Part shown: piece by piece, positions 1 through 64,000 of the stretch
How positions within the stretch are numbered: position 1 is the first letter of the stretch
Layout of the letters: every line of letters begins with the position of its first letter
Origin: Mesaphorura yosii
Lineage: Eukaryota > Arthropoda > Collembola > Poduromorpha > Tullbergiidae
Direction of reading: 5' to 3'
DNA length: 64,000 nucleotides
Assembly (NCBI GenBank): GCA_009869945.1
Contig: WIXG01000166.1
Location: 103,310 to 167,309 of the forward strand
Position numbers and translations under genes: made by a program
The notes under the pieces: generated by a model
What the model was told of the DNA's origin: nothing
Databases searched by the model: none
The model's input: only the letters and a program-made list of their open reading frames with translations

Positions 1-88
1 GGCGTCTCCGCAAGAATTTGTGGATGCATACGTTTTGGGAGATGGAAAAGCGTGCAAGACGGCAAACGTGGCCAAGTGTGCGGCATAA
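1..88 (+). CDS. 3' end of a large lipid-transfer (vitellogenin-type) protein, partial
   Basis: Base 1 finishes a codon and the frame runs from position 2 to a TAA at 86-88. The visible tail is 28 residues, containing EFVDAYVLGDGKAC and ending in CAA. It resembles the end of the complete gene at 2286-8451, where MADAYTVRDGNC follows the von Willebrand D domain in the same place before a short Cys-containing tail. The two genes have the same orientation and their coding parts are about 2.2 kb apart, so a tandem paralogue pair is the simplest reading. That is an inference from one short C-terminal match. The rest of the gene lies outside the window. Confidence 0.6.
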   Translation, partial: ASPQEFVDAYVLGDGKACKTANVAKCAA

Positions 89-186
89 AAAAATGCTGTC
101 GAACGGAGTGCTTTGCTTTCGGAAGCCCGAATAATTTTAGTTTTTTATTTGTACGGTGCATGTTGGAGTTCAATCTTGAAATACAA

Positions 187-192
187 AATAAA
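187..192 (+). terminator. Polyadenylation signal of the partial upstream gene
   Basis: A canonical AATAAA lies 98 nt after the stop codon of the partial gene. This is a normal distance for a short animal 3' UTR and supports the view that the first 88 bases are a true terminal exon. Confidence 0.6.
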
Positions 193-2249
193 GTTCTTGT
201 GTCGCCTGACATTGCGCGGTTCAGTTGAGTTGATGATTTGATTACCGAATCACGTCGATAAATATTTAGACAAGCAGAATGTCGCGTAAGGTACATGACG
301 CATGGACGAAGGAAAGAAAATATTGAGCAACAATTTGTTGTTTGGCTTTATCGCTTTGTAAATAAATGCTGTTAATTTATTTTATTAGCTTCGAGCGATT
401 CATGAACTTTGGTACCATTTCTTGAGTACCTGAAGCAAGATGACTTGATCTAACGAGAATCGAATTAAGCTCACTAAATCTTAAGTAAACATTTTCAACT
501 TCTTTGGATTTTCCATGGACCGTGATTTCGTAACTTGTAAAGTACTGCAGTACGAAATTCGTGGTGATAAGAGCGATTTTGTACCCGAAAGTCTTCCTAT
601 CTCAAAAAATGACTCCAATTCTTGCTGAGATGAGGACTCTGAAGTCAAAACCAAAAAATCCAATGAAAGTCTAAAAGTCTGACTACATCGAAATCCTGCA
701 AGTTTGCAATTGCAGACATGAATGGGAAACAAGGCGGAAATTCCAGGAAAAACATGCTAAACTCCGAAAACTGCTGACTGCACGAAATCGCAGATTATGG
801 TACGTGGTAAAATTAAGTCCCATATTTCATTCACAAATACAGTGTCAATAAGTCATTCATGAATCACAGTTCATGACTGCCTGAAACGATCTCTTTCTTA
901 ATGGGGACGAGTACCAGCTGCCTGCAACAGCTCATCTACGGCAGATATTGCACAATAACTATATTCCTTGTTGGCAATCAACAACCGGCTTCTGAGAAAT
1001 CGTGATGATCTTTCACTTTTTGAAGTTTGATCGTCAGATTCTCGGCTCACGGAATACTAAGCCACCTTCAAAGGTCATGTCTGCATGCACGATCTGGCTG
1101 TTTGATGCCCTCTTGATCTTGGAGGGCGAGAAAAGGTTAATGAGGAATTAATTGACAGTGGAATTGGGCACACTGCATTTCGTTTGCTCGTTGAGCCTTG
1201 AACCCGAATCCTGTTCGCAGCTGGACAATTACGACAATGCGATTTCTTGTCCAGCAGCCTGGAGCAAGAATTCATGCGGGTCCAACGGTTAAATCATGCC
1301 AAGTATCGAATTCGGGTCAGAGGTTTTGGGCACAGCACCTCAGGACTTTGGAATTTGTCCTCATCCGTTCCAAACTCCGTCCAGCTTACATAATTTGTTT
1401 TCTCGTACGAATTGGCAAAAAACAAGATTAATTATCTTCTATTTCTTGGCTTACCTTCACCCCAACCAACCTCAGAACATAAAAATGTAGTTTACTATGA
1501 TCAGACAAGAAAATTCGAGAAAACGGCAGAGAAATCTTTGCCCTTCATTATCTACACTCTCCGTAGCCGCAAGCCACGCATTCTTATCATGCACAATTAC
1601 GTTCACGCCACGCTCTGTGAAAGGAATGGTTGAGTATTTGTCTTATGATAAGGCACGAGCAAGATGAGGGGCTTATTAAAAATAGCTCCTCTCAGAGTCC
1701 CTTATCTTGTGATGCGAGAAGTTCAAGTTTATCTGCAGCCGCATCCTGCACATCGCCGACAAGACTTAAGATGTGGAACTTTATGTGGTCATTATCAAAA
1801 GGTAAAGAGTCAAGATTCAATTTTGGGATCATCGTGTTATCCAATGTCCATTAAAAAGTTTCCATTTCCATTGGTCAAAGCAGAAATCCAATTCGTGGTC
1901 GTCTTGCCCGTGTCACGTCCACCGTTCAGCTTTACCAGCAGAAGACAGATCAGGACCTCGGTACCTCAACGCTCCAAACTCCAACCAGCCAATGGACAAG
2001 CAGAGGGAAGAGATGTCTGGTGGAAACAGAGCAGGACATACAAAAGGTGGTCTTGTATCTCGCCCGTCATCAAATCTGAGGTCTGCGATTAACCTTTGCA
2101 CTCGGAGTCCTTGGCAAGCACTCCACAAAAGAGGCGTCCATCGCTGAACTCGGTCTCAGTTAGCTTTTAGCCGTACCCAGCTAACTTGCCTTCTGCTCTA
2201 CGATAAGGGGTTCGGTTCTGTAGGTTTCTCCCTAATTCGGGTTCAGAAT
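193..2249. other. Intergenic spacer between the two lipid-transfer genes
   Basis: I see no convincing coding exon here. The open frames are short, overlap on both strands and show no domain or supporting splice signals. The spacer probably contains the promoter of the gene at 2286, but I found no TATA box at a suitable place. A TCAGTT that could be an initiator sits at 2156-2161. Confidence 0.5.
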
Positions 2250-2273
2250 TAATTAGTCTTCACGGACTAATTA
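2250..2273. repeat. Perfect inverted repeat in the leader or promoter of the vitellogenin-like gene
   Basis: TAATTAGTC at 2250-2258 is followed by a 6-nt spacer and its exact reverse complement at 2265-2273, ending 12 nt before the start codon. It could form a small hairpin in the 5' leader or be a palindromic protein-binding site. The ATTA cores resemble homeodomain or POU-type sites. Function is unknown. Confidence 0.55.
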
Positions 2274-2285
2274 GTTTCAATCACC

Positions 2286-5200
2286 ATGAAGTGTATTGCT
2301 TCCCTCGTGCTCTTGGGTAAGAATTCAGTTTCGACGACTGATTTTGTAGGATTTCTGAATTGGTTTGGGCTTGTCTCAAATTGACCCATTTGGGTTTCTG
2401 TTCCTGCTCGCAGGACTGCTCGCCAGTGCCCACGCTACCTACCTCCAAGTTGGCAAAGAGTACGTCTACTCCTACTCGTCCACCGTCATCGCCGGCTCGG
2501 AAGATTACCTGAACTTTGCCTCGTCCTTCAACATTACGGGGAAGGCACGCATCCAGAAAACCAGTGCTACTCTTCTGAAGGTGAAATTGGATGACATCAA
2601 ATTCGGAGCGTACAATGGAGAATTTAACTATTTTCCACAACCGAATTACGAAGCAAAGGCCCATCAAGAGCTTAACCCACTTACCGAGCCATTCCATGTG
2701 CAACTCGACTCCAATAATCTCGTAAGTGCCTGAGTTTGGGCCGTTTTTGACATCGTCGTATGAAAAATGAAACTGTGGCTGACTGAGTCTAAAATGCTCT
2801 TACACAGGTTTCCGGCATTGTTCTGAGCCAAAGTGTGCCTGAATGGGCAAGAAATATCCAGAGGGGATTGGCTGGTGCTCTTCAAGTCAACGAGAAGAGG
2901 GGCGAAGGCTCAAACTACCAAACCGAAGAGGTGAGTCCATAAAATTCGAGCTGGCATTTCCAAGTTGTTTAACTATTGGGTCTTTGGGTCTTCACCATTT
3001 CTTAGAAAACTGTAAATGGCGACTGTCCAGTCACCAACCAAATCGTTGTCTCGAACGCTGAAAAGAAAGAGTTCCAGCTCAGAAAATACACAGCCCATCA
3101 AGACTGCCAAAACCGTGCCATTCGAGTCCGCAAGCCGGGCGTTTCGGTCCTCCACTGCCCCGATGATAACACTCGCGATGTTTACAACTCGTCTTACTGG
3201 GCCGTGTACGATGTCACCGACAAGGACGGAGAGCCAACTATCACCAAAGTGCAAACTGGTGGCAGTGTTCTCTATCAGATCTTCGGGTCAAGAGGTCATC
3301 AGCAATATTCCTTTGCCTGGTAAGCACTTTGCATTTTTGTTACGTAAGGTATCTTGATTATGAGCTCGAGCTTTGACTTTAACATTCGTTATATAACTAA
3401 CTTCACGACTTTCTTTGATAAGGACAACCTTCGATTTGGACGAGGTCAAATCTGGTGGTAGCCGAATTGGAGACCCAGCCTCCCCCAAGACTTATGATAG
3501 CTTGAAGTACGTCTTCGAATATGATTACAATGATGATGAGGAGCCATCCGAAGCCCACCCATTCTTCTTCCACTACAAAGACGCCATCAAGGATGATGCT
3601 TCAGTCGCCAAAGTCTCCGACCTTGTAAGTGGATTAGCTGATTAGCTCATCAGTAGCCTGAGACTGATTGAATCTAAAATCTCAAATTGCCTCGCCTCCC
3701 CAGATTATTGACGAAATCAAGAAGCTCGCTGGCTCTTTCACAAGCACCAAGGTCTTTAATGATCTCGCCGAATTCCACAAAGCGAGTCCATTCCGAATTC
3801 TTCCAGTTCTCTCCGCACTCAACTACAATCAGCTCCAAAGCGTGTACAACAAGGTCAAGGCTGAAGCCGCTGGCAAGAAGACCATCGAACTGTAAGTTTA
3901 TTTATTGTGTTGAGAAAGTATAACATTGACTTGATGAATCTCCAATTCGCATACAGGCAAATCTTCTACGATGCTTTGGTGGCTTCCGGATCCAACCCGG
4001 CTGCTCTCCTCGCCCGTGACATCATTGTGGAGACCAAGGACGTGACTGTGATCTCAAGACTTGTCGCCAAATTGCCAGCCTACCTTCGCAATCCAAACGA
4101 GAAGCTTCTGAAGGAACTCGAAGTTCTGATCAGGCCCGATGCTGGCAAGCAAGAAGGTCGTATGATCACCTTCTGCATCGCTTCCCTCGTCTCTCGCGTC
4201 TGTGAAAAGCACAAGTGTGTCAAGTCTGGACTCCTGGACAAATACATCAAGATCTTCTCTGATCAATTTGACAGTAAGTCGGGAATCCTAACAGTGGTAC
4301 TTGCTTTTTGACTAATCAGACTAATCACTTTTTCGTTCTTCAATTCAGACGCCCAGCACTTTGAGGACAAGACCGTTGCTGTTACGGCCCTCAGAAACAT
4401 TCGCATGGGAGGAGCCCTTGACAAGCTGTACTCCATTGCTGTCAATAAGAAGGAGGACAGAACCGTCCGTGTTCAAGGTGAGACATTTTGGACATTTATG
4501 AAGGAGTGAAAATGAAAATTAGACTGGGGCACTTTGAGATTTCGTGTTTCGTCATTGACGATTGACTGTACAATTCGCAGCTATTGTTGGTCTCAAGTAC
4601 TTGGCCAAGGTTGACCCAGAAAAGGTGAAGGAGGCTCTTCTGCCAATCTTCTACGACCGACAAGCACACCCGGAATTGAGAAACACTGCCGGTATCATCT
4701 TCTTGCTGTTCACAAACGACGAGAAAAATGTTCAACAAATGGTCTTCAGCATGTGGTCAGAGCCTTGCAAATATGTCAAAAACTTCTTGTACACCTTCTT
4801 GAAGGGAGTCGCCTACAGCTCACGGCCATGCATTTCAAAGAGGTAATTCATCATTTCATGATGGCAAGATGTCATGCCTTGCCAATGCCGCTCATCGATT
4901 CCTGACGATTCCATGCTAATTTTAGGGCTCACATTGCCAAGACCGTTCTTGCCTTCTTCCCACCATGGACAATTGACAGAACCCTGTCCGGCAACTACAT
5001 CAAGGACTACCATGACAGAGAATTCAACTTTGGTCAGCTGAGCCACTACTCCATTCAGAAGACTGGAGCCTCCGTCCTTCCGCTTTCTTTCTACGTCTCA
5101 CTTCACGGTGCTTTCGCTGGTTATTCCGCAAACTACCTTACCGTAAGTTTATTCGGTAAAAAGCCCCCCACAAGCGTCTTGAACTGAATGATTTATTTAC

Positions 5201-8200
5201 ATTTTCAGGCTTTCGTTCGTTTGGAAGGTTTGGGCAAGGCTTTGGCTACTCGCATCATGTCAATGACCACCGGACAAATTGATTTCTCTGAAGGTAAAGA
5301 CAATGAGGATTCGATTGACTTTCACGTATTTGGTTGGTCACGTTTGAAGTTTTTATTGACGTCTATCTGATTTCAACTTTACAGTTAAGGAAATCTACGA
5401 CAAGATCGGAGTCAAGGAACGTGAAAACACACCTTTGAGAATTGAAATCGGAGTGTACATCCACAACAGGGCCGTTTTCTACCACGCTGCTGATGTAAGT
5501 GCAGATTCCTATCTGGCCTAACCCAACTGGCAATTTGACTTACTTACGTCGGTATTTTATGATAAACAGGCTCAAACCATCACCACAATCCCGGCCATTA
5601 TCAAGAAGTTGCAGGAACTCAAGAAGACATTCGAGTACGATGCATCCAGGCTTATCCTCCTTGGCGGAATCACCACCGAACAACCGTCAGCGTTAGGTAC
5701 TCCAATCTCTGCCATCTCCTCAGTCTCCGCATTCATGGGATTCAATGTCAAGATCGACCGCGAGCAAGGACCAACCTCCATCACATCCAAGCAAGACATG
5801 AAGTTCCAGTAAGTTTTGACGTGTAAAATGCGAAAGGGACGAAGAATGATTTGTTACGAGTTGCGTCACTGGAATTTGTCCTTTCCTTGCAGTTCCCACC
5901 TGTTTGGATACTCTTCCGTGAGCAATCACTTACCCGCATTCGGAAGCATGCATTCCGTCGTTGGTGTTCGTACCATGCGCCAACGCTTCCCGAGACAAGT
6001 CACAATGGGCATTGACTGGAAGCAATACGCCCTCACTTTTGACATTCAAACTCCAACCGAGGACAATCCATTCATTGGAATGACTCACGCCACCTCCTTC
6101 ACCCAAGTCAAGTCAGATCAGGGACCACACAGAGATCAAACTGTCCACGCTCTGCTGAAGGGTTCATGCCCCAACTGTGAAATCTTCACGCAAATTTCCA
6201 AGGGCCCTGCATTCCGCAAGGGAGTAAGTACTTTTCAAAAGCAGTAGCATTTCCACTTCGTACGAAGAGCTGAAGCATTCATAATCATAATAATTTGTAC
6301 CCTTTGTTTAGCGTCGCATTGGAATCCCTCCAATTGAGAAGTTCATGTCTGGAATCAAACGTGGTATTGAATACTTTGACTGTGAGCGCCCACACTCTCG
6401 CTTGATCACCATCAAGCAACTTGGCAAATTCTTCGGAGAGGAGAACAAAAACTACGAGTAAGTAGCAATGGAACCAATAAGCACTACATCATGGAAAACG
6501 AAGGTCGTTAATTAATTAATGCAATTTGTTCTTCGTCCATCCAGAACCTTCCGTCTTGGCCGCTTTATTCTTGGCCTCCAGTACATGACGACCGCTGTCT
6601 TCCTGTCTCCACCAACACAAACCTGTGGTATCAAGTACTACTTCTACAGAGATCCAAATGCCAAGACTATCTGGGAGAAGGTTGAAGGACAAGTGAAAGT
6701 CAAGTACACACCGGATCCTGAGAAGAAGGTCGGAAGCAAGGTCATGCTGAAGGGTAACCTCAACTTCAACTACATTGGACCCGAACCAAACACTCGTTCA
6801 CTTGACGTCATCGGAAACTTCCAATTCACCGGACTGGAGAAACGTCAATCCAAGCTGCGCATCCTCGGAAAGGACCAGAAGACTGGCAAGAGCGGCGTTC
6901 TCTGCGTCGAAATCAACGCACAAAGCAAGAAGGCAGAAGACTACCTCAGCTATGAAGGCCCCAATGAGCCAGAATTCGAGAGAACAATGAAATTCCAATG
7001 GGGACCCGAACCAGCCGGTGGTAAGGAAGGCGCGTGCCCGACAAGCTCTGCGTACGTCAAACTTCAACGCAAGGCACACAGATCACAAGACCAAATCGAA
7101 GAGGCTCGAGGTGATGGCTGGCCATACAAGCAGTGCGCAGCACAAAAGGGAAGTCTAAATTGGCCTGGCGGCAAAACTCCACTCACCCATGAGTGTGTTG
7201 CGGCAGCATTTGACCAGACCAACCTCCGTGAATCAAACATCACCGTTGAGTACAAAGTACGCGACCTTCCTCTTTCCTTACTGGTTTATGTAACTTTTCG
7301 AACTTTAGCATTTAACATTGATTCTCTTTTATTAGCTTGATGCCGAAGCACGCAACCGTTGGAAGAAACCTTTGGCTGTTCTTGCCGCCTTCTTGGTTCC
7401 ATACTGGGAAGAGCAAGGCGTCGATGGTCACGACCACCAGCACACTGCCGCATCTGGCGAAGCAGGGTTTGTTGAGGGCAAGCTCGAAGTTGATGTCAGT
7501 CTCCGCAAAGAAAACCCAACTCTGGACGTCCACTGGCACGGATCGGGCGGTCGTCAAGAACACTTTCACAACGTCGAGCTCGACATTTTCCCTGGCCCAC
7601 TCAAAATCCAACCAGTTTCCTCACGATTTTCGTCATTCCAATTCAAGGCGGTCAACCTTGGACTCCTCGGTAAGATGCAACAAACAATTGACAATGTAAT
7701 CTGAATTCCAGGGAGGTTTACTAAACCATCTATTTAATTTCCACAGCTTACTGCATCAACTCACCAAAAACTGTCATCACTTTTGACAACACCACATACC
7801 AGACTGACTTGTCTGAATGCCCAACCCTTCTGGCCGGTGACTGCGATGACAAACCAAGGTTCGCTGTTCTCTCGAGGAAACTCAGCGACGACAAACTTGT
7901 AAGTTGAGGCTCTTTGCTCTACTAAAAATTCGAGTACTACATGATTTCTAATCGATCGTCCTCTGCATCTTCGCAGGCCGTTTCCGTACACGTTGGAGAT
8001 CACAAGATTGAATTCAAAGACCTGAACACTGCAGTTGTTGACGACAAGGAGGTGCCAATCACTGACTCAGTTTACACTGACGAGGATGAAGAGAAGATGT
8101 ACAAGTACGTAATTTTGGGTTGTAAATGCTCGCATTGAGCCGAGTGCCAGCACAAATTCTGAGCTTGTTGTCCTTGCTTTCGCCAGGTTCGTGAAAGTCA

Positions 8201-8451
8201 ACCCGACCTGGGTCCTCTTCACATCTGACAAACTTGGAATTTTCGTCGGATACACCGGAAACTACGTGTCAGTCACCGTTGGATCCAGGTACCGTGCGAC
8301 TGCTTGCGGTCTCTGCGGTAACTTTGACGGATCTGGATACAATGACTTTGTTGGTCCCGACAATGTCTGCAAAGTATTGCCAGCCAAGATGGCTGACGCG
8401 TACACCGTGCGTGATGGAAACTGCGCGGGCAAGGGCAGCACATGCCCCTAA
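2286..8451 (+). CDS. Vitellogenin-type large lipid-transfer protein (LPD_N ... VWD), 20 exons
   Basis: Secreted lipid carrier of the vitellogenin/apolipoprotein B family, expected to bind and move lipid in haemolymph. Exons: 2286-2316, 2414-2721, 2808-2930, 3006-3319, 3423-3624, 3704-3891, 3957-4273, 4349-4477, 4581-4842, 4926-5142, 5209-5293, 5385-5494, 5570-5808, 5893-6223, 6312-6457, 6545-7256, 7336-7669, 7747-7898, 7977-8104, 8187-8451. All have GT-AG borders and together give 1530 residues with no break. The protein has a signal peptide at about residues 1-18, then an LPD_N-type beta region beginning YVYSYSS. The helical lipovitellin-like part follows (exons 6-11), then the DUF1943-type sheets, and a C-terminal von Willebrand D domain with the hallmark GLCGNFDG near residue 1483. 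It is shorter than typical insect vitellogenins and has no poly-serine tract, so a clottable-protein-like or other non-yolk role is possible. The start was chosen because its ATG opens the signal peptide. Confidence 0.92.
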
Positions 8452-9056
8452 ACTATCAACCCATAACGTGTGGATATTCAATATTGAAGAATCGTCTCAG
8501 TTATTTAACAAATCAGCTACACCACATCGATAATGATAAAAAGATTCAAATAAGTTTTGTTAACCAGTGTGCAATATGTTAGCGTAGTTTCTTGTTCTTC
8601 CCTTCCGGATTTGTTCTGTCTATCTTCACTCACCTTCTCTGTAACAGACTAATTGCTTTCAGTTCTTCTCTTCTTGATGTGCATGTTGAATAGTTGAATT
8701 GGATTGAAGCCTATTTTGTGTATTAAACGAGAATCTGGATAATAAAGTCTCTCTGTCTCAAAAGCTCACGACTTGCGAATATGCGAATTATGGTACAAAT
8801 CAACGCCTAATTTATTCAGTATCTTAATTTAAAAAGCAACCGCTGCAGTCAAGATAAGAAATACAACGCACAAGTCTAGTTAGATTAAATACAAGTCCCG
8901 AGTATCCAAAAAACCACATTAAGAACATCGCGACACAACCACCGTCATCAGAATCGAGTCGAGTTGGAGATCTTAAGAGTGTAGTATAATAAGAGTGAGT
9001 CTCCTCCCGCGTCGGCGTCGCGTAAGCAGAAACCGCACACCGCAGTAGCCACACTA
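8452..9056. other. 3' UTR of the vitellogenin-like gene and intergenic DNA
   Basis: No coding exon is recognised. AATAAA at 8741-8746 is the only canonical polyadenylation signal I found here. It implies a 3' UTR of about 300 nt for the upstream gene. The rest separates this gene from the convergent SIAH-like remnant. Confidence 0.55.
8741..8746 (+). terminator. Polyadenylation signal of the vitellogenin-like gene
   Basis: AATAAA lies 290 nt after the TAA at 8449-8451 and is followed by a T/GT-rich stretch (TCTCTCTGTCTC), as expected for a cleavage site. Confidence 0.6.
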
Positions 9057-10251
9057 TCAGTCCACAATATCTTCGGGGTAGAGGTCGACGGTGACATCCC
9101 AGCGGTAGCGTTGAAGCTCCGGCTCATCGATTTTGTAGCACAACAGCCGAACAATATGCAATTTGAAAGTTTCTTCGGTCTCGACCTTGTAGACTTGGAA
9201 TGAAATTAGCTTACGTCGAGTTTCTGGACGGTGATTTTGCTGATGAAATTATGCTTTGGATTGGCAGCCTGTATTTGAGTTAACCAAGTGATCACAAACT
9301 GATCTTCCTGGCGAACCATAAGCAGAAATGTTTTTCCCTCGTGCACCAGCGCAGCAGCAACCCATTGAAATGTTAGCCGAGAATAGGAAAAAATTAACAC
9401 ACGCATTGGCTTATGAGTTCTTCAGGCGAATATGCAAAGCAAAGGCCGACACCGGTAGTCACTCACGCGATATCTCCAGTTTCAAGCTGTCCTGATAAAC
9501 TTTAACCAGGTTGCACGCTCCTTCGTACTGCAGCACTCCATGCTTCGTCTGAATATGTTGGATGAACTCACTGAATCGGACTTAATCTTGACAGGGACTG
9601 TGCGGACATTTCTTCTTGATGCTAAAATCAACAATCAGAACCATCAACTGCTCTGCTCGTTTATTTACATGATTTGTATGTTCATTGTTACTAGTTTGTG
9701 CTGTGCCATACATTGTACGGGCATTCCTTCATGTGGGCAAGAAGCTCCTTTGGTTTCACCTTCACATCATAGCCAAGGGCCAACGCTGGGCAATCCATCG
9801 TGCATCCATCATACAGCAACGAGTAGAGCTCCAGCTTGCCATCGAATATAACTTGACCACAGAGCACCGTTTTCCCTTCCTTGTTGACGACGGAGACGGA
9901 GCAAGTCTCAAGTTTGTCATTCTTGCACTCCGGTGCTGGGAACTGTCTTTTCCTTCGATCTTGTCACCGCCACGGGATTTCCCGTACATGATTGCATGCT
10001 CCTTGGGAATTTCATTGTCGCTATCCCGTCCACAAAGAAGATGGCCAGCCACGCACTGACGAAAAGATTTCCCGACACTGCCACAAATGTTGCACTGCAG
10101 AACAGCTTTGATTTTGTCTGGTGGTGGAACTTTCCAAATCGTGTACCTGTAATTTGGAAATTTTGCAGCTATGGACAGAGGCATCAGCAATTTCTTTCTT
10201 TCTAGAGTTCACTTACGTTGCTCGGCCAAGTATCTTCGTTTCTCCTTCCAT
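9057..10251 (-). pseudogene. SIAH/SINA-like ubiquitin-ligase gene, apparently broken
   Basis: The minus strand carries pieces, in the right order, of a seven-in-absentia type E3 ligase. They are an N-terminal stretch from the ATG at 10251, a 70-nt intron (10147-10216), and a RING-like part CNICGSVGKSFRQC with GHLLC. A SIAH zinc-finger-like part follows (GYDVKVKPKELLAHMKECPY and later FIQHIQTKHG). Last comes a substrate-binding-domain-like end (LLMVRQEDQF ... FKLHIVRLLCYKID) with stop TGA at 9057-9059. Three faults stand out. The frame shifts between the RING-like and zinc-finger parts. There is an in-frame TAA at 9582-9584. A 2-nt shift near 9215 separates the last two blocks, and no intron of normal size repairs it. 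I infer a pseudogene; assembly errors or a rapidly diverged gene with unusual splicing are alternatives. The frame is open upstream to 10359, so the true start is uncertain. Confidence 0.55.
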
Positions 10252-11235
10252 TTCTTTTGAGGTAGGACGACCTCTGCTGAGATTCTTCGATCCACTTGCC
10301 TTCTTCTTAAAAGTCCTTTTCTCCAGCTGTGCTTCACGATTACTGTCGCCCTTCCATGTTTATGCACCCCGTTCATGTTCGGCTAAACTTAAAAGCGGTG
10401 GGTCAAACAAAAATTCGCAAAAGAGACACTAATGGCTGAGATCTTAAATGAGAATTTGTCAATTTTTTCGATTAATCTCTACAAAATACGTCAATGAAAC
10501 TAACTGAGCTTGTAAAGATCCAATAACGCTAAAATACAACAAAGAGTTACGTTGTCTTCGAACCAGCGAATACGATTAATCGCAAATGCAAAACGTTTTG
10601 ACAAAAGTGAGGTCCAAACGGGCTGAACTGAGCCGTATCATTTACGTAACGAATGTCATAATGTGGAAATATGAAAACTGTTGCAAGATTTTTAAGTTCC
10701 ATGCAAGTTCAATCGATTTATGATTTCATAACAAAGGATGGAGACAATGACAAATGAGACAAATGTGTACGTTTCTGCCGATGAAACAACAGCCAGCATG
10801 GCCACGCCACGGATACTCGCCACCGCACCGCACAGCGATGAGAAACTGGATCTCGTCCAAAGGTCGTCTGAAGTCGAAGCCCGCGTTTCCCGTCTTTGCT
10901 CAACGCATCAAAACGCAGCTCAGGGAACTTTACACGTATTCGTGATACGCAGATTTACCCACGAATGATCAAAGTCCAATCTAAAACCTGTTCACGGTTC
11001 TAGATCACGTTGTCGTTATTGTCGTATTTGTGCATGTTTCGCTGTACAATGCTTAGAAATTAGAAATATGACGCCGTGATCGCAATCTTGTAATGTTGAG
11101 GTGTTGACAATGCAAATGCCAAGCGAGCATGTTTTCGATGTAACAAGAAGGTAAGAAGGTTGAATTTATTAATTTGGCGAAGGAACAAATGTTAGACTAT
11201 AAACTACCATTTGCTAAATTAAATGGAATTATTGT
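10252..11235. other. Intergenic region
   Basis: Only short overlapping frames without recognisable motifs are present. It lies between the 5' end of the SIAH-like remnant and the 3' end of the mitochondrial carrier gene, both on the minus strand. Nothing further can be supported. Confidence 0.5.
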
Positions 11236-12696
11236 TCAACTCATTTCCACGCCCAACCGCACGCGAACCCTCTCATACACTAAATACGAAATGCTCACTG
11301 CAGGAGCCACTTTTGCGAAATTGGGGATTAAACCGCGATATAAACCGACCGGGCCCTCACCACGCAGAATTCCCTTAAAAACACCAATCATGGTTCCGTC
11401 CTGGCTTGCCTGAAGCCTGGTTCTGACTAAAGCTAATGGATACGAAGCCAGCTGGCCACACGCACTTGACACCATACCACAGGTTAAGAGGAGGAGTGTC
11501 GGAGGTTCTTGTCTTTCTTGAGCAGTCTTGGAATAGAACTGTTTCAGGGTTTCGTAGACTGCGAGGTCGATGCCTGCGTAGGGGAGGATTCCGAGGAGAT
11601 TTGGGACATAGCCGCGGTAGTACGCGTGTAAGGGAAGTTGTCGAATGATGCTCAACGGCGACTGCTCCGTCCTCCTCAAGGCTAGCCTCGTCTTCATGAC
11701 CTCGAGCGGATATATAGCGGACTGACTAAATGCACCAGCAACTGACCCAGCTATAAATCTTTCACTCATCTCCAGTTCTCGGCCACCATTTCTTGACTTT
11801 AGGAGACGCTTCCCTTGCTCGTACGCCGTAAACTTGAGTGCAGATTCCGGGGCGATCTTAATAACGTTGATGAGATTTCCACGCCAGAGTGAGCGTACTC
11901 CACCTTCGATCAGCATGCCCTTAAACGCTGCTCGCACACCGCCTACGCCTTTCCCATGCACTTGCAACATCACTTTCAGTCTATCCAAAGGCGCCGTACA
12001 TGTCCTAGAAACCGCACCAGCTATGCCGCCAGCAACGAGGTGTCCCCACACGTGCTCAAGATCTGATGTTGGGATAGGCGGTGAATCTGCACCGTAGTCG
12101 AGCAGGGAATTCTGGCGCCAGTAGTGAAGAATGGAGTGTATTGAGTGGGAATGCGGGGTCAGGTGCAGGAAATCTCGCCAGTCGGGCCACGTAATGGCAG
12201 GGCGACCTGAAGTGGGGTGAGGCACCATTCGTTCTACCATCCGCTCCACCTCCTCCCTCGGTAACCGCACGCCCATCGCTATGAAGGCTTCCATTAACTC
12301 GTTCACGTCGACAAGTCCATCTTGATTGCGATCTAATTCTTGGAATATCGATTCTAATTGGCGTTCGTGGTGAGCCATGTATTCGGTGAATTCGTGAAGC
12401 GAGACGTCGCCTGAATTAAGGATTGGTTAAATTATGAGTCAGTTGCAGGTAGCCTGAAAGCTTATTCCTCAGGATCACAGACTGGCTCATTTCTAACCTG
12501 AATTGTCGACATCTGATGCGGCAATGATTTTTTCGGCTTCTTCTCGGGCTCCACGAACACCCCTGAGTTCTAGTGCCCGCACTAAATCCTCAGATTGTAG
12601 CCTTCCGTCGCCATCCAAGTCGAGGTGAGTAAATAATTTGGCGATGCGGTGGTGGTCAGAGTCTGTGGACTCTGATTCAGATTCTGACGTCTCCAT
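11236..12696 (-). CDS. SLC25A24: Calcium-binding mitochondrial carrier SCaMC (SLC25A23/24/25 type, ATP-Mg/phosphate)
   Basis: Inner mitochondrial membrane carrier predicted to exchange ATP-Mg for phosphate under control of cytosolic Ca2+. Two exons, 12498-12696 and 11236-12410, give 457 residues. The 87-nt intron falls inside EF-hand 2 and the frame is kept. EF-hand loops are at residues 26-37, 62-73 and 93-104, and a fourth is degenerate. The C-terminal half holds three mitochondrial-carrier repeats with the signatures PLDRLK, PLEVMK and PLALVR. The third lacks the acidic residue, as is normal in this subfamily. The N-terminus is acidic and Ser/Glu-rich. Length matches the family (about 460-500 residues). 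The symbol marks the subfamily; I cannot separate SLC25A23, A24 and A25 by eye. Confidence 0.93.
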
Positions 12697-13288
12697 TTCT
12701 AATTGACAAGTACTAAAATTCCGCAGTGGAGTTAAAGCGACTGATTTACGATGTAAGGCCGACTAGATATCAGACTGTTTTGTGGTGTTTTTGAATCGCG
12801 ACCGCTCCACCCGACCCACATGCACATGGACTTTGTTTTAATAGGAAAATTCCATTACCTGTTGAATTCGTACTCTTGCTGCATTGCAGATTTTCTTGGA
12901 TTCGCATTTGTTCTTTGTACTGGTACGGGTACTTGTGGCCACTGGCCATTACATAATGGCATTGGCAGTGACAGGAGACAAGAAAATTAGCATGCTTGTG
13001 CGAAAATTACAGACAACAACGAATGAATGGTATTATTACGAATACTGGTTTAAGACGAAGATCATTGCGGATATGGCTTGCGTCACTGCAGTTTATCTTA
13101 AAGGAAACGGATATTGGCAGAGATGAAGGTATTTCTTCGAGACGCACACACTAGTAATGAATCATAAACTGAGCAATTCCTTTCTATTTCATCAGTCGAC
13201 AAGACGGACACATTGTCATGTGTCATTTCAGGTCGACCTCGCTAGAATTAGTTAAATTCTTTTCAATTCAAGAGCACAGACAGTCAAA
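12697..13288. other. Intergenic region between divergent genes
   Basis: This stretch separates the divergent start codons of the SCaMC gene (minus) and the secreted cysteine-containing gene (plus), so it should hold both promoters. I see no clear TATA box. A TCAGTC initiator-like motif lies near 13193. No coding exon is evident. Confidence 0.5.
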
Positions 13289-14393
13289 ATGAAGCACCAA
13301 ACTTCCTTCGCAATCTCTTTCGGATTCCTCATCGCATTCGCTTTCTTGTTTGGCTCTCCAATTACGGTGTATACTTTTCCACAGACTGATTTCAGGACTT
13401 CTACGCAATTTAAACGTGGCTCGGACATAACTTTTTCCGGCTCTAGTTCAGCAAGTAGTGGCAATGGCCAAAGCCCAGCACAAGGAGTCCAGTTTCATTC
13501 CGGAATTTCATTTCCCGTGTCCTCTTCAATTGGCTTTGGCATGAGTAAGGCTCCAGCTTCGTCGCCGGTCCTGCCAGTTCGACCGCTGCCGTTGGAAGAA
13601 TCCAATCAACAAAAGCAGGACGTCAAATTGTAAGTCGAAGTTCTTGCTTTTCATATTGTCGAATGTCATAAGACACGTAATTCGTAATTGGTAATTGAAT
13701 TGACTTTATTACTGCATATCTGCTTTCGTAGAAGCAAACTGTGTCCTCAAGCCACCAGTCCAACGGACGAATTCTTCACAAGATACGATTCGAGTACAGG
13801 GCAATGTGGAACGATTGGGCTTCGCGAACACTGCCCAGAAAACATGGTATTCTACAGTTTCCCGGAAAGTAAGATTTATGGACAGTGTGACTGCATGTAT
13901 GAGGTTGGAAATCAGAAGCCTTTTGTGTACAACTCACGTGAGAACAAATGCTTTCAAGTCTTCGAGCAGGTTAGTCGATCAATCTTTAGTCACTGCACGG
14001 TGCGGGTGCATTTACGAATTTATGAAATCCAAAATGTGGTCGGGTACTTTTTAGGGTTATTGTTCACCTGGACAGTGGATAACTCCCAATGAGGACGGGA
14101 ATCCAGTTTGCACGAGAAGCAAATGTCAGAACATTTTTGCTGGTGCTGAGCGACAAAGCGCGTCGGACTTCGTGCTTTACAGAGGCGAATGCGTGCGATT
14201 AAATCAACCATTTTACAACTGTCAGCAAGACGAGGTTATCGGCTTCTCCGGTGGTGAATTGGAGCCCAAGTGCAAGCTAAAGATTGATATCGGAATCAAG
14301 GGCGTTGGATCGGTGAAAAGTCTCAAGTGCGCACCGGGCACGTTCTTGAGCATTACGGGAAAGTGCCAGCAAGGATTCAGTTGGGACTTTTAA
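13289..14393 (+). CDS. Secreted cysteine-containing protein (DUF4789-like), 3 exons
   Basis: Exons 13289-13629, 13732-13969 and 14055-14393 join in frame to 305 residues. A hydrophobic signal peptide covers about residues 1-30 (FGFLIAFAFLFG). A Ser/Gly/Pro-rich segment of about 85 residues follows. The rest is cysteine-containing, with about 14 Cys spaced in short blocks such as CPENMVFY, CDCMYEV and GYCSPGQW. This arrangement recalls the arthropod DUF4789 family of secreted proteins of unknown function. That assignment is by pattern only. No catalytic motif is visible. The product should be extracellular, perhaps cuticular or haemolymph. Its 3' end converges on the CUB-trypsin gene, with only 169 nt between the two stop codons. 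Confidence 0.82.
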
Positions 14394-14562
14394 TCCCTGT
14401 AACGTGTTATCTTTGAACTCTACACTTCAATCTTCATTGCATGCAAACTTAACAACTTTAATTGAACCAATTAAGCTTTTTAAATTCAACAAACATATTT
14501 TGAATTGAATGAATTAAACCGCCGAATTTATGTGCGAAGGGATTCCTCAGCTCATTCGTGAT

Positions 14563-16370
14563 TTACTTCTTGCAGTAGGTTTCACCTACGTGAGAACATT
14601 TAACAGTTAGTTCAACTTCACTCGTGTGCAAGGTTAAAGTCTAGTGAAAATGTTACCTGTGGTAGCTTCGATCCAGCTCAGGTAGTTGGAGACTCGTGCA
14701 TACACGCCCGGGTAGTTTTGGGTGGCGCATCCGGCTCCAAAGCTAGTCACTCCAATATTGTACCACAAACCGTTGGTTTGATTCTGGTAGTCAACTGAGC
14801 CGCCACTGTCTCCTTGGCACGTGTCCTGACCCGGCTTGAAGGTACCTGTGAACAATGACCAAATCATTCTAACTTGCATCACACTCAATTTTGTTTATCT
14901 GACTGGTTTGTCTGAGCATACAGAACATGTTGGGTGTAATTTGGCTGGATCCGTAGTATGGACTGCACTGAGATTGCGTCAGCACGGGGAGGATGACCTT
15001 TTGCAGAGTATTGGACGGAGGGTTGTTGTTTGTAGCTCCCGCCTGCACAACTTGGGTGGTTCCGTAGCCGCTGGCGGTCACATTGAATCCTTGATACGTT
15101 TGTGGCTGCTGGAGGCTGTACGGAAGGCAGACTGGTCCGACCTGGCAAGCAGAAACAAATTCTCGTGAGCATTCATTAGTTTAGGAGCATCGCCGTCTGA
15201 AAAGGCTCACATTTTTTCCGTAGGTGATCGGAGTTGGGAGGTGGACTAGAGTCAAGTCACCTGAAATTATGCACATGGACAATTACACGCCGTTCTTGAG
15301 TCTTAGATTCGAAAATCGAAAGCAGACTTACCGTCAAGAGTGTTGCGGTTAAATGCCGGATTTTGCACATAGTAATCGGAAACGATCATTTGTGATTGTG
15401 AGCCAGTAGTCACGGGGTTGGAAGTCGTGTTGTAGTACACGTTGATTTTGTTACCATTTTGGAAGTCCATTGTGCAGTGAGCAGCGGTCAGAATCTGTTC
15501 CAACAAATAGCTACAATGTTAAACTTGCCGCACGCCGATTGAAGGTGCATATGCAACTGAAACTTACCCAATTGGGGCTGATGATGGTTCCACCGCAGAC
15601 GCCGCCGGAGCCAGTTGCTGGGTTGTAGACAAAGAGCATGACTCTCCATGGGAATTCGCCTGCAGCAGCGGCTGTTCCTCCAACAATACGGGTTTGCTAA
15701 AAAATGAAAAAAAATTATGCCCGTGGCCAAAGAATCAGGATAATTAGGATAGAGAATGACTGCTTACTGGGTATTTAACCCCGCAAGAGCACGTAGAGTT
15801 TGTAGATCCTGAAACGGGAGCCACGGTGGTGGGGCTCGCTGTGGTTGGGGCAGCGGTCGTTGGAGCAGCAGTTGTTGCCGATGAACCACTAACGACGGAG
15901 ATTGTGCATGTGTATCGACGCGTGGCGGAGTTTGTTCCACTTTTGAAGCCAATGTTCAATTGATTTCCTGTGGACTGCTGTGTCGCGACGGACGCGCCGT
16001 TCGTGCCGCAGTAGCCGGTCCTGGCGTCGGAGAAGGTGGAACTGCCTGCGAGGGAGAAGTACAGGTAGTCAGTGCTGCAGGGCACGTTGACGTCACTGCA
16101 ACTGACAGTCATCGTGGTTCCAGCTGGCGACGAGATAAATATCTGGCAGTTGAGGTTGCTTGGGTAGTTGCCGGGGTAGTTGACTGACTCCAGTGTGGCA
16201 GCCTGGTTGGCGGCGCTGAAGGCGTAGCTGCCCGAGCAGGAACTCTGCTTTGGTTGGATGACTGGAGTCACCGGAACCACAGGCGGAGGTGGGAAGTCGC
16301 TTTTGGGTTGGATTGGCACTTGTGCAGCACAGACGCTGACAGCAGCCAACAAAACGATCAAGAATGCCAT
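14563..16370 (-). CDS. CUB-domain trypsin-like serine protease, 7 exons
   Basis: Secreted S1-family endopeptidase with an N-terminal CUB domain, a form common in arthropods. Exons: 15768-16370, 15568-15696, 15332-15494, 15211-15260, 14922-15141, 14657-14845 and 14563-14585, giving 458 residues. It has a signal peptide (residues 1-15), a Pro-rich spacer, a CUB domain at about 45-160, a Thr/Ala/Pro linker, and the activation site QTRIVGG. The triad is His in LTAAHC, Asp in GDLTLVHL and Ser in GDSGG. The pocket Asp in GQDTCQGDSGG predicts cleavage after Lys/Arg. I preferred a 23-nt last exon ending WIEATTGETYCKK because it supplies the usual C-terminal Cys. Reading through its donor instead ends at TAA 14634-14636 with GNIFTRL. 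A digestive or cascade protease is likely. Confidence 0.9.
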
Positions 16371-16409
16371 TTTGGAATTCGATTAATTCTCTGGAATGGA
16401 CGAATCTAA

Positions 16410-16446
16410 TCTGAACCTTGCCCTACCAGGGCATCTTGCTTTTATA
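16410..16446 (-). promoter_or_regulatory. TATA-initiator core promoter of the CUB-trypsin gene
   Basis: Read on the minus strand, TATAAAAG (16446-16439) is followed 34 nt later by the initiator TTCAGA (16415-16410). Transcription should begin near 16412, giving a 5' leader of about 42 nt before the ATG at 16370. Spacing and motifs match arthropod TATA-Inr promoters, which fits a strongly or tissue-specifically expressed protease. Confidence 0.7.
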
Positions 16447-17485
16447 AGCGTCGCCGTGGAGTGTCAAGGTGAAGGGCAATTGAAAATTCAAGCGTCCATC
16501 TACGTCTGCGCTCATTCTGACTAAAATCTGGCAATTCGCAATTCTATTGTGTACGTTACGCGTGTAAGCGCAGTCATGTTTAAGGATTTTAAATATCAAT
16601 ACAAAAATGACAGAATTTAAAACCACAAGTTAAGTGTGGAATCAAGTGGCACATTTACAATGGCTCAATGGAATCATTGTTGAAACAAATGCCAATGATT
16701 TGCAAGTTGCAGATGAACCGAGGAATGTCAGAAACAGCGATTGGTTGGTGGAATTCTTTGACAATTTGCGAAATTGGCTCGTGTAACAACGCCTAGAACA
16801 TTTTCGATTTGCCATTGACCTCCGGTGAAGCTCTCCGAGGCCAAATTAAAGAATTTTGTGCTCAATGGCAACGGATTTGCACTTAGGATTTCATTGGCTG
16901 CGAAATCAAACGCGAGCCATTGACGTCTTTCTTCACAGAACAAGGATTCTAGTTAAACCGCAAATAGTTCAGGCGTCTAGTTGTTTATTCAGATGATTTT
17001 GTTTGCAGTTTCGATTCAATGGGTTCATGGCTGAATACAGACGCAATTATCTCAGAATTTAGCTATCATTTATCATTCCATTCTGCGATTTGATATTAAA
17101 TTAGCCAGAGTGAAGGAAATTGCCATCGTACGGGTGGGATTTCTACAAGATAACGACTTAACCAATGATTTGTGGGTACATTTCCAAAACTGACTTGATG
17201 ACGCATTTATTCATCAAACATCGCATGGATGGCTGAATCAATTTAGTTTTATACATAATTAACATTTCGCAAAGATTAAATAAAAGATTGCTGTACTGCC
17301 GAAGAAGAGAACCTTACTGGCTTAATCAAATGGTTTAGATTCACTCACATGAGAACTCAGAACACAGAAGTTACTATTTGTCATGTCCAAAATGCCACGA
17401 TTGCCATTGCTAAACTACGACGCAAGCACATAAGTACACATTAACGTTAGCACCATGCGCACTTTTCAGCCTTAAATCCTCGTAC
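16447..17485. other. Intergenic region
   Basis: No gene is recognised. It lies between the CUB-trypsin promoter and the 3' end of the Ser/Pro-rich gene. Several ATTGG/CCAAT-type motifs occur around 16670-16920, without a clear order. Confidence 0.5.
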
Positions 17486-19519
17486 TTAGAATATCATCTT
17501 CCTAACACTGGACAACAAGGACCCAATCGCGGATCTCGGCCTGTCCTCATTCAGAGATGAGAGCATAGACGAGGACGACGATGGGGGTGGTGCGAAAGGA
17601 TGGTGACCGGCTGAGGAGGGCGGATGCGAATGCGAGTGCGTATGCGACGAATACGGTGACGAAGAGGATGGCGAGTGGTGATGGTAGATAATGACGGGGT
17701 CCGATACCTCTACACTCGAGCTCGGCGGTCCATCTCTTATCACCGTTCCCGAGGACGACGGGTTGGCGAGCAAATCGTACATGCTGTCGAAGTCTGTGTA
17801 CGAAGGCGCTGAAGCAGAAATCAATGGACTGACTCCGACTGATTGCTGCTTCAATGAAGAAGATGGAGAGTAGTACACGGATTCATGAGGCGCAAGACTG
17901 CTGCCACTGCCCGTGGCAAGAGAAGGAGAAGAAAGAGCGGATGTCTTCGGAGGAGCTACGGCTACACCACCCGCTCGAAGCTTTAGGAATAGCAGGTCTT
18001 GCGCAGACAGCGATGGTCGCAACGATGCGGGAGGCACGACGTACTTGCTCGTGTCCAACGTTGGCGCAAGCAGAGAATCCGCTGGCAAAGCTCCGCTCCT
18101 CACCAAATGCGGCACGAGATTCAGGAGCAGATTCATCTTTTCTTCTAAGTTGCTGATCGCAGCGGTGGAAGGGGCAGACGGCGACGACGAGGGCGAGGAT
18201 GGTTGAACGTATTTTGAACCTGAATAGGACAAAGGAAGGGTTGACCCGGCAGAACTTCCTCCGGTGAGACTCACAGTTTTCAGGAACTGATCAGGCGGCA
18301 GACCTCCGATATTCTTGTTATACTGCTTGAAAAAGTGCTCACTTTCGGTCAGCAGTTGATTCGTGTTTAACATTTGTGACTTGGGCCCAGGTTCGAAAGT
18401 GACTGCGTATGGCTTGTGAGGAGTCGGCGTGATGTAATGGATGGAACCAGGTGCCGAGGGACTGGACCCAGTTTGTATTTTTGAAGTGACTTGCAACGCA
18501 TAAGATTGTGGAGACAAATTGCCGGCTACTGTCGGACCCGAGCTGGAAAAAAGACGAGTGGATTGCGGGCCTGTTGTGGGCGGTGAATTTGGCAGCACTG
18601 TCGCTGGGTGGTAGTGCGATTTTGCTATTTCGTAGTCAGCATTGGATGATTGTTGCGATACTTTCGGGGGAGGTCGGGAGAAGAACGAAGTGGCAATCGA
18701 GCTCGGCTGGTAAGGTGAGGCGTTTGGATTCGTGTAATGACTCTGAAATCCGTTGCCTGTCGGCCTCCTGGCACTGAACCCGCTGGGGCCAACTACGGAG
18801 GAACTCGATGGCCCACTTCCGATGAACGGTGAACTCGGTCCACTTGGGATTGGACTGCTGAATGAAGGGCTCGGCCCCGAAAAGGACGAGAAGATCTGGC
18901 TTGGGATTGGCTGCCCGTCCTTGTAAACATTCGACATTTGCGAGTACGTGAATGGACCAACAACCGGTTGTTGCGGTTGCGAAATGGAATTGGCTGCCGG
19001 TTGATTGTTGAATTTGTTCGTCTGTTGCTGTTGATTCTGTATCAGGAACGCTGCTGCTGCCAGGAAGTTGGTCAATGCTGTCGGGTCCGGAGTTGGAGTT
19101 GGCTGCGGCTGCGAGAACGACTGCTGCTCCTCTTTCTCCTGCTGCTTCTCTTTATTCGGTCTTGAAAATGGCCGACGAGGCCAATATCTACTTCTCCAGA
19201 ATGGCCGTCGCTTCTTGTTTGATGGTGGCTCCAAGTAAGGCTTCAAATCCTTCGGATCTTTCCCGGTGTCTTTGCCGTTGCCCGGTTTCACAGTCGATCC
19301 CGTGCTGGATTCGAGGTTCGAGTTCGACTCTGTGCTTGTGGACGCAGAGAAATTGGACGGGGGCTCTGCGGATGCATTGTACAGCTGAAGTTGGAGTGTC
19401 AATAACGCAAAAAATGCAACCTGTACATAAATCACATAGCAGAAAGTAGAACAAAGTTCAGGGAACTGACCTTGGGTGAAGTGCACGTATGAGAAATTTC
19501 TCACCTGTATGAGCCTCAT
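17486..19519 (-). CDS. Secreted Ser/Pro/Gln/His-rich low-complexity protein
   Basis: Exons 19505-19519 and 17486-19420 join across an 84-nt intron to 649 residues. The 5-codon first exon MRLIQ completes a good signal peptide ending near NASA, which is why I chose this start over longer readings. The mature chain is about two thirds Ser, Pro, Gly, Thr, Gln and Asn. A basic patch (KKRRPFWRSRYWPRRPF) lies near residue 70, a Gln-rich stretch near 120, and a His/Ser run HHHSPSSSSPYSSHTHSH lies near the C-terminus. No folded domain is recognised. It could be a cuticle, silk-like, glue or other matrix protein, but there is no direct evidence for any of these. Both splice borders are GT-AG and the frame is open throughout. 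Confidence 0.72.
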   Translation of the reverse strand: MRLIQVRNFSYVHFTQGQFPELCSTFCYVIYVQVAFFALLTLQLQLYNASAEPPSNFSASTSTESNSNLESSTGSTVKPGNGKDTGKDPKDLKPYLEPPSNKKRRPFWRSRYWPRRPFSRPNKEKQQEKEEQQSFSQPQPTPTPDPTALTNFLAAAAFLIQNQQQQTNKFNNQPAANSISQPQQPVVGPFTYSQMSNVYKDGQPIPSQIFSSFSGPSPSFSSPIPSGPSSPFIGSGPSSSSVVGPSGFSARRPTGNGFQSHYTNPNASPYQPSSIATSFFSRPPPKVSQQSSNADYEIAKSHYHPATVLPNSPPTTGPQSTRLFSSSGPTVAGNLSPQSYALQVTSKIQTGSSPSAPGSIHYITPTPHKPYAVTFEPGPKSQMLNTNQLLTESEHFFKQYNKNIGGLPPDQFLKTVSLTGGSSAGSTLPLSYSGSKYVQPSSPSSSPSAPSTAAISNLEEKMNLLLNLVPHLVRSGALPADSLLAPTLDTSKYVVPPASLRPSLSAQDLLFLKLRAGGVAVAPPKTSALSSPSLATGSGSSLAPHESVYYSPSSSLKQQSVGVSPLISASAPSYTDFDSMYDLLANPSSSGTVIRDGPPSSSVEVSDPVIIYHHHSPSSSSPYSSHTHSHSHPPSSAGHHPFAPPPSSSSSMLSSLNEDRPRSAIGSLLSSVRKMIF

Positions 19520-20608
19520 TTTGGAATCGGCCTGGAAATAATTCCGCTTTCCAAGTTCCAACCGGTACTTCTTGTCTCTGTCCTGCCAGCAACCTGCCAA
19601 CTTCAGTGTACGGACCGAAATGGCTGCAAATTGCAAAAAAAATCTGAAAGTGAAAGCCGAAAGCCAAATTTATCTGCATAATCACAAACTTGCATGCAGT
19701 TTTCCGTTTAAGATACACGTGAATGATTACACGCAAGCACGATGCATTCGAGCCGTATGAGAACCGGTAACCAGTGTCATTATCATAATAATCATAAGTC
19801 AAGAGAGCATCGATGGGACTGGCAAGCAATTGTCTTTTGACTTCTTGACTCTTGACTTGGCTGCGAAGGCGTGCAATTTGCTCGCAGCTGCAGCGCTGGC
19901 AGCTCAAAGGCAGAGATAAATTCGATGGAAGATGAGACGACGCGACGACTCGTTTGACGAGTTTCGTGAGAATCGTGAATGCCTACTTCTCATTCGAAGA
20001 GATGAAGACCGTAGTTGAAGTGGCAGACGAGTAAATTGCATGCTTTTGGGTTCTGGTGTTTGGTCGGATAAATAATTGTACACAAATATGCAAATAAACC
20101 AATAAACTTTGACACCAAGAGCGCGCATAGGCGAGGCAGACCGCCGCTGCATCGCAGCGTAATTAAATCACTTTCACTTTATCAACAAATTTTGAATTCT
20201 TGAACGTCACAGAATCGTGGATTCGTGGATTTAATGACTCACACCAAACTCCTGCCGAACAGCATTGTCAACTGTTTGGCCATAAAATTATTCCTGTCTC
20301 CTGACGAGTGTGACTGGTTCAGTGACCACGACCACACTCGAAAGAGATATGTGGCCAGGATGTTTACAAAGGAAATACCAGAAGCATGAAACTTGCATTG
20401 CAGATGCGAGAAGATTTTATTGTTATTGTTGTGTACTCTGTTAAAGATTTCTAATTACATAATTTCAAATTTTTGAGAACTAACCAAATGATTGCTGTTA
20501 GTCGTGGCAAATTAATCAAGCTGTCCGCCATTTCGTAATACTTTCGATTTCGACACGTTTGGGAAGAATAATACTGATTTAAGGCACAATAATTAAAAGC
20601 TTCGGTAC
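19520..20608. other. Intergenic region
   Basis: No coding exon is supported. The 5' part should hold the promoter of the Ser/Pro-rich gene. TTTATT at 20416-20421 would be an AATAAA on the minus strand, about 190 nt past the stop of the NHLRC2 gene. Confidence 0.5.
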
Positions 20609-23600
20609 TTAGGCCTCCTTAAAGAAGTCTACGGATGGATGGTAGTCCAACACGAAGGGCTCTGAAGTGCTTTTGTCAATCGTGTCGTCAACTTCCACCC
20701 GCAAGTGAAATTTTAACGTCTTCCGATAGCACGAGGACGCTCCACAGAAGAATATGTTGGCTTGTACTACCATATTTGAGTCGTCAGGCACACGCAGGTC
20801 TTCAATGAAGACAGTTCCGATTTCTGCAGTCGTTGTGTTTAGCATGCCTGACTTGCTGACAGTCTTTTCGTTGTAGCGACCCAGTCTCCATTCCCCACCT
20901 TCCAAATTAGTCGGCAGATTATAAATCTCCAAAAGAACACTGAAGGCACTTGAATCGGGAGACAATTTTATGAAGTAGTCTTGATCGAAGTCTTGAATTG
21001 TATTTGGGCTTGATGTGCCAGCAATTGACGTTGAAACGGTGCTGTTCTCACCCCGGCTAAGTTTGAGCTAGAAAGTCACGAAAGAAAGTTTGCGGAGCTG
21101 ATTGCAATAGTCAACGGATGAGTACTAGGAAAAAAACTAACCTCAGTTACAGTTCTTTTGTTCAAATGAGCAACTTTAATGCAATGATTGTTTGTGTCTG
21201 CAATATACAGGAGACTTTGTTCTTGGTTGACTGATATCCCATTTGGTTCATTCAGCTGCAGGCCATAAAACAAAAGTTCAGAATTGGTCTATTGGGACTT
21301 TTGCTACGTTTGCAAGTTACCTGAGCCAACACCTCGTGTACTTTAGGTCCCATCGGTGACTGGCTCCTTTTTCTGAGGACAAATTGGCCACTTAAAGCAC
21401 CACAAACGTTGCCCGCTGTGCCAGTTCCAATTATTGTAGCACAATGTTTAGTGTCACGGTCAATCATTTTTATCTGATTATGAAAGAAACAAAATGCACG
21501 TTAAGCGTTTGTTTCGTAATAATTAAAGCAACCTTAATAAAGAAATGAAAACAAACCTTGTGATTGTAAGTATCTGCAATGAATACTATTTTGGATCCTT
21601 GGGCCGAGCACACTCCAACTGGATGCTGCAATCGCACGTCGTAGCCACATCCATCAGCATCGCCATAAGCAAATAGATTCTAGAACAATTTCATCAGTCC
21701 TAATCACTTTGTCGCAAATCGTATCATATCTGCGGCCCAGCACGATTTACCCTACCGAAGGATCTTTTGCTCCACCGACAAAAGGCATCACTCGTCCAGC
21801 CGAATTTATCATCCTTATTGTTGAACTTTCACTATCCGCAACGAAAATCATTTTGTCATTCTCGTCCTGCATTTGACCAACGCAGATTCCACTTGGCTGG
21901 CAGAACGAGGCCTTGCGTATGTACATGTTGTTCCGATTCTCCTCCTTTCCGGTGCCAGCAACCAAGTCAAAGCAATTGGGCAGATGTCTGTGCGAGAAGT
22001 AATTACTAATTAAATGCTGATGCATTGGAAAAGAGGCCGAGGCAGAAAATTAGCTTACGAGACCGAGAACAGCTGCACAGGGGCAAAGGAGTAACAAAAT
22101 ATTTGATGATTTCCGGCTGCAGCAATAAGCAGCGCGTCGTTACCGTAAAATGTTAAGTCCCACGGTGACTTTAATTGAACTATTTGATCGTTATCAGCTG
22201 TGGCGGCGTGTGGTTCTACAAGGGTTGATACCATTCTGGCTTTCAAATCAACCTGACCCAAGTTATAATGAATTAGCAGGCGAAGACATTTCGTTTGCAT
22301 GGTGATATAAATAAGTGAGTTGGCTACCTGTCTCACACAGTGATTTCCAGTATCAGCTACATAAAACACAGATTCATCACGAAAATCCACAGCCACACCT
22401 TGTGGGTTGTAAAATCTCGCCGTTTTGAAATCTCCATCCACGTAACCACTTTGAACGCCTCCGATTACCTCCTGTGTTTAAAAGAGGGAGAAATTTGCAT
22501 TCAATGAACGAGAAGAAGGGACTCTGACTTACCTTGACTTGTCCCTCTGAAGTGCACAAAATAAGGCGATTGTTTCCACTGTCGGAAATGACTAGTTGAT
22601 CGTTATGTAGGAGTATCTTTCCTGCAAAGAAATCAATTTATAGGTGCAGTTCCGACAGGTTCTAGACAAAGTAGCCTACCTGGAAACCTCAGAGTGGTCT
22701 GACTTGGTTCTGAAGTCTCTTGTTCAGGTGCCACGTTTGAATCAACAATGTCTCGGGCAGAAGAAGGTTGAACTTGGGAGAAATCAATTTTCGAATTGAA
22801 AAACTCCAAAGAATGTTCAAGCAGAGTTTCCAAGTTTTCTTTATGACCATGACCCTCTCCGACGAGAGTAAAAATTAAATTCAGCTTGGATGGCATCTCT
22901 TGTTGGCTTGGTCCACGAGTAGGTCCAAAAATTAAGAGCGTGGGCCAGCAATAAATATTTAAAGCATTCCAGAGTTTGCAGTCTGGGTCATTAACAACAT
23001 CAGTATGAGTCATTCGGTTGCGCTTCACAAAAGCCCGGATGGAGTCGGTATCCTTTTCCCTGGTAAACTTTGGCGAATGGACGGAAATGATTTTGATTTG
23101 ACAACCTCCATTAGAGTCACTCTCTTCTTTGAACTTGGACATGAACTTGCCGTACACTTGTCGCACATCTTCTATAGAGTGGATGCAATTGATGCAGCAA
23201 TGAGTAAAGAATTCCAAAATAATGATTGCTCGAGCAGATTCTGCTGCAAGATTTGGTGGGATTTCAGTGTTGATCCACTCGAAACCTGTAAGAATTCACT
23301 GATTTAGTCTTACGCAACTGCCAATGGACTTCATTTAAGAGCGACCAGCTCAATATAAATAAAGCATGATTTCAATCCTTGAATTTAATGCTTACCAGTG
23401 CCAAAAGATAGGCTGACAGGATTCTTTCCTTCCAGGAGTTCATTTGTGTCAGATGATTCTTGTAAAGATTTGGTAACTCGATAACAGGAACTTAAATGAC
23501 TCCATATTAAACGTTTGTTCTTCGATTTTGCATCAGATTCTGTAAAACGGTAAAATGATAGCATGGTCAACGGTCAGGTGTACCCAGATTCCAGTTGCCG

Positions 23601-23801
23601 CCGCCTGCGCGTTGCCAAATGCTTACCATTTCCATTGCCATCCACCAAATTTTGGTTAACAGTTTCAAGAAGCTCTGCCGTTCGTATTGTAATTTCCTGC
23701 ACACGATCTCCATCTGACTGACTGACTCCTGGTTGTACTGACCCTGACTCCGGTTCGGAAGCCGCCAAGCTAAGTCCACCAACGTTCACATTAGCAGCCA
23801 T
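20609..23801 (-). CDS. NHLRC2: NHL repeat-containing protein 2 (thioredoxin-like + NHL propeller), 11 exons
   Basis: Exons: 23627-23801, 23396-23539, 22680-23285, 22533-22621, 22328-22471, 22059-22252, 21756-21987, 21557-21679, 21321-21473, 21142-21255 and 20609-21067, giving 810 residues in frame. Residues about 107-310 are thioredoxin-like with the unusual CCINC active-site motif of NHLRC2. A six-bladed NHL propeller follows, with blades such as [40 protein letters not shown] and [12 protein letters not shown]-terminal beta-rich domain ends the protein. The N-terminus is about 80 residues longer than in vertebrate relatives (about 726 residues). Vertebrate NHLRC2 is a cytosolic protein needed for survival and linked to the cytoskeleton and redox balance. 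The molecular role here is inferred from homology only. Confidence 0.92.
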
Positions 23802-24342
23802 AGCCAATTTGGATTGAGTCTTGAATCCTGAAAGTGCAGTCGTCCGATCCCAGCTCCAGTTCTTAAAACTTGCTAAAGCTCACTTCTCGACGGTGATCTA
23901 TTCAATTCCCCATAGCTGCAGGTGGCAACCACGTTATTATGACTATATGACGAGTGATGTGACTAATTAGAAGGCACTGAATTGAAGTAGTCAGCTAATG
24001 CTGATTCGGACTGTTTATGACTCATTAAAATCATGAGACCGTATAAATGATACTCGTGCAATGTTATTCGAATTCCCACTTGTGCTGATCATATGAGAAT
24101 GTGAGCTAGAGAAAGAACGAGGCGAGTATGAGACACTTGCTTCGTGTGGATCGCTTCACCTTCAACGCCAACGTTTTTCTAGAATTTCAGGCTAACTACA
24201 AATATTCGAAAGCAGGTATACAATTAATTGACTCACGCTTTCTTATGATTCTGCGAACGTTTATTTATCAACTGAAGCCCATTTAGTTAACAGCATATTT
24301 AACAAATATATAGCTTCTGGTTCAGCTAGGTCCATGTTGACG
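23802..24342. other. Intergenic region upstream of NHLRC2
   Basis: Promoter side of NHLRC2 and 3' side of the next protease gene. TTTATT at 24260-24265 is a minus-strand AATAAA, 78 nt past the stop codon of that protease. No further gene is seen. Confidence 0.5.
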
Positions 24343-25665
24343 CTACGCTACGTCTGCCCCTTCGCTGTGCGTATTTTGAGATATCCAGGTGCGAAAACTT
24401 GAGATTCTGGTGTAAACCTTGCGACAGAGATGACAATAATTAGCTTTAGTTTAGACCGCACGTCATAGAGCCAAGAAATTGGATCTTACTCCAGGGAAAG
24501 TCGGACGAGCGCAGCCTATGCCCCAAGAAACGATGCCTACCAAGACTCTGGAGTTGCTTGTCCCGGTTACGAGTCCACCGCCTTATTCGTACAGGAATCA
24601 CGTCTCAGAATGAATTCCTATCCTACTTAGCAAGGAATTATCATGCATTAATTACCTGAATCCCCAAGACAGCTGTCCTTTCCTGAAACCGCCAACACGG
24701 TTACGTACATTTAAGTTAGCAAGACGTCAGACGTCATCCGAATGGCTATAGAATGCTGGCTTACCGCTTTCTCCAGCACAAATCATTGAGTCCAACACGG
24801 ACGAGCCCGACAAGCTGTAGAGATACTTACAAATTGTGTCACCGACGAATGGAACGGTGACTTTACGAAGAATTGACGACGTGGAGCCACTTTCAGAGGT
24901 CCTGCCCCAACCAGTCACAATCGCACTGCCTGCATCGAGAGTACTGCGCAGTAATAAATTGATGCAACTTTTATAAGTTCAATCAAACCTGATGGAGTGC
25001 CACTCCCGGCATCAGCTAATGCCACCGGCTGCACCGCATAATTGAGTACAAGCGCGGATCGTAGCCGGAGAATTGCGATGTCGTTGGCTAAAGTTCCGGG
25101 ATTGTAGCTGGGATGTCGAATTACACGATCAACCTCTCGCTCCTGCTCCGTTCCGTCGTTCGAGTTGAGATTATGCTCTCCAGCCACTACTCTCAAGTAA
25201 CTCGTACTGTACGTTTCCGCACAATGCGCTGTCGTTAAACTGTAACCAGAAAAACATTCCACCAGTGCAGAAGACAAATTGGCTCAAAGTGATCTCCCAA
25301 ACGTTCTGGCTGAGATGACTTACACGTGCAAATTGTCTATGATCACGCCACCACAGAAATGGCCGTAGTAGTAATGCTTCACGCTTACTTGATGAGGAAA
25401 CTCATTTCTTTCCGTCTGGAATTTCGAAACATTATGGAAAGAAATGACTTACGCTGGGCCTCGAAATCGACTCACCTCAACACCGCCGACAATGAGCCCA
25501 TCAAATCTCAGATTTCCAAGAGGAACCCCTATTAAGATGTTAGAAAACGTTTAATCATGACTTTCGACCTCAACGCCTCATTCACAAATAGCAAAATGCG
25601 CACTTGCCCATCGAGATGCTGAAACATAGCCCAAGCCCGCCAATTAAAAATGTCGAGATTTTCAT
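24343..25665 (-). CDS. Trypsin-like secreted serine protease, 8 exons
   Basis: S1-family endopeptidase of 270 residues. Exons: 25608-25665, 25476-25528, 25324-25415, 24989-25239, 24765-24929, 24656-24682, 24490-24581 and 24343-24417. It has a signal peptide (MKISTFLIGGLGLCF), a short propeptide and the mature start IVGGVE. Catalytic His lies in LTTAHC, Asp in NDIAILRL and Ser in GDSGG. The Asp in GKDSCLGDSGG predicts Lys/Arg specificity. The end FPGVYTRISSFRTWI is typical. Intron 1 has a GC donor (G|GCAAGT) and exon 6 is only 27 nt. Both keep the frame. There is no CUB or clip domain, so a digestive or general extracellular role is more likely than a clotting cascade. Confidence 0.9.
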
Positions 25666-25946
25666 GCTTCTTGAAGGTTTCGAAACCTCGAAAGAAGTTG
25701 AGAGAAAAGTGTGACGCTTGGAGACAGCAGAGAGAATTGGCTCCTTCGAGGAAATTGAATTTTCCTCAATTTATGATTGAAGATCTCAAATATTGGACAC
25801 ACACATTAGCCACAAAAGACTGAAGTTGATTCGCTTACAATCCTTGTGACATGACAGATGACAGATTGCTAGATAATAGCAATCAGTGCTTCGATAATAA
25901 TTGCTGAGGAGTGTTGTACATTACATGCGCCTAATTGACAAATTTG
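25666..25946. other. 5' flank of the secreted trypsin gene
   Basis: No TATA box or coding sequence is recognised. The region is AT-rich and contains pyrimidine runs just upstream of the start codon at 25665. Confidence 0.45.
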
Positions 25947-26019
25947 AAGTGGGGGAATCCGCTGGTTAAACTAAATCAATCATTTGCGTCTAACTGAATT
26001 TAACTGGAATCCCCCACTT
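25947..26019. repeat. Short inverted repeat (hairpin or MITE remnant)
   Basis: AAGTGGGGGAATCC at 25947-25960 pairs with GGAATCCCCCACTT at 26006-26019 with one mismatch. The match extends into GTTAAA/TTTAAC after a small bulge. The spacer is about 30 nt. It sits between the 3' end of the SNX-like gene and the 5' end of the trypsin gene. It could be a hairpin-forming RNA, a protein site or the remnant of a miniature inverted-repeat element. Confidence 0.5.
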
Positions 26020-26498
26020 GTAGACATGCCACTCATGTTGTAGATTCCAGGTCAAAATGGTCCATGGTGCGATTATCGTTAGCTTGTCACGAGCTACGCC
26101 TTCAAACAAACCATTTCTTGATAACTGTGGTGCACATGGATTTCATTAGTACTCTTCTAATAAAGGGCATGGCACAGTGTATGATTGAATAAATAATTCC
26201 GAGAAATGTTGATTCACCTCGTTGAATTACTGTTTTATACAATTAACGCTTTATTAAGTTCATGCAAAAATAAGACAAAATCATAATAAGATAATTAGAT
26301 AATAGGATAAATTGATGGTAACACAGTATTGATGGTCATCGTATTTTAAAAATCAGCCTGAGTGCGATCAACTATTATACAATCAAATTCCAAACGCCAC
26401 GAGCCCGTAGCGGCATCAGATCCGTTAGCTGACCGCATTGCGGAATTCACCTCTCCGTATCTCTATTTTCAAACTCGTATACCATTGCTAGGGCCATT
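26020..26498. other. 3' flank of the SNX10/11-like gene
   Basis: No coding exon is recognised. The stretch is AT-rich. TTTATT at 26250-26255 is a minus-strand AATAAA, 244 nt past the stop codon of the SNX-like gene, and is the best candidate for its polyadenylation signal. Confidence 0.5.
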
Positions 26499-28259
26499 TC
26501 AGATTTTCCTAACGACCATCTCTTTCAAAGCCGCCGTAGTTTTGTCGACGTCACCATGAAATCTCTTTCTCCTGGCACCAGCATTGAATCCACGTGCGAG
26601 TCCGTCGTCACCCAGCGATTCTTTGTCCTCGCCGTCGCTCAAGCTGCCCCCGCCAGATGAAGATTCAACACTGGAATAAAACGCGATAACATGATAAGCA
26701 TTGTGGGCAGAACTCAACTCAATTGCATTACGATTGCAATTGCAAAAGTCAAGCAATTTCATTTAAGTGGTGCACTTACTGTTCACCGCCATCGCTCTCC
26801 AAGTCGCTCGCACTTGAAACGGAGCCTGTACCCGAAGAACACGATGCGTGGAACTCCGCATTCTCTGTGCCGATGTCAACCTTTTCCATGTACGACGACG
26901 GCCGGGGTCGTGGAGCCCTCTGGACATTGTTGGCTTTCGGCTTGATTTCTTCGACCAGCTTCTCCTCAATTTCTGTCAGCGTGAGTGTGCTTTGCAGAAA
27001 GAGGTGCAGTGCAGCGTCAGAGAGGAACACAAACGAGCGAAGAACCCTCTGCAAAAATTTTTCTAGGCCTAAGCATCGAGCCTGAATTATTTGTGGGTCA
27101 AAGTTCGTGATGTGAAGCCAATGTTTGGGCGGCAGAGGCGGCACCTTCCTGAAAACAGACAAAAATTAAATCGTTAAGCATTCTGAGATTATTTCCAAAT
27201 TTAGCAGTTGTACGTACTTGTTTGGATGGTGCTCCTGCAGCTTTGAGCGAAGCCAGCAAAAGTCAGAGAATCGTCTGCGGACTTCACTTTGGCTGAGCGA
27301 GAATGCCCAATGATTATTCTGTGGGCACAAAATCACCCGTTTTAAGGCTTGTCTTGTTACAGAAAACATATAATAAATGGATTCTACTCAACCTTAAGAA
27401 TCTTACCTCAATCCTTATCATGTACGATGTATACGAGCTTGTCAGTAGTCCGAGATGCTGCTTTGTGGTGATTGTCACTGGCTCAGTGACTTCCACACGA
27501 ATCCATCTCTGGAAATCATAAGCAAAATCCATACATTAACGTCGTCGTCGTCTAACAACTTTAAATTTATTGACACACATCTCAGTCGGGATCCAGACTC
27601 CAGACTTTGTGTTCTGTGTCGTAACATTTTCAGTCCGCGTGATCATTCATTGCCTTTGCTGCTGGTGCTGGAAAGACAGACAGAATGGGGTTTCGTCCTT
27701 GAACGAAAACAGCTTTGCTTTGCGTCCTTGATCGAAAACAGCTTTACAGATGCGAACGAAAACGTGAATGCGAACTGCGAAGTTAACTTTAATCCAGTGG
27801 ACTTTGTTAGGAGATCGCGTGAAACCAGAACGCTCATGCTAATCTTAGTTAGTATTAGTTTAATGGTGTTTTTTTCTGCATTGAAAGCTGTGCGAATGCG
27901 AATACATGCCTTGCTTGACAAGAATTGTGCTCATTTCGCATGTGTGTTTTGTAAATACAAAATCATCCGGTAAACACGTGAGACGCTGCTGCAGAAACTG
28001 ATACGGGATGGCGAAATGGGAGGAAAACGTGCTAAAGACTCGTAAATTGTAAACATCTTCCAAGCACTGCACAAACACAAGCACAGCTCATGCAGATAAC
28101 AGACTGTGGATGCATGTGGAATGAATTAGGAATTATAATTTAAGATGAGCAGAATCCGAGATGATGAAATGCGACATTCGATTACAAACAAAACTAAACG
28201 TTGATGTCCAAGGATGTAATTTTGCTTACCTTCGAGACTTTGTCAACGACTTCCTTCAT
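26499..28259 (-). CDS. PX-domain sorting nexin, SNX10/SNX11-like
   Basis: Exons 28230-28259, 27407-27508, 27218-27318, 26780-27148 and 26499-26670 give 257 residues in frame. The PX domain covers about residues 10-125. Its marks are RWIRVEVTEP, the phosphoinositide-binding RRRFSDFCWLRSKLQ, the loop VPPLPPKHW, and GLEKFLQRVLRS followed by LHLFLQS, as in vertebrate SNX10/11. The family binds PI3P on endosomes and supports V-ATPase trafficking. The C-terminal half is acidic and Ser-rich and not conserved by eye. The 10-codon first exon lies 721 nt upstream and was chosen because its donor and frame fit. Starting at an ATG at 27532 inside that intron is a weaker alternative, since a good acceptor lies between it and the domain. 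Confidence 0.85.
27694..27751. repeat. 29-bp tandem duplication in the first intron of the SNX-like gene
   Basis: Two adjacent copies of CGTCCTTGAACGAAAACAGC and the following bases, with period 29, differ by about one substitution over the first 24 positions. The copy boundary is at 27723. It looks like a recent local duplication without an evident function. Confidence 0.5.
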
Positions 28260-28895
28260 GTCGATGTAAGTCACGTCACAATTAGCAAGAATCAATTTAC
28301 AAAGTTCAGTCTATAGCTTTCGACGTTGTTTCTTAATTGGATCGTTGTCGCGAACTGTTAGTTCGACCACACGTGATGGTTAGTAGAATGAGTTGTAGGT
28401 CAGAAATTGTCTTATTTAGCACACTTTTACTGCAATGAAGTCTATTGTTGTAGCGTTGTGTAATCGTCTTCCAATAAAGTGGAACCTTTTGCTGCCAAGT
28501 TCTTGAAGAAGATGATTTGTCAAATCTACTCATCCCTCGATGAGTAAGGAAGCGTCGAAGGCGACAAAATGAAGCAGTTGAGTGCTGCACTTGGTTAGCA
28601 CTTGGAACAGTGCAGAAGCCAATAAACACAGGTTATTGGAGCTTGGACTGGGCAGAAGTGCAGGAAGAGTGAACTCTTGAGAATGAGGAATTGGCAAAGT
28701 GATTCATTTCTTCAGAAGAAGTTGAGACTTGCGATGAGAGAAGAAGACACCAGACGCACTGAAGTACAAGGCAAAGGAACTCTTTAACAATCACAACAAT
28801 GGAATTTTACTCAGAAGTAAGCACAGTGACCACATGTGAAACTTTTACTTTAATTGCTTGAAGAGAACAAGTTAACTTGGAAAGAGCTGCCTGAG

Positions 28896-28932
28896 AACTG
28901 AGCGTCCTCCACCGAGCCAGCTTTCTTTTATA
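28896..28932 (-). promoter_or_regulatory. TATA-initiator core promoter, minus strand
   Basis: On the minus strand TATAAAAG (28932-28925) is followed 33 nt later by TCAGTT (28901-28896). This is the same layout as the CUB-trypsin promoter. The nearest minus-strand start is the SNX-like ATG at 28259, about 640 nt further on. Either that gene has a long 5' UTR, perhaps with an intron, or an unrecognised short transcript starts here. Confidence 0.45.
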
Positions 28933-29005
28933 AGTTTGCCTTGACGGGTACCCGAAAGAAGGAGACGCAAGTCCAACGCGGAGTACGAAAGCACAGTTGT
29001 GTGCT

Positions 29006-29445
29006 ATGCGAGATTATTCAAATTGGCTACAACCTCATCCTGATCCTGAGAGTGGTCACCAGTCACCGGCACAGCGTACATGGGATTCACTGGAAGCTGG
29101 ATTCGCGTCATACTACACAAGAACCACGAACTTTAACCCTGTTCGTCCAGCTCAATACGCAGTAAGACAAACGCAGGCATCACAGGCTCCTGACTGACGT
29201 CCCACTCCTCGCAGCTTTTGAGAGGATATCCCATCAGCGAGGACACCGATGCGTAAGCGCGGCGTATTAAAATCCGTCTCAGCTTGGTTAGATTGGGTTT
29301 GAGCAGCTGTGAAACTGAAGGTTAAGTGATAATTCTGGCATTGTGGGCTCAATCAAACAGAAAGTCCACGTTGTCTTGTTTTTTCTTCTAGATAGGTCTT
29401 CCCCAAGGGATTAAAGCATCCTTCCTTCGTACAACATGTGTCTAG
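29006..29445 (+). CDS. Possible small two-exon gene of unknown function
   Basis: An open stretch from the ATG at 29006 (MRDYSNWLQPHPDPE...) reaches a good donor GTAAGA after 29161. A strong acceptor with a T-rich tract lies at 29389-29391. Joining 29006-29161 to 29392-29445 keeps the frame and ends at TAG 29443-29445, giving 69 residues. The first exon has varied, protein-like composition. There is no recognisable domain and no signal peptide, and the start is uncertain. It may be a chance combination. Confidence 0.22.
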
Positions 29446-31027
29446 TCAAAATCTTATCCAGTCATCTTAGCCCGGAAAATTCCAGCTCATATTTGCTTTG
29501 TGTAGCCGTAGCGTCCATTTTTATTTTGGCTTGTCTCGCTTCATATGAATTTATTACTTTTATTATTTTGATGGGATGTGATGCTTATTCGACCCCACGA
29601 AGATTGCGATTGCGATTTCTGTAATCCAAATCAACCAGGTCGCCGTCAGACACGTAATGGCATGGACCAGGTCAACGAAATTTGAAAAGTGATGAACTCA
29701 TACAGAGACTCAATGCAACGAAACTAAATCAAACTAACAGACGCTTATCAGGAGAGTAAACATTTCAAAGTCTCTCATTTCTGAGTCATTGCTCTTTATC
29801 AGAAATGTATTTTAAGCTTTCCTGGTCTCCTGCTGAGTGTACAGCAAAAAGAATACCGTACTAAATTCGGTATTCCACATACCCATTCACAGACAACCAA
29901 CTTTGTTTTTTAAACTTGTATTTGTGCGAATTTCGACTTTCTTCAATAGCCCCGATGAAAAGCTTTATTTTCATCCATGGATTATTTCTTAAGCTTCTCA
30001 GATCCAACAAAAATGTCGTTAATCCTTACTGCAATTCAAGTCCTGGGAATTTCCCCATACTTTTCTAATTCAGCTGAACATGGAAAATCACTCGGGCCTT
30101 GGCTTCTTTGCATAAACAAGCCGAGCCGTGTTTTCATAAATGATTGCTTTGTAGGATGTTTGTAAAGATGTGTTGACGACTAATAAAATGTAGATCACTA
30201 TCAGCTTATTACGCTTTAATGACTCCGGGACTCCTGCAGCTGCTGGCTTCTGTATTAAATCATTATGTATCATCAGACAAATATTATGAGCAAATATGAA
30301 TTGGATTCATGTCAGAATTGCGCAATCCAGGATGGAGGCCGAAGGAAATCCACACGAACACAAACACGTGCCCCTGGCACTCCAACTGTTCAATAAATGG
30401 CGTCTTTGATGGCGTTATCAGCACTTTCGATTTATTGTTCAACAAAATTAATCAACTTAACTTACAATTTGGTATTTCATACTTGAGACTTGTGTTTAAA
30501 TGCTACGTTTAAGAATATGCTTAACAAAACACTAACTACTATAAACAAAATTAGCAATACAGCATGGAATTAAGCAAACCATGCCGTATACCTGTACAAA
30601 TGGTGGATTACCCCTGACATGGTTGAGTCTTGTGCAAAGTGCAACCTTCGCGCAAAACTCCGAACATTGTGCACCAATTCTTACCTTAACTTGATAAAAT
30701 CCCCGATTAGTGTCTGCACCAAAGAATTGTCCATTAAACTGCATTTGCGAGTCGTGAAATTACCTCTCAATAAAAAGATTAACTAATGAAATGCTGAGCA
30801 AGTTTACGGTTAATATAAAATGATTTCTGTAATGCAAAGTGAGTGCACACCATACAAAAGTGAAAGGTTAGTTAGCACAGCGTAGAAACTAAAACTTAAA
30901 CTAAATATCAGTCATTTTACTCATGGAGGATAACAATGTTTGTGGCTGTGAGGTCGAGGTTCAAGAACATTCATCATAATGTTAATAATTGCATTGATTG
31001 GTTAGGATTCTTGAGTCGAGTTTCTGG
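29446..31027. other. Intergenic or 3' UTR region
   Basis: No gene is recognised. This AT-rich stretch probably includes the 3' UTR of the large membrane-protein gene, whose stop codon is at 31028-31030. A minus-strand frame at 30532-30744 has no supporting motif. Confidence 0.45.
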
Positions 31028-34000
31028 CTAGTTATAAAATCCCCGGGCGTGGGAGTACGGATTCATCGGAACACAAAACTGTGAGAAGGGGACGAGCGTC
31101 GGAGGCTGCCTCGTGGCGTAAATGTCGGTGTCCGGCTCGAGGTCGTAGTAAATTCCACCTCCGCCGCCCTGCAGCTGAAATGACACAGAAAATGAAATTG
31201 GTTCAACTTAAGAAGAAGTAGCAATAACTTAAATTTAATATCGCATGTCACTACATTTTCTATTCCTATTAAAATTCGGTTATGCCTTTTCTTTCGCTTA
31301 CTTGTGATGACCGACTCTTTGGTCGTTTCGTTGGGTGTCTCTCTTCAAACAGGTCGTCCACCGTCGTATCACACGTATCCGACGACCTGCGGGTGGACAT
31401 CATTGGAGGTGTGTCCATCAGGGAAGCTCCGAGCAGGGTTGGACTAGCGTGCATACTTAAGGGCTCATTTTGCTACAAAAAAGTCACATCAACATTAATA
31501 TCTTAAACTCAAAAATACTGTAAGAACAAACTGGGCATGGAATTGTACTGCCTCATCAGGCAAATTACATAAACACTTGTCAACCACGTAATAAAACGTT
31601 ATTAATCAATAATCTCTGCTGGCGACAGAAAGTCAGTCTGGCGTCTGTCTGATTCTGAGAAATGAAGAAATTATATATTCTGATATGATGCGTAATTACG
31701 TTGTAGAATTTTGGACGACAATTTTGTTATTCAGTGCACACAAAGTCCAAACACAAGTGTCCCTTTCGTGTTCCGCTGCCTAGTTATAAATGGTTCATTG
31801 TGATCCTTTGACCTGATTTCTAGATAAGCGACAGCAAAGTGACGCGAGTCTTCAGATTTTCTAAAATCTTTCAGTTTCTTCCACAGATTTTATGTCTTAC
31901 GGCAATGAACTTTCCACTTTCAGCAATAATTTAATGACTTTAGACGACAGACATCAGACATGATGTTTTACATCCGGAAAATCATTATGAACCAAATTAA
32001 TATTAGGTCAGGTCGTATTCAATAATTTTCCATGGCCCCATGCGAGCGTAACGTTAGCACGATACGCGAGCAACTCCAAGTCATAAAATTACTGGAAGTT
32101 TTGAGGCCGTCGACGACGAAACAAGAAGTACGCTTGTCCCCTGTCGTACTACGCTACGATGACTGTGATTGATGAAAGAGGCCACAGAGAGAGGTCACGA
32201 CAACTCAAATTAGAGGGGAATTATTTTATTGCATGGCACCTCGCAGGCGACAAAGCCTGACCCCGAACGATTGCGATTGACGCGTCATTTGGGTTTTGCG
32301 TATGAATGAATGAATACAAAAACCATCAAGTCAAGACGAGGATTAATTGCTTACCACATAAATATTGCCCACCATGCTCGAGTCATTAACTTGGGCCCAG
32401 CGGAGTCTTTCTTCAAGACCAACGTGCTGCTGATATGGATTCCCATTCATGTTGTTCTTACTGCTTATGTAACTCAAAGCCTGAGACGCCATGCCGCCAA
32501 ATAGCGTCCGTGACATGAGGGCAGCTTTTTGCTCTTCGCGCTTCCATCTGCGACTGTAATTACAAACAAGATGAGTGTCCGAGTTAGTTTAGTCAACTGA
32601 CAGATGCTTGACGTAGTGAGAAAGACAAATAATTCTATTGCGTTTGAGCTTTGGCATTATGTAAAACTTACCTCCACATGCAAAGGCACGCTAACGTGAG
32701 TGCAATGATGATCAGCGCGGAAACCGAAGCTCCGATTGCCACTGCCATGACTTCTCCGTCAATATCACATTGAGATCCATAATAATTACCAGCGCATCTG
32801 CAAAATCAAAGCCAAACCAATTAATTTTAGTGACAAAAGGTTGTTTTTTGATTCTTGCATTGGACTTACTTGCAGACTTTCTGACTATTTTCAATCAAGC
32901 ACTCTCCACGTCCGTTGCAGTGCAACTTGCCACTGCAGCTCTCACACTTTTTGCCACCCCGCCGCCTGTCCTTCTCGTACGGGTCGCCATAACCCGGCTC
33001 GCATTTGCACTCAAACGAGCCAAACGTATTGACACATTTTGCTTTGACATCACAATCGTTGAGGTCGGAATTCTCGCATTCGTTAACATCTGAATAGAAA
33101 AGTTCCAGTTAATAAATCTTTATAAGATGTACGATAGACTAGACAATGAAAGTTACTTCATTACCAGTGATAGCAGAAATGGCACTGACAGGCTCGTCAA
33201 CCCAAAGTTGTGTTTTTCCAAAGTTATTACGATGCTTGTTTAGATTTTGAATAAACTGCCTCTGCAACTCACGCTTCACTTGCATTGGAGGAAGTTTATT
33301 AGTGTCGTGCATCAAAATGGTAGAGTTCACAACAGCAAATCGCCCGTCGAATCCAATCGCGTCCATTTTTGCACCGACGTAACTGGGTTGCAGTGTTGTC
33401 TCGCTCACAATTGCATCAATCTGTAGTTCAGAAAGATCGTTGCCAGTTTGAGTTCAAGTTCAAAGGTGCGTGAAGTGCAAATGCAAAGGAGTAGGAATTT
33501 TCATACCCCGTGAATTGTTTCCCATTCGAGTGACTGATAAATTTCCGAATTGGGATTAAAGTACTCCGGGTCATACGACAGTTTTTTGTCACCGATTTTG
33601 TCTAGTCGAATCGACATAACCAGCGCCACAACGGCTGAAATGTAAAATGACATTTTTTGTACAGAAAAAGTGGCATAATTTAAATTTCTTAAGTTATTAC
33701 CTCGGCATGGTTCACGATGCCTTCTGCGGGCATACCCCGGCCGGCAAATACATGAAGACACTCCGCTTTCTGTACGACAGACTTCAGACTCCTCCGAATT
33801 GCAAGTGGAATCATCGCCGACGATGCAAGTGTCTATTCTCACAGGCGGGATTGATGGCTTACGAGCAACTGGACGACGAATGATGTTTGGTGGTGCTTTC
33901 GATGCAGGTGTCGAGCCCGAGCCGGCTCCTGGGCTGGACTGAATTGACAAGCTGGTTGACACAGCTCGACTTGGAGCAGCAGCGCTTCCGGTTTTGGGAG

Positions 34001-37000
34001 CGAACGGGTGCGTGGGCTGGCCGACAGTTCCCGGGTGAGTCTGCTTCTGAACCACACTTGACGACATGGACGTGGAGGTAGATGTTGATGCACTTGTTTG
34101 GGTAGTGAGACGCGGTGGTGACGGAGGTGGTGGTGGAGGAGAGACTGCATGTGGCTGAGGTGAAACAGCAGGCTTCACATGATCATTCAATTCGGTTGGT
34201 GTCGCCGACCCGACAGCGTGTGGGACGGTGTGCAGATTGAAGTACGTCCGCTTTCCATCAATTGCCACAAATTGTTGGTTTGGATTCGGTGCAGTTATGA
34301 TTTCGTCATTTATATCAACTATGCATAGAGTGAAAGTGTATTGTTAGTCGCATACAAATAGTGTGTGACTCATACCGGCGAAAATTCTTACCTGGAGTTA
34401 CGAAGGGCTGTCCTGTAACAGGTTGAACTCCAAAGCCCTGTTTTGCAGTGACAGTTACGTCAAACACATCTCCGGCCTGATGGCGATGGGGCGAACCGAG
34501 TGCAAGGTCATCAATCGCAGTGACAACTTCCACACTTCCGTACCCGTGTCCTTTTATTGTTGGCTTTGCATTTGGACTTCCTTCGTGAATGACAATTCCT
34601 GTAGAAAGAGAAGTCATATAGACATGTGGTCATTCAAGTTTTGCAATTTGCAGTCGTTCTTTTTGCTCGTTTAAAAATAATCCAGTTTAAAATAAGAAGG
34701 TTGAACGAACTCAGACTGGATGAAAACCGGCCCGACAGTCTAATTAGCCAAAGGCATGAGCAGGTTAAGCAAGATGTCATTGAAGACGTACAGAAAGACA
34801 GGAGTTTTGCTCTGAAACCTGCTCCACATACTAAATGGCTAATTTTATGGCAGGTCAAGTTAATGACATCATTAAATGCATGTTTATGAACTCAGCGTCA
34901 AGTCACGTCGGTTGTTACTTGCCGTGTTGCTAAATTAATTGAGCAATTTCGGCTCTTTTCGAGCGGAAAGTCATAAATTTCTGAAATTTTACGTTAGATA
35001 TTTCAGTGAACACTCATAATAATCTCTGAGAGCACTCTGACGTTTCTTGCACTTGAATTGAAAAATGTTCCTGCTACTCAGCAGACACAAATCACATGAA
35101 AGTTTCAAGTGAACTTGCTTTTGGTTTACTGTGAACGATAACCTTTGCCCTGAACTGTGCTGTAGCGTGTTCACAGTTGGCTTTATGTTCAATGGCTTTA
35201 TGGTATGGGCTGGATCTTTATGACGTGAGAACTTAAATATTAAGCTTGTCAAATTATAAACATTAACTGCGAGCAAGCTCAAGAGCACAGGCGGCTTGCC
35301 GTTTGTTTACTAAATAATTGCCTTGCAATTCGGACTCGAGTCTCGAGTGCGTTGAGCAGTCACAGTCGTAATGGCAAATGGTGAGAGAGTAAAAGGTGTA
35401 CTTTTGGATTTATTGTGGGAACTTCCTCCTGATTATATTTAAATACTCCGTGCAATAGGTGAACAGCAGCTATGAACTCCCGTGTTTACTTGCCGCCTGT
35501 GGCTCGCTTGTGAATTGCAATCCGCGCCTGTTTACTTTAACGAATTGACAAATCCGGCCTGGCTTGAAGCGCTTTAATCACGGAATCACAGATTGTTAAG
35601 ATAATTGCAGCCATTCCATGCATGCAGTTAACTTAATAACTTTATTTAGCCATGCTGGGATTCACTTGTCTTTGGTTTTCGTGATCATGGATTACCGCAC
35701 TGTTTTTATCGTACCTGGACGCAGAGGAGGTGTTGGAACAACGTTCGAATTCGAATCAGGAGTTGCCGACGTCCCTCCGGTGCTTAACGTCGAGGGACTT
35801 GCGGCAGGTGGCTCAAACCCGTTTCTGTTCTGGCCATGTTTTACATAATGCGATGGGATTTGAGGCCTCCTCGTGGTCACTGGATCTGGATCTGGCGACG
35901 ACTCAGCTGTAGTTGGCACGTACGTAGCTTGCATTGTTGTAGTTGCGGTTCTCGTTGGTTCAATCGCTGTCATTCGCATTGCATGCTTATTACCAACAGA
36001 AGCCGTGGTCGCACTCGGTTGAATGGTTTGTCTTACTTCGGATGGCGAAGCCCCCAAATTAAAATCTGGGAATTGAGCCGCTGGCTGAGGAGACACGTGA
36101 TGATTATGCTGCTGATGGGAATTTGGATTATAAATCGGATTCTCATTCATAAATTCCTTCTGTGCCTCATCTTCGGCTTTTTGTTGGTCTCTCTCGTCAT
36201 CTTCAACGGAGTCTGTTTGTACTTGAGCTTGAATTGGCCTGGGTTGCGCTGTGGTTGTCGTTGTTTTCTCTCCTGACGTTGATTTATCATTGTAATTTAC
36301 GGTAGTCAGTCGCTCGTTGGACTCCCTGTGCCCAAAATTGGCGAAATTACCATTGCCAGCGCCATTTTCTAACGAGGAGGTGGGAATCAGCAGCGTGGTC
36401 GGTGTCTGTGAAGTCGGTCTTCTTGTGTTGCCGCCAATTTGCGTGTTCTTGTTAAAATAATCGTAAATTGTCGTTGCGGACGTGGTTGGGACCCTCTCGG
36501 CACTGCCGCTGCTTCCTCCATTTACATTGTAGATATTTGCGTTAGCGCCGTCTCTCTCGGAACCTGAACTCGAAGGCACATGATGATAGATGTGGGCATT
36601 GTTGTTGCTGTTTGGCTGTGGTTGCGGTTGATGATGCGCATTGCCGCCGGAGTCGCCGAAAGCTGGAAGGCCGTAATAGTCTTCAGTTGGCGTTTTCTGC
36701 AAGTGGGGATTTTGGTTCTGAGGAATGTTAAAATTGCTACCTGCATCACTTCCGTGCTGCTGCTGTTGAAAGGTGGGCACAATTTGTTCTGGAAGCGGCA
36801 CACCTTGCTTGTACGGCGCCTCCTGGCCAATTTGGCTCAGAGGGAAAGGTGGACCGAATTTGGTTTGTGATAAGTTGAATCCATTGTTGATAGCCTCAAG
36901 TGGAATCGCCTCAAACGCTTGCTGCTGTTGAAATTCCGCAGAAGTAAGTTGCTGACCGTTGGGGTTTGCAATTACAGGGCCGCGATTATTGATGCGTGTC

Positions 37001-40000
37001 GGTCTCGGAGTCAACACGAGTGGTTTATTTGGATTGAACAAGTTGTAAGGTCGTTGGGCTTGCACGGGGCCGTACTGCTGTGGAGAATTGCTGCCTTGGC
37101 TTTGGCCCGGTGTTTGGGCGTCCTTCACTTTTCCACCGAGGAGCTTAACAATTCCATCAATGATGTCCTGAACGTCGGGACTCGCCTTTCGTGAGGACTC
37201 GACCGATGACGCGATTGAGGACAGGGGCAGTGAAGCACTCAGGAGCTCCGGTCCAGGTCTAAACAACGGCGATAGAGTCGTGCCACTTTCAGCGTCGCCT
37301 GGTTCCTCCTTGTCACTTTCCGCAGTTGTAATTGGGGTTGAAGTTGCGTTGAGCGCAAGATTTCTTCCGTTCCGTGAGGAACTGGAAGGATTCAGCGTAT
37401 CTTCGGGAAACCGAAAAGGTGGCGGCGCATCGTCCATGTAAGTTGTGATTACTCGCTTGCTGTTTTCATTCTGACGTGTCGAAGTCGGAAAAACAATTCT
37501 GCTTCCGCCTCCGCCTGCGGCATCCCTCCTGTCCAAGTCGACGTAATGTGGCAGTCGTTGCTGTTGCTGGCGCTGAACGTGGTTAGTGCCAGAAGGTTCT
37601 AGCTGATTATTATTCTCTACGTGATCGTTCAGGCGCTTGTTGTTGGACGTAGGGAATAAAGAGTAGTAAGCTGTCCTTCGCGAGGGTTGCGATCGATTGA
37701 GTAAAAATGGCGGAGACGTCGACCCGGGATCGGAAGAACGGAATAGCATTGGAATGCGGTCCTCCGAAGTAAGTTCACCTGCAACAGAGGTCAACAGAAA
37801 CCGAGAATAACTTAAAGTGTGTTGTTCATTTCATGCAGAAAAGACTGAAATGTCAACGGCGCGGTGTTCGATGAAAGTCCTGTAATTGTACGAATCCTCG
37901 CTCGAATCGAATTCATTGAATTGATCGAATTTTGATCTCCCTGCGGCAGAAACTCTACACTGTGACCATTGTTGGGATCGTATTAAATTAATGCGATGAC
38001 TGTAATCTTGAAATATACACACTGGCGCATTCACATGCCTGAATTGTTGTAAAGCTTTAAAGTAGGTGTGCTGGGAACGCTGAACACTGACCGGCCTTTC
38101 ATTCGGATTGCATTACATCAGAGGACAACAAACATCAAACTGAACAAACCGCTTACGTGTTAAGTATCAAGATGATGATGAGATGATGAGATTCGATTCA
38201 TATTCTGTTATTCATCATTATCATTACCATCTCCGGTCTCAAAATAATAATCTGCTAAAACGGTGCTTGGGACCATGAAATATTTTCATTATCGGGCATC
38301 TTCACAGATTTATGAACTGCATGGCACATATTTCATGGTTCAATGCTCGGCGTTCTGCTGATGTGACGGACACTGATTGAATGGGACACGAAGCGACAAA
38401 AAAGCTTTGTGTCTTGTGTCGCTTATGCTGCGCTCTGCTGTTGTGCATGAATTGATGAAAATTCAATCACAAAATTGAAGCACAAAGGATTCATTAAAAA
38501 AAAATTGGGTATTGAAACCTGTAAATGCAACTACGAATCGCGAATGTGATTGGGATTAGGATTGAATGGATTAGAAACGGATTCGTGACAGGGCCATAAT
38601 CGTCATAATAAAATCGTATACGAACTGGTCCAAGGCAAAAGGCAATATAAAGAAAGAAGCGAAAGAAGAAGGCAGGAGGACCGTTAAGACGATGAAGATG
38701 AAAAACAAAAGGAAGTTGTGCATTAATGAAAATCTCTCTCGTGCAATTACTCGTGGCCGAGTGTATTATTACACACTTTTATTAATCTCAAAATTACGGC
38801 CTGGTCTGGCCTATGTACAATTATAATTTGGGATTAAGGATTACGTAAGCCGCCAGTTACGCAATGCCGCAGTGGTGGAGAACTAGAACGGGACGTCTTG
38901 CCATGCCAGAGAAGATCATCATTCGCAGTTTGCAGATGCAATCGCAATCAATTCAGCGTACTTCAGGCTTAACTTTGACCATTGCGTAATTGCAATCATA
39001 ATTCTGAGGAGTAACTGTAACGGCCTGTGTTTAATTCGCTGAGGCAGAAGGTTCTCGCGAGTAAATTCAATAATTAAGGAGCTGAACGGCAAACCTTAAG
39101 CGTTCAGTTCAGCGTGTTTATCATTCCCCACGTGATTACTGTAATTTTGATGAATGGCCAAGCGGACGCAATGCAAACGCACTGCCATCCACGTGTGAAA
39201 TGTCACTTTTAGTGTGATGAACGGTTGTGAGCCTGAATTATGAACGGTCGCGTTAATTTTAAGACATGGGCCTTGAATTTGAGATGGAGACGCTGCGAAA
39301 TCATTGCAATTACCAATGAAATTCTACACTGCTCGGTCAAGAAGCCGTAATTAATAATTAAGATCGTCATCGAACGTTTGAGTGAAATATCTTCCTGTCA
39401 ATTCCGAACTTGAGCTGTGTGCTTCTCGTTGGGCTCAGAATTGTGGAGCAACGAGCAAGCAAACAGTAAATATTTACTTGCGAACAAAGGACGCGGTGTG
39501 TGATCCGTCATTCTCAGCACGATCATTTCCTCCAGCTCGAGTGACAATGGCATTCATTGCACTACGAGAATGTTCGCTTATACCTTAGCGGGGAACTTTC
39601 TTTTGTTTTTGAGTGAATTAACAGAAAACACACGACAAAAACTCTGAAAGACAAAAATGCGTGTGTTTGTCCCCGAAAGACAAAATCACAAAATGCTGCT
39701 AATTAGCAGGCATTGTCTCGACTCAAAGTGTTTATTCATTGCATTTGGTCTCTGGCTGCTATGCACTTGAGCGCATTGAAGTCATGATGCACGAATTCTG
39801 CAATACAGTTAAGAAATTAGCTTGAGTTTGCTTTTTGCATTTTGCCATTCGGAAGCGGAATTTTGCAGGTTTCTGCAAATGCACGTTTGGTTGCAGTTCG
39901 CAGCTTTTCTGTACGACACAAACCTTGCAAACTGGTGCACATCGCATTTTTGTCACCTCAAGTGCACCAACTCAGAGTTCATGTCGGCCCACCTTCTGCT

Positions 40001-43000
40001 TCTACGTTCTGCATTCAGTCTCAGATTGTGCAATCCATCCAATGTCACTGGTTTAACACCAACACTTGGCACAAGTGTGCGTGCTATTGAACTTGACAAA
40101 TTCATTTCACGAATGACGCATTTAGGTTCATAACAATAACTCGGGTGACCATTATTCCCCCATGTGCAATTTGCATGCGCAATTTATTCATAGGAGCGCC
40201 TGCCTACTTGCCTACCCGCTGAGTTGGTGGTTCCTTTTCTTTTGCTGCGCTGCTTCAATCCTTCAGGAAACGACCTACATTTCCTTATTCAATGTTGCAT
40301 CTGAAAAAATTGGTTTGGCCTAACCTAAATACTTTAAACGGTTGACAAAAATAGTTTAGCAGGCTACAAGCGCAACAATAGACAACGATTTCATGGTTTA
40401 AAAGCCTGGACGCATGTCTCTCGTCTACTCATCATGATGAAGTGAGAGAATGACCACTCAAAGAGTAAAGACACAGCGGACGACTGGGAAGACAACACCA
40501 CGAAACACACACAAAGATGATTCAGTGAAATAATGAGACTGCACAAGTTCATTGTTATGCATTGTAAAGCCCAAAAGCCCTCACACGAATGCGAGTATCA
40601 AAAATAAAGCCACAGTTTTTGAAGAGGGACCAAAAATTGTGTGCTGTTTTGCGAATTTTTGAATTTAGCAAGTTACTTATGCTGTAGAGAATGAATGCCA
40701 TATCTTTTTAAACATTTCCGAATTGTTATACATTTGGGTTCGCCAGTTTTTAGGTGATAACATGATTGATATTCTAGTACGATTACGAATTTTGGGAATC
40801 AAACCTGAATTGTTCAGAATAACCCAAAAGCAACAATTACGTCAGTACAAATGCAAATATTGAGACAATTGAATCGTACGCTCTGAATTCCTCTTTCTTG
40901 GGATTTCTCCTTCATTGTAAACTGCAGTATTTGTTCGTGCAATATGTAATTTGTATGACATATGCGAGTGCAGTGCACACAATGGCAAGTGGCTCAGCAA
41001 GCAGAGGAACGAATTTTAACTTTGCTTGGAGAGAAAATTCGTCTTGGAATTCGAGAGCAAAAGGTGCCGGCCAAAACTACAGCCACCGCCAAGAGAATTG
41101 CATGCAGCATGCACCCAAGCACCACCAGCACAAAGGTTGAGTGACCCACACCCATCATTAGAGCTCATTTCGCATTGCAAAATAATTTCGCCTTCAATAT
41201 TTGCACTGCATTTCGGGTTGAGTGAGAAGAAAGGAAGTTGCATTACTAATCATAATTTGGAAGTAGTCTGCGCTGAGGCAAGACTTGAATAAATCAAAAT
41301 CAGCAGCACAGCGAGTCAAATCAACAATGCAACGTAATAATGCAATGAAACAAGCAACAGCGTCATTCATTCAAGTGAATGACGACGTTGAATGCATGTT
41401 CAATCGTTGTAAAATTATAACATGATAATAAGACAGCCAAGTGCAGCGCCTTTGCTGCTGCAATCGTATTGAAACTAATCCCAGGCTTAAAAGGTACGCA
41501 TAAGTATTTTGAGGTCGTAACGGTACACAGACAAAATTCTTCATTCTTTCTGTTCTGTAGTCTGAGTTTTGGGTATGCACGCAATAAAATATTGTCTGGC
41601 AAAAGTTCGTCATGGCCCCACGCGTTAAGCTCAAGAAAATGTTAAGCTAAAATGCAACTGTACCCTGATGTATGTTACAATTTATTGCAATATGCTTTTG
41701 GCAATTATTACACACGCTTATTACGGTGATTTGTATACAACGCACTTGTACTTGAAGTAAATCAATCTTCGCTACGAATTCGAACTCAACTCAGTGCACA
41801 GAGCAAGCAACTTCAGTAATTCGTTGGCATCATTTAATTACTAGCCGCGAATTACTCAAGATCGTAAATCCTTATCTTAAACTTGTAGAAAGTTAAATTT
41901 CGATCTTGGACACGAGCATTTTTGTACTAACTGTTTCTGTTCTCATTCAATGACCAAATAAAGCATTTCCGCATTTTTGAAACCTCCGAAAGGAATTTTC
42001 GCTTGGCTCGCAGTAATGAAAGTAAATCCCAGAAGGAATTTTGAATAATTTTGAGAAGTACTCAGCATTCCTCGCAACGTCGCAGCGCAGCCCGCCCCGT
42101 AATTAGATTAGCATTAATTTGAAAGTGACTCTTTGCTTTAGCTTTGTCGCGTGGACTTCTGCCTCGGCTCGATTTCGTGTCGAGCCGAAATTCAACCAGC
42201 GTGTCGTAATTTGTAACTTGCGCGGCTTATCTTCGAGTGTAATCGTAATCCATTTTGTTCTAACCTTTGCTTTGTATTACATTAGCAATGACGAGCTCCG
42301 TGACAGTTTCTCTTTTTGAGATGCCGTCGTCTTCGCTTTCTGAGAGTGCAGTAATTATTACAAGCTTGAGTACATTGTTTGACTGCTCTGATTCAATTTG
42401 TATCTGCTATTTTATGTTAACGGTTGCACATGCCTAACAGTAAGCTCTTGCAAGCAGAGGTAGCGACATTTTATTAATTTGAGTCTCAACAGTCACTAAA
42501 TCATTCACTCATAAACATAAGAAACTTTCTCGTCGTTTTTGCTCGTAATTTTAGCATGAATGCAAATGACTAATGCTGATACGTTTATTCAATTTGTATT
42601 TGTCTCCATTTTTATGTCGCCTCCCTTCTTTTCTTTGAAATGCTTTCGTCCTTCGTAAAATTACCTTTCATATTTTGAATCCAGGTAGTTGAGCATTAAA
42701 ATTAACTTGGTCCATGGGTCACTCGCTCGGTCAAACTGCAAACCGGGAGTACCGCAAGTACAGAATCAAAGTAGGAACCGTCGACCACGTTTGACCACAT
42801 GTCAAACAAGTAAAAGTCGTTTCACGGCGCAGCCAGGAAAAGAGTAAGAGTTTGCGATAAAAGAGTAAAATCAGTAAAAGCTAAAACTTGAAACCAGTTT
42901 CTTCAAAATCGCATAGGAATGTTGTTCCTCATCTTCGGCGGTGCTGCTGCCCGCTACAGCTCAGCTCGTTCGGCGTGTCCATATATCGTAATAATTTTTG

Positions 43001-44503
43001 GGAAAAACGAGTGAATTTGACAGCATGCTTTTATGGGTGTACAAACGTGGCAGTACGCAATCGCAATGCGGTGTCAGGATTATAAAGGCGACTTGAGGTG
43101 TCATTACAAATGAATGATTGCTTCAGGTTTTGTATTTTGGTATTTTACTTACGGGTTACGGATTGGTATTGAATATTTTCACTATCATCAACGTACTCGT
43201 CATTCATGCATCATCCATGCATGATAATCCCATTGTTAAAACAATTGCTACAACGCAACAATGTGTACCGTTATTATTGTCTTCAATCTTGGTTAAGTAT
43301 CTGGTCAGCCGTTATCATTGTAATTGTGACTGAGACCACGCTTAAGAATTTGCATCAATGGGCATATAAATCATAGACTTTTGCAGGCAGCCCGCAACGT
43401 TGTCGCATTTCACGTGGAACGCAGAGTGTGTGACGCGTGGCACAAATCCAACAATAATTCGTCATCTTACTCCTGCCCTGCCATCAGACTTTGCACTTCA
43501 CGGTCGCGGTCGCTATCAATCTCGCTGTCGTTGTCCGCATTTGTTGTCGCAAGTGCAAGTTCACGATCACGAGTACGGAACAGAATAAACGGTCCTTGCC
43601 TAATAGAATTTGCTTGGCTCATTAGTCGATTCATTGTTGTATGAGAGACAATGGGAAATACTTAAAATACCGACGACATGAGAGCGAATGGCGAATGCGG
43701 ACAAGTTCCGTGTTTCCTTCTTTGAACTTTCTTCACCTTTCCTGTCATTCTGTGCTGTCTATGTCTTTGCGCATTCTTATTTCTTACTCTTATAAGGTTG
43801 CACGCATGACAGGGCACGTAGCCTGAATGGAAAATGTGAATATTTTGATTAGGATTCGGACAATTTATGATTACGCCTGCCTGTGTTTGCAAACTTGGGC
43901 CAACAGGTTGTTGTTCCGTACGTCTTGTAATTTGTGCCTGGTTCTTGCGGAGACGGGACCTTAATCTCATGTGTACGCGAGACACGGCTTACATAATGAT
44001 TTTTTGTTATTACATACGGGCGAGAAAGAAAGATGAGTTCTCTCATTTTTATGCTGGGCTATGCAAACAGCGTACTTACTGCTGCAACAAGGCAAGTGAA
44101 CGAAGTACATGGCCAAGCCATGAGCAATGATGATTACAATGATGATGAGAACTAATGGCAAGGCAATGACCGTTCTTCATTTTCATCTTCGCCTCATCTT
44201 CCTCTCCACGCTATTCCCAGGTTAAACAACGTATCACGCGTTTTGTTCTATGCTTCCTCGCATTTTTGCCAATTTAATGTGTTAGCTGTGGCTGTGGCTC
44301 CGTTTTTAATGGCTCAAGTTACCGTTCGGGACTTAAACGGTGAAGATTTGATTTGGGCGGATTTGAGCGTAGCACCAAACGCCGTTGACATTTGACCTTC
44401 GAAACCGGAAACACCGGAAAGAAAATTAAATTAACTTACCCATTTGCTGCACACAGGCTCCAAGGGCCAATATTGAGCACAGAATCAAACTTCCCAGTGC
44501 CAT
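31028..44503 (-). CDS. Large type I membrane protein: low-complexity ectodomain, SEA-like and EGF-like domains
   Basis: Exons: 44440-44503, 35715-37778, 34392-34598, 33701-34318, 33507-33634, 33165-33420, 32870-33089, 32672-32797, 32355-32553, 31302-31472 and 31028-31174, giving 1399 residues. The signal peptide MALGSLILCSILALGACVQQ is on the far exon, whose phase-1 donor fits exon 2. Residues 22-709 are Gln/Asn/Pro/Ser/Thr-rich (mucin-like). A second Ser/Thr/Pro-rich part and a Cys-rich segment resembling EGF (CICRPGYARRR) follow. A SEA-like domain covers about 985-1112 (FDGRFAVVNSTILM), without a visible GSVVV cleavage motif. Then come DVNEC-type EGF modules (1113-1200), a transmembrane helix near 1203-1226 and a cytoplasmic tail of about 170 residues. 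The layout recalls SEA/EGF membrane proteins such as the IMPG and 63-kDa sperm flagellar membrane types. An adhesive or apical-matrix role is inferred. The exon 1 link is the least certain part. Confidence 0.78.
37779..44439 (-). other. 6.66-kb first intron of the large membrane-protein gene
   Basis: The intron runs from a GTAAGT donor at 44439 to a pyrimidine-rich acceptor at 37779. Most other introns in the window are under 120 nt. No nested gene is recognised. The frames here are short and unsupported. A minus-strand frame at 37831-38034 has coding-like composition but no splice sites that fit the neighbouring exons. There are simple GAT/ATC-rich tracts near 38170-38230. A long first intron often holds enhancers, but none can be named. 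Confidence 0.55.
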
Positions 44504-47500
44504 TTTTCTTCTTGTGCTACGAAATGTGTGAACGCGAAATACGCGAAATGTCCTTTGATCTCGTTCCTGTCGCTGAGCCTCCATATCGCGTGAGACGAGC
44601 TTAAGCACAGATGATTCACTTCACTTGAGCTGTCAAATTCATTGTCACTCACTCAGACTCTGACAGCGGAGCAATGAGAAGGAGCGTCGTTAGTCATTGA
44701 ATTTGGCAAAATCACTGCACTTCACTACTGAAGAGATTTCTAATTTCACAAGGTGTCAGGTTTTCATTGTCAATCGGATCAATTCGTCTGAACCTGAAAA
44801 GTGTCGAAATTTCTGAATTTCCCCACTCAGTCTAGACTCAGTGAGTATCGGAGAACAAAGACACTGCTGAATCTGACAACGCACTGAATTAGGTTGCAGC
44901 GATCATATCCTCCGAGGATGAAGATGTTACATTTTCACCTTATCTGAAGGCTGATCTCATTTTTATCATTTGCATATTGCAATTAATGAAAAGGGCCGAC
45001 TGACTCACTAACTGACTTGACTTGCTTTAATTGTCCTGTCCACAAAGGAGCACGCAATCTCTTAACATTTTAACGTGCACGCTGAAAGAATGGCAGAAAC
45101 AGAGCACCCGATTTTAAGGCAAAGGAGCACAGAAACAGAGCAAAAGGTGCTACTTTGCTACTTTCATCGCGTTCGCCGGGGCACCACCGCACAGACTTGC
45201 GAAAACACAAATCACAAGAACATCACGGATTTTAAACACAGAAATTGTACTACAATTGTCATTGTAAGTTTGTTAAACAGAACTGAACTGAGTAAACACA
45301 GACAAACAATTCAACAATGAAAAGTAGAAACTCCGCACTGATTTTCTCAAGCACACAACCAACAAGCACAAATCAAAATACAGGCTTCCTCTGCTTAATT
45401 GGCAATGAATCGATTTCCGAACAGGAGAATTTGAGATGCTGATGCTATTTCTGGCCGGCGGCCGATGAATTGAAACTCAATTACGTGCACAACAGAGAAT
45501 AAGTTCAATACTCCTTCAGTTCGCAAAAAGCGTGGCCGTGGCGTAAATGCAATGACGAGGATCCGAAATGCAGGCGCAAACTCTACTCGCTTGTTTCGAC
45601 AGAACGTATGAACGTGAAATTGTGTGCTGTTGAGTGAGACGACAGACAGACAAGTACAAACAACCAGCAAGGTAAGTGCGGATTGTTGAGGCTGACAGAC
45701 TCAGATTCAAAGAACAGGTAGGCAACAATGCGAATGTGAGGAGAACGCATTCGCAGTGTCGGGCTCAGGAATGAAAATAAGAACAAGGTACATCTCCCAA
45801 CTCATGCATTGCATCCACTTCAGCTACAGTGTTTTGTATTTCTATTTTAAATACCAGACCTTAATTCTTACCTCTTGCCAAAAATTGAGACTGCCGGTAG
45901 GTACAACAATGAACTGAGCCAAGCCAAGCCAAGGCATGCTACGAGGCTGAGGCATGCCACTGCCACCGCTGTTTCAGTGTTTTGAAGACTGAAATGAGAT
46001 GAACAGATAACGAGCCGAGTTAAGGAGCTTCTTCATTTTTTTCACAACTTTTTCTTACGATTATGACTGGCTTCAGCTGCACTGCCAGCACTTTGGCACC
46101 AGACAAATATTGTGAGTGAAACAGATAATTACTGCAATTACAAAGCTGTCGGGGGTTTCCTGTATTTGCAGCTTATCAGTTCCTGAAATATTTCCAAATG
46201 TCAGTAAGTCTGAGTTGGCAGAGTACGCCTTCATTTAAGGAAGTTCCCAATCAATCGCGATTTGCGAATCTTTCTTTCATCTGAAAAATCAAAAGCACGG
46301 CGTAAAACGCATTTACAAGTAGCATGGCTTAAACACGAAATACGGTAGAGGAAAGCTGTTGCCACTTAACGGTACGGGCGCAACCTACGCACCGGCACCA
46401 ATTCACTGAACACGATATTTACAGCAAAGCGTACACACACATCACACATGCGTGGGTCACCCGCAATGAATGCAGTCGCATCGGGTTGATAGAAATAGCA
46501 AGAAACGTTTACGGTACATTCTGGAGCGTCAGAATACCCTCACCTTTTTCGTTTTTTCAAGTCCATTTCAACACCAATTCATAAATACCTTTCCCATTAA
46601 CATTGTCTGGCATTTAAGGGTTCAGTTACGAATTGAGTTATTCGTGAAGTTCAGAGTTCAGCTGTACGACTCGCCTCATAATGACCAAACATAAACTGTT
46701 TCGTGTATTAACATATTTCTTGTACAAAAACTTTTACTCTTAATGACTTCTGAGCCCAGCCTGGTCTTTTAAGACTTTTTATATCCGGCAAGAAGGAAGG
46801 CACACTTGATGGCTCTCATTTTATACGTGAGTGGGTTAGTTTTAGCTCGTCAACACGCGTCAACAGCCAACAGCAGTGCTGTGCGAAATTTATGCATTTG
46901 CATACCCTTTTTGTAATGTGGGTTTGGTTTTAAATGTCTGCTACATCCGTCCATAAAGATTTACATCCGGTCTTTGATACGGATCTCATTAACTCTTTTA
47001 TCGCTTATTTGTATCTCTTGTGGCTGTAATAAAAGAATTAAGATTCTCATAATAATGGCACCACACGCCAGGAAAGGAGACGAACTTTGAGCCGGAGCGC
47101 TGCTGGGCTGCAGGTGAGAGTGGTTTGTGATTCATCCAAATGCAATCTGTATTTCGCGTGCAACCTGCCATTGAATTAATATTCTGTTTTCAGGTTACGC
47201 TCTGACGGAAAAGGAACTTGGGTTGGCTCCCAATTTGTAATATACACATTGCGTCGCTACGTCTTTGCGTCCTGACGCAGAAAAGGGAAAGGTTCATATT
47301 GGTCACGAAATGTGAAGTCTTGTACTCGAATGCATGAAACACATCTCGTTAACCCACAACAAATTCATCTGTGAGATTCGGACTTTTTGAACTTTTATTC
47401 TTCTTCTTGTTCAAAATGCTTGAACGATTTGCAAGGCATGAACTTAAATTCCCATGTTCATCTCAAAACCGAGAATAGAATAGAAAAAAATCAGCAAAAG

Positions 47501-50418
47501 TTTAGGTTGGTCAACCATAACACATCGTTTCATAATGGATTCTTAAGTTCGATCTTTATGGGCACTTCCGGATCAGTGCTGCACCACAGCACATTTGATG
47601 CCTGAAGAATTAACTTCTAAACTCATCTGTTAACTTCTTGTTTGTGTCAAAAGTAATGGAAATCAGTGCCCTTTAATTTCATTCAATAATCTGGCCTGCC
47701 CTTAGCTCAGTATACTTGTGCTTGAAGACATTTCGAGGAACAGGTGTAAACTTTTGGTAGGAACGGAGGCACAACTTAGAGGGAAACAAGACCGATGTTA
47801 ATCTCTCCTACACCCTCCATGTGCCTGAGTGCATTAAGCGCCCACAAGAGTCAAGAATCAAGAAGCCAGCAGCAGCAACTGAATGGAGCGAGCTCTGCGT
47901 GGGGCAAGACACGAGATGTTCATCAAAACAAAATAGGGAAGAAGATATTTGATCTGTCATGTGTTACACAAGTGGAACATGTTCGACGCTTGTTAGCGCG
48001 CAGTGCAGTGCACTTCTGGGTTGAAAGACGATCCAGAGAGTAGTACTTAAAATCCGGCTACCATAAACAAATGCAAACGCTTGTTCCTAATAATTATTAC
48101 ACACGGCGGGTCGGCTTCAGGCCGGACAGGCGTCTGCAACTTTTATCAGTCCTTGTTACAGATTCAAATTGTGGCAGAAATCGCATCAGCCCCCAAATTC
48201 TATTTTTACGCCAATTTCCAACTCGGTCCATGTGTTTCATTTCCAAAACGTGTAAAAAGCAACTTTACACAAAGGATTTTATTTATTTTTCGCAGATTTT
48301 TCAATCTCAAATTTCCTCAAGTGAAGAGGTTAAAAAGCAAGACAAAGAAGAGTTTCTAATGATTGTTCGCATTTGGAGTCGAGTCCTTCTGCATCTACTT
48401 GCTTTGTTCCCGAGTTTCTGATAAATGGTAGAAAAGTTAGTGCCTAGCCTATTCTTGGCTTGGCCTATTGTGCCGTGTTGAGACGAACAATAAGAATGGT
48501 GACGATTCTGGGCTCAATTCTTTCACCACGAACATTACCTGAGCTAGAAAACTCAGCAACCGTCAACTAGGCAATTTATCATTATGAAATGGCAACATTA
48601 GCATGCTAATGAGTAAATGGACTTGCATAATAAACGATGGATAAGAAGCAGCAACATTTTGTAACAAATACTCGGGCTTTTGTTCATTTGTCCTCTGAAT
48701 GGCCAACATGTGCGCAGGACATGATTTCACCACATTAGAGCAGATGAAGACGAGAAATGTGAGCCTGACTTAATTATTCCGTGGAGCAGCTCGCACTCAC
48801 TTTGGTTTAGAGACAGCATGATGCCTTTTAAGGAAGGGTCATCTCTTGGGCCAAGTGCACTTCCTCTTCACGAAGCAGCAAAAGTGTCAGTTACTTTGCC
48901 TGACGTGAGACAGGAGAGCTTCTGTTTCTTAATGCTGCTGGCATGAAACTGAGAGCTGAGTGATTGAGTGATCTAATGCTGAGAGAAATCAAAATCAGCA
49001 ATACAGCAATCAACTGCATTTCCGGTGCCGCTTCTCATTCAAAGCCGATTTGATAAACACATCAGGAACGGAGCAGTCGCATCAGGAAGTGGACATCACT
49101 TTCCCTTCGCACTGACGGCATATTTCAAGGCTCAGTTACCAGTTGTCAGATGACAACTGCACTCCATTCGTGTCTCGCACACGAGACGACAGGAAGAGGT
49201 CAAAATAAAACCTAAACTGAAAGTATCTTTTGTTGAACACATTTTTTGTTGCACATTCACATGAAAAAACTCATTGATCCCATTCATCCGTTAATCCGAC
49301 TCTTCTTCAGTCTTCTTTTTGACTGCCACATTTTTTGCCCCACATTTCAGGAAGTCTAGTTGCCGATGCGGATCCTTAGTCTCATCTTTCGTCTCACGCA
49401 TCGTTTACGCAGAGAAAATGGCCTACGAGGGGACAGTGAAGCGATCGAGATTCATTTGTACTTGTACCCGAAGACCCTTTTACAAACTACTCATTCGGTG
49501 TTACGTGACGGCGCGGCATGCAGAATGGACATTAGGCCTTATGACACGATGTGCATGTTTGCGGTTTACACAAGGGCGGAAACATTATGGTACTCGGTGT
49601 GAAAAATAATATTTTCCGTTTCATCATCGTCATGTTTTACAAGATGCTCATTTATAGCAACATAAGTCATTATTAAGAGTTGAGGGTCAGAGCAGTTGGT
49701 GCATGAATTCTGAGACATCGAAACCCAAATGTCCAACCCTCAAATAAACTTAGTGACTTCGGACAAGGAAAAGGACCTTTGATTGTGATTTCATTTCTAT
49801 CTTGCCCATTCGAATCCAAACCCAATGAACTCAGGGCAAGTTTGAATCAGATTGAGCTTTGCCTTTGTCTTGGTGAAGCCATACTATTCAAAATAATGAT
49901 CCGCTTTTCGTAAATTCAGTTTCACAAAGATGAGCATTTTGGTATGATTCATTCTCTCATCTTCAGATGATTCCGAAAGCGAACGTGCTTTCGCAACTAC
50001 CACCATTTAAACTCCGATGTCTACAACTTGTCTTAAGTGAACACTTGTACAACATTATTTTGACATTTCGGGTATCAAAGGGAGAGCAGAAGCACACGCT
50101 CCAGAAGAAGTTCGGGTTCGCCTGAGCAGAAGGAAACAAGGAGATGAGAGACGGCTTCAAAACAAGAAGCACTTTGTAAAGATCCTATTTTCAGAAGAGT
50201 GATGTAAGCTTGACGGCTCGAAATGTCTTGAGCAAAGTGTCTCAACTTCTCCCGGACACCCGAACTCGGGACATCATTCACAATCTCAGCGTCCAACGAT
50301 GTAGACTTCAACCGAAAAGTGCTCGACTCTTCCTACTGTCGAGTAAGATTATCTTCATTCAATCCTATTAGGTAATTTGCATATACACGACTCAGAGAAT
50401 TGTTACAGAGTTGCGAAG
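44504..50418. other. Gene-poor region between divergent membrane-protein and DMRT genes
   Basis: About 5.9 kb without a recognisable coding exon, RNA gene or mobile element. It lies between the divergent starts of the large membrane-protein gene (minus) and the DM-domain gene (plus). It should therefore hold both promoters and perhaps upstream non-coding or coding exons of the DM gene that I could not identify. Confidence 0.5.
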
Positions 50419-51603
50419 ATGAATGGTGTCATTTCGCATACGACTGCCTTAGCCCGTAAGGATGTGAGTGTCACCGCGAGCCCAAATCACAATTTGCCAG
50501 TGAAAAGAAGGAGAAATCTCCGTACCCCGAAATGTGCACGGTCAGTGAAATTTTTCTCTAATATATAGCGCAGTGATGGAATTGTAATTTGTGCCTTGAA
50601 ATTTGCAGGTGCAGGAATCACGGAGTTGTCTCTTGTCTGCGAGGGCACAAGAAAATGTGCAGGTAAGAATATTTCAGTGGATAACACAATCGGGAATTTG
50701 AGATCTGGCAATTTATACAGCTTAACGCTTTTTAAACGAAAGGTGGAGAGAATGTAAATGCGACATGTGTCAATTGGTCCAGCAACGCCAGCAGATTATG
50801 GCCGCACAAGTCGCGCTGAGAAGGTGAGACAGTGCAGTGCTTCGAATCATTTTACAAGCTGTCATCGCTCTTTCACTATCGCGTCGGCATTCATTCCATA
50901 CAGGCAACAAGTTGGGCACAAATCGAAGCAATCTGTCACGAGAGATTCGACGGTAATTCGTAGTTCTTTAGGTTCCGCACCAGCACGTAGGAGAATTCTG
51001 CCTTCTTCACTCTCAACGCTGAAGCTGTCACTCACAAAACTTAACCAAAGAAGTTTGAAATTGTACACGACGCCCAAAGCTGAAATTGGCAACGAAATTT
51101 TCGTGAACAGCCAAAGCAGTGATGCCGTCTACCTTTCGAATTGGGCTAGTCAGAGACTGCGACGAAGAAAAACATTTGCGGATCCTCAGCTGATGGATGT
51201 CGGGCTGGTGTCGGCAGAGAATACGATGTTTGAAACTGAAAAGTGTCCTGCAGCCGCCACACCATCACCACTGCTTCAAATCTCTTCCGCGTGGAGCCCG
51301 CTATTTCGAGATGGAAATTTCCAGAAAGGTGGCTTTGACAGTCTCGCACTCGCGTCGGACCCGACACCCCTGCACAGTTTAGTCGGGTCGTATTATTATT
51401 CACTGCTTGATTATTCAACGTCATCGTGTCTCAGAATAGCATGCCCACATTACAGTCACGACTTCGGCGAAGTGAAGCACCAATCTGATCCCGACGTAGC
51501 TTCCCGACCAAATAGATTAGAATCCAGTGAGAAATTGACGAAGACGAAGTCAAAACCTAATTCTCTGCTAACATTTTCTGTCGATGCCATATTGAGTAGG
51601 TAA
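50419..51603 (+). CDS. DM-domain transcription factor (doublesex/mab-3-related, DMRT family), 4 exons
   Basis: Exons 50419-50540, 50609-50662, 50743-50823 and 50904-51603 join to 318 residues with frame kept at every border. The DM domain covers residues about 37-90. It starts TPKCARCRNHG, continues GHKKMCRWRECKCDMC, and ends with the recognition helix RQQIMAAQVALRRQQ. All zinc ligands are present (C39, C42, H45, H54, C58, C63, C65, C68). The last exon has no second domain that I recognise. It ends with FSVDAILS, an eh1-like (Groucho-binding) motif. DMRT proteins bind DNA in the nucleus and often control sexual development; the paralogue is not resolved. The start is the first in-frame ATG after a stop at 50344; an upstream exon is possible. 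The end may also be a donor (AG|GTAAAC) overlapping the stop. Confidence 0.88.
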
Positions 51604-51684
51604 ACGAATCACGAGACCGAGTGCGTGATAATTATCAATCGAAAAAGAACCAAATGTCTATCTTTATTCGGCCTAATTCGTAAG

Positions 51685-51690
51685 AATAAA
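51685..51690 (+). terminator. Polyadenylation signal of the DMRT gene
   Basis: AATAAA lies 82 nt past the TAA at 51601-51603 and is followed by T-rich sequence. It supports the view that the fourth exon is terminal. Confidence 0.5.
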
Positions 51691-52672
51691 AATTTTGTCA
51701 TGTCTCTGGTTATTGTTGTATGTTAGGGTTCTAAATTATAGGCCGGATGAATGTAATAAAATATAATTTTGTCATTCACAAATACACTGGTACAAAGAAG
51801 CCAATAAAACTAATTCTTGCGGGTTTTCATCAACTACGGAACTTTCAGATACACGAAGCGTTCAAATTTGAGTAAAATACGGCTACGAATTTGTTGAGTC
51901 CATGCCATTAATTCTAATATTGCCTTCATCGAACTTCGCACAGGGTCTAAGCATTATTCCTTCATAACCGCAGACTTTTTGAGTAGCTACGCTACAATAA
52001 GTTCCTTACAGCGACTTTGAATTATTATGCTACAAATAAACTGTACATAGACACCTAATCTTTCATATATGGATGGGAAGTAAGTAACAAAGTAACACTG
52101 AAGACACCACCACTTTCAGAATTAGGAAGCACAATCAACGTTGTAATTAATTAATAATTAACAAAAATCTATGAAAGCTTTCGGTTTAAGCCTCTACATG
52201 GCAAAGTTGCGATCCCAAAGCAATACCTTACTGACTCACTTTCTTACACCAAAATAAATTAGCAGGAGTACCTTCAAACTTAATCAAGGAACAACAATAT
52301 TACCAGAATAACAAATATTAAGGTTACTTACAAAATATTATCAGTCATTGCAACCTTCCGTGCACTCACTCGAAAAGACGTCTACAACAAAACTAGTTTG
52401 GCTTCAAATAGCCGACGAGCTTCGACTTTACGTACAGTTGCAATTAATTTTGACATATAAAATAAAGTTGTTAAAATATTTGAATCCGGTTTATGCTGGA
52501 GTCGTAATTGGTTACTGCCAATGTAATTGTATACAAGAAATTTTGCTACATTTAATGTGCGAAAAGATAATTTTGCCGCATGCGACATTTTGTTTACATA
52601 TTTATAAATGCACTGCGCTAAATAAGGTTTAGAATGCGCCGGAAATAGCTCGGAAAAATGTTAAATCTGATT
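51691..52672. other. Intergenic region between convergent genes
   Basis: AT-rich DNA between the 3' ends of the DMRT gene (plus) and the Prune gene (minus). No coding exon is recognised. Confidence 0.5.
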
Positions 52673-55302
52673 CTAGTCGGAGGTGTCCGTTGGCGTTGCA
52701 GGTGGTGGCATCTCTGTCGAACGAAATGTAATTTGCGGAGGTGTTTGACTTTTTGGAGAAGTCAATGGATTTGTCGTGCTGGCACCACCCAACTGAGCAT
52801 TCATCAAATCACCTCCGGACGCATCATCCACGTTCAGTTTTGTCAAACTTTGACTTTTGCTGCTGCTCGTAGAGCTGAATGAATTAGCGGCATCCCCACG
52901 GCGCTTCTCCATGAGCTTGCGAAGCAGCAAATCCGAGTCAATGGCGCTGACACCGCTGTTTTGGCGTTCGCCCGGTTTCATCTTCGGATACAGAAATACG
53001 AATTACAAGATTCGTCATCATTTTCAGTGTTACATGCTCATGATCAAAACCAGTAGCCATTCATACCTGTTGCTCGTAGACAGATTCAAGCGAGTTGTCC
53101 ACAAAGCTGTTCTTCGGAGTAAACGGGTACGAAGAACAAGCACCGAAAGGTTTCAACTCATCGTCATATCCGCGTAGTTTTCCACGTTTCAGCTCGATTT
53201 TTTCAATCATTTCCCGTGAATTGAATGATGGCAAAAAGTAGTGTTCCAAGGGGAATCCATCTTCCGGTTCTGCACATGAATTTTGCGGTGTGTATGGGCA
53301 AGAATTGTATGCTGAGCTTTGCGAGCTGCCACCCTGCAAGTTTGAAAAACAATATAGGCTGAACAGATACCTGGTGCATTGCGCTGAACACGTGTAGGTC
53401 GTGCACTCACTTGACTGATAGGATCTCCGACGCCCAAATTAGCAGCGCTGTACGAGATTGATGGCACGGAATTAAACCCGTTGGCCGGTTTGATCGGACT
53501 CATTTCGCCGTTTGGCATGAGCATGTAAGCATCCACACCACCTAAACCATCTCCATCCATTTGGCTCTCTGCAATTCGAACAACCAGTATTCAGGAAGAA
53601 AATTGTTACTCTCAGTAGTAAATCCCTTCTTAATATCGAATACGAACTTACGGGCTTTTGTCTCTAAGTGACTCAATAAAAAAGGAAGAATAAACTTCCT
53701 TGAGAGGGAAATGTTCAATTGTTCATAAACCCAAAGCACAGCCTGGGGTTCCGCGGTGTGGCGGATCAACTGCAGTTTAAGATGGTGGTTGCTTTCCAAT
53801 GGAGTGCAAATCTAAGAACAAAAAATAAAGTTCATTAAGATACTGCACCGTTTCTCTGCATTATTATTAGCTAATTGCGATATGCACACTTTGAACCTAC
53901 TTGTTTAGCTTTATGCATGCTGTCAGCAAAGACGGCAATGTCTCTCCGAATTTCGTCTTGATTATTCAGGTTTACTTTGTAGCCGACGACCACAATTGCC
54001 GTGCATCTGTTGGTGCGAAGAGATGCTTTCAGAGCATCGATGGCTCTTGGAAGCTCCAGGAAATTCTAAAAATAGTCAGTATCAGTATGTCAACTTACTT
54101 TTTAAAAAATCACCATATTGTATGAAGTAATGCAAGATCGGGCTAAGAAGCTTACTTGGGCCAACAATGGTACAGCTGGAATAGCAATAGTAATTTCTGG
54201 TGTCTTCAATACTTTGCAATCTTTCTTCAAGAGCTGTTCAGTGGATAGCTGCGAAATATCTTCTCTTGCCATAACCAACGATTTATGAATATCATTGCGG
54301 TTCACTGCACGCGGACCAATTGATTTTGCCAAACTCTCCTCCAAATCCGTAACCATTTTCTTGTCCTTCAATGTGGCCCTCTTGGCAGTTGGAGAAAGAT
54401 TGATGGTATCCAGAATGATGGTTCCTGTAACATAAGAATTGAAACCTACCTTCGCATTCCTATTGAATTTTTAGAAACTTTAAATAGGACCTACCATAAA
54501 GAAGGCGACACACGATCGGATCTGCGTCAAACAAACCCAACACAATTTCTGCAATCAAAGTCGCACACGAGCCAACTTGTTCAATGATGTCACGGCGGTC
54601 CAGCGGCTTCTCTCTTTTGTGATGATCGATAATTTGTGTAACGCTTGGAAGAAGGTGAGCGTCCCCAGCCGCAAGAACATTATGATCAACCAAAATCAAC
54701 TTCAGTTTTCCGCCACATTGCAATGCAGTCAAGTCAATCTCGTCACTAAATTCCACATCGTTGTCAGTCAGTCAGGCAGTATGTACTTGTTGAGCAATTA
54801 TGATAGCTTAGGCACACGTACCGACAAATAAGTTTCTCCACTGGAATATTATTCTCCTTCAGGAAAAACAAGACTTCGGTTCTCAAGTTTAGATCTTCAC
54901 GAGTGCAGTTAATTACAGGAAATACAAGCGCTTGTTGCCCTTCTACCTTGTTTTCCTGAACAATAAAGCGTGTATCAACTTCAGTAATGCTGGTTTACAT
55001 AATCAAATCGGCAAGTAAACGCATTCTTACCTTTTCCTCCTTAGCCAAGGAGTGAGCAATGTAATAACCATACACGATGGCTGACACCACTGAATCTAAA
55101 TCTGCGGCTTCGTTTCCAAGAATAACGTGTGTATCTCCCAAATTATTCTAAAACAGTAGGGTCAATTAGTCAGGTGCTCGCTAAGTGATTAATTGATCTC
55201 CTAAAGTAAGAATATTCAAAGGTCATTCTATCTTACCGTGATTGCATTGTTGACATTGTCTTTCGCAAACGACAGAAAGCTCAAGATAGACGAATGTTCC
55301 AT
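52673..55302 (-). CDS. PRUNE1: Prune-type exopolyphosphatase / DHH-DHHA2 phosphoesterase, 10 exons
   Basis: Exons: 55237-55302, 55031-55147, 54822-54955, 54495-54745, 54156-54424, 53901-54065, 53652-53811, 53411-53568, 53067-53333 and 52673-52981, giving 631 residues. DHH-family motifs are in order: GNEAADLDS (residue about 31), VDHN, IIDHHKRE and GTIILDTINLSPT. The DHHA2 half follows. Metal-binding Asp and His residues of motifs I-IV are present, so hydrolysis of short-chain polyphosphates or cyclic nucleotides is plausible, in the cytosol with Mn or Mg. Human PRUNE1 has 453 residues. Here about 190 extra C-terminal residues are Ser/Pro-rich, with two similar motifs, SCPYTPQNSC and CSSYPFTPKNSF. 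This tail may be regulatory or a docking region, as the vertebrate PRUNE tail is for partner binding. Confidence 0.9.
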
Positions 55303-58159
55303 TCTAGATTTCCTTAAATCAAGTTTTCGAAGTGATAACGCTGTGTAACTGGCCCAGGCCAATACCAACCTGTGAAACGAAGTGGTATTGAGAAAATACC
55401 TAATTTCTGACCTTTTTGATTTGTTTAACCTGCAGGAACAAGTAACTGTGCTCAGTCGTCAGTGCGCATTTCTTGTATTACTTACCGTATTTGGAGGTTT
55501 TTTATTATTTTATTGTCGTCGTCGGATGACCTTCACAAATCAGGCAAAGTAACTCCCCCGCTAAATAATTGACACTCGGCTTTTCGTATTGGAAAATGTA
55601 CCACCACAAGAAAAACACATCCAAGATGAAACTAAGTCTAAATTCGCAATTATCTGTCACTTTCTTCGGAACAAATTAATTAAAGTACTACCCGATGGCG
55701 AAACGTATTGTTACTACTGCCCGACGTATTTCTTTTTGTTTTGATTTTGCTTTCTGTGAGCAGGACCAAAACCAAAATAAACCATATATTTCTTGCTAAA
55801 TGCCACAGGCCACCAGTGTTCCTACTCGTTCTTGTGAAATACAAATCTTAAGCCTACCAGCAGCAGCACCACTTCTCGACTAACCTAACCTTTCCTATAA
55901 GCTGTTAATGCAATGGCAAAAAAAAATGCTCGGAGATCTTTCCATCCAACAACTCCGACTCGAGTTAGCACAAGAACCAGTGCACCAATGCGAGTACAAG
56001 CACAACTCGTCTTTCTTTTTTCACAAGCCTACCTATAAAGCTTTCAGCTGTACTCTGAAATAACAAATGTTAATGCTGTTCTACCACTTGGTTGTACTCC
56101 TTATGGCCCTGTTACGTATACGTCTTGTGTGATTTCTGTACTTGCGACTTGCATAACCTTTTGTTGACTTTGCTTTGTATACAAACCGCGAGTGCCACCG
56201 TACGTGAACGATGCGGTGCGGACTTAATGGTTAATCTACAAATTTACATATGAACTACTGGAACTTGGAGTTATGAAATGAAACGGCCCGCTTTAAATGG
56301 GTCGTGAGTTCATCCGACTCCATCCAGATCAAGATCTTCTAAATGAAAGAGGTCGGGCACTCAATGAAAGAATCACAGAATCAGCGCCGGGTGACTCCCG
56401 GAAACTTGTATTCTTCAGAAACTCCAGTACAGCTGAGCCAAGCAGACTGTGCTTGATTATCAGCGTCCACAATCGAAGTCGTCTTAATACCTTACGATAA
56501 TTAAAACGGTCGGACTTTGTTCCCTTCTTTGTGCTAATCAAGTCATAAAATAAGCAAGCGCATTGAATTTATGCACACATGCATGAAGACAGGTTTTATG
56601 AGCGCGTGCATAATGTACGATCGCCGAATAAATGATGCCGAACTTGCTCATTGTGTGCACTGCCACTTAGCTGTTAAGTGTAGACTTTGAGATTGTCGTC
56701 ATCGTCTCACCGAAACCAAATTCCTACAGCAGGCTTTCTAACCCGAAATAATCAAAATGGCATGACACGCAGGCCCATTGGCGTTGGGTCGTGTGTCAGA
56801 CAGAAGTAGTTAGCAGTTATTTATGGAACGCGTCTTGCATATTGTTTCAAAATAGCAAAGGGAAACGGCTGGGACGTGGTACCTCAATATCCTTTAGCAG
56901 TTAGCAAGTTAGCAGGTATCTTCTTTTCTCGGGCATCAGGCAGATGCAGATTTAAAGAATTAAATGTCCATTCTAAATTCATGCACGACGACCCTTTGTA
57001 TCTTGTTTCTAATTCTACACCACACGCGTCAGTTCGTTAGCATGGTGGACTGGAGTTGAGGTTACGGTACGAAAGTAGCGCGTCTTCTTCGAGCAACCAA
57101 ATGCCAAATGCCAGAGGTTATTCAATTTGTACGTAATTCTCACATTCTCATTCTCATTCTTTGCTTTCGAATGCAATGGCAAAAGGTTACGGTTCTTTAA
57201 TGCTTCACTGTGCTGTGATTTTAGCAAACCAGATATTGGCACAGCGCATTGTTAAATACAAAACCTTTTCCGTTGACACGCAGTGGCTATGCAAGCCGGC
57301 TTTCCACAGACTTTACAGACAGCATGCTCAATGCTCAGTTTTGAACTTGAAGTCGAGTATTACAATTTGAGTATTCGAGCATAATTTCACGCATTCTTGC
57401 ATAATTTGGCACAGTTCAGCAAAAGCGCTGAAATTGAACCTGCTGCGCTAGTGCTGAGTGCACCAATTTTGCATCACATTGCCTTCATCCATTACTTGAT
57501 GTACCAGCAGTAGCAGTTAGTCATTTCTTCGTGCTATTAATATTTATGCTTCTATAATGAATTTTCGGCTTTCATAGACCATTTAAACGAAAAATCTCTC
57601 CACGCAACGGCAAACGATCGGACTCGCCAGGACACAACAATAAAGCCACACGCTATACGACATGCTGGATGCGAGACACAATTGACTTTTGTTTGCTAGA
57701 TGTATTTTAATTCCTTCTAGATGTGTTGCGATTCCGACTGCCGGATTATGAAATAATTTGAGACGACGTCTACACGAGAACTTGGAATAAAGCCCAAGTC
57801 GCCCAACTTCAGGCTCACAGCCAAGGTCTTCCGTCGCTATCCATTTTCTTGATGTGTAATTTATTTAACACTCAGAAAAAGTAATTTATTTCACTTACAA
57901 TTAAAATGTAGACACATGATAAAACTTGTACCAACATGTCTTAGCATTTAGCACTCATACGTTTAATTTTACTAAGGACAGAAAGTATTTTAATTATTGA
58001 AATGGAAGCTCTTGCAAGCGTCGCAAGCTCCTTTCAACTTTCAAGCCAACTTTTAGCAAAAGCGCCATGAAATGTTAAATTAAAAAGGTAGACAAGCAAG
58101 CATTCTAGAAGTTCACATATGATGAAATTAGTGTTGGCGTCTTGTCAGACAGTTTGCGC
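55303..58159. other. Intergenic region
   Basis: About 2.9 kb upstream of the Prune gene without recognised coding exons, RNA genes or transposon ends. The open frames near 56297-56541 lie opposite each other on the two strands and lack motifs. Confidence 0.5.
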
Positions 58160-58435
58160 TTATTTAAAAAAAAAACTAGAACCACTTGACCAAATTGGCA
58201 ACCGGGTCATCGGTGAAGTCAGATGGCACGACGGGGCTTCCATTCGCCTCTCCATAACACGACAGAATTTGTAGCGAAGTCCTTGAGTGATGCCAGTGTC
58301 GTCTTCAATTGTGTAAACGTGGTCAGTCAGTACAGAAAGTTGCTCTTGGAGAGGATAGTCTTCCTGCAATTCATTTTGCAAGACCAATGCGGAAGCAGGA
58401 ATGAGGCGAACACTAGAAAACTCGTCCAAGTACAT
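58160..58435 (-). other. Open frame of unknown origin, possibly a decayed exon
   Basis: A minus-strand frame of 91 codons (MYLDEFSSVRLIPASALVLQ...) has coding-like composition. Near its end a second frame gives SPVVPSDFTDDPVANLVKWF and then a stop, which looks like a natural C-terminus. No intron of normal size joins the two. It may be the last exon of a decayed gene or a transposon piece. I do not recognise the protein. Confidence 0.25.
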
Positions 58436-58619
58436 CCCAATGTTAGCGGAAGAAACCCCGGAATGTTGGCCTCGATTGAGGAGTACAAGATTGCGAAGAC
58501 TCGTCGTTCATTCGTTATAGCTTTTGCGATTTAGTTATGTGCATCAGTCATTTCTTTGTACAATTCCATTCCCATTTGTGAAATATAAGTGAGTCTGTGC
58601 TAACAGTTCATGATTTAAG

Positions 58620-59038
58620 AAGTGTACCGTACTATTATTTCACTAGTTACATTAAAATTGGTACCAGCTTTTGTTAAACTTTGAACGGTCATTGAAATTC
58701 GGGATTTCATTTTCAAGGTGTGCAAAGGAATTTACCGGAAAATGACCCTTTTTGGACCCCCTCCGAGTAGACTGAAAATTTGTATATTTTTGGAAAGCTT
58801 AGGCTCTAGCGAGTCTAAAATAACCGACATTTGTTGAAAACTTCAATGGGCAGCCTGTGAAAAAAATTCATAAACTTTTGATTTTTTGACTTTTCCTGTG
58901 AGGTGTATCGGAGACCTGTGGTACCTCATTGTGTAACCTTACTAGCATGAAACAGAGCCCAAAAGAGAGGGGCCTGAAAATCGAAATCTGTAAGCTTTGG
59001 GTTTTAAAATGAGCTATCGCGGAAAGATAGGGGCACAA
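58620..59038. other. 3' flank of the death-NB-ARC gene, possible repeat-derived DNA
   Basis: The composition differs from the neighbouring intergenic DNA: A/T runs alternate with short G/C-rich blocks (GGACCCCCTCCG). It has no open frame. It resembles dispersed repeats of non-autonomous elements, but only one copy is visible here. Confidence 0.3.
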
Positions 59039-61864
59039 CTAGCGTATTTTTTTTATCGATTGTGCATCTAAGGAGCCTAAGGTCTCTTGAATCATAATGA
59101 GCCAGTTGACAAGTGCGATAATTTCCGTCGGGGTGTACCCTATTTGATTGTCAACTTGCGAATTGACTTCATCCAGATACATAATAAGGGCGTCCTCTGA
59201 TTCAAGGCATTGAATAAATTTGAGAGCACACGCAAAATCGTCCGCACCAAATTTCAATCTGATGGCTATTTTGATCACCTGGCTTGTGTTATCAAATCCA
59301 ATGCTCTCGTATTCTACATAACGCAAGATAACATCTACAAGGTTCATAAACTTCACAGTACTCTCCTTGAACTTGTGATATTGCTTTCTGTCGACATAAT
59401 CTTGCTTTCTCAGGTACATTGCGTGCCGCACACTCTCTTCACTGGCTTCAGCTGACGACACGTGGAAAGTTTCTCCAAGATGATTCACGACGTATTCCAT
59501 AACACGTCGATAGCTTCCCCAATTGTTTTCAATCTGTTTCTTGGTCGGTAGCATCACGTACTTGATGTCAATTCCGTAGATTTGCAAAATGTCTAAAGCT
59601 CGTTGAACGATCTCCGTCCTTTCATTGAGTAATGCACACAGGAATGGCTTCGTTAGAACTGACCTGTCCAGAAATGGCAAATGTCGCAAAATTTGTTCGG
59701 CTAAGGAGCCTTGGGTCTCTTGAATCATGATGAGCCAGTTGACAACTGCTAGAATTTCCGTCGGGGTGTACGCACTTTTTTTTGCAACTTGGCTTAATCT
59801 TTCGGCGTACAGTTTCAGTGCATTCGGACTTTGCACTGCATTAATGCAAGTCAGCGCCGACTCAATCACAGATTCGTTTCTTTCAAATGTTAAAACCACG
59901 ATGCGCGCGGCCGCTTGATCCTTGCTCGAAGATTTTTGAAGAACAAACTCAACCAATCTCATTTCTTCAAAGACAGATTTTGCAAAATCGGGGAAACAAC
60001 GTTTCAGACGTTGATACTTATTGTAGAATGGGACCACTGCTTTTCCGTGGAAGATGCATTGCTCCATTTGTGTAACACGGCATTTGTAATTGTGTGCGAT
60101 AATTCTGTGCAGTAGGGTAACCTCGTCCACAATTTTTTCAGTCGATGCACGAAGTCGAACCACGTCTTGAACCAGACGGTGCACACTCATGATGCCGTCC
60201 TGTAGTGTGACCATTGAATACTCATGCAGAAGCAACGCAGCCGCACGAACAGCCTTCTCTTCCTCCTCTGTTACTGATTCCTGCACCCATGCGTCATTCA
60301 GATCAGTCGCTCTGTGTCCTATGATCAAGCTCTTGATTAGCGAGGATTTGTCCTTCAATGTAGACCAAAATCTAAATCTTAAATCCAGCGTTGATACAAA
60401 GTCGAGTTCAATATTGTCCGGGTTCAGGTACGCCATTGCACGCAAGAGCCTGCTTGCGAGTTTTCCGTGCTCCTGTTCAGCGATAGTGTTGAGCGTTGTT
60501 TCCCAGGTGACGTACACATTCTTGAGGTTCTCATTTTTGCGGCCATCTTCATCTAACACTTCACTTTCGAGCAGCTTCCTGCGATTTACTCTGAATTCAC
60601 GGAGATAAGAATGGATTGCGTTGGATTCACTTGAATGTGCTCCCTTCGTGTGAAAAATGTAAGCAATGGCTTGTTGCAATGCCAAAGGAAGCCGCCCCAG
60701 AGTTGTGTGTAATTCTCGTCGGGATTCAGGCGACGAACTTGGCAATGATTTACAGATTAACTCATCTGCCTCGTCCTCATTTAGCACGTCTAGTTGAAGA
60801 ATTCTGTCATTTGCATCGACCCTTCCCAGTAAATCCGCCTTCCGACTAGTTGCCAAAATGTAATGCTGAGGCCCAGGGCTTGGGTGGGGCAGAAACTCAA
60901 AAATTCCGTCCCGCCCGTCATACTCGGTCACATTGTCAAACACAAATAGACAAGTCTGGTTATGCACTCGGTCGTAAACGGCTTGTACAAGGATCTTACT
61001 TTCCATCTTCTCAAATTCAGGGACGCTGAGTGATTTGCCGAGGTGTCTGAACGCGGTCCGAAGCGTAAAATTGGTTTCCGACTCGATCCAATAAATGGAG
61101 GCGTGTGGAAATCGTTCCTTGAAATAATCGACGTACCTTCGTGCCAGAGTTGTCTTTCCAATTCCCCCGAGACCGTACAAGCTCGTGAGTAGGGCGTAGG
61201 CAGATTTATTTAGCCCACAAGGGCGAGTCACGAGCTCGTGCAATTCTTCTAGCTTTGAAACACGTTCCACAAAAGTAAGGACGAGATTCGGCAGAGGAGA
61301 AGATACATTTGGTGACAAGGTGATATTATTCTGTTGGTGGGGGCCGTTATCATGCGTTGTTGAACTTGACTCAAGTTTCGGGGTTGCTTCTTCGTCGCCT
61401 TCACCGTTTGTAGCATATTCCCCGGTGTGGACTGTTAGTGATCGAACGTTTTCTAAACGAGGAAGACATCGCTTTAAATTGCTAACACGACAATCCCTGT
61501 ACAGATACAGCGGAAGAACGAATTACCCGCCAGTGAATTGAGTTCGTATTTTTCCAATAGTACCAGTAAATCTGCCCACATTCCGTTCCGCTGCGAATTC
61601 CATGTTTGTAGGGTTTGAAGTACAGCCTCGGCGAAATTTGGATCCTGTCTACCCAATTTGGCTTTGATCCCCAGTACGTCGGGTGTGTCCCTGACTACAT
61701 CATCAACGATTATAGACCATTTCTTCAGTGCAACCGGATCTTGGAGCACCACATCACGAATTTTGAGCACGTCAGCTGAAATTAGATTTATGTTTACGTT
61801 ATGTTTCATTGGTTGCGATCAGATTTTACACGAAAAAGTGCGTACCTCTTCCCAAGTCCGCCAT
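59039..61864 (-). CDS. Death-type domain / NB-ARC STAND NTPase with C-terminal helical repeats (NLR- or Apaf-like)
   Basis: Exons 61846-61864, 61527-61775 and 59039-61452 give 893 residues. The short first exon (MADLGR) joins in phase to a death-fold domain at about residues 7-90, ending WADLLVLLEKYELNSLAG. A Ser/Thr-rich linker leads to the NB-ARC core. The P-loop GLGGIGKTT is at 183-191 and a Walker B-like FVFDNV is at 259-264. LATSRKADLL resembles the sensor 1 region, GRLPLALQQA is the GxP motif, and the winged helix ends in SVHRLVQDVVR. The C-terminal half is helical, with two copies of a block containing YTPTEI and VNWLIMIQET. No WD40, LRR or clear TPR units are visible. By family this is a signal-dependent ATPase switch in the cytosol that assembles oligomers. 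An innate-immunity or cell-death role is inferred. Confidence 0.85.
59068..59138. repeat. 71-bp direct repeat, copy 1, in the death-NB-ARC gene
   Basis: This copy begins CTAAGGAGCC and ends GGGGTGTAC. By eye it differs from the copy at 59701-59771 at about 6 of 71 positions. It encodes YTPTEIIALVNWLIMIQE and a few following residues at the C-terminus. Confidence 0.8.
59701..59771. repeat. 71-bp direct repeat, copy 2, in the death-NB-ARC gene
   Basis: This partner of the copy at 59068-59138 lies 633 bp away and is in the same reading frame. It encodes YTPTEILAVVNWLIMIQE and a few following residues. The sequence between and around the copies is much less alike. Confidence 0.8.
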
Positions 61865-62214
61865 GGTCGACGTATACAGGCCATGAATTTATACGTAACT
61901 CGCTACTACTACTCGCAAACTTACTCCGTGAAGCCCATGTGAGTTTGAATCTGCCAGTTCGCGTTCAGACTCGGCCTCTGAAGCTGTCAATGAGCGCTTG
62001 ATGTAGAAATATTTGCGAGAAGAGCGACCAGCCTGATAAGATAAAACAGTGGGATGTATGCAAGCATTAGAATGTGTTGCCGTGAGTTAGTCTGGCGATT
62101 AAAACTGAACCGTTGGACTGATATCGTCTATCATGATATTATTCACTCTGTGCTCACTTTGGTAGCTAATTCGCTGAAGTGTTAGGCATTGGACTGTGTC
62201 ATACAGGCGTTTAG
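61865..62214. other. Spacer between the death-NB-ARC gene and a LINE
   Basis: This 350-nt stretch holds the 5' flank of the NB-ARC gene (minus). It ends at an in-frame TAG (62212-62214) just before the retroelement frame. No TATA box is evident. The LINE insertion point lies somewhere within or near it. Confidence 0.5.
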
Positions 62215-64000
62215 GTGCATAAACCGAAAGCCAGACTTCATAGGATTTACGTTTCTGTCAACTTGGTGTCTCGGGTTACCAGGGTTAGCTTTCTGCCACC
62301 CATCTCTGACCATTCAATCGTATGGATCGGTGTGAGTGGAGACAGTGGGAGTCACAGGCCAGCTTATTGGAGAATGCCCCTCCGTACACTCTCCAGTCAG
62401 CACTTCGTACGCGACTGCTCTGAGCTTTTGGATGAGTTTATTTTATGTGAGAGTAAGTCTATCCAGAATTATGAGTCACTAAAATTCGAAATTAAACGGA
62501 TATCAATGTTGTATTCGAGTTTAGCAGCACTGCAAACCAAAATTAAACACAAAAGGATAGAGAGGTTGCACAATCAGGATAATTCTAAGGAATTGTTCAA
62601 AGATTTTCTAGCCTCAAGCTCGGACTTGGATTCAAATGTGTTGAGTCCAGATCGAGTAAACCGGCAATTTACACAATATAGGGATTCAACTCCAGTGACG
62701 ATTGTGAAGGAGGGTGAGAGTGAGGAGATACGTTCCTCTTACTTTCACAGTTACTACAGGAATATCTTGAAGAGAGATAATGTTGACAGCACGATGGAGC
62801 TGTATAAGTATCTCGAAGATCTTCCTAAAGTTGAGGAAGAGAAATCCAGAATGTTTGAAGGAAACATGTCTTTTGATGAGATCAGAGCTGCAATTGGGCA
62901 GTTGAAAACTGGCTGTGCTCCCGGACTAGACGGGCTCCCAACAGAGTTCTATCAGGTCTTCAAAGATAAGTTCGGAATTATTCTTGAGTGGTTGTGGAGC
63001 GAATGTGTGAGGCTGTCACTCCTTCCTCCATCGATGAGAAGTGGAGTCGAGTCTCTCATTTACAAGAGAGGCGACCCAGACGACTTAGGTAACTGGCGGC
63101 CCATTACAATGTCGAACACTGATTTCAAAGTGTTCGTTATTGTATTGAAGAACAGAATATGCACAGTCTTGAGTGGATTGATTGGCCCATACCAAACTTG
63201 TAATGTACAAGGAAGATCCATTTACGATAACTTGTCGTTTCTGAGAGACAATTTAGATAGTGCTAATGGGGCACTCCTGAATCTGGATCAGGAGAATGCG
63301 TACCCAAATGTAGATCACGGTTACATGTTGGCAGCACTGGCAGCCTACAATTTCCCACCGAGATTTTACATCAAATTATACACTGATATTGGAGTGTACA
63401 TTAATTACGGTGGCGGATTAACTGCACGGATTCTTTTTGAGAAGGGAGTGAAGCAGGGGGATCCCATGGCTTCAGCTCTCTTCATTCTCTGTATTGAACC
63501 AATGCTCAGGAGAGTGCACCGGAAAATGCTGAAAATTGCTCCAGGGCCATTTCCAGGATCACTCAGCACTAACTTGAGCGTGTACGCTGACGACACAGTT
63601 CCTCTCGTGTCCCACCTAGATCAATTTACTATAATTGATGAGGAATTGACTACATATGAACGATTCTCCGGGGGTCGTGTAAAAATATCCAAGTGTGAGG
63701 TGTGTCCTCTCGGCACTTGGCGGAGCCGGGACATAAGATCGAGGTTCAAGGTAGTCGAAGGGACTAAAAGTCTTGGTCTTTACTTCGGAGATAATTACGA
63801 TGCGAATTGGTCAATATTGATGACCAAGTTCAAAGCGAAACTAGAACATTACAAGAAATCAAACGCAACGAGTCTGTTCTCGAAGGTACTGATTCTAAAC
63901 ACCTTCATACTCCCTGTACTTTGGTACGTAATGAAGGTACTCGAACCCCCGGTCAGTTTCTTGAGTGAAATCGAACGGCTCTGTCTCGAGTACATTTGGG
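62215..64000 (+). mobile_element. 5'-truncated LINE retrotransposon, ORF2 endonuclease end plus reverse transcriptase, open to window end
   Basis: An uninterrupted frame of 595 codons runs from 62215 to the last base. The first residues (ARLHRIYVS ... PPISDHSIVWIGV) match the end of an apurinic endonuclease. A reverse transcriptase follows: APGLDGLPTEFYQVF near 62914, GNWRPITM, LNLDQENAYPNVDH, KQGDPMASALF, and the catalytic YADD at 63583-63594. The thumb follows and is cut by the window edge. The DGLPTEFY and DQE-A-x-x-VDH style is that of L1/Tx1-like non-LTR elements. The usual F/Y-D-x-V of motif A is altered to YPNV here, although the catalytic LD remains. The 5' truncation through the endonuclease is typical of LINE insertion. 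Internal methionines such as 62374 exist, but no independent start is implied. Confidence 0.9.

What the first reader, a model, noticed from the sequence alone, without database searches (positions are those of the whole stretch)
59039..61864. Death-type domain fused to NB-ARC with an unfamiliar helical C-terminus
The model joins three exons into a protein with a death-fold N-terminus, a complete NB-ARC switch and a winged helix. It ends in about 400 residues that are neither WD40 nor LRR and show no clear TPR signature. Animal STAND proteins with this layout are poorly described outside Apaf-1 and are candidates for innate sensing or regulated cell death. The sensor region appears to be a repeat type I cannot name.
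Basis: partly seen in the sequence, partly recalled or inferred. Interest (0 to 1): 0.72.

Follow-up and report, generated by a model that had tools for sequence, protein, structure and literature searches.

The report
Death-domain switch with duplicated arm
An arthropod gene seems to code for a cell-death or immune sensor with a death domain and a nucleotide-driven switch, and the puzzling tail of the protein looks like worn extra copies of the switch's own arm, which would be an unusual way to build a sensor.

Summary
Exons 61864-61846, 61775-61527 and 61452-59039 (minus strand) encode 893 aa with GT-AG introns. Other copies in the genome support the joins: a GT donor at the same base of the death domain in 20 of 26 copies, window included, and six copies with death domain and NB-ARC in one open frame. 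The N-terminus is best read as a divergent FADD-like death domain. The switch is a full NB-ARC plus winged helix, nearer the NB-ARC-TPR type than Apaf-1. The 93-Mb genome, very likely an arthropod's, gives 52 NB-ARC and 65 death-domain matches.

The 'unfamiliar' tail is probably a degenerate second copy (residues 583-717) of the ARC1-winged-helix arm without its NTPase domain, then a truncated third. Profile comparison: P 5e-6; none of 200 shuffles and none of 28 TPR-tail pairs comes near. C433 and C572 share it clearly, C877 weakly alone; none of these three shows a death domain in the DNA held. DD-CARD-like genes in the genome suggest a RAIDD-like route to caspases; inferred, not shown. Verdict: new variant of a known kind.

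The parts
61846..61864 (-). exon 1, mini-exon coding MADLGR plus one base
   Evidence: GT donor; ATGGCSGA lies 94 bases upstream of the death domain here, 105 in C887, 96 in C574, and in no other of the 26 copies within the upstream DNA held, up to 400 bases; 110 bases upstream in the DD-CARD gene C776
61776..61845 (-). intron 1 (70 bp)
   Evidence: GTACGC...TTTCAG; a tttcag also stands directly before the death domain in C934 and C887
61527..61775 (-). exon 2: death domain, residues 8-89
   Evidence: profile of 24 copies finds a FADD death domain first, E 0.035; 7 of 24 members match PF00531, best E 1.3e-5; fold rows are nearly all death domains
61453..61526 (-). intron 2 (74 bp)
   Evidence: GTAATT...GTTTAG; GT at the same base in 20 of 26 copies, window included
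59039..61452 (-). exon 3: linker, NB-ARC, winged helix, duplicated-arm tail, stop
60731..61282 (-). nucleotide-binding domain (about residues 147-330)
   Evidence: PF00931; GLGGIGKT, FVFDN, TSR
61151..61174 (-). Walker A GLGGIGKT, residues 183-190
60134..60730 (-). first ARC1-winged-helix arm (about residues 331-529) with LPLAL and HRLVQ
   Evidence: DUF7779; family alignment
60167..60181 (-). HRLVQ, at the place of the MHD latch of NLRs (this equivalence is my inference)
59975..60115 (-). helical hairpin EQCIFHG...FPDF (residues 536-582) that follows the arm in the family
   Evidence: HG in the 35-member consensus; alignment A3
59570..59974 (-). second, NTPase-less ARC1-winged-helix arm (residues 583-717)
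   Evidence: hhalign P 5.1e-6 over 135 columns, controls; held-out profile 13.4 bits at residues 644-716, reached by none of 500 shuffles
59042..59389 (-). third, truncated copy (residues 778-893)
   Evidence: 24.8 bits with the second-unit profile at 778-883, reached by none of 500 shuffles, of which 470 gave a score
59693..59791 (-). 99-bp DNA repeat, copy in second arm
   Evidence: 83.8% identical to 59060-59158
59060..59158 (-). 99-bp DNA repeat, copy in third arm

Best explanation
The gene encodes a STAND switch protein: death domain, NB-ARC NTPase with ARC1 and winged helix, then a tail made of a diverged second arm (ARC1-winged helix without the NTPase domain) and a truncated third one. 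Supported by sequence: exon model, domain order, membership of a large family in this genome, an excess of synonymous change in the coding frame including the second arm, and the relation of the second arm to the first. Inferred: bound ADP keeps the switch closed with the winged helix and its HRLVQ motif as latch; the duplicated arms take the place that TPRs hold in relatives, as ligand-binding or lid region; a ligand or damage signal opens the switch, NB-ARC units assemble, and the clustered death domains recruit DD-CARD or CARD-DD adaptors that the same genome seems to encode, which in turn recruit CARD-caspases (a RAIDD/PIDDosome-like route), ending in cell death or an immune response.
Against: The window's death domain alone stays below Pfam's cut-off; PDB E-values are weak with unrelated chains close behind. 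Second and first arm of the window are 19% identical over 129 columns, and LPLAL and HRLVQ are not kept in the second arm. Alone, C877's second arm scores only 6.6 bits. None of the three paralogues with a second arm (C877, C433, C572) shows a death domain in the DNA I held around them, about 1.5 kb upstream; C1025 has death domain and NB-ARC in one frame, but its second arm is weak (7.3 bits, 2 of 500 shuffles as good, and it was a training member). AlphaFold of the tail without an alignment is unusable, pLDDT 41. Relatives C354, C371, C464, C1006 show no second arm. Pfam names no Death domain in C776 or C171, and single-sequence PDB searches of C171 give nothing convincing; their death domains rest on similarity to the window exon. 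No transcript, ligand, oligomer or adaptor contact was tested.
Confidence: 0.63

Rival explanations
1. The tail is a strongly diverged TPR array, like the tails of many relatives, and the match to the arm is a by-product of helical composition.
For: 10 of 23 tabled relatives have a TPR family above cut-off; the hairpin directly behind the winged helix aligns with that of other tails.
Against: No TPR family up to E 5 in the window protein; the tail alignment scores 43.7 against first arms but 18.0 against eight TPR tails, and 28 pairs of those tails reach at most 20.2 against the arm.
Confidence: 0.15
2. The tail is another helical repeat (ARM/HEAT type or unknown) unrelated to the arm.
For: Mostly helical in the poor model; no sensible Pfam or PDB match to the tail alignment.
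Against: Held-out profile and profile-profile matches with shuffled controls; C572 shows ARC1 and the start of the winged helix in order with 34 bits.
Confidence: 0.13
3. The gene is decaying: the C-terminus was cut off after a local 99-bp copying event and the protein is no longer functional.
For: C877 reads on for about 240 residues beyond the aligned part; the third copy stops just after the 99-bp repeat.
Against: 893 codons without a stop, intact Walker A and splice sites; pN well below pS in each of four sections, though that reflects the whole time since the split from C877.
Confidence: 0.12
4. The protein is an Apaf-1 orthologue with a changed tail.
For: Same NB-ARC superfamily and a death-fold N-terminus.
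Against: Death-domain rather than CARD matches, no WD40; solved relatives up to E 1 are plant resistance proteins and AfsR, no Apaf-1 chain.
Confidence: 0.05

Closest known systems
NB-ARC-TPR STAND proteins (bacterial FxSxx/AfsR type; fungal and animal NB-ARC-TPR)
   Same: NB-ARC, a part matching DUF7779, hairpin behind it; NCBIfam FxSxx_TPR matches about residues 149-541 at 1e-37
   Different: the window protein has a duplicated-arm tail, no TPR, and a death domain in front; its FxSxx_TPR score of 130.1 is below that model's cut-off of 300
Death-domain NB-ARC proteins of sea urchin, amphioxus and placozoans (PMC2246300, PMC6321704; passages read)
   Same: death domain with NB-ARC; TPR can replace WD40
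   Different: here dozens of copies in a probable arthropod, some tails with a duplicated arm
Apaf-1 / Dark / CED-4
   Same: NB-ARC switch with death-fold N-terminus
   Different: death domain rather than CARD, no WD40 found
RAIDD (CRADD) adaptor and PIDDosome (recalled)
   Same: the genome has a DD-CARD gene (C776) and a CARD-DD gene (C171) whose death domains resemble the window's
   Different: orthology and interaction not tested

Membership tests
NB-ARC STAND NTPase | PF00931 above cut-off with Walker A and B | tested here: met
   49.1 bits against 23.5; GLGGIGKT, FVFDN
NB-ARC STAND NTPase | winged helix after ARC1 | tested here: met
   DUF7779 28.0 bits against 27; that DUF7779 is the winged-helix part is my inference
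Death domain (PF00531) | sequence match above curated cut-off | tested here: not met
   window 15.6 bits against 22.6; relative L028 21.1 bits
Death domain (PF00531) | relationship by the family's copies | tested here: inconclusive
   7 of 24 copies match at E 1 or better, best 1.3e-5; FADD leads PDB rows but at E 0.035
Death domain (PF00531) | six-helix death fold | tested here: inconclusive
Apaf-1 | N-terminal CARD | tested here: inconclusive
   no CARD row; death domains lead, but a missing row is no proof
Apaf-1 | C-terminal WD40 repeats | tested here: not met
   no WD40 family to E 5
NB-ARC-TPR proteins | TPR tail | tested here: not met
   none to E 5; 10 of 23 tabled paralogues have one above cut-off
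NLR with LRR tail | LRR tail | tested here: not met
   none to E 5
PIDDosome-like caspase platform | DD-CARD adaptor in the same genome | tested here: inconclusive
   CARD over cut-off in C776 and C171 beside death domains found with the window exon at 6e-6 and 3e-6; Pfam names no Death domain there
PIDDosome-like caspase platform | DD-DD contact and caspase activation | not testable with these tools
   needs experiment

The most novel reading that the evidence does not exclude
Some arthropod STAND proteins build their sensor by tandem duplication of the switch's own ARC1-winged-helix arm without the NTPase domain. The extra arms could compete with or lock the real arm, or serve as decoys for pathogen factors that attack the arm, giving a sensor class distinct from LRR, WD40 and TPR.
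Probability: 0.4. Interest if true: 0.75.

Novelty: new variant of a known kind. Interest (0 to 1): 0.56.

Why it matters
PMC2246300 (passages) ascribes the apparent simplicity of the apoptosis network of insects and nematodes to massive gene loss. A probable arthropod with dozens of death-domain and NB-ARC matches, tails of TPR or duplicated arms, and DD-CARD-like genes would offer an NLR-like repertoire in that phylum to study. A sensor made of copies of the switch arm would also show a simple evolutionary route from switch to receptor.

Tried and rejected
Tail structure: AlphaFold without an alignment gave pLDDT 41; I did not search with that model because its matches would mean nothing. 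Paralogue rows were not handed to the structure tool because its stated rule does not list loci of the genome search. Tail alignment against PDB (one row, E 1.3) and Pfam (nothing sensible, best a C1-set row of 0.0044 in one member). C171 pieces against PDB: nothing convincing. Tardigrade origin: a tardigrade CAHS protein found nothing, which by itself shows little; 66 matches to the cuticle domain PF00379 point to an arthropod; species not identified. DED search empty, but the tool says that is no proof of absence. Relatives in the prokaryote collection by peptide pattern: 11 stretches, none a relative. Rfam, tRNA and tandem-repeat scans of the window: no RNA family at gathering score, no tRNA, one short 21-base repeat. 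First held-out arm test cut the tails too early, so most hits were remains of the first winged helix; replaced, in which 6 of 31 proteins without an HRL[VLI]Q motif were dropped, leaving 25 tails, 22 of them with a score. The TPR-tail control used nine tails, one of which (C215) has no Pfam TPR; I repeated it without C215, after Pfam confirmed TPRs in C795 and C792: 28 pairs, max 20.2, and 15 pairs of the six first tabled, max 19.1. Papers: ten searches; among the titles and abstract starts listed I saw none on NB-ARC expansion in arthropods or on a duplicated NB-ARC arm; two lists were cut (12 of 16, 10 of 13); NB-ARC with springtail, with Collembola, and with crustacean plus apoptosis plus expansion gave 0 papers. 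Only the held open-access library was searched.

Full report
On the minus strand, 61864-61846, 61775-61527 and 61452-59039 join to 893 codons and a stop with GT-AG introns of 70 and 74 bp. Other copies in the same genome bear on each join. Exon 1 (MADLGR): ATGGCSGA lies 94 bases before the death domain in the window, 96 in C574 and 105 in C887, that is in 3 of 26 copies including the window, against a background of 0.018 per 400 bases; 23 of 26 show none in the upstream DNA held, up to 400 bases. In C574 the bases after the matching exon end are GC, not GT. The DD-CARD gene C776 has ATGGCGGAC 110 bases upstream, followed by a GT. So exon 1 has some support, less than the second join. Exon 2 to exon 3: 20 of 26 copies, window included, have GT at the very base of the window's second donor, 15 of them GTAA. 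In loci L001-L052, 23 of 45 places found with the NB-ARC family profile have the death domain within 1 kb upstream on the same strand, 6 in the same open frame; two of the 45 are second arms, not NB-ARC.

It gave 66 matches to the cuticle domain PF00379, so it is very likely an arthropod; that this domain marks arthropods is recalled. It holds 52 PF00931 matches, 56 matches to the 893-aa model and 65 to its death-domain exon. By the tool's note counts of large families are lower bounds; on the other hand some genes give more than one match, so these are not gene counts.

Switch. NB-ARC, GLGGIGKT at 183, FVFDN at 259, TSR at 291, LPLAL at 344 and HRLVQ at 514 make a complete switch. Solved relatives by sequence up to E 1 are plant resistance proteins (Roq1, Sr35 and others) and bacterial AfsR, with no Apaf-1, and the NCBIfam model FxSxx_TPR aligns at 1e-37 over about residues 149-541, under its family cut-off. 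Of 35 members scanned, window included, 13 match TPR_12 and 10 match TPR_10 at E 0.01; of 23 relatives with their own table, 10 have a TPR family above cut-off.

Tail. The window tail matches no family. I aligned only the window and C877 tails, without reference to the arm, and compared them with an alignment of 21 first arms from which window, C877, C433 and C572 had been left out: probability 86, P 5.1e-6, score 43.7, 135 columns in order through ARC1 and the winged helix, window residues 583-717. None of 200 column shuffles exceeds 23.0 and the reversed alignment scores 16.3. As a biological control, 28 pairs of eight tails with Pfam TPRs reach at most 20.2 against the arm, and the window-C877 tail scores 18.0 against those eight tails (an earlier version with a ninth tail lacking TPRs gave 20.2 over 36 pairs and 19.0). 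With the held-out profile on single sequences the order of 22 scored tails is C572 34.0, C433 17.1, window 13.4, C1025 7.3 (a training member, 2 of 500 shuffles as good), C877 6.6 bits; the eight TPR tails score below zero. A profile of second units then finds a partial third copy in the window (778-883, 24.8 bits, helped by the 99-bp duplication of 84% identity) and weaker traces in C877 (10.2 bits, no shuffle as good) and C1025 (9.7 bits, 1 shuffle as good), none in C433. The second arm has lost LPLAL and HRLVQ and is 19% identical to the first. Codon comparison with C877 gives pN 0.445 against pS 0.831 in the second arm and 0.244 against 0.835 in the NTPase domain; synonymous sites are saturated, so only the excess of synonymous change is meaningful. 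Relatives C354, C371, C464 and C1006 do not show a second arm. C877, C433 and C572 show no death domain in the DNA I held, so the pairing of death domain with a clear second arm is seen in the window gene alone, with C1025 a weak second case.

Mechanism. The genome has CARD matches beside death domains of this type: C776 reads death domain then CARD in one 230-aa frame (PF00619 25.7 bits, over cut-off; its death domain was found with the window exon at 6e-6), and C171 has CARD (32.4 bits) then a death-domain exon (3e-6). Pfam itself names no Death domain in either, and PDB searches of the C171 pieces give nothing convincing. C895 has a CARD and caspase pieces within about 0.5 kb on one strand; I did not read that gene. 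A relay from death domain to DD-CARD adaptor to CARD-caspase is therefore plausible, comparable with PIDD-RAIDD-caspase-2 (recalled), but nothing here shows contact or activation.

Against what is known: death domains on NB-ARC proteins and TPR tails in place of WD40 are in print for sea urchin, amphioxus and placozoans (PMC2246300, PMC6321704; passages only), and 68 NB-ARC genes are reported for Trichoplax (PMC8635375, passages). So the kind is known. As far as the ten searches of the held library show, an arthropod repertoire of this size and a tail of duplicated arms are new.

Noticed in passing
L062 (C776:5250-6100), L063 (C171:24900-25650): DD-CARD and CARD-DD genes, RAIDD-like in layout, with death domains resembling the window's.
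   Followed up: partly
G000:C800:15837-16445 (-) and 18848-19432 (+): A caspase match lies about 2.4 kb from an NB-ARC match on the same contig, opposite strands.
   Followed up: no
L038 (C887): One open frame with death domain and two NB-ARC matches (191-345 and 626-780).
   Followed up: no
G000:C371:7422-7658: A CARD match with stops inside, beside an NB-ARC gene: perhaps a CARD-NB-ARC gene.
   Followed up: no
window end, contig C166 (167309 bases): The gene lies about 2 kb from the contig end, and many family members sit on contigs of 10-60 kb, as if the family lies in regions that assemble badly.
   Followed up: no
one search list, e.g. C468, C92, C551: Death-domain exons of this type on contigs with no NB-ARC match at that place; their partners are unknown.
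   Followed up: no
window 11236-12426, minus strand: Open frame with EF-hands and three mitochondrial-carrier stretches, a calcium-binding carrier.
   Followed up: no
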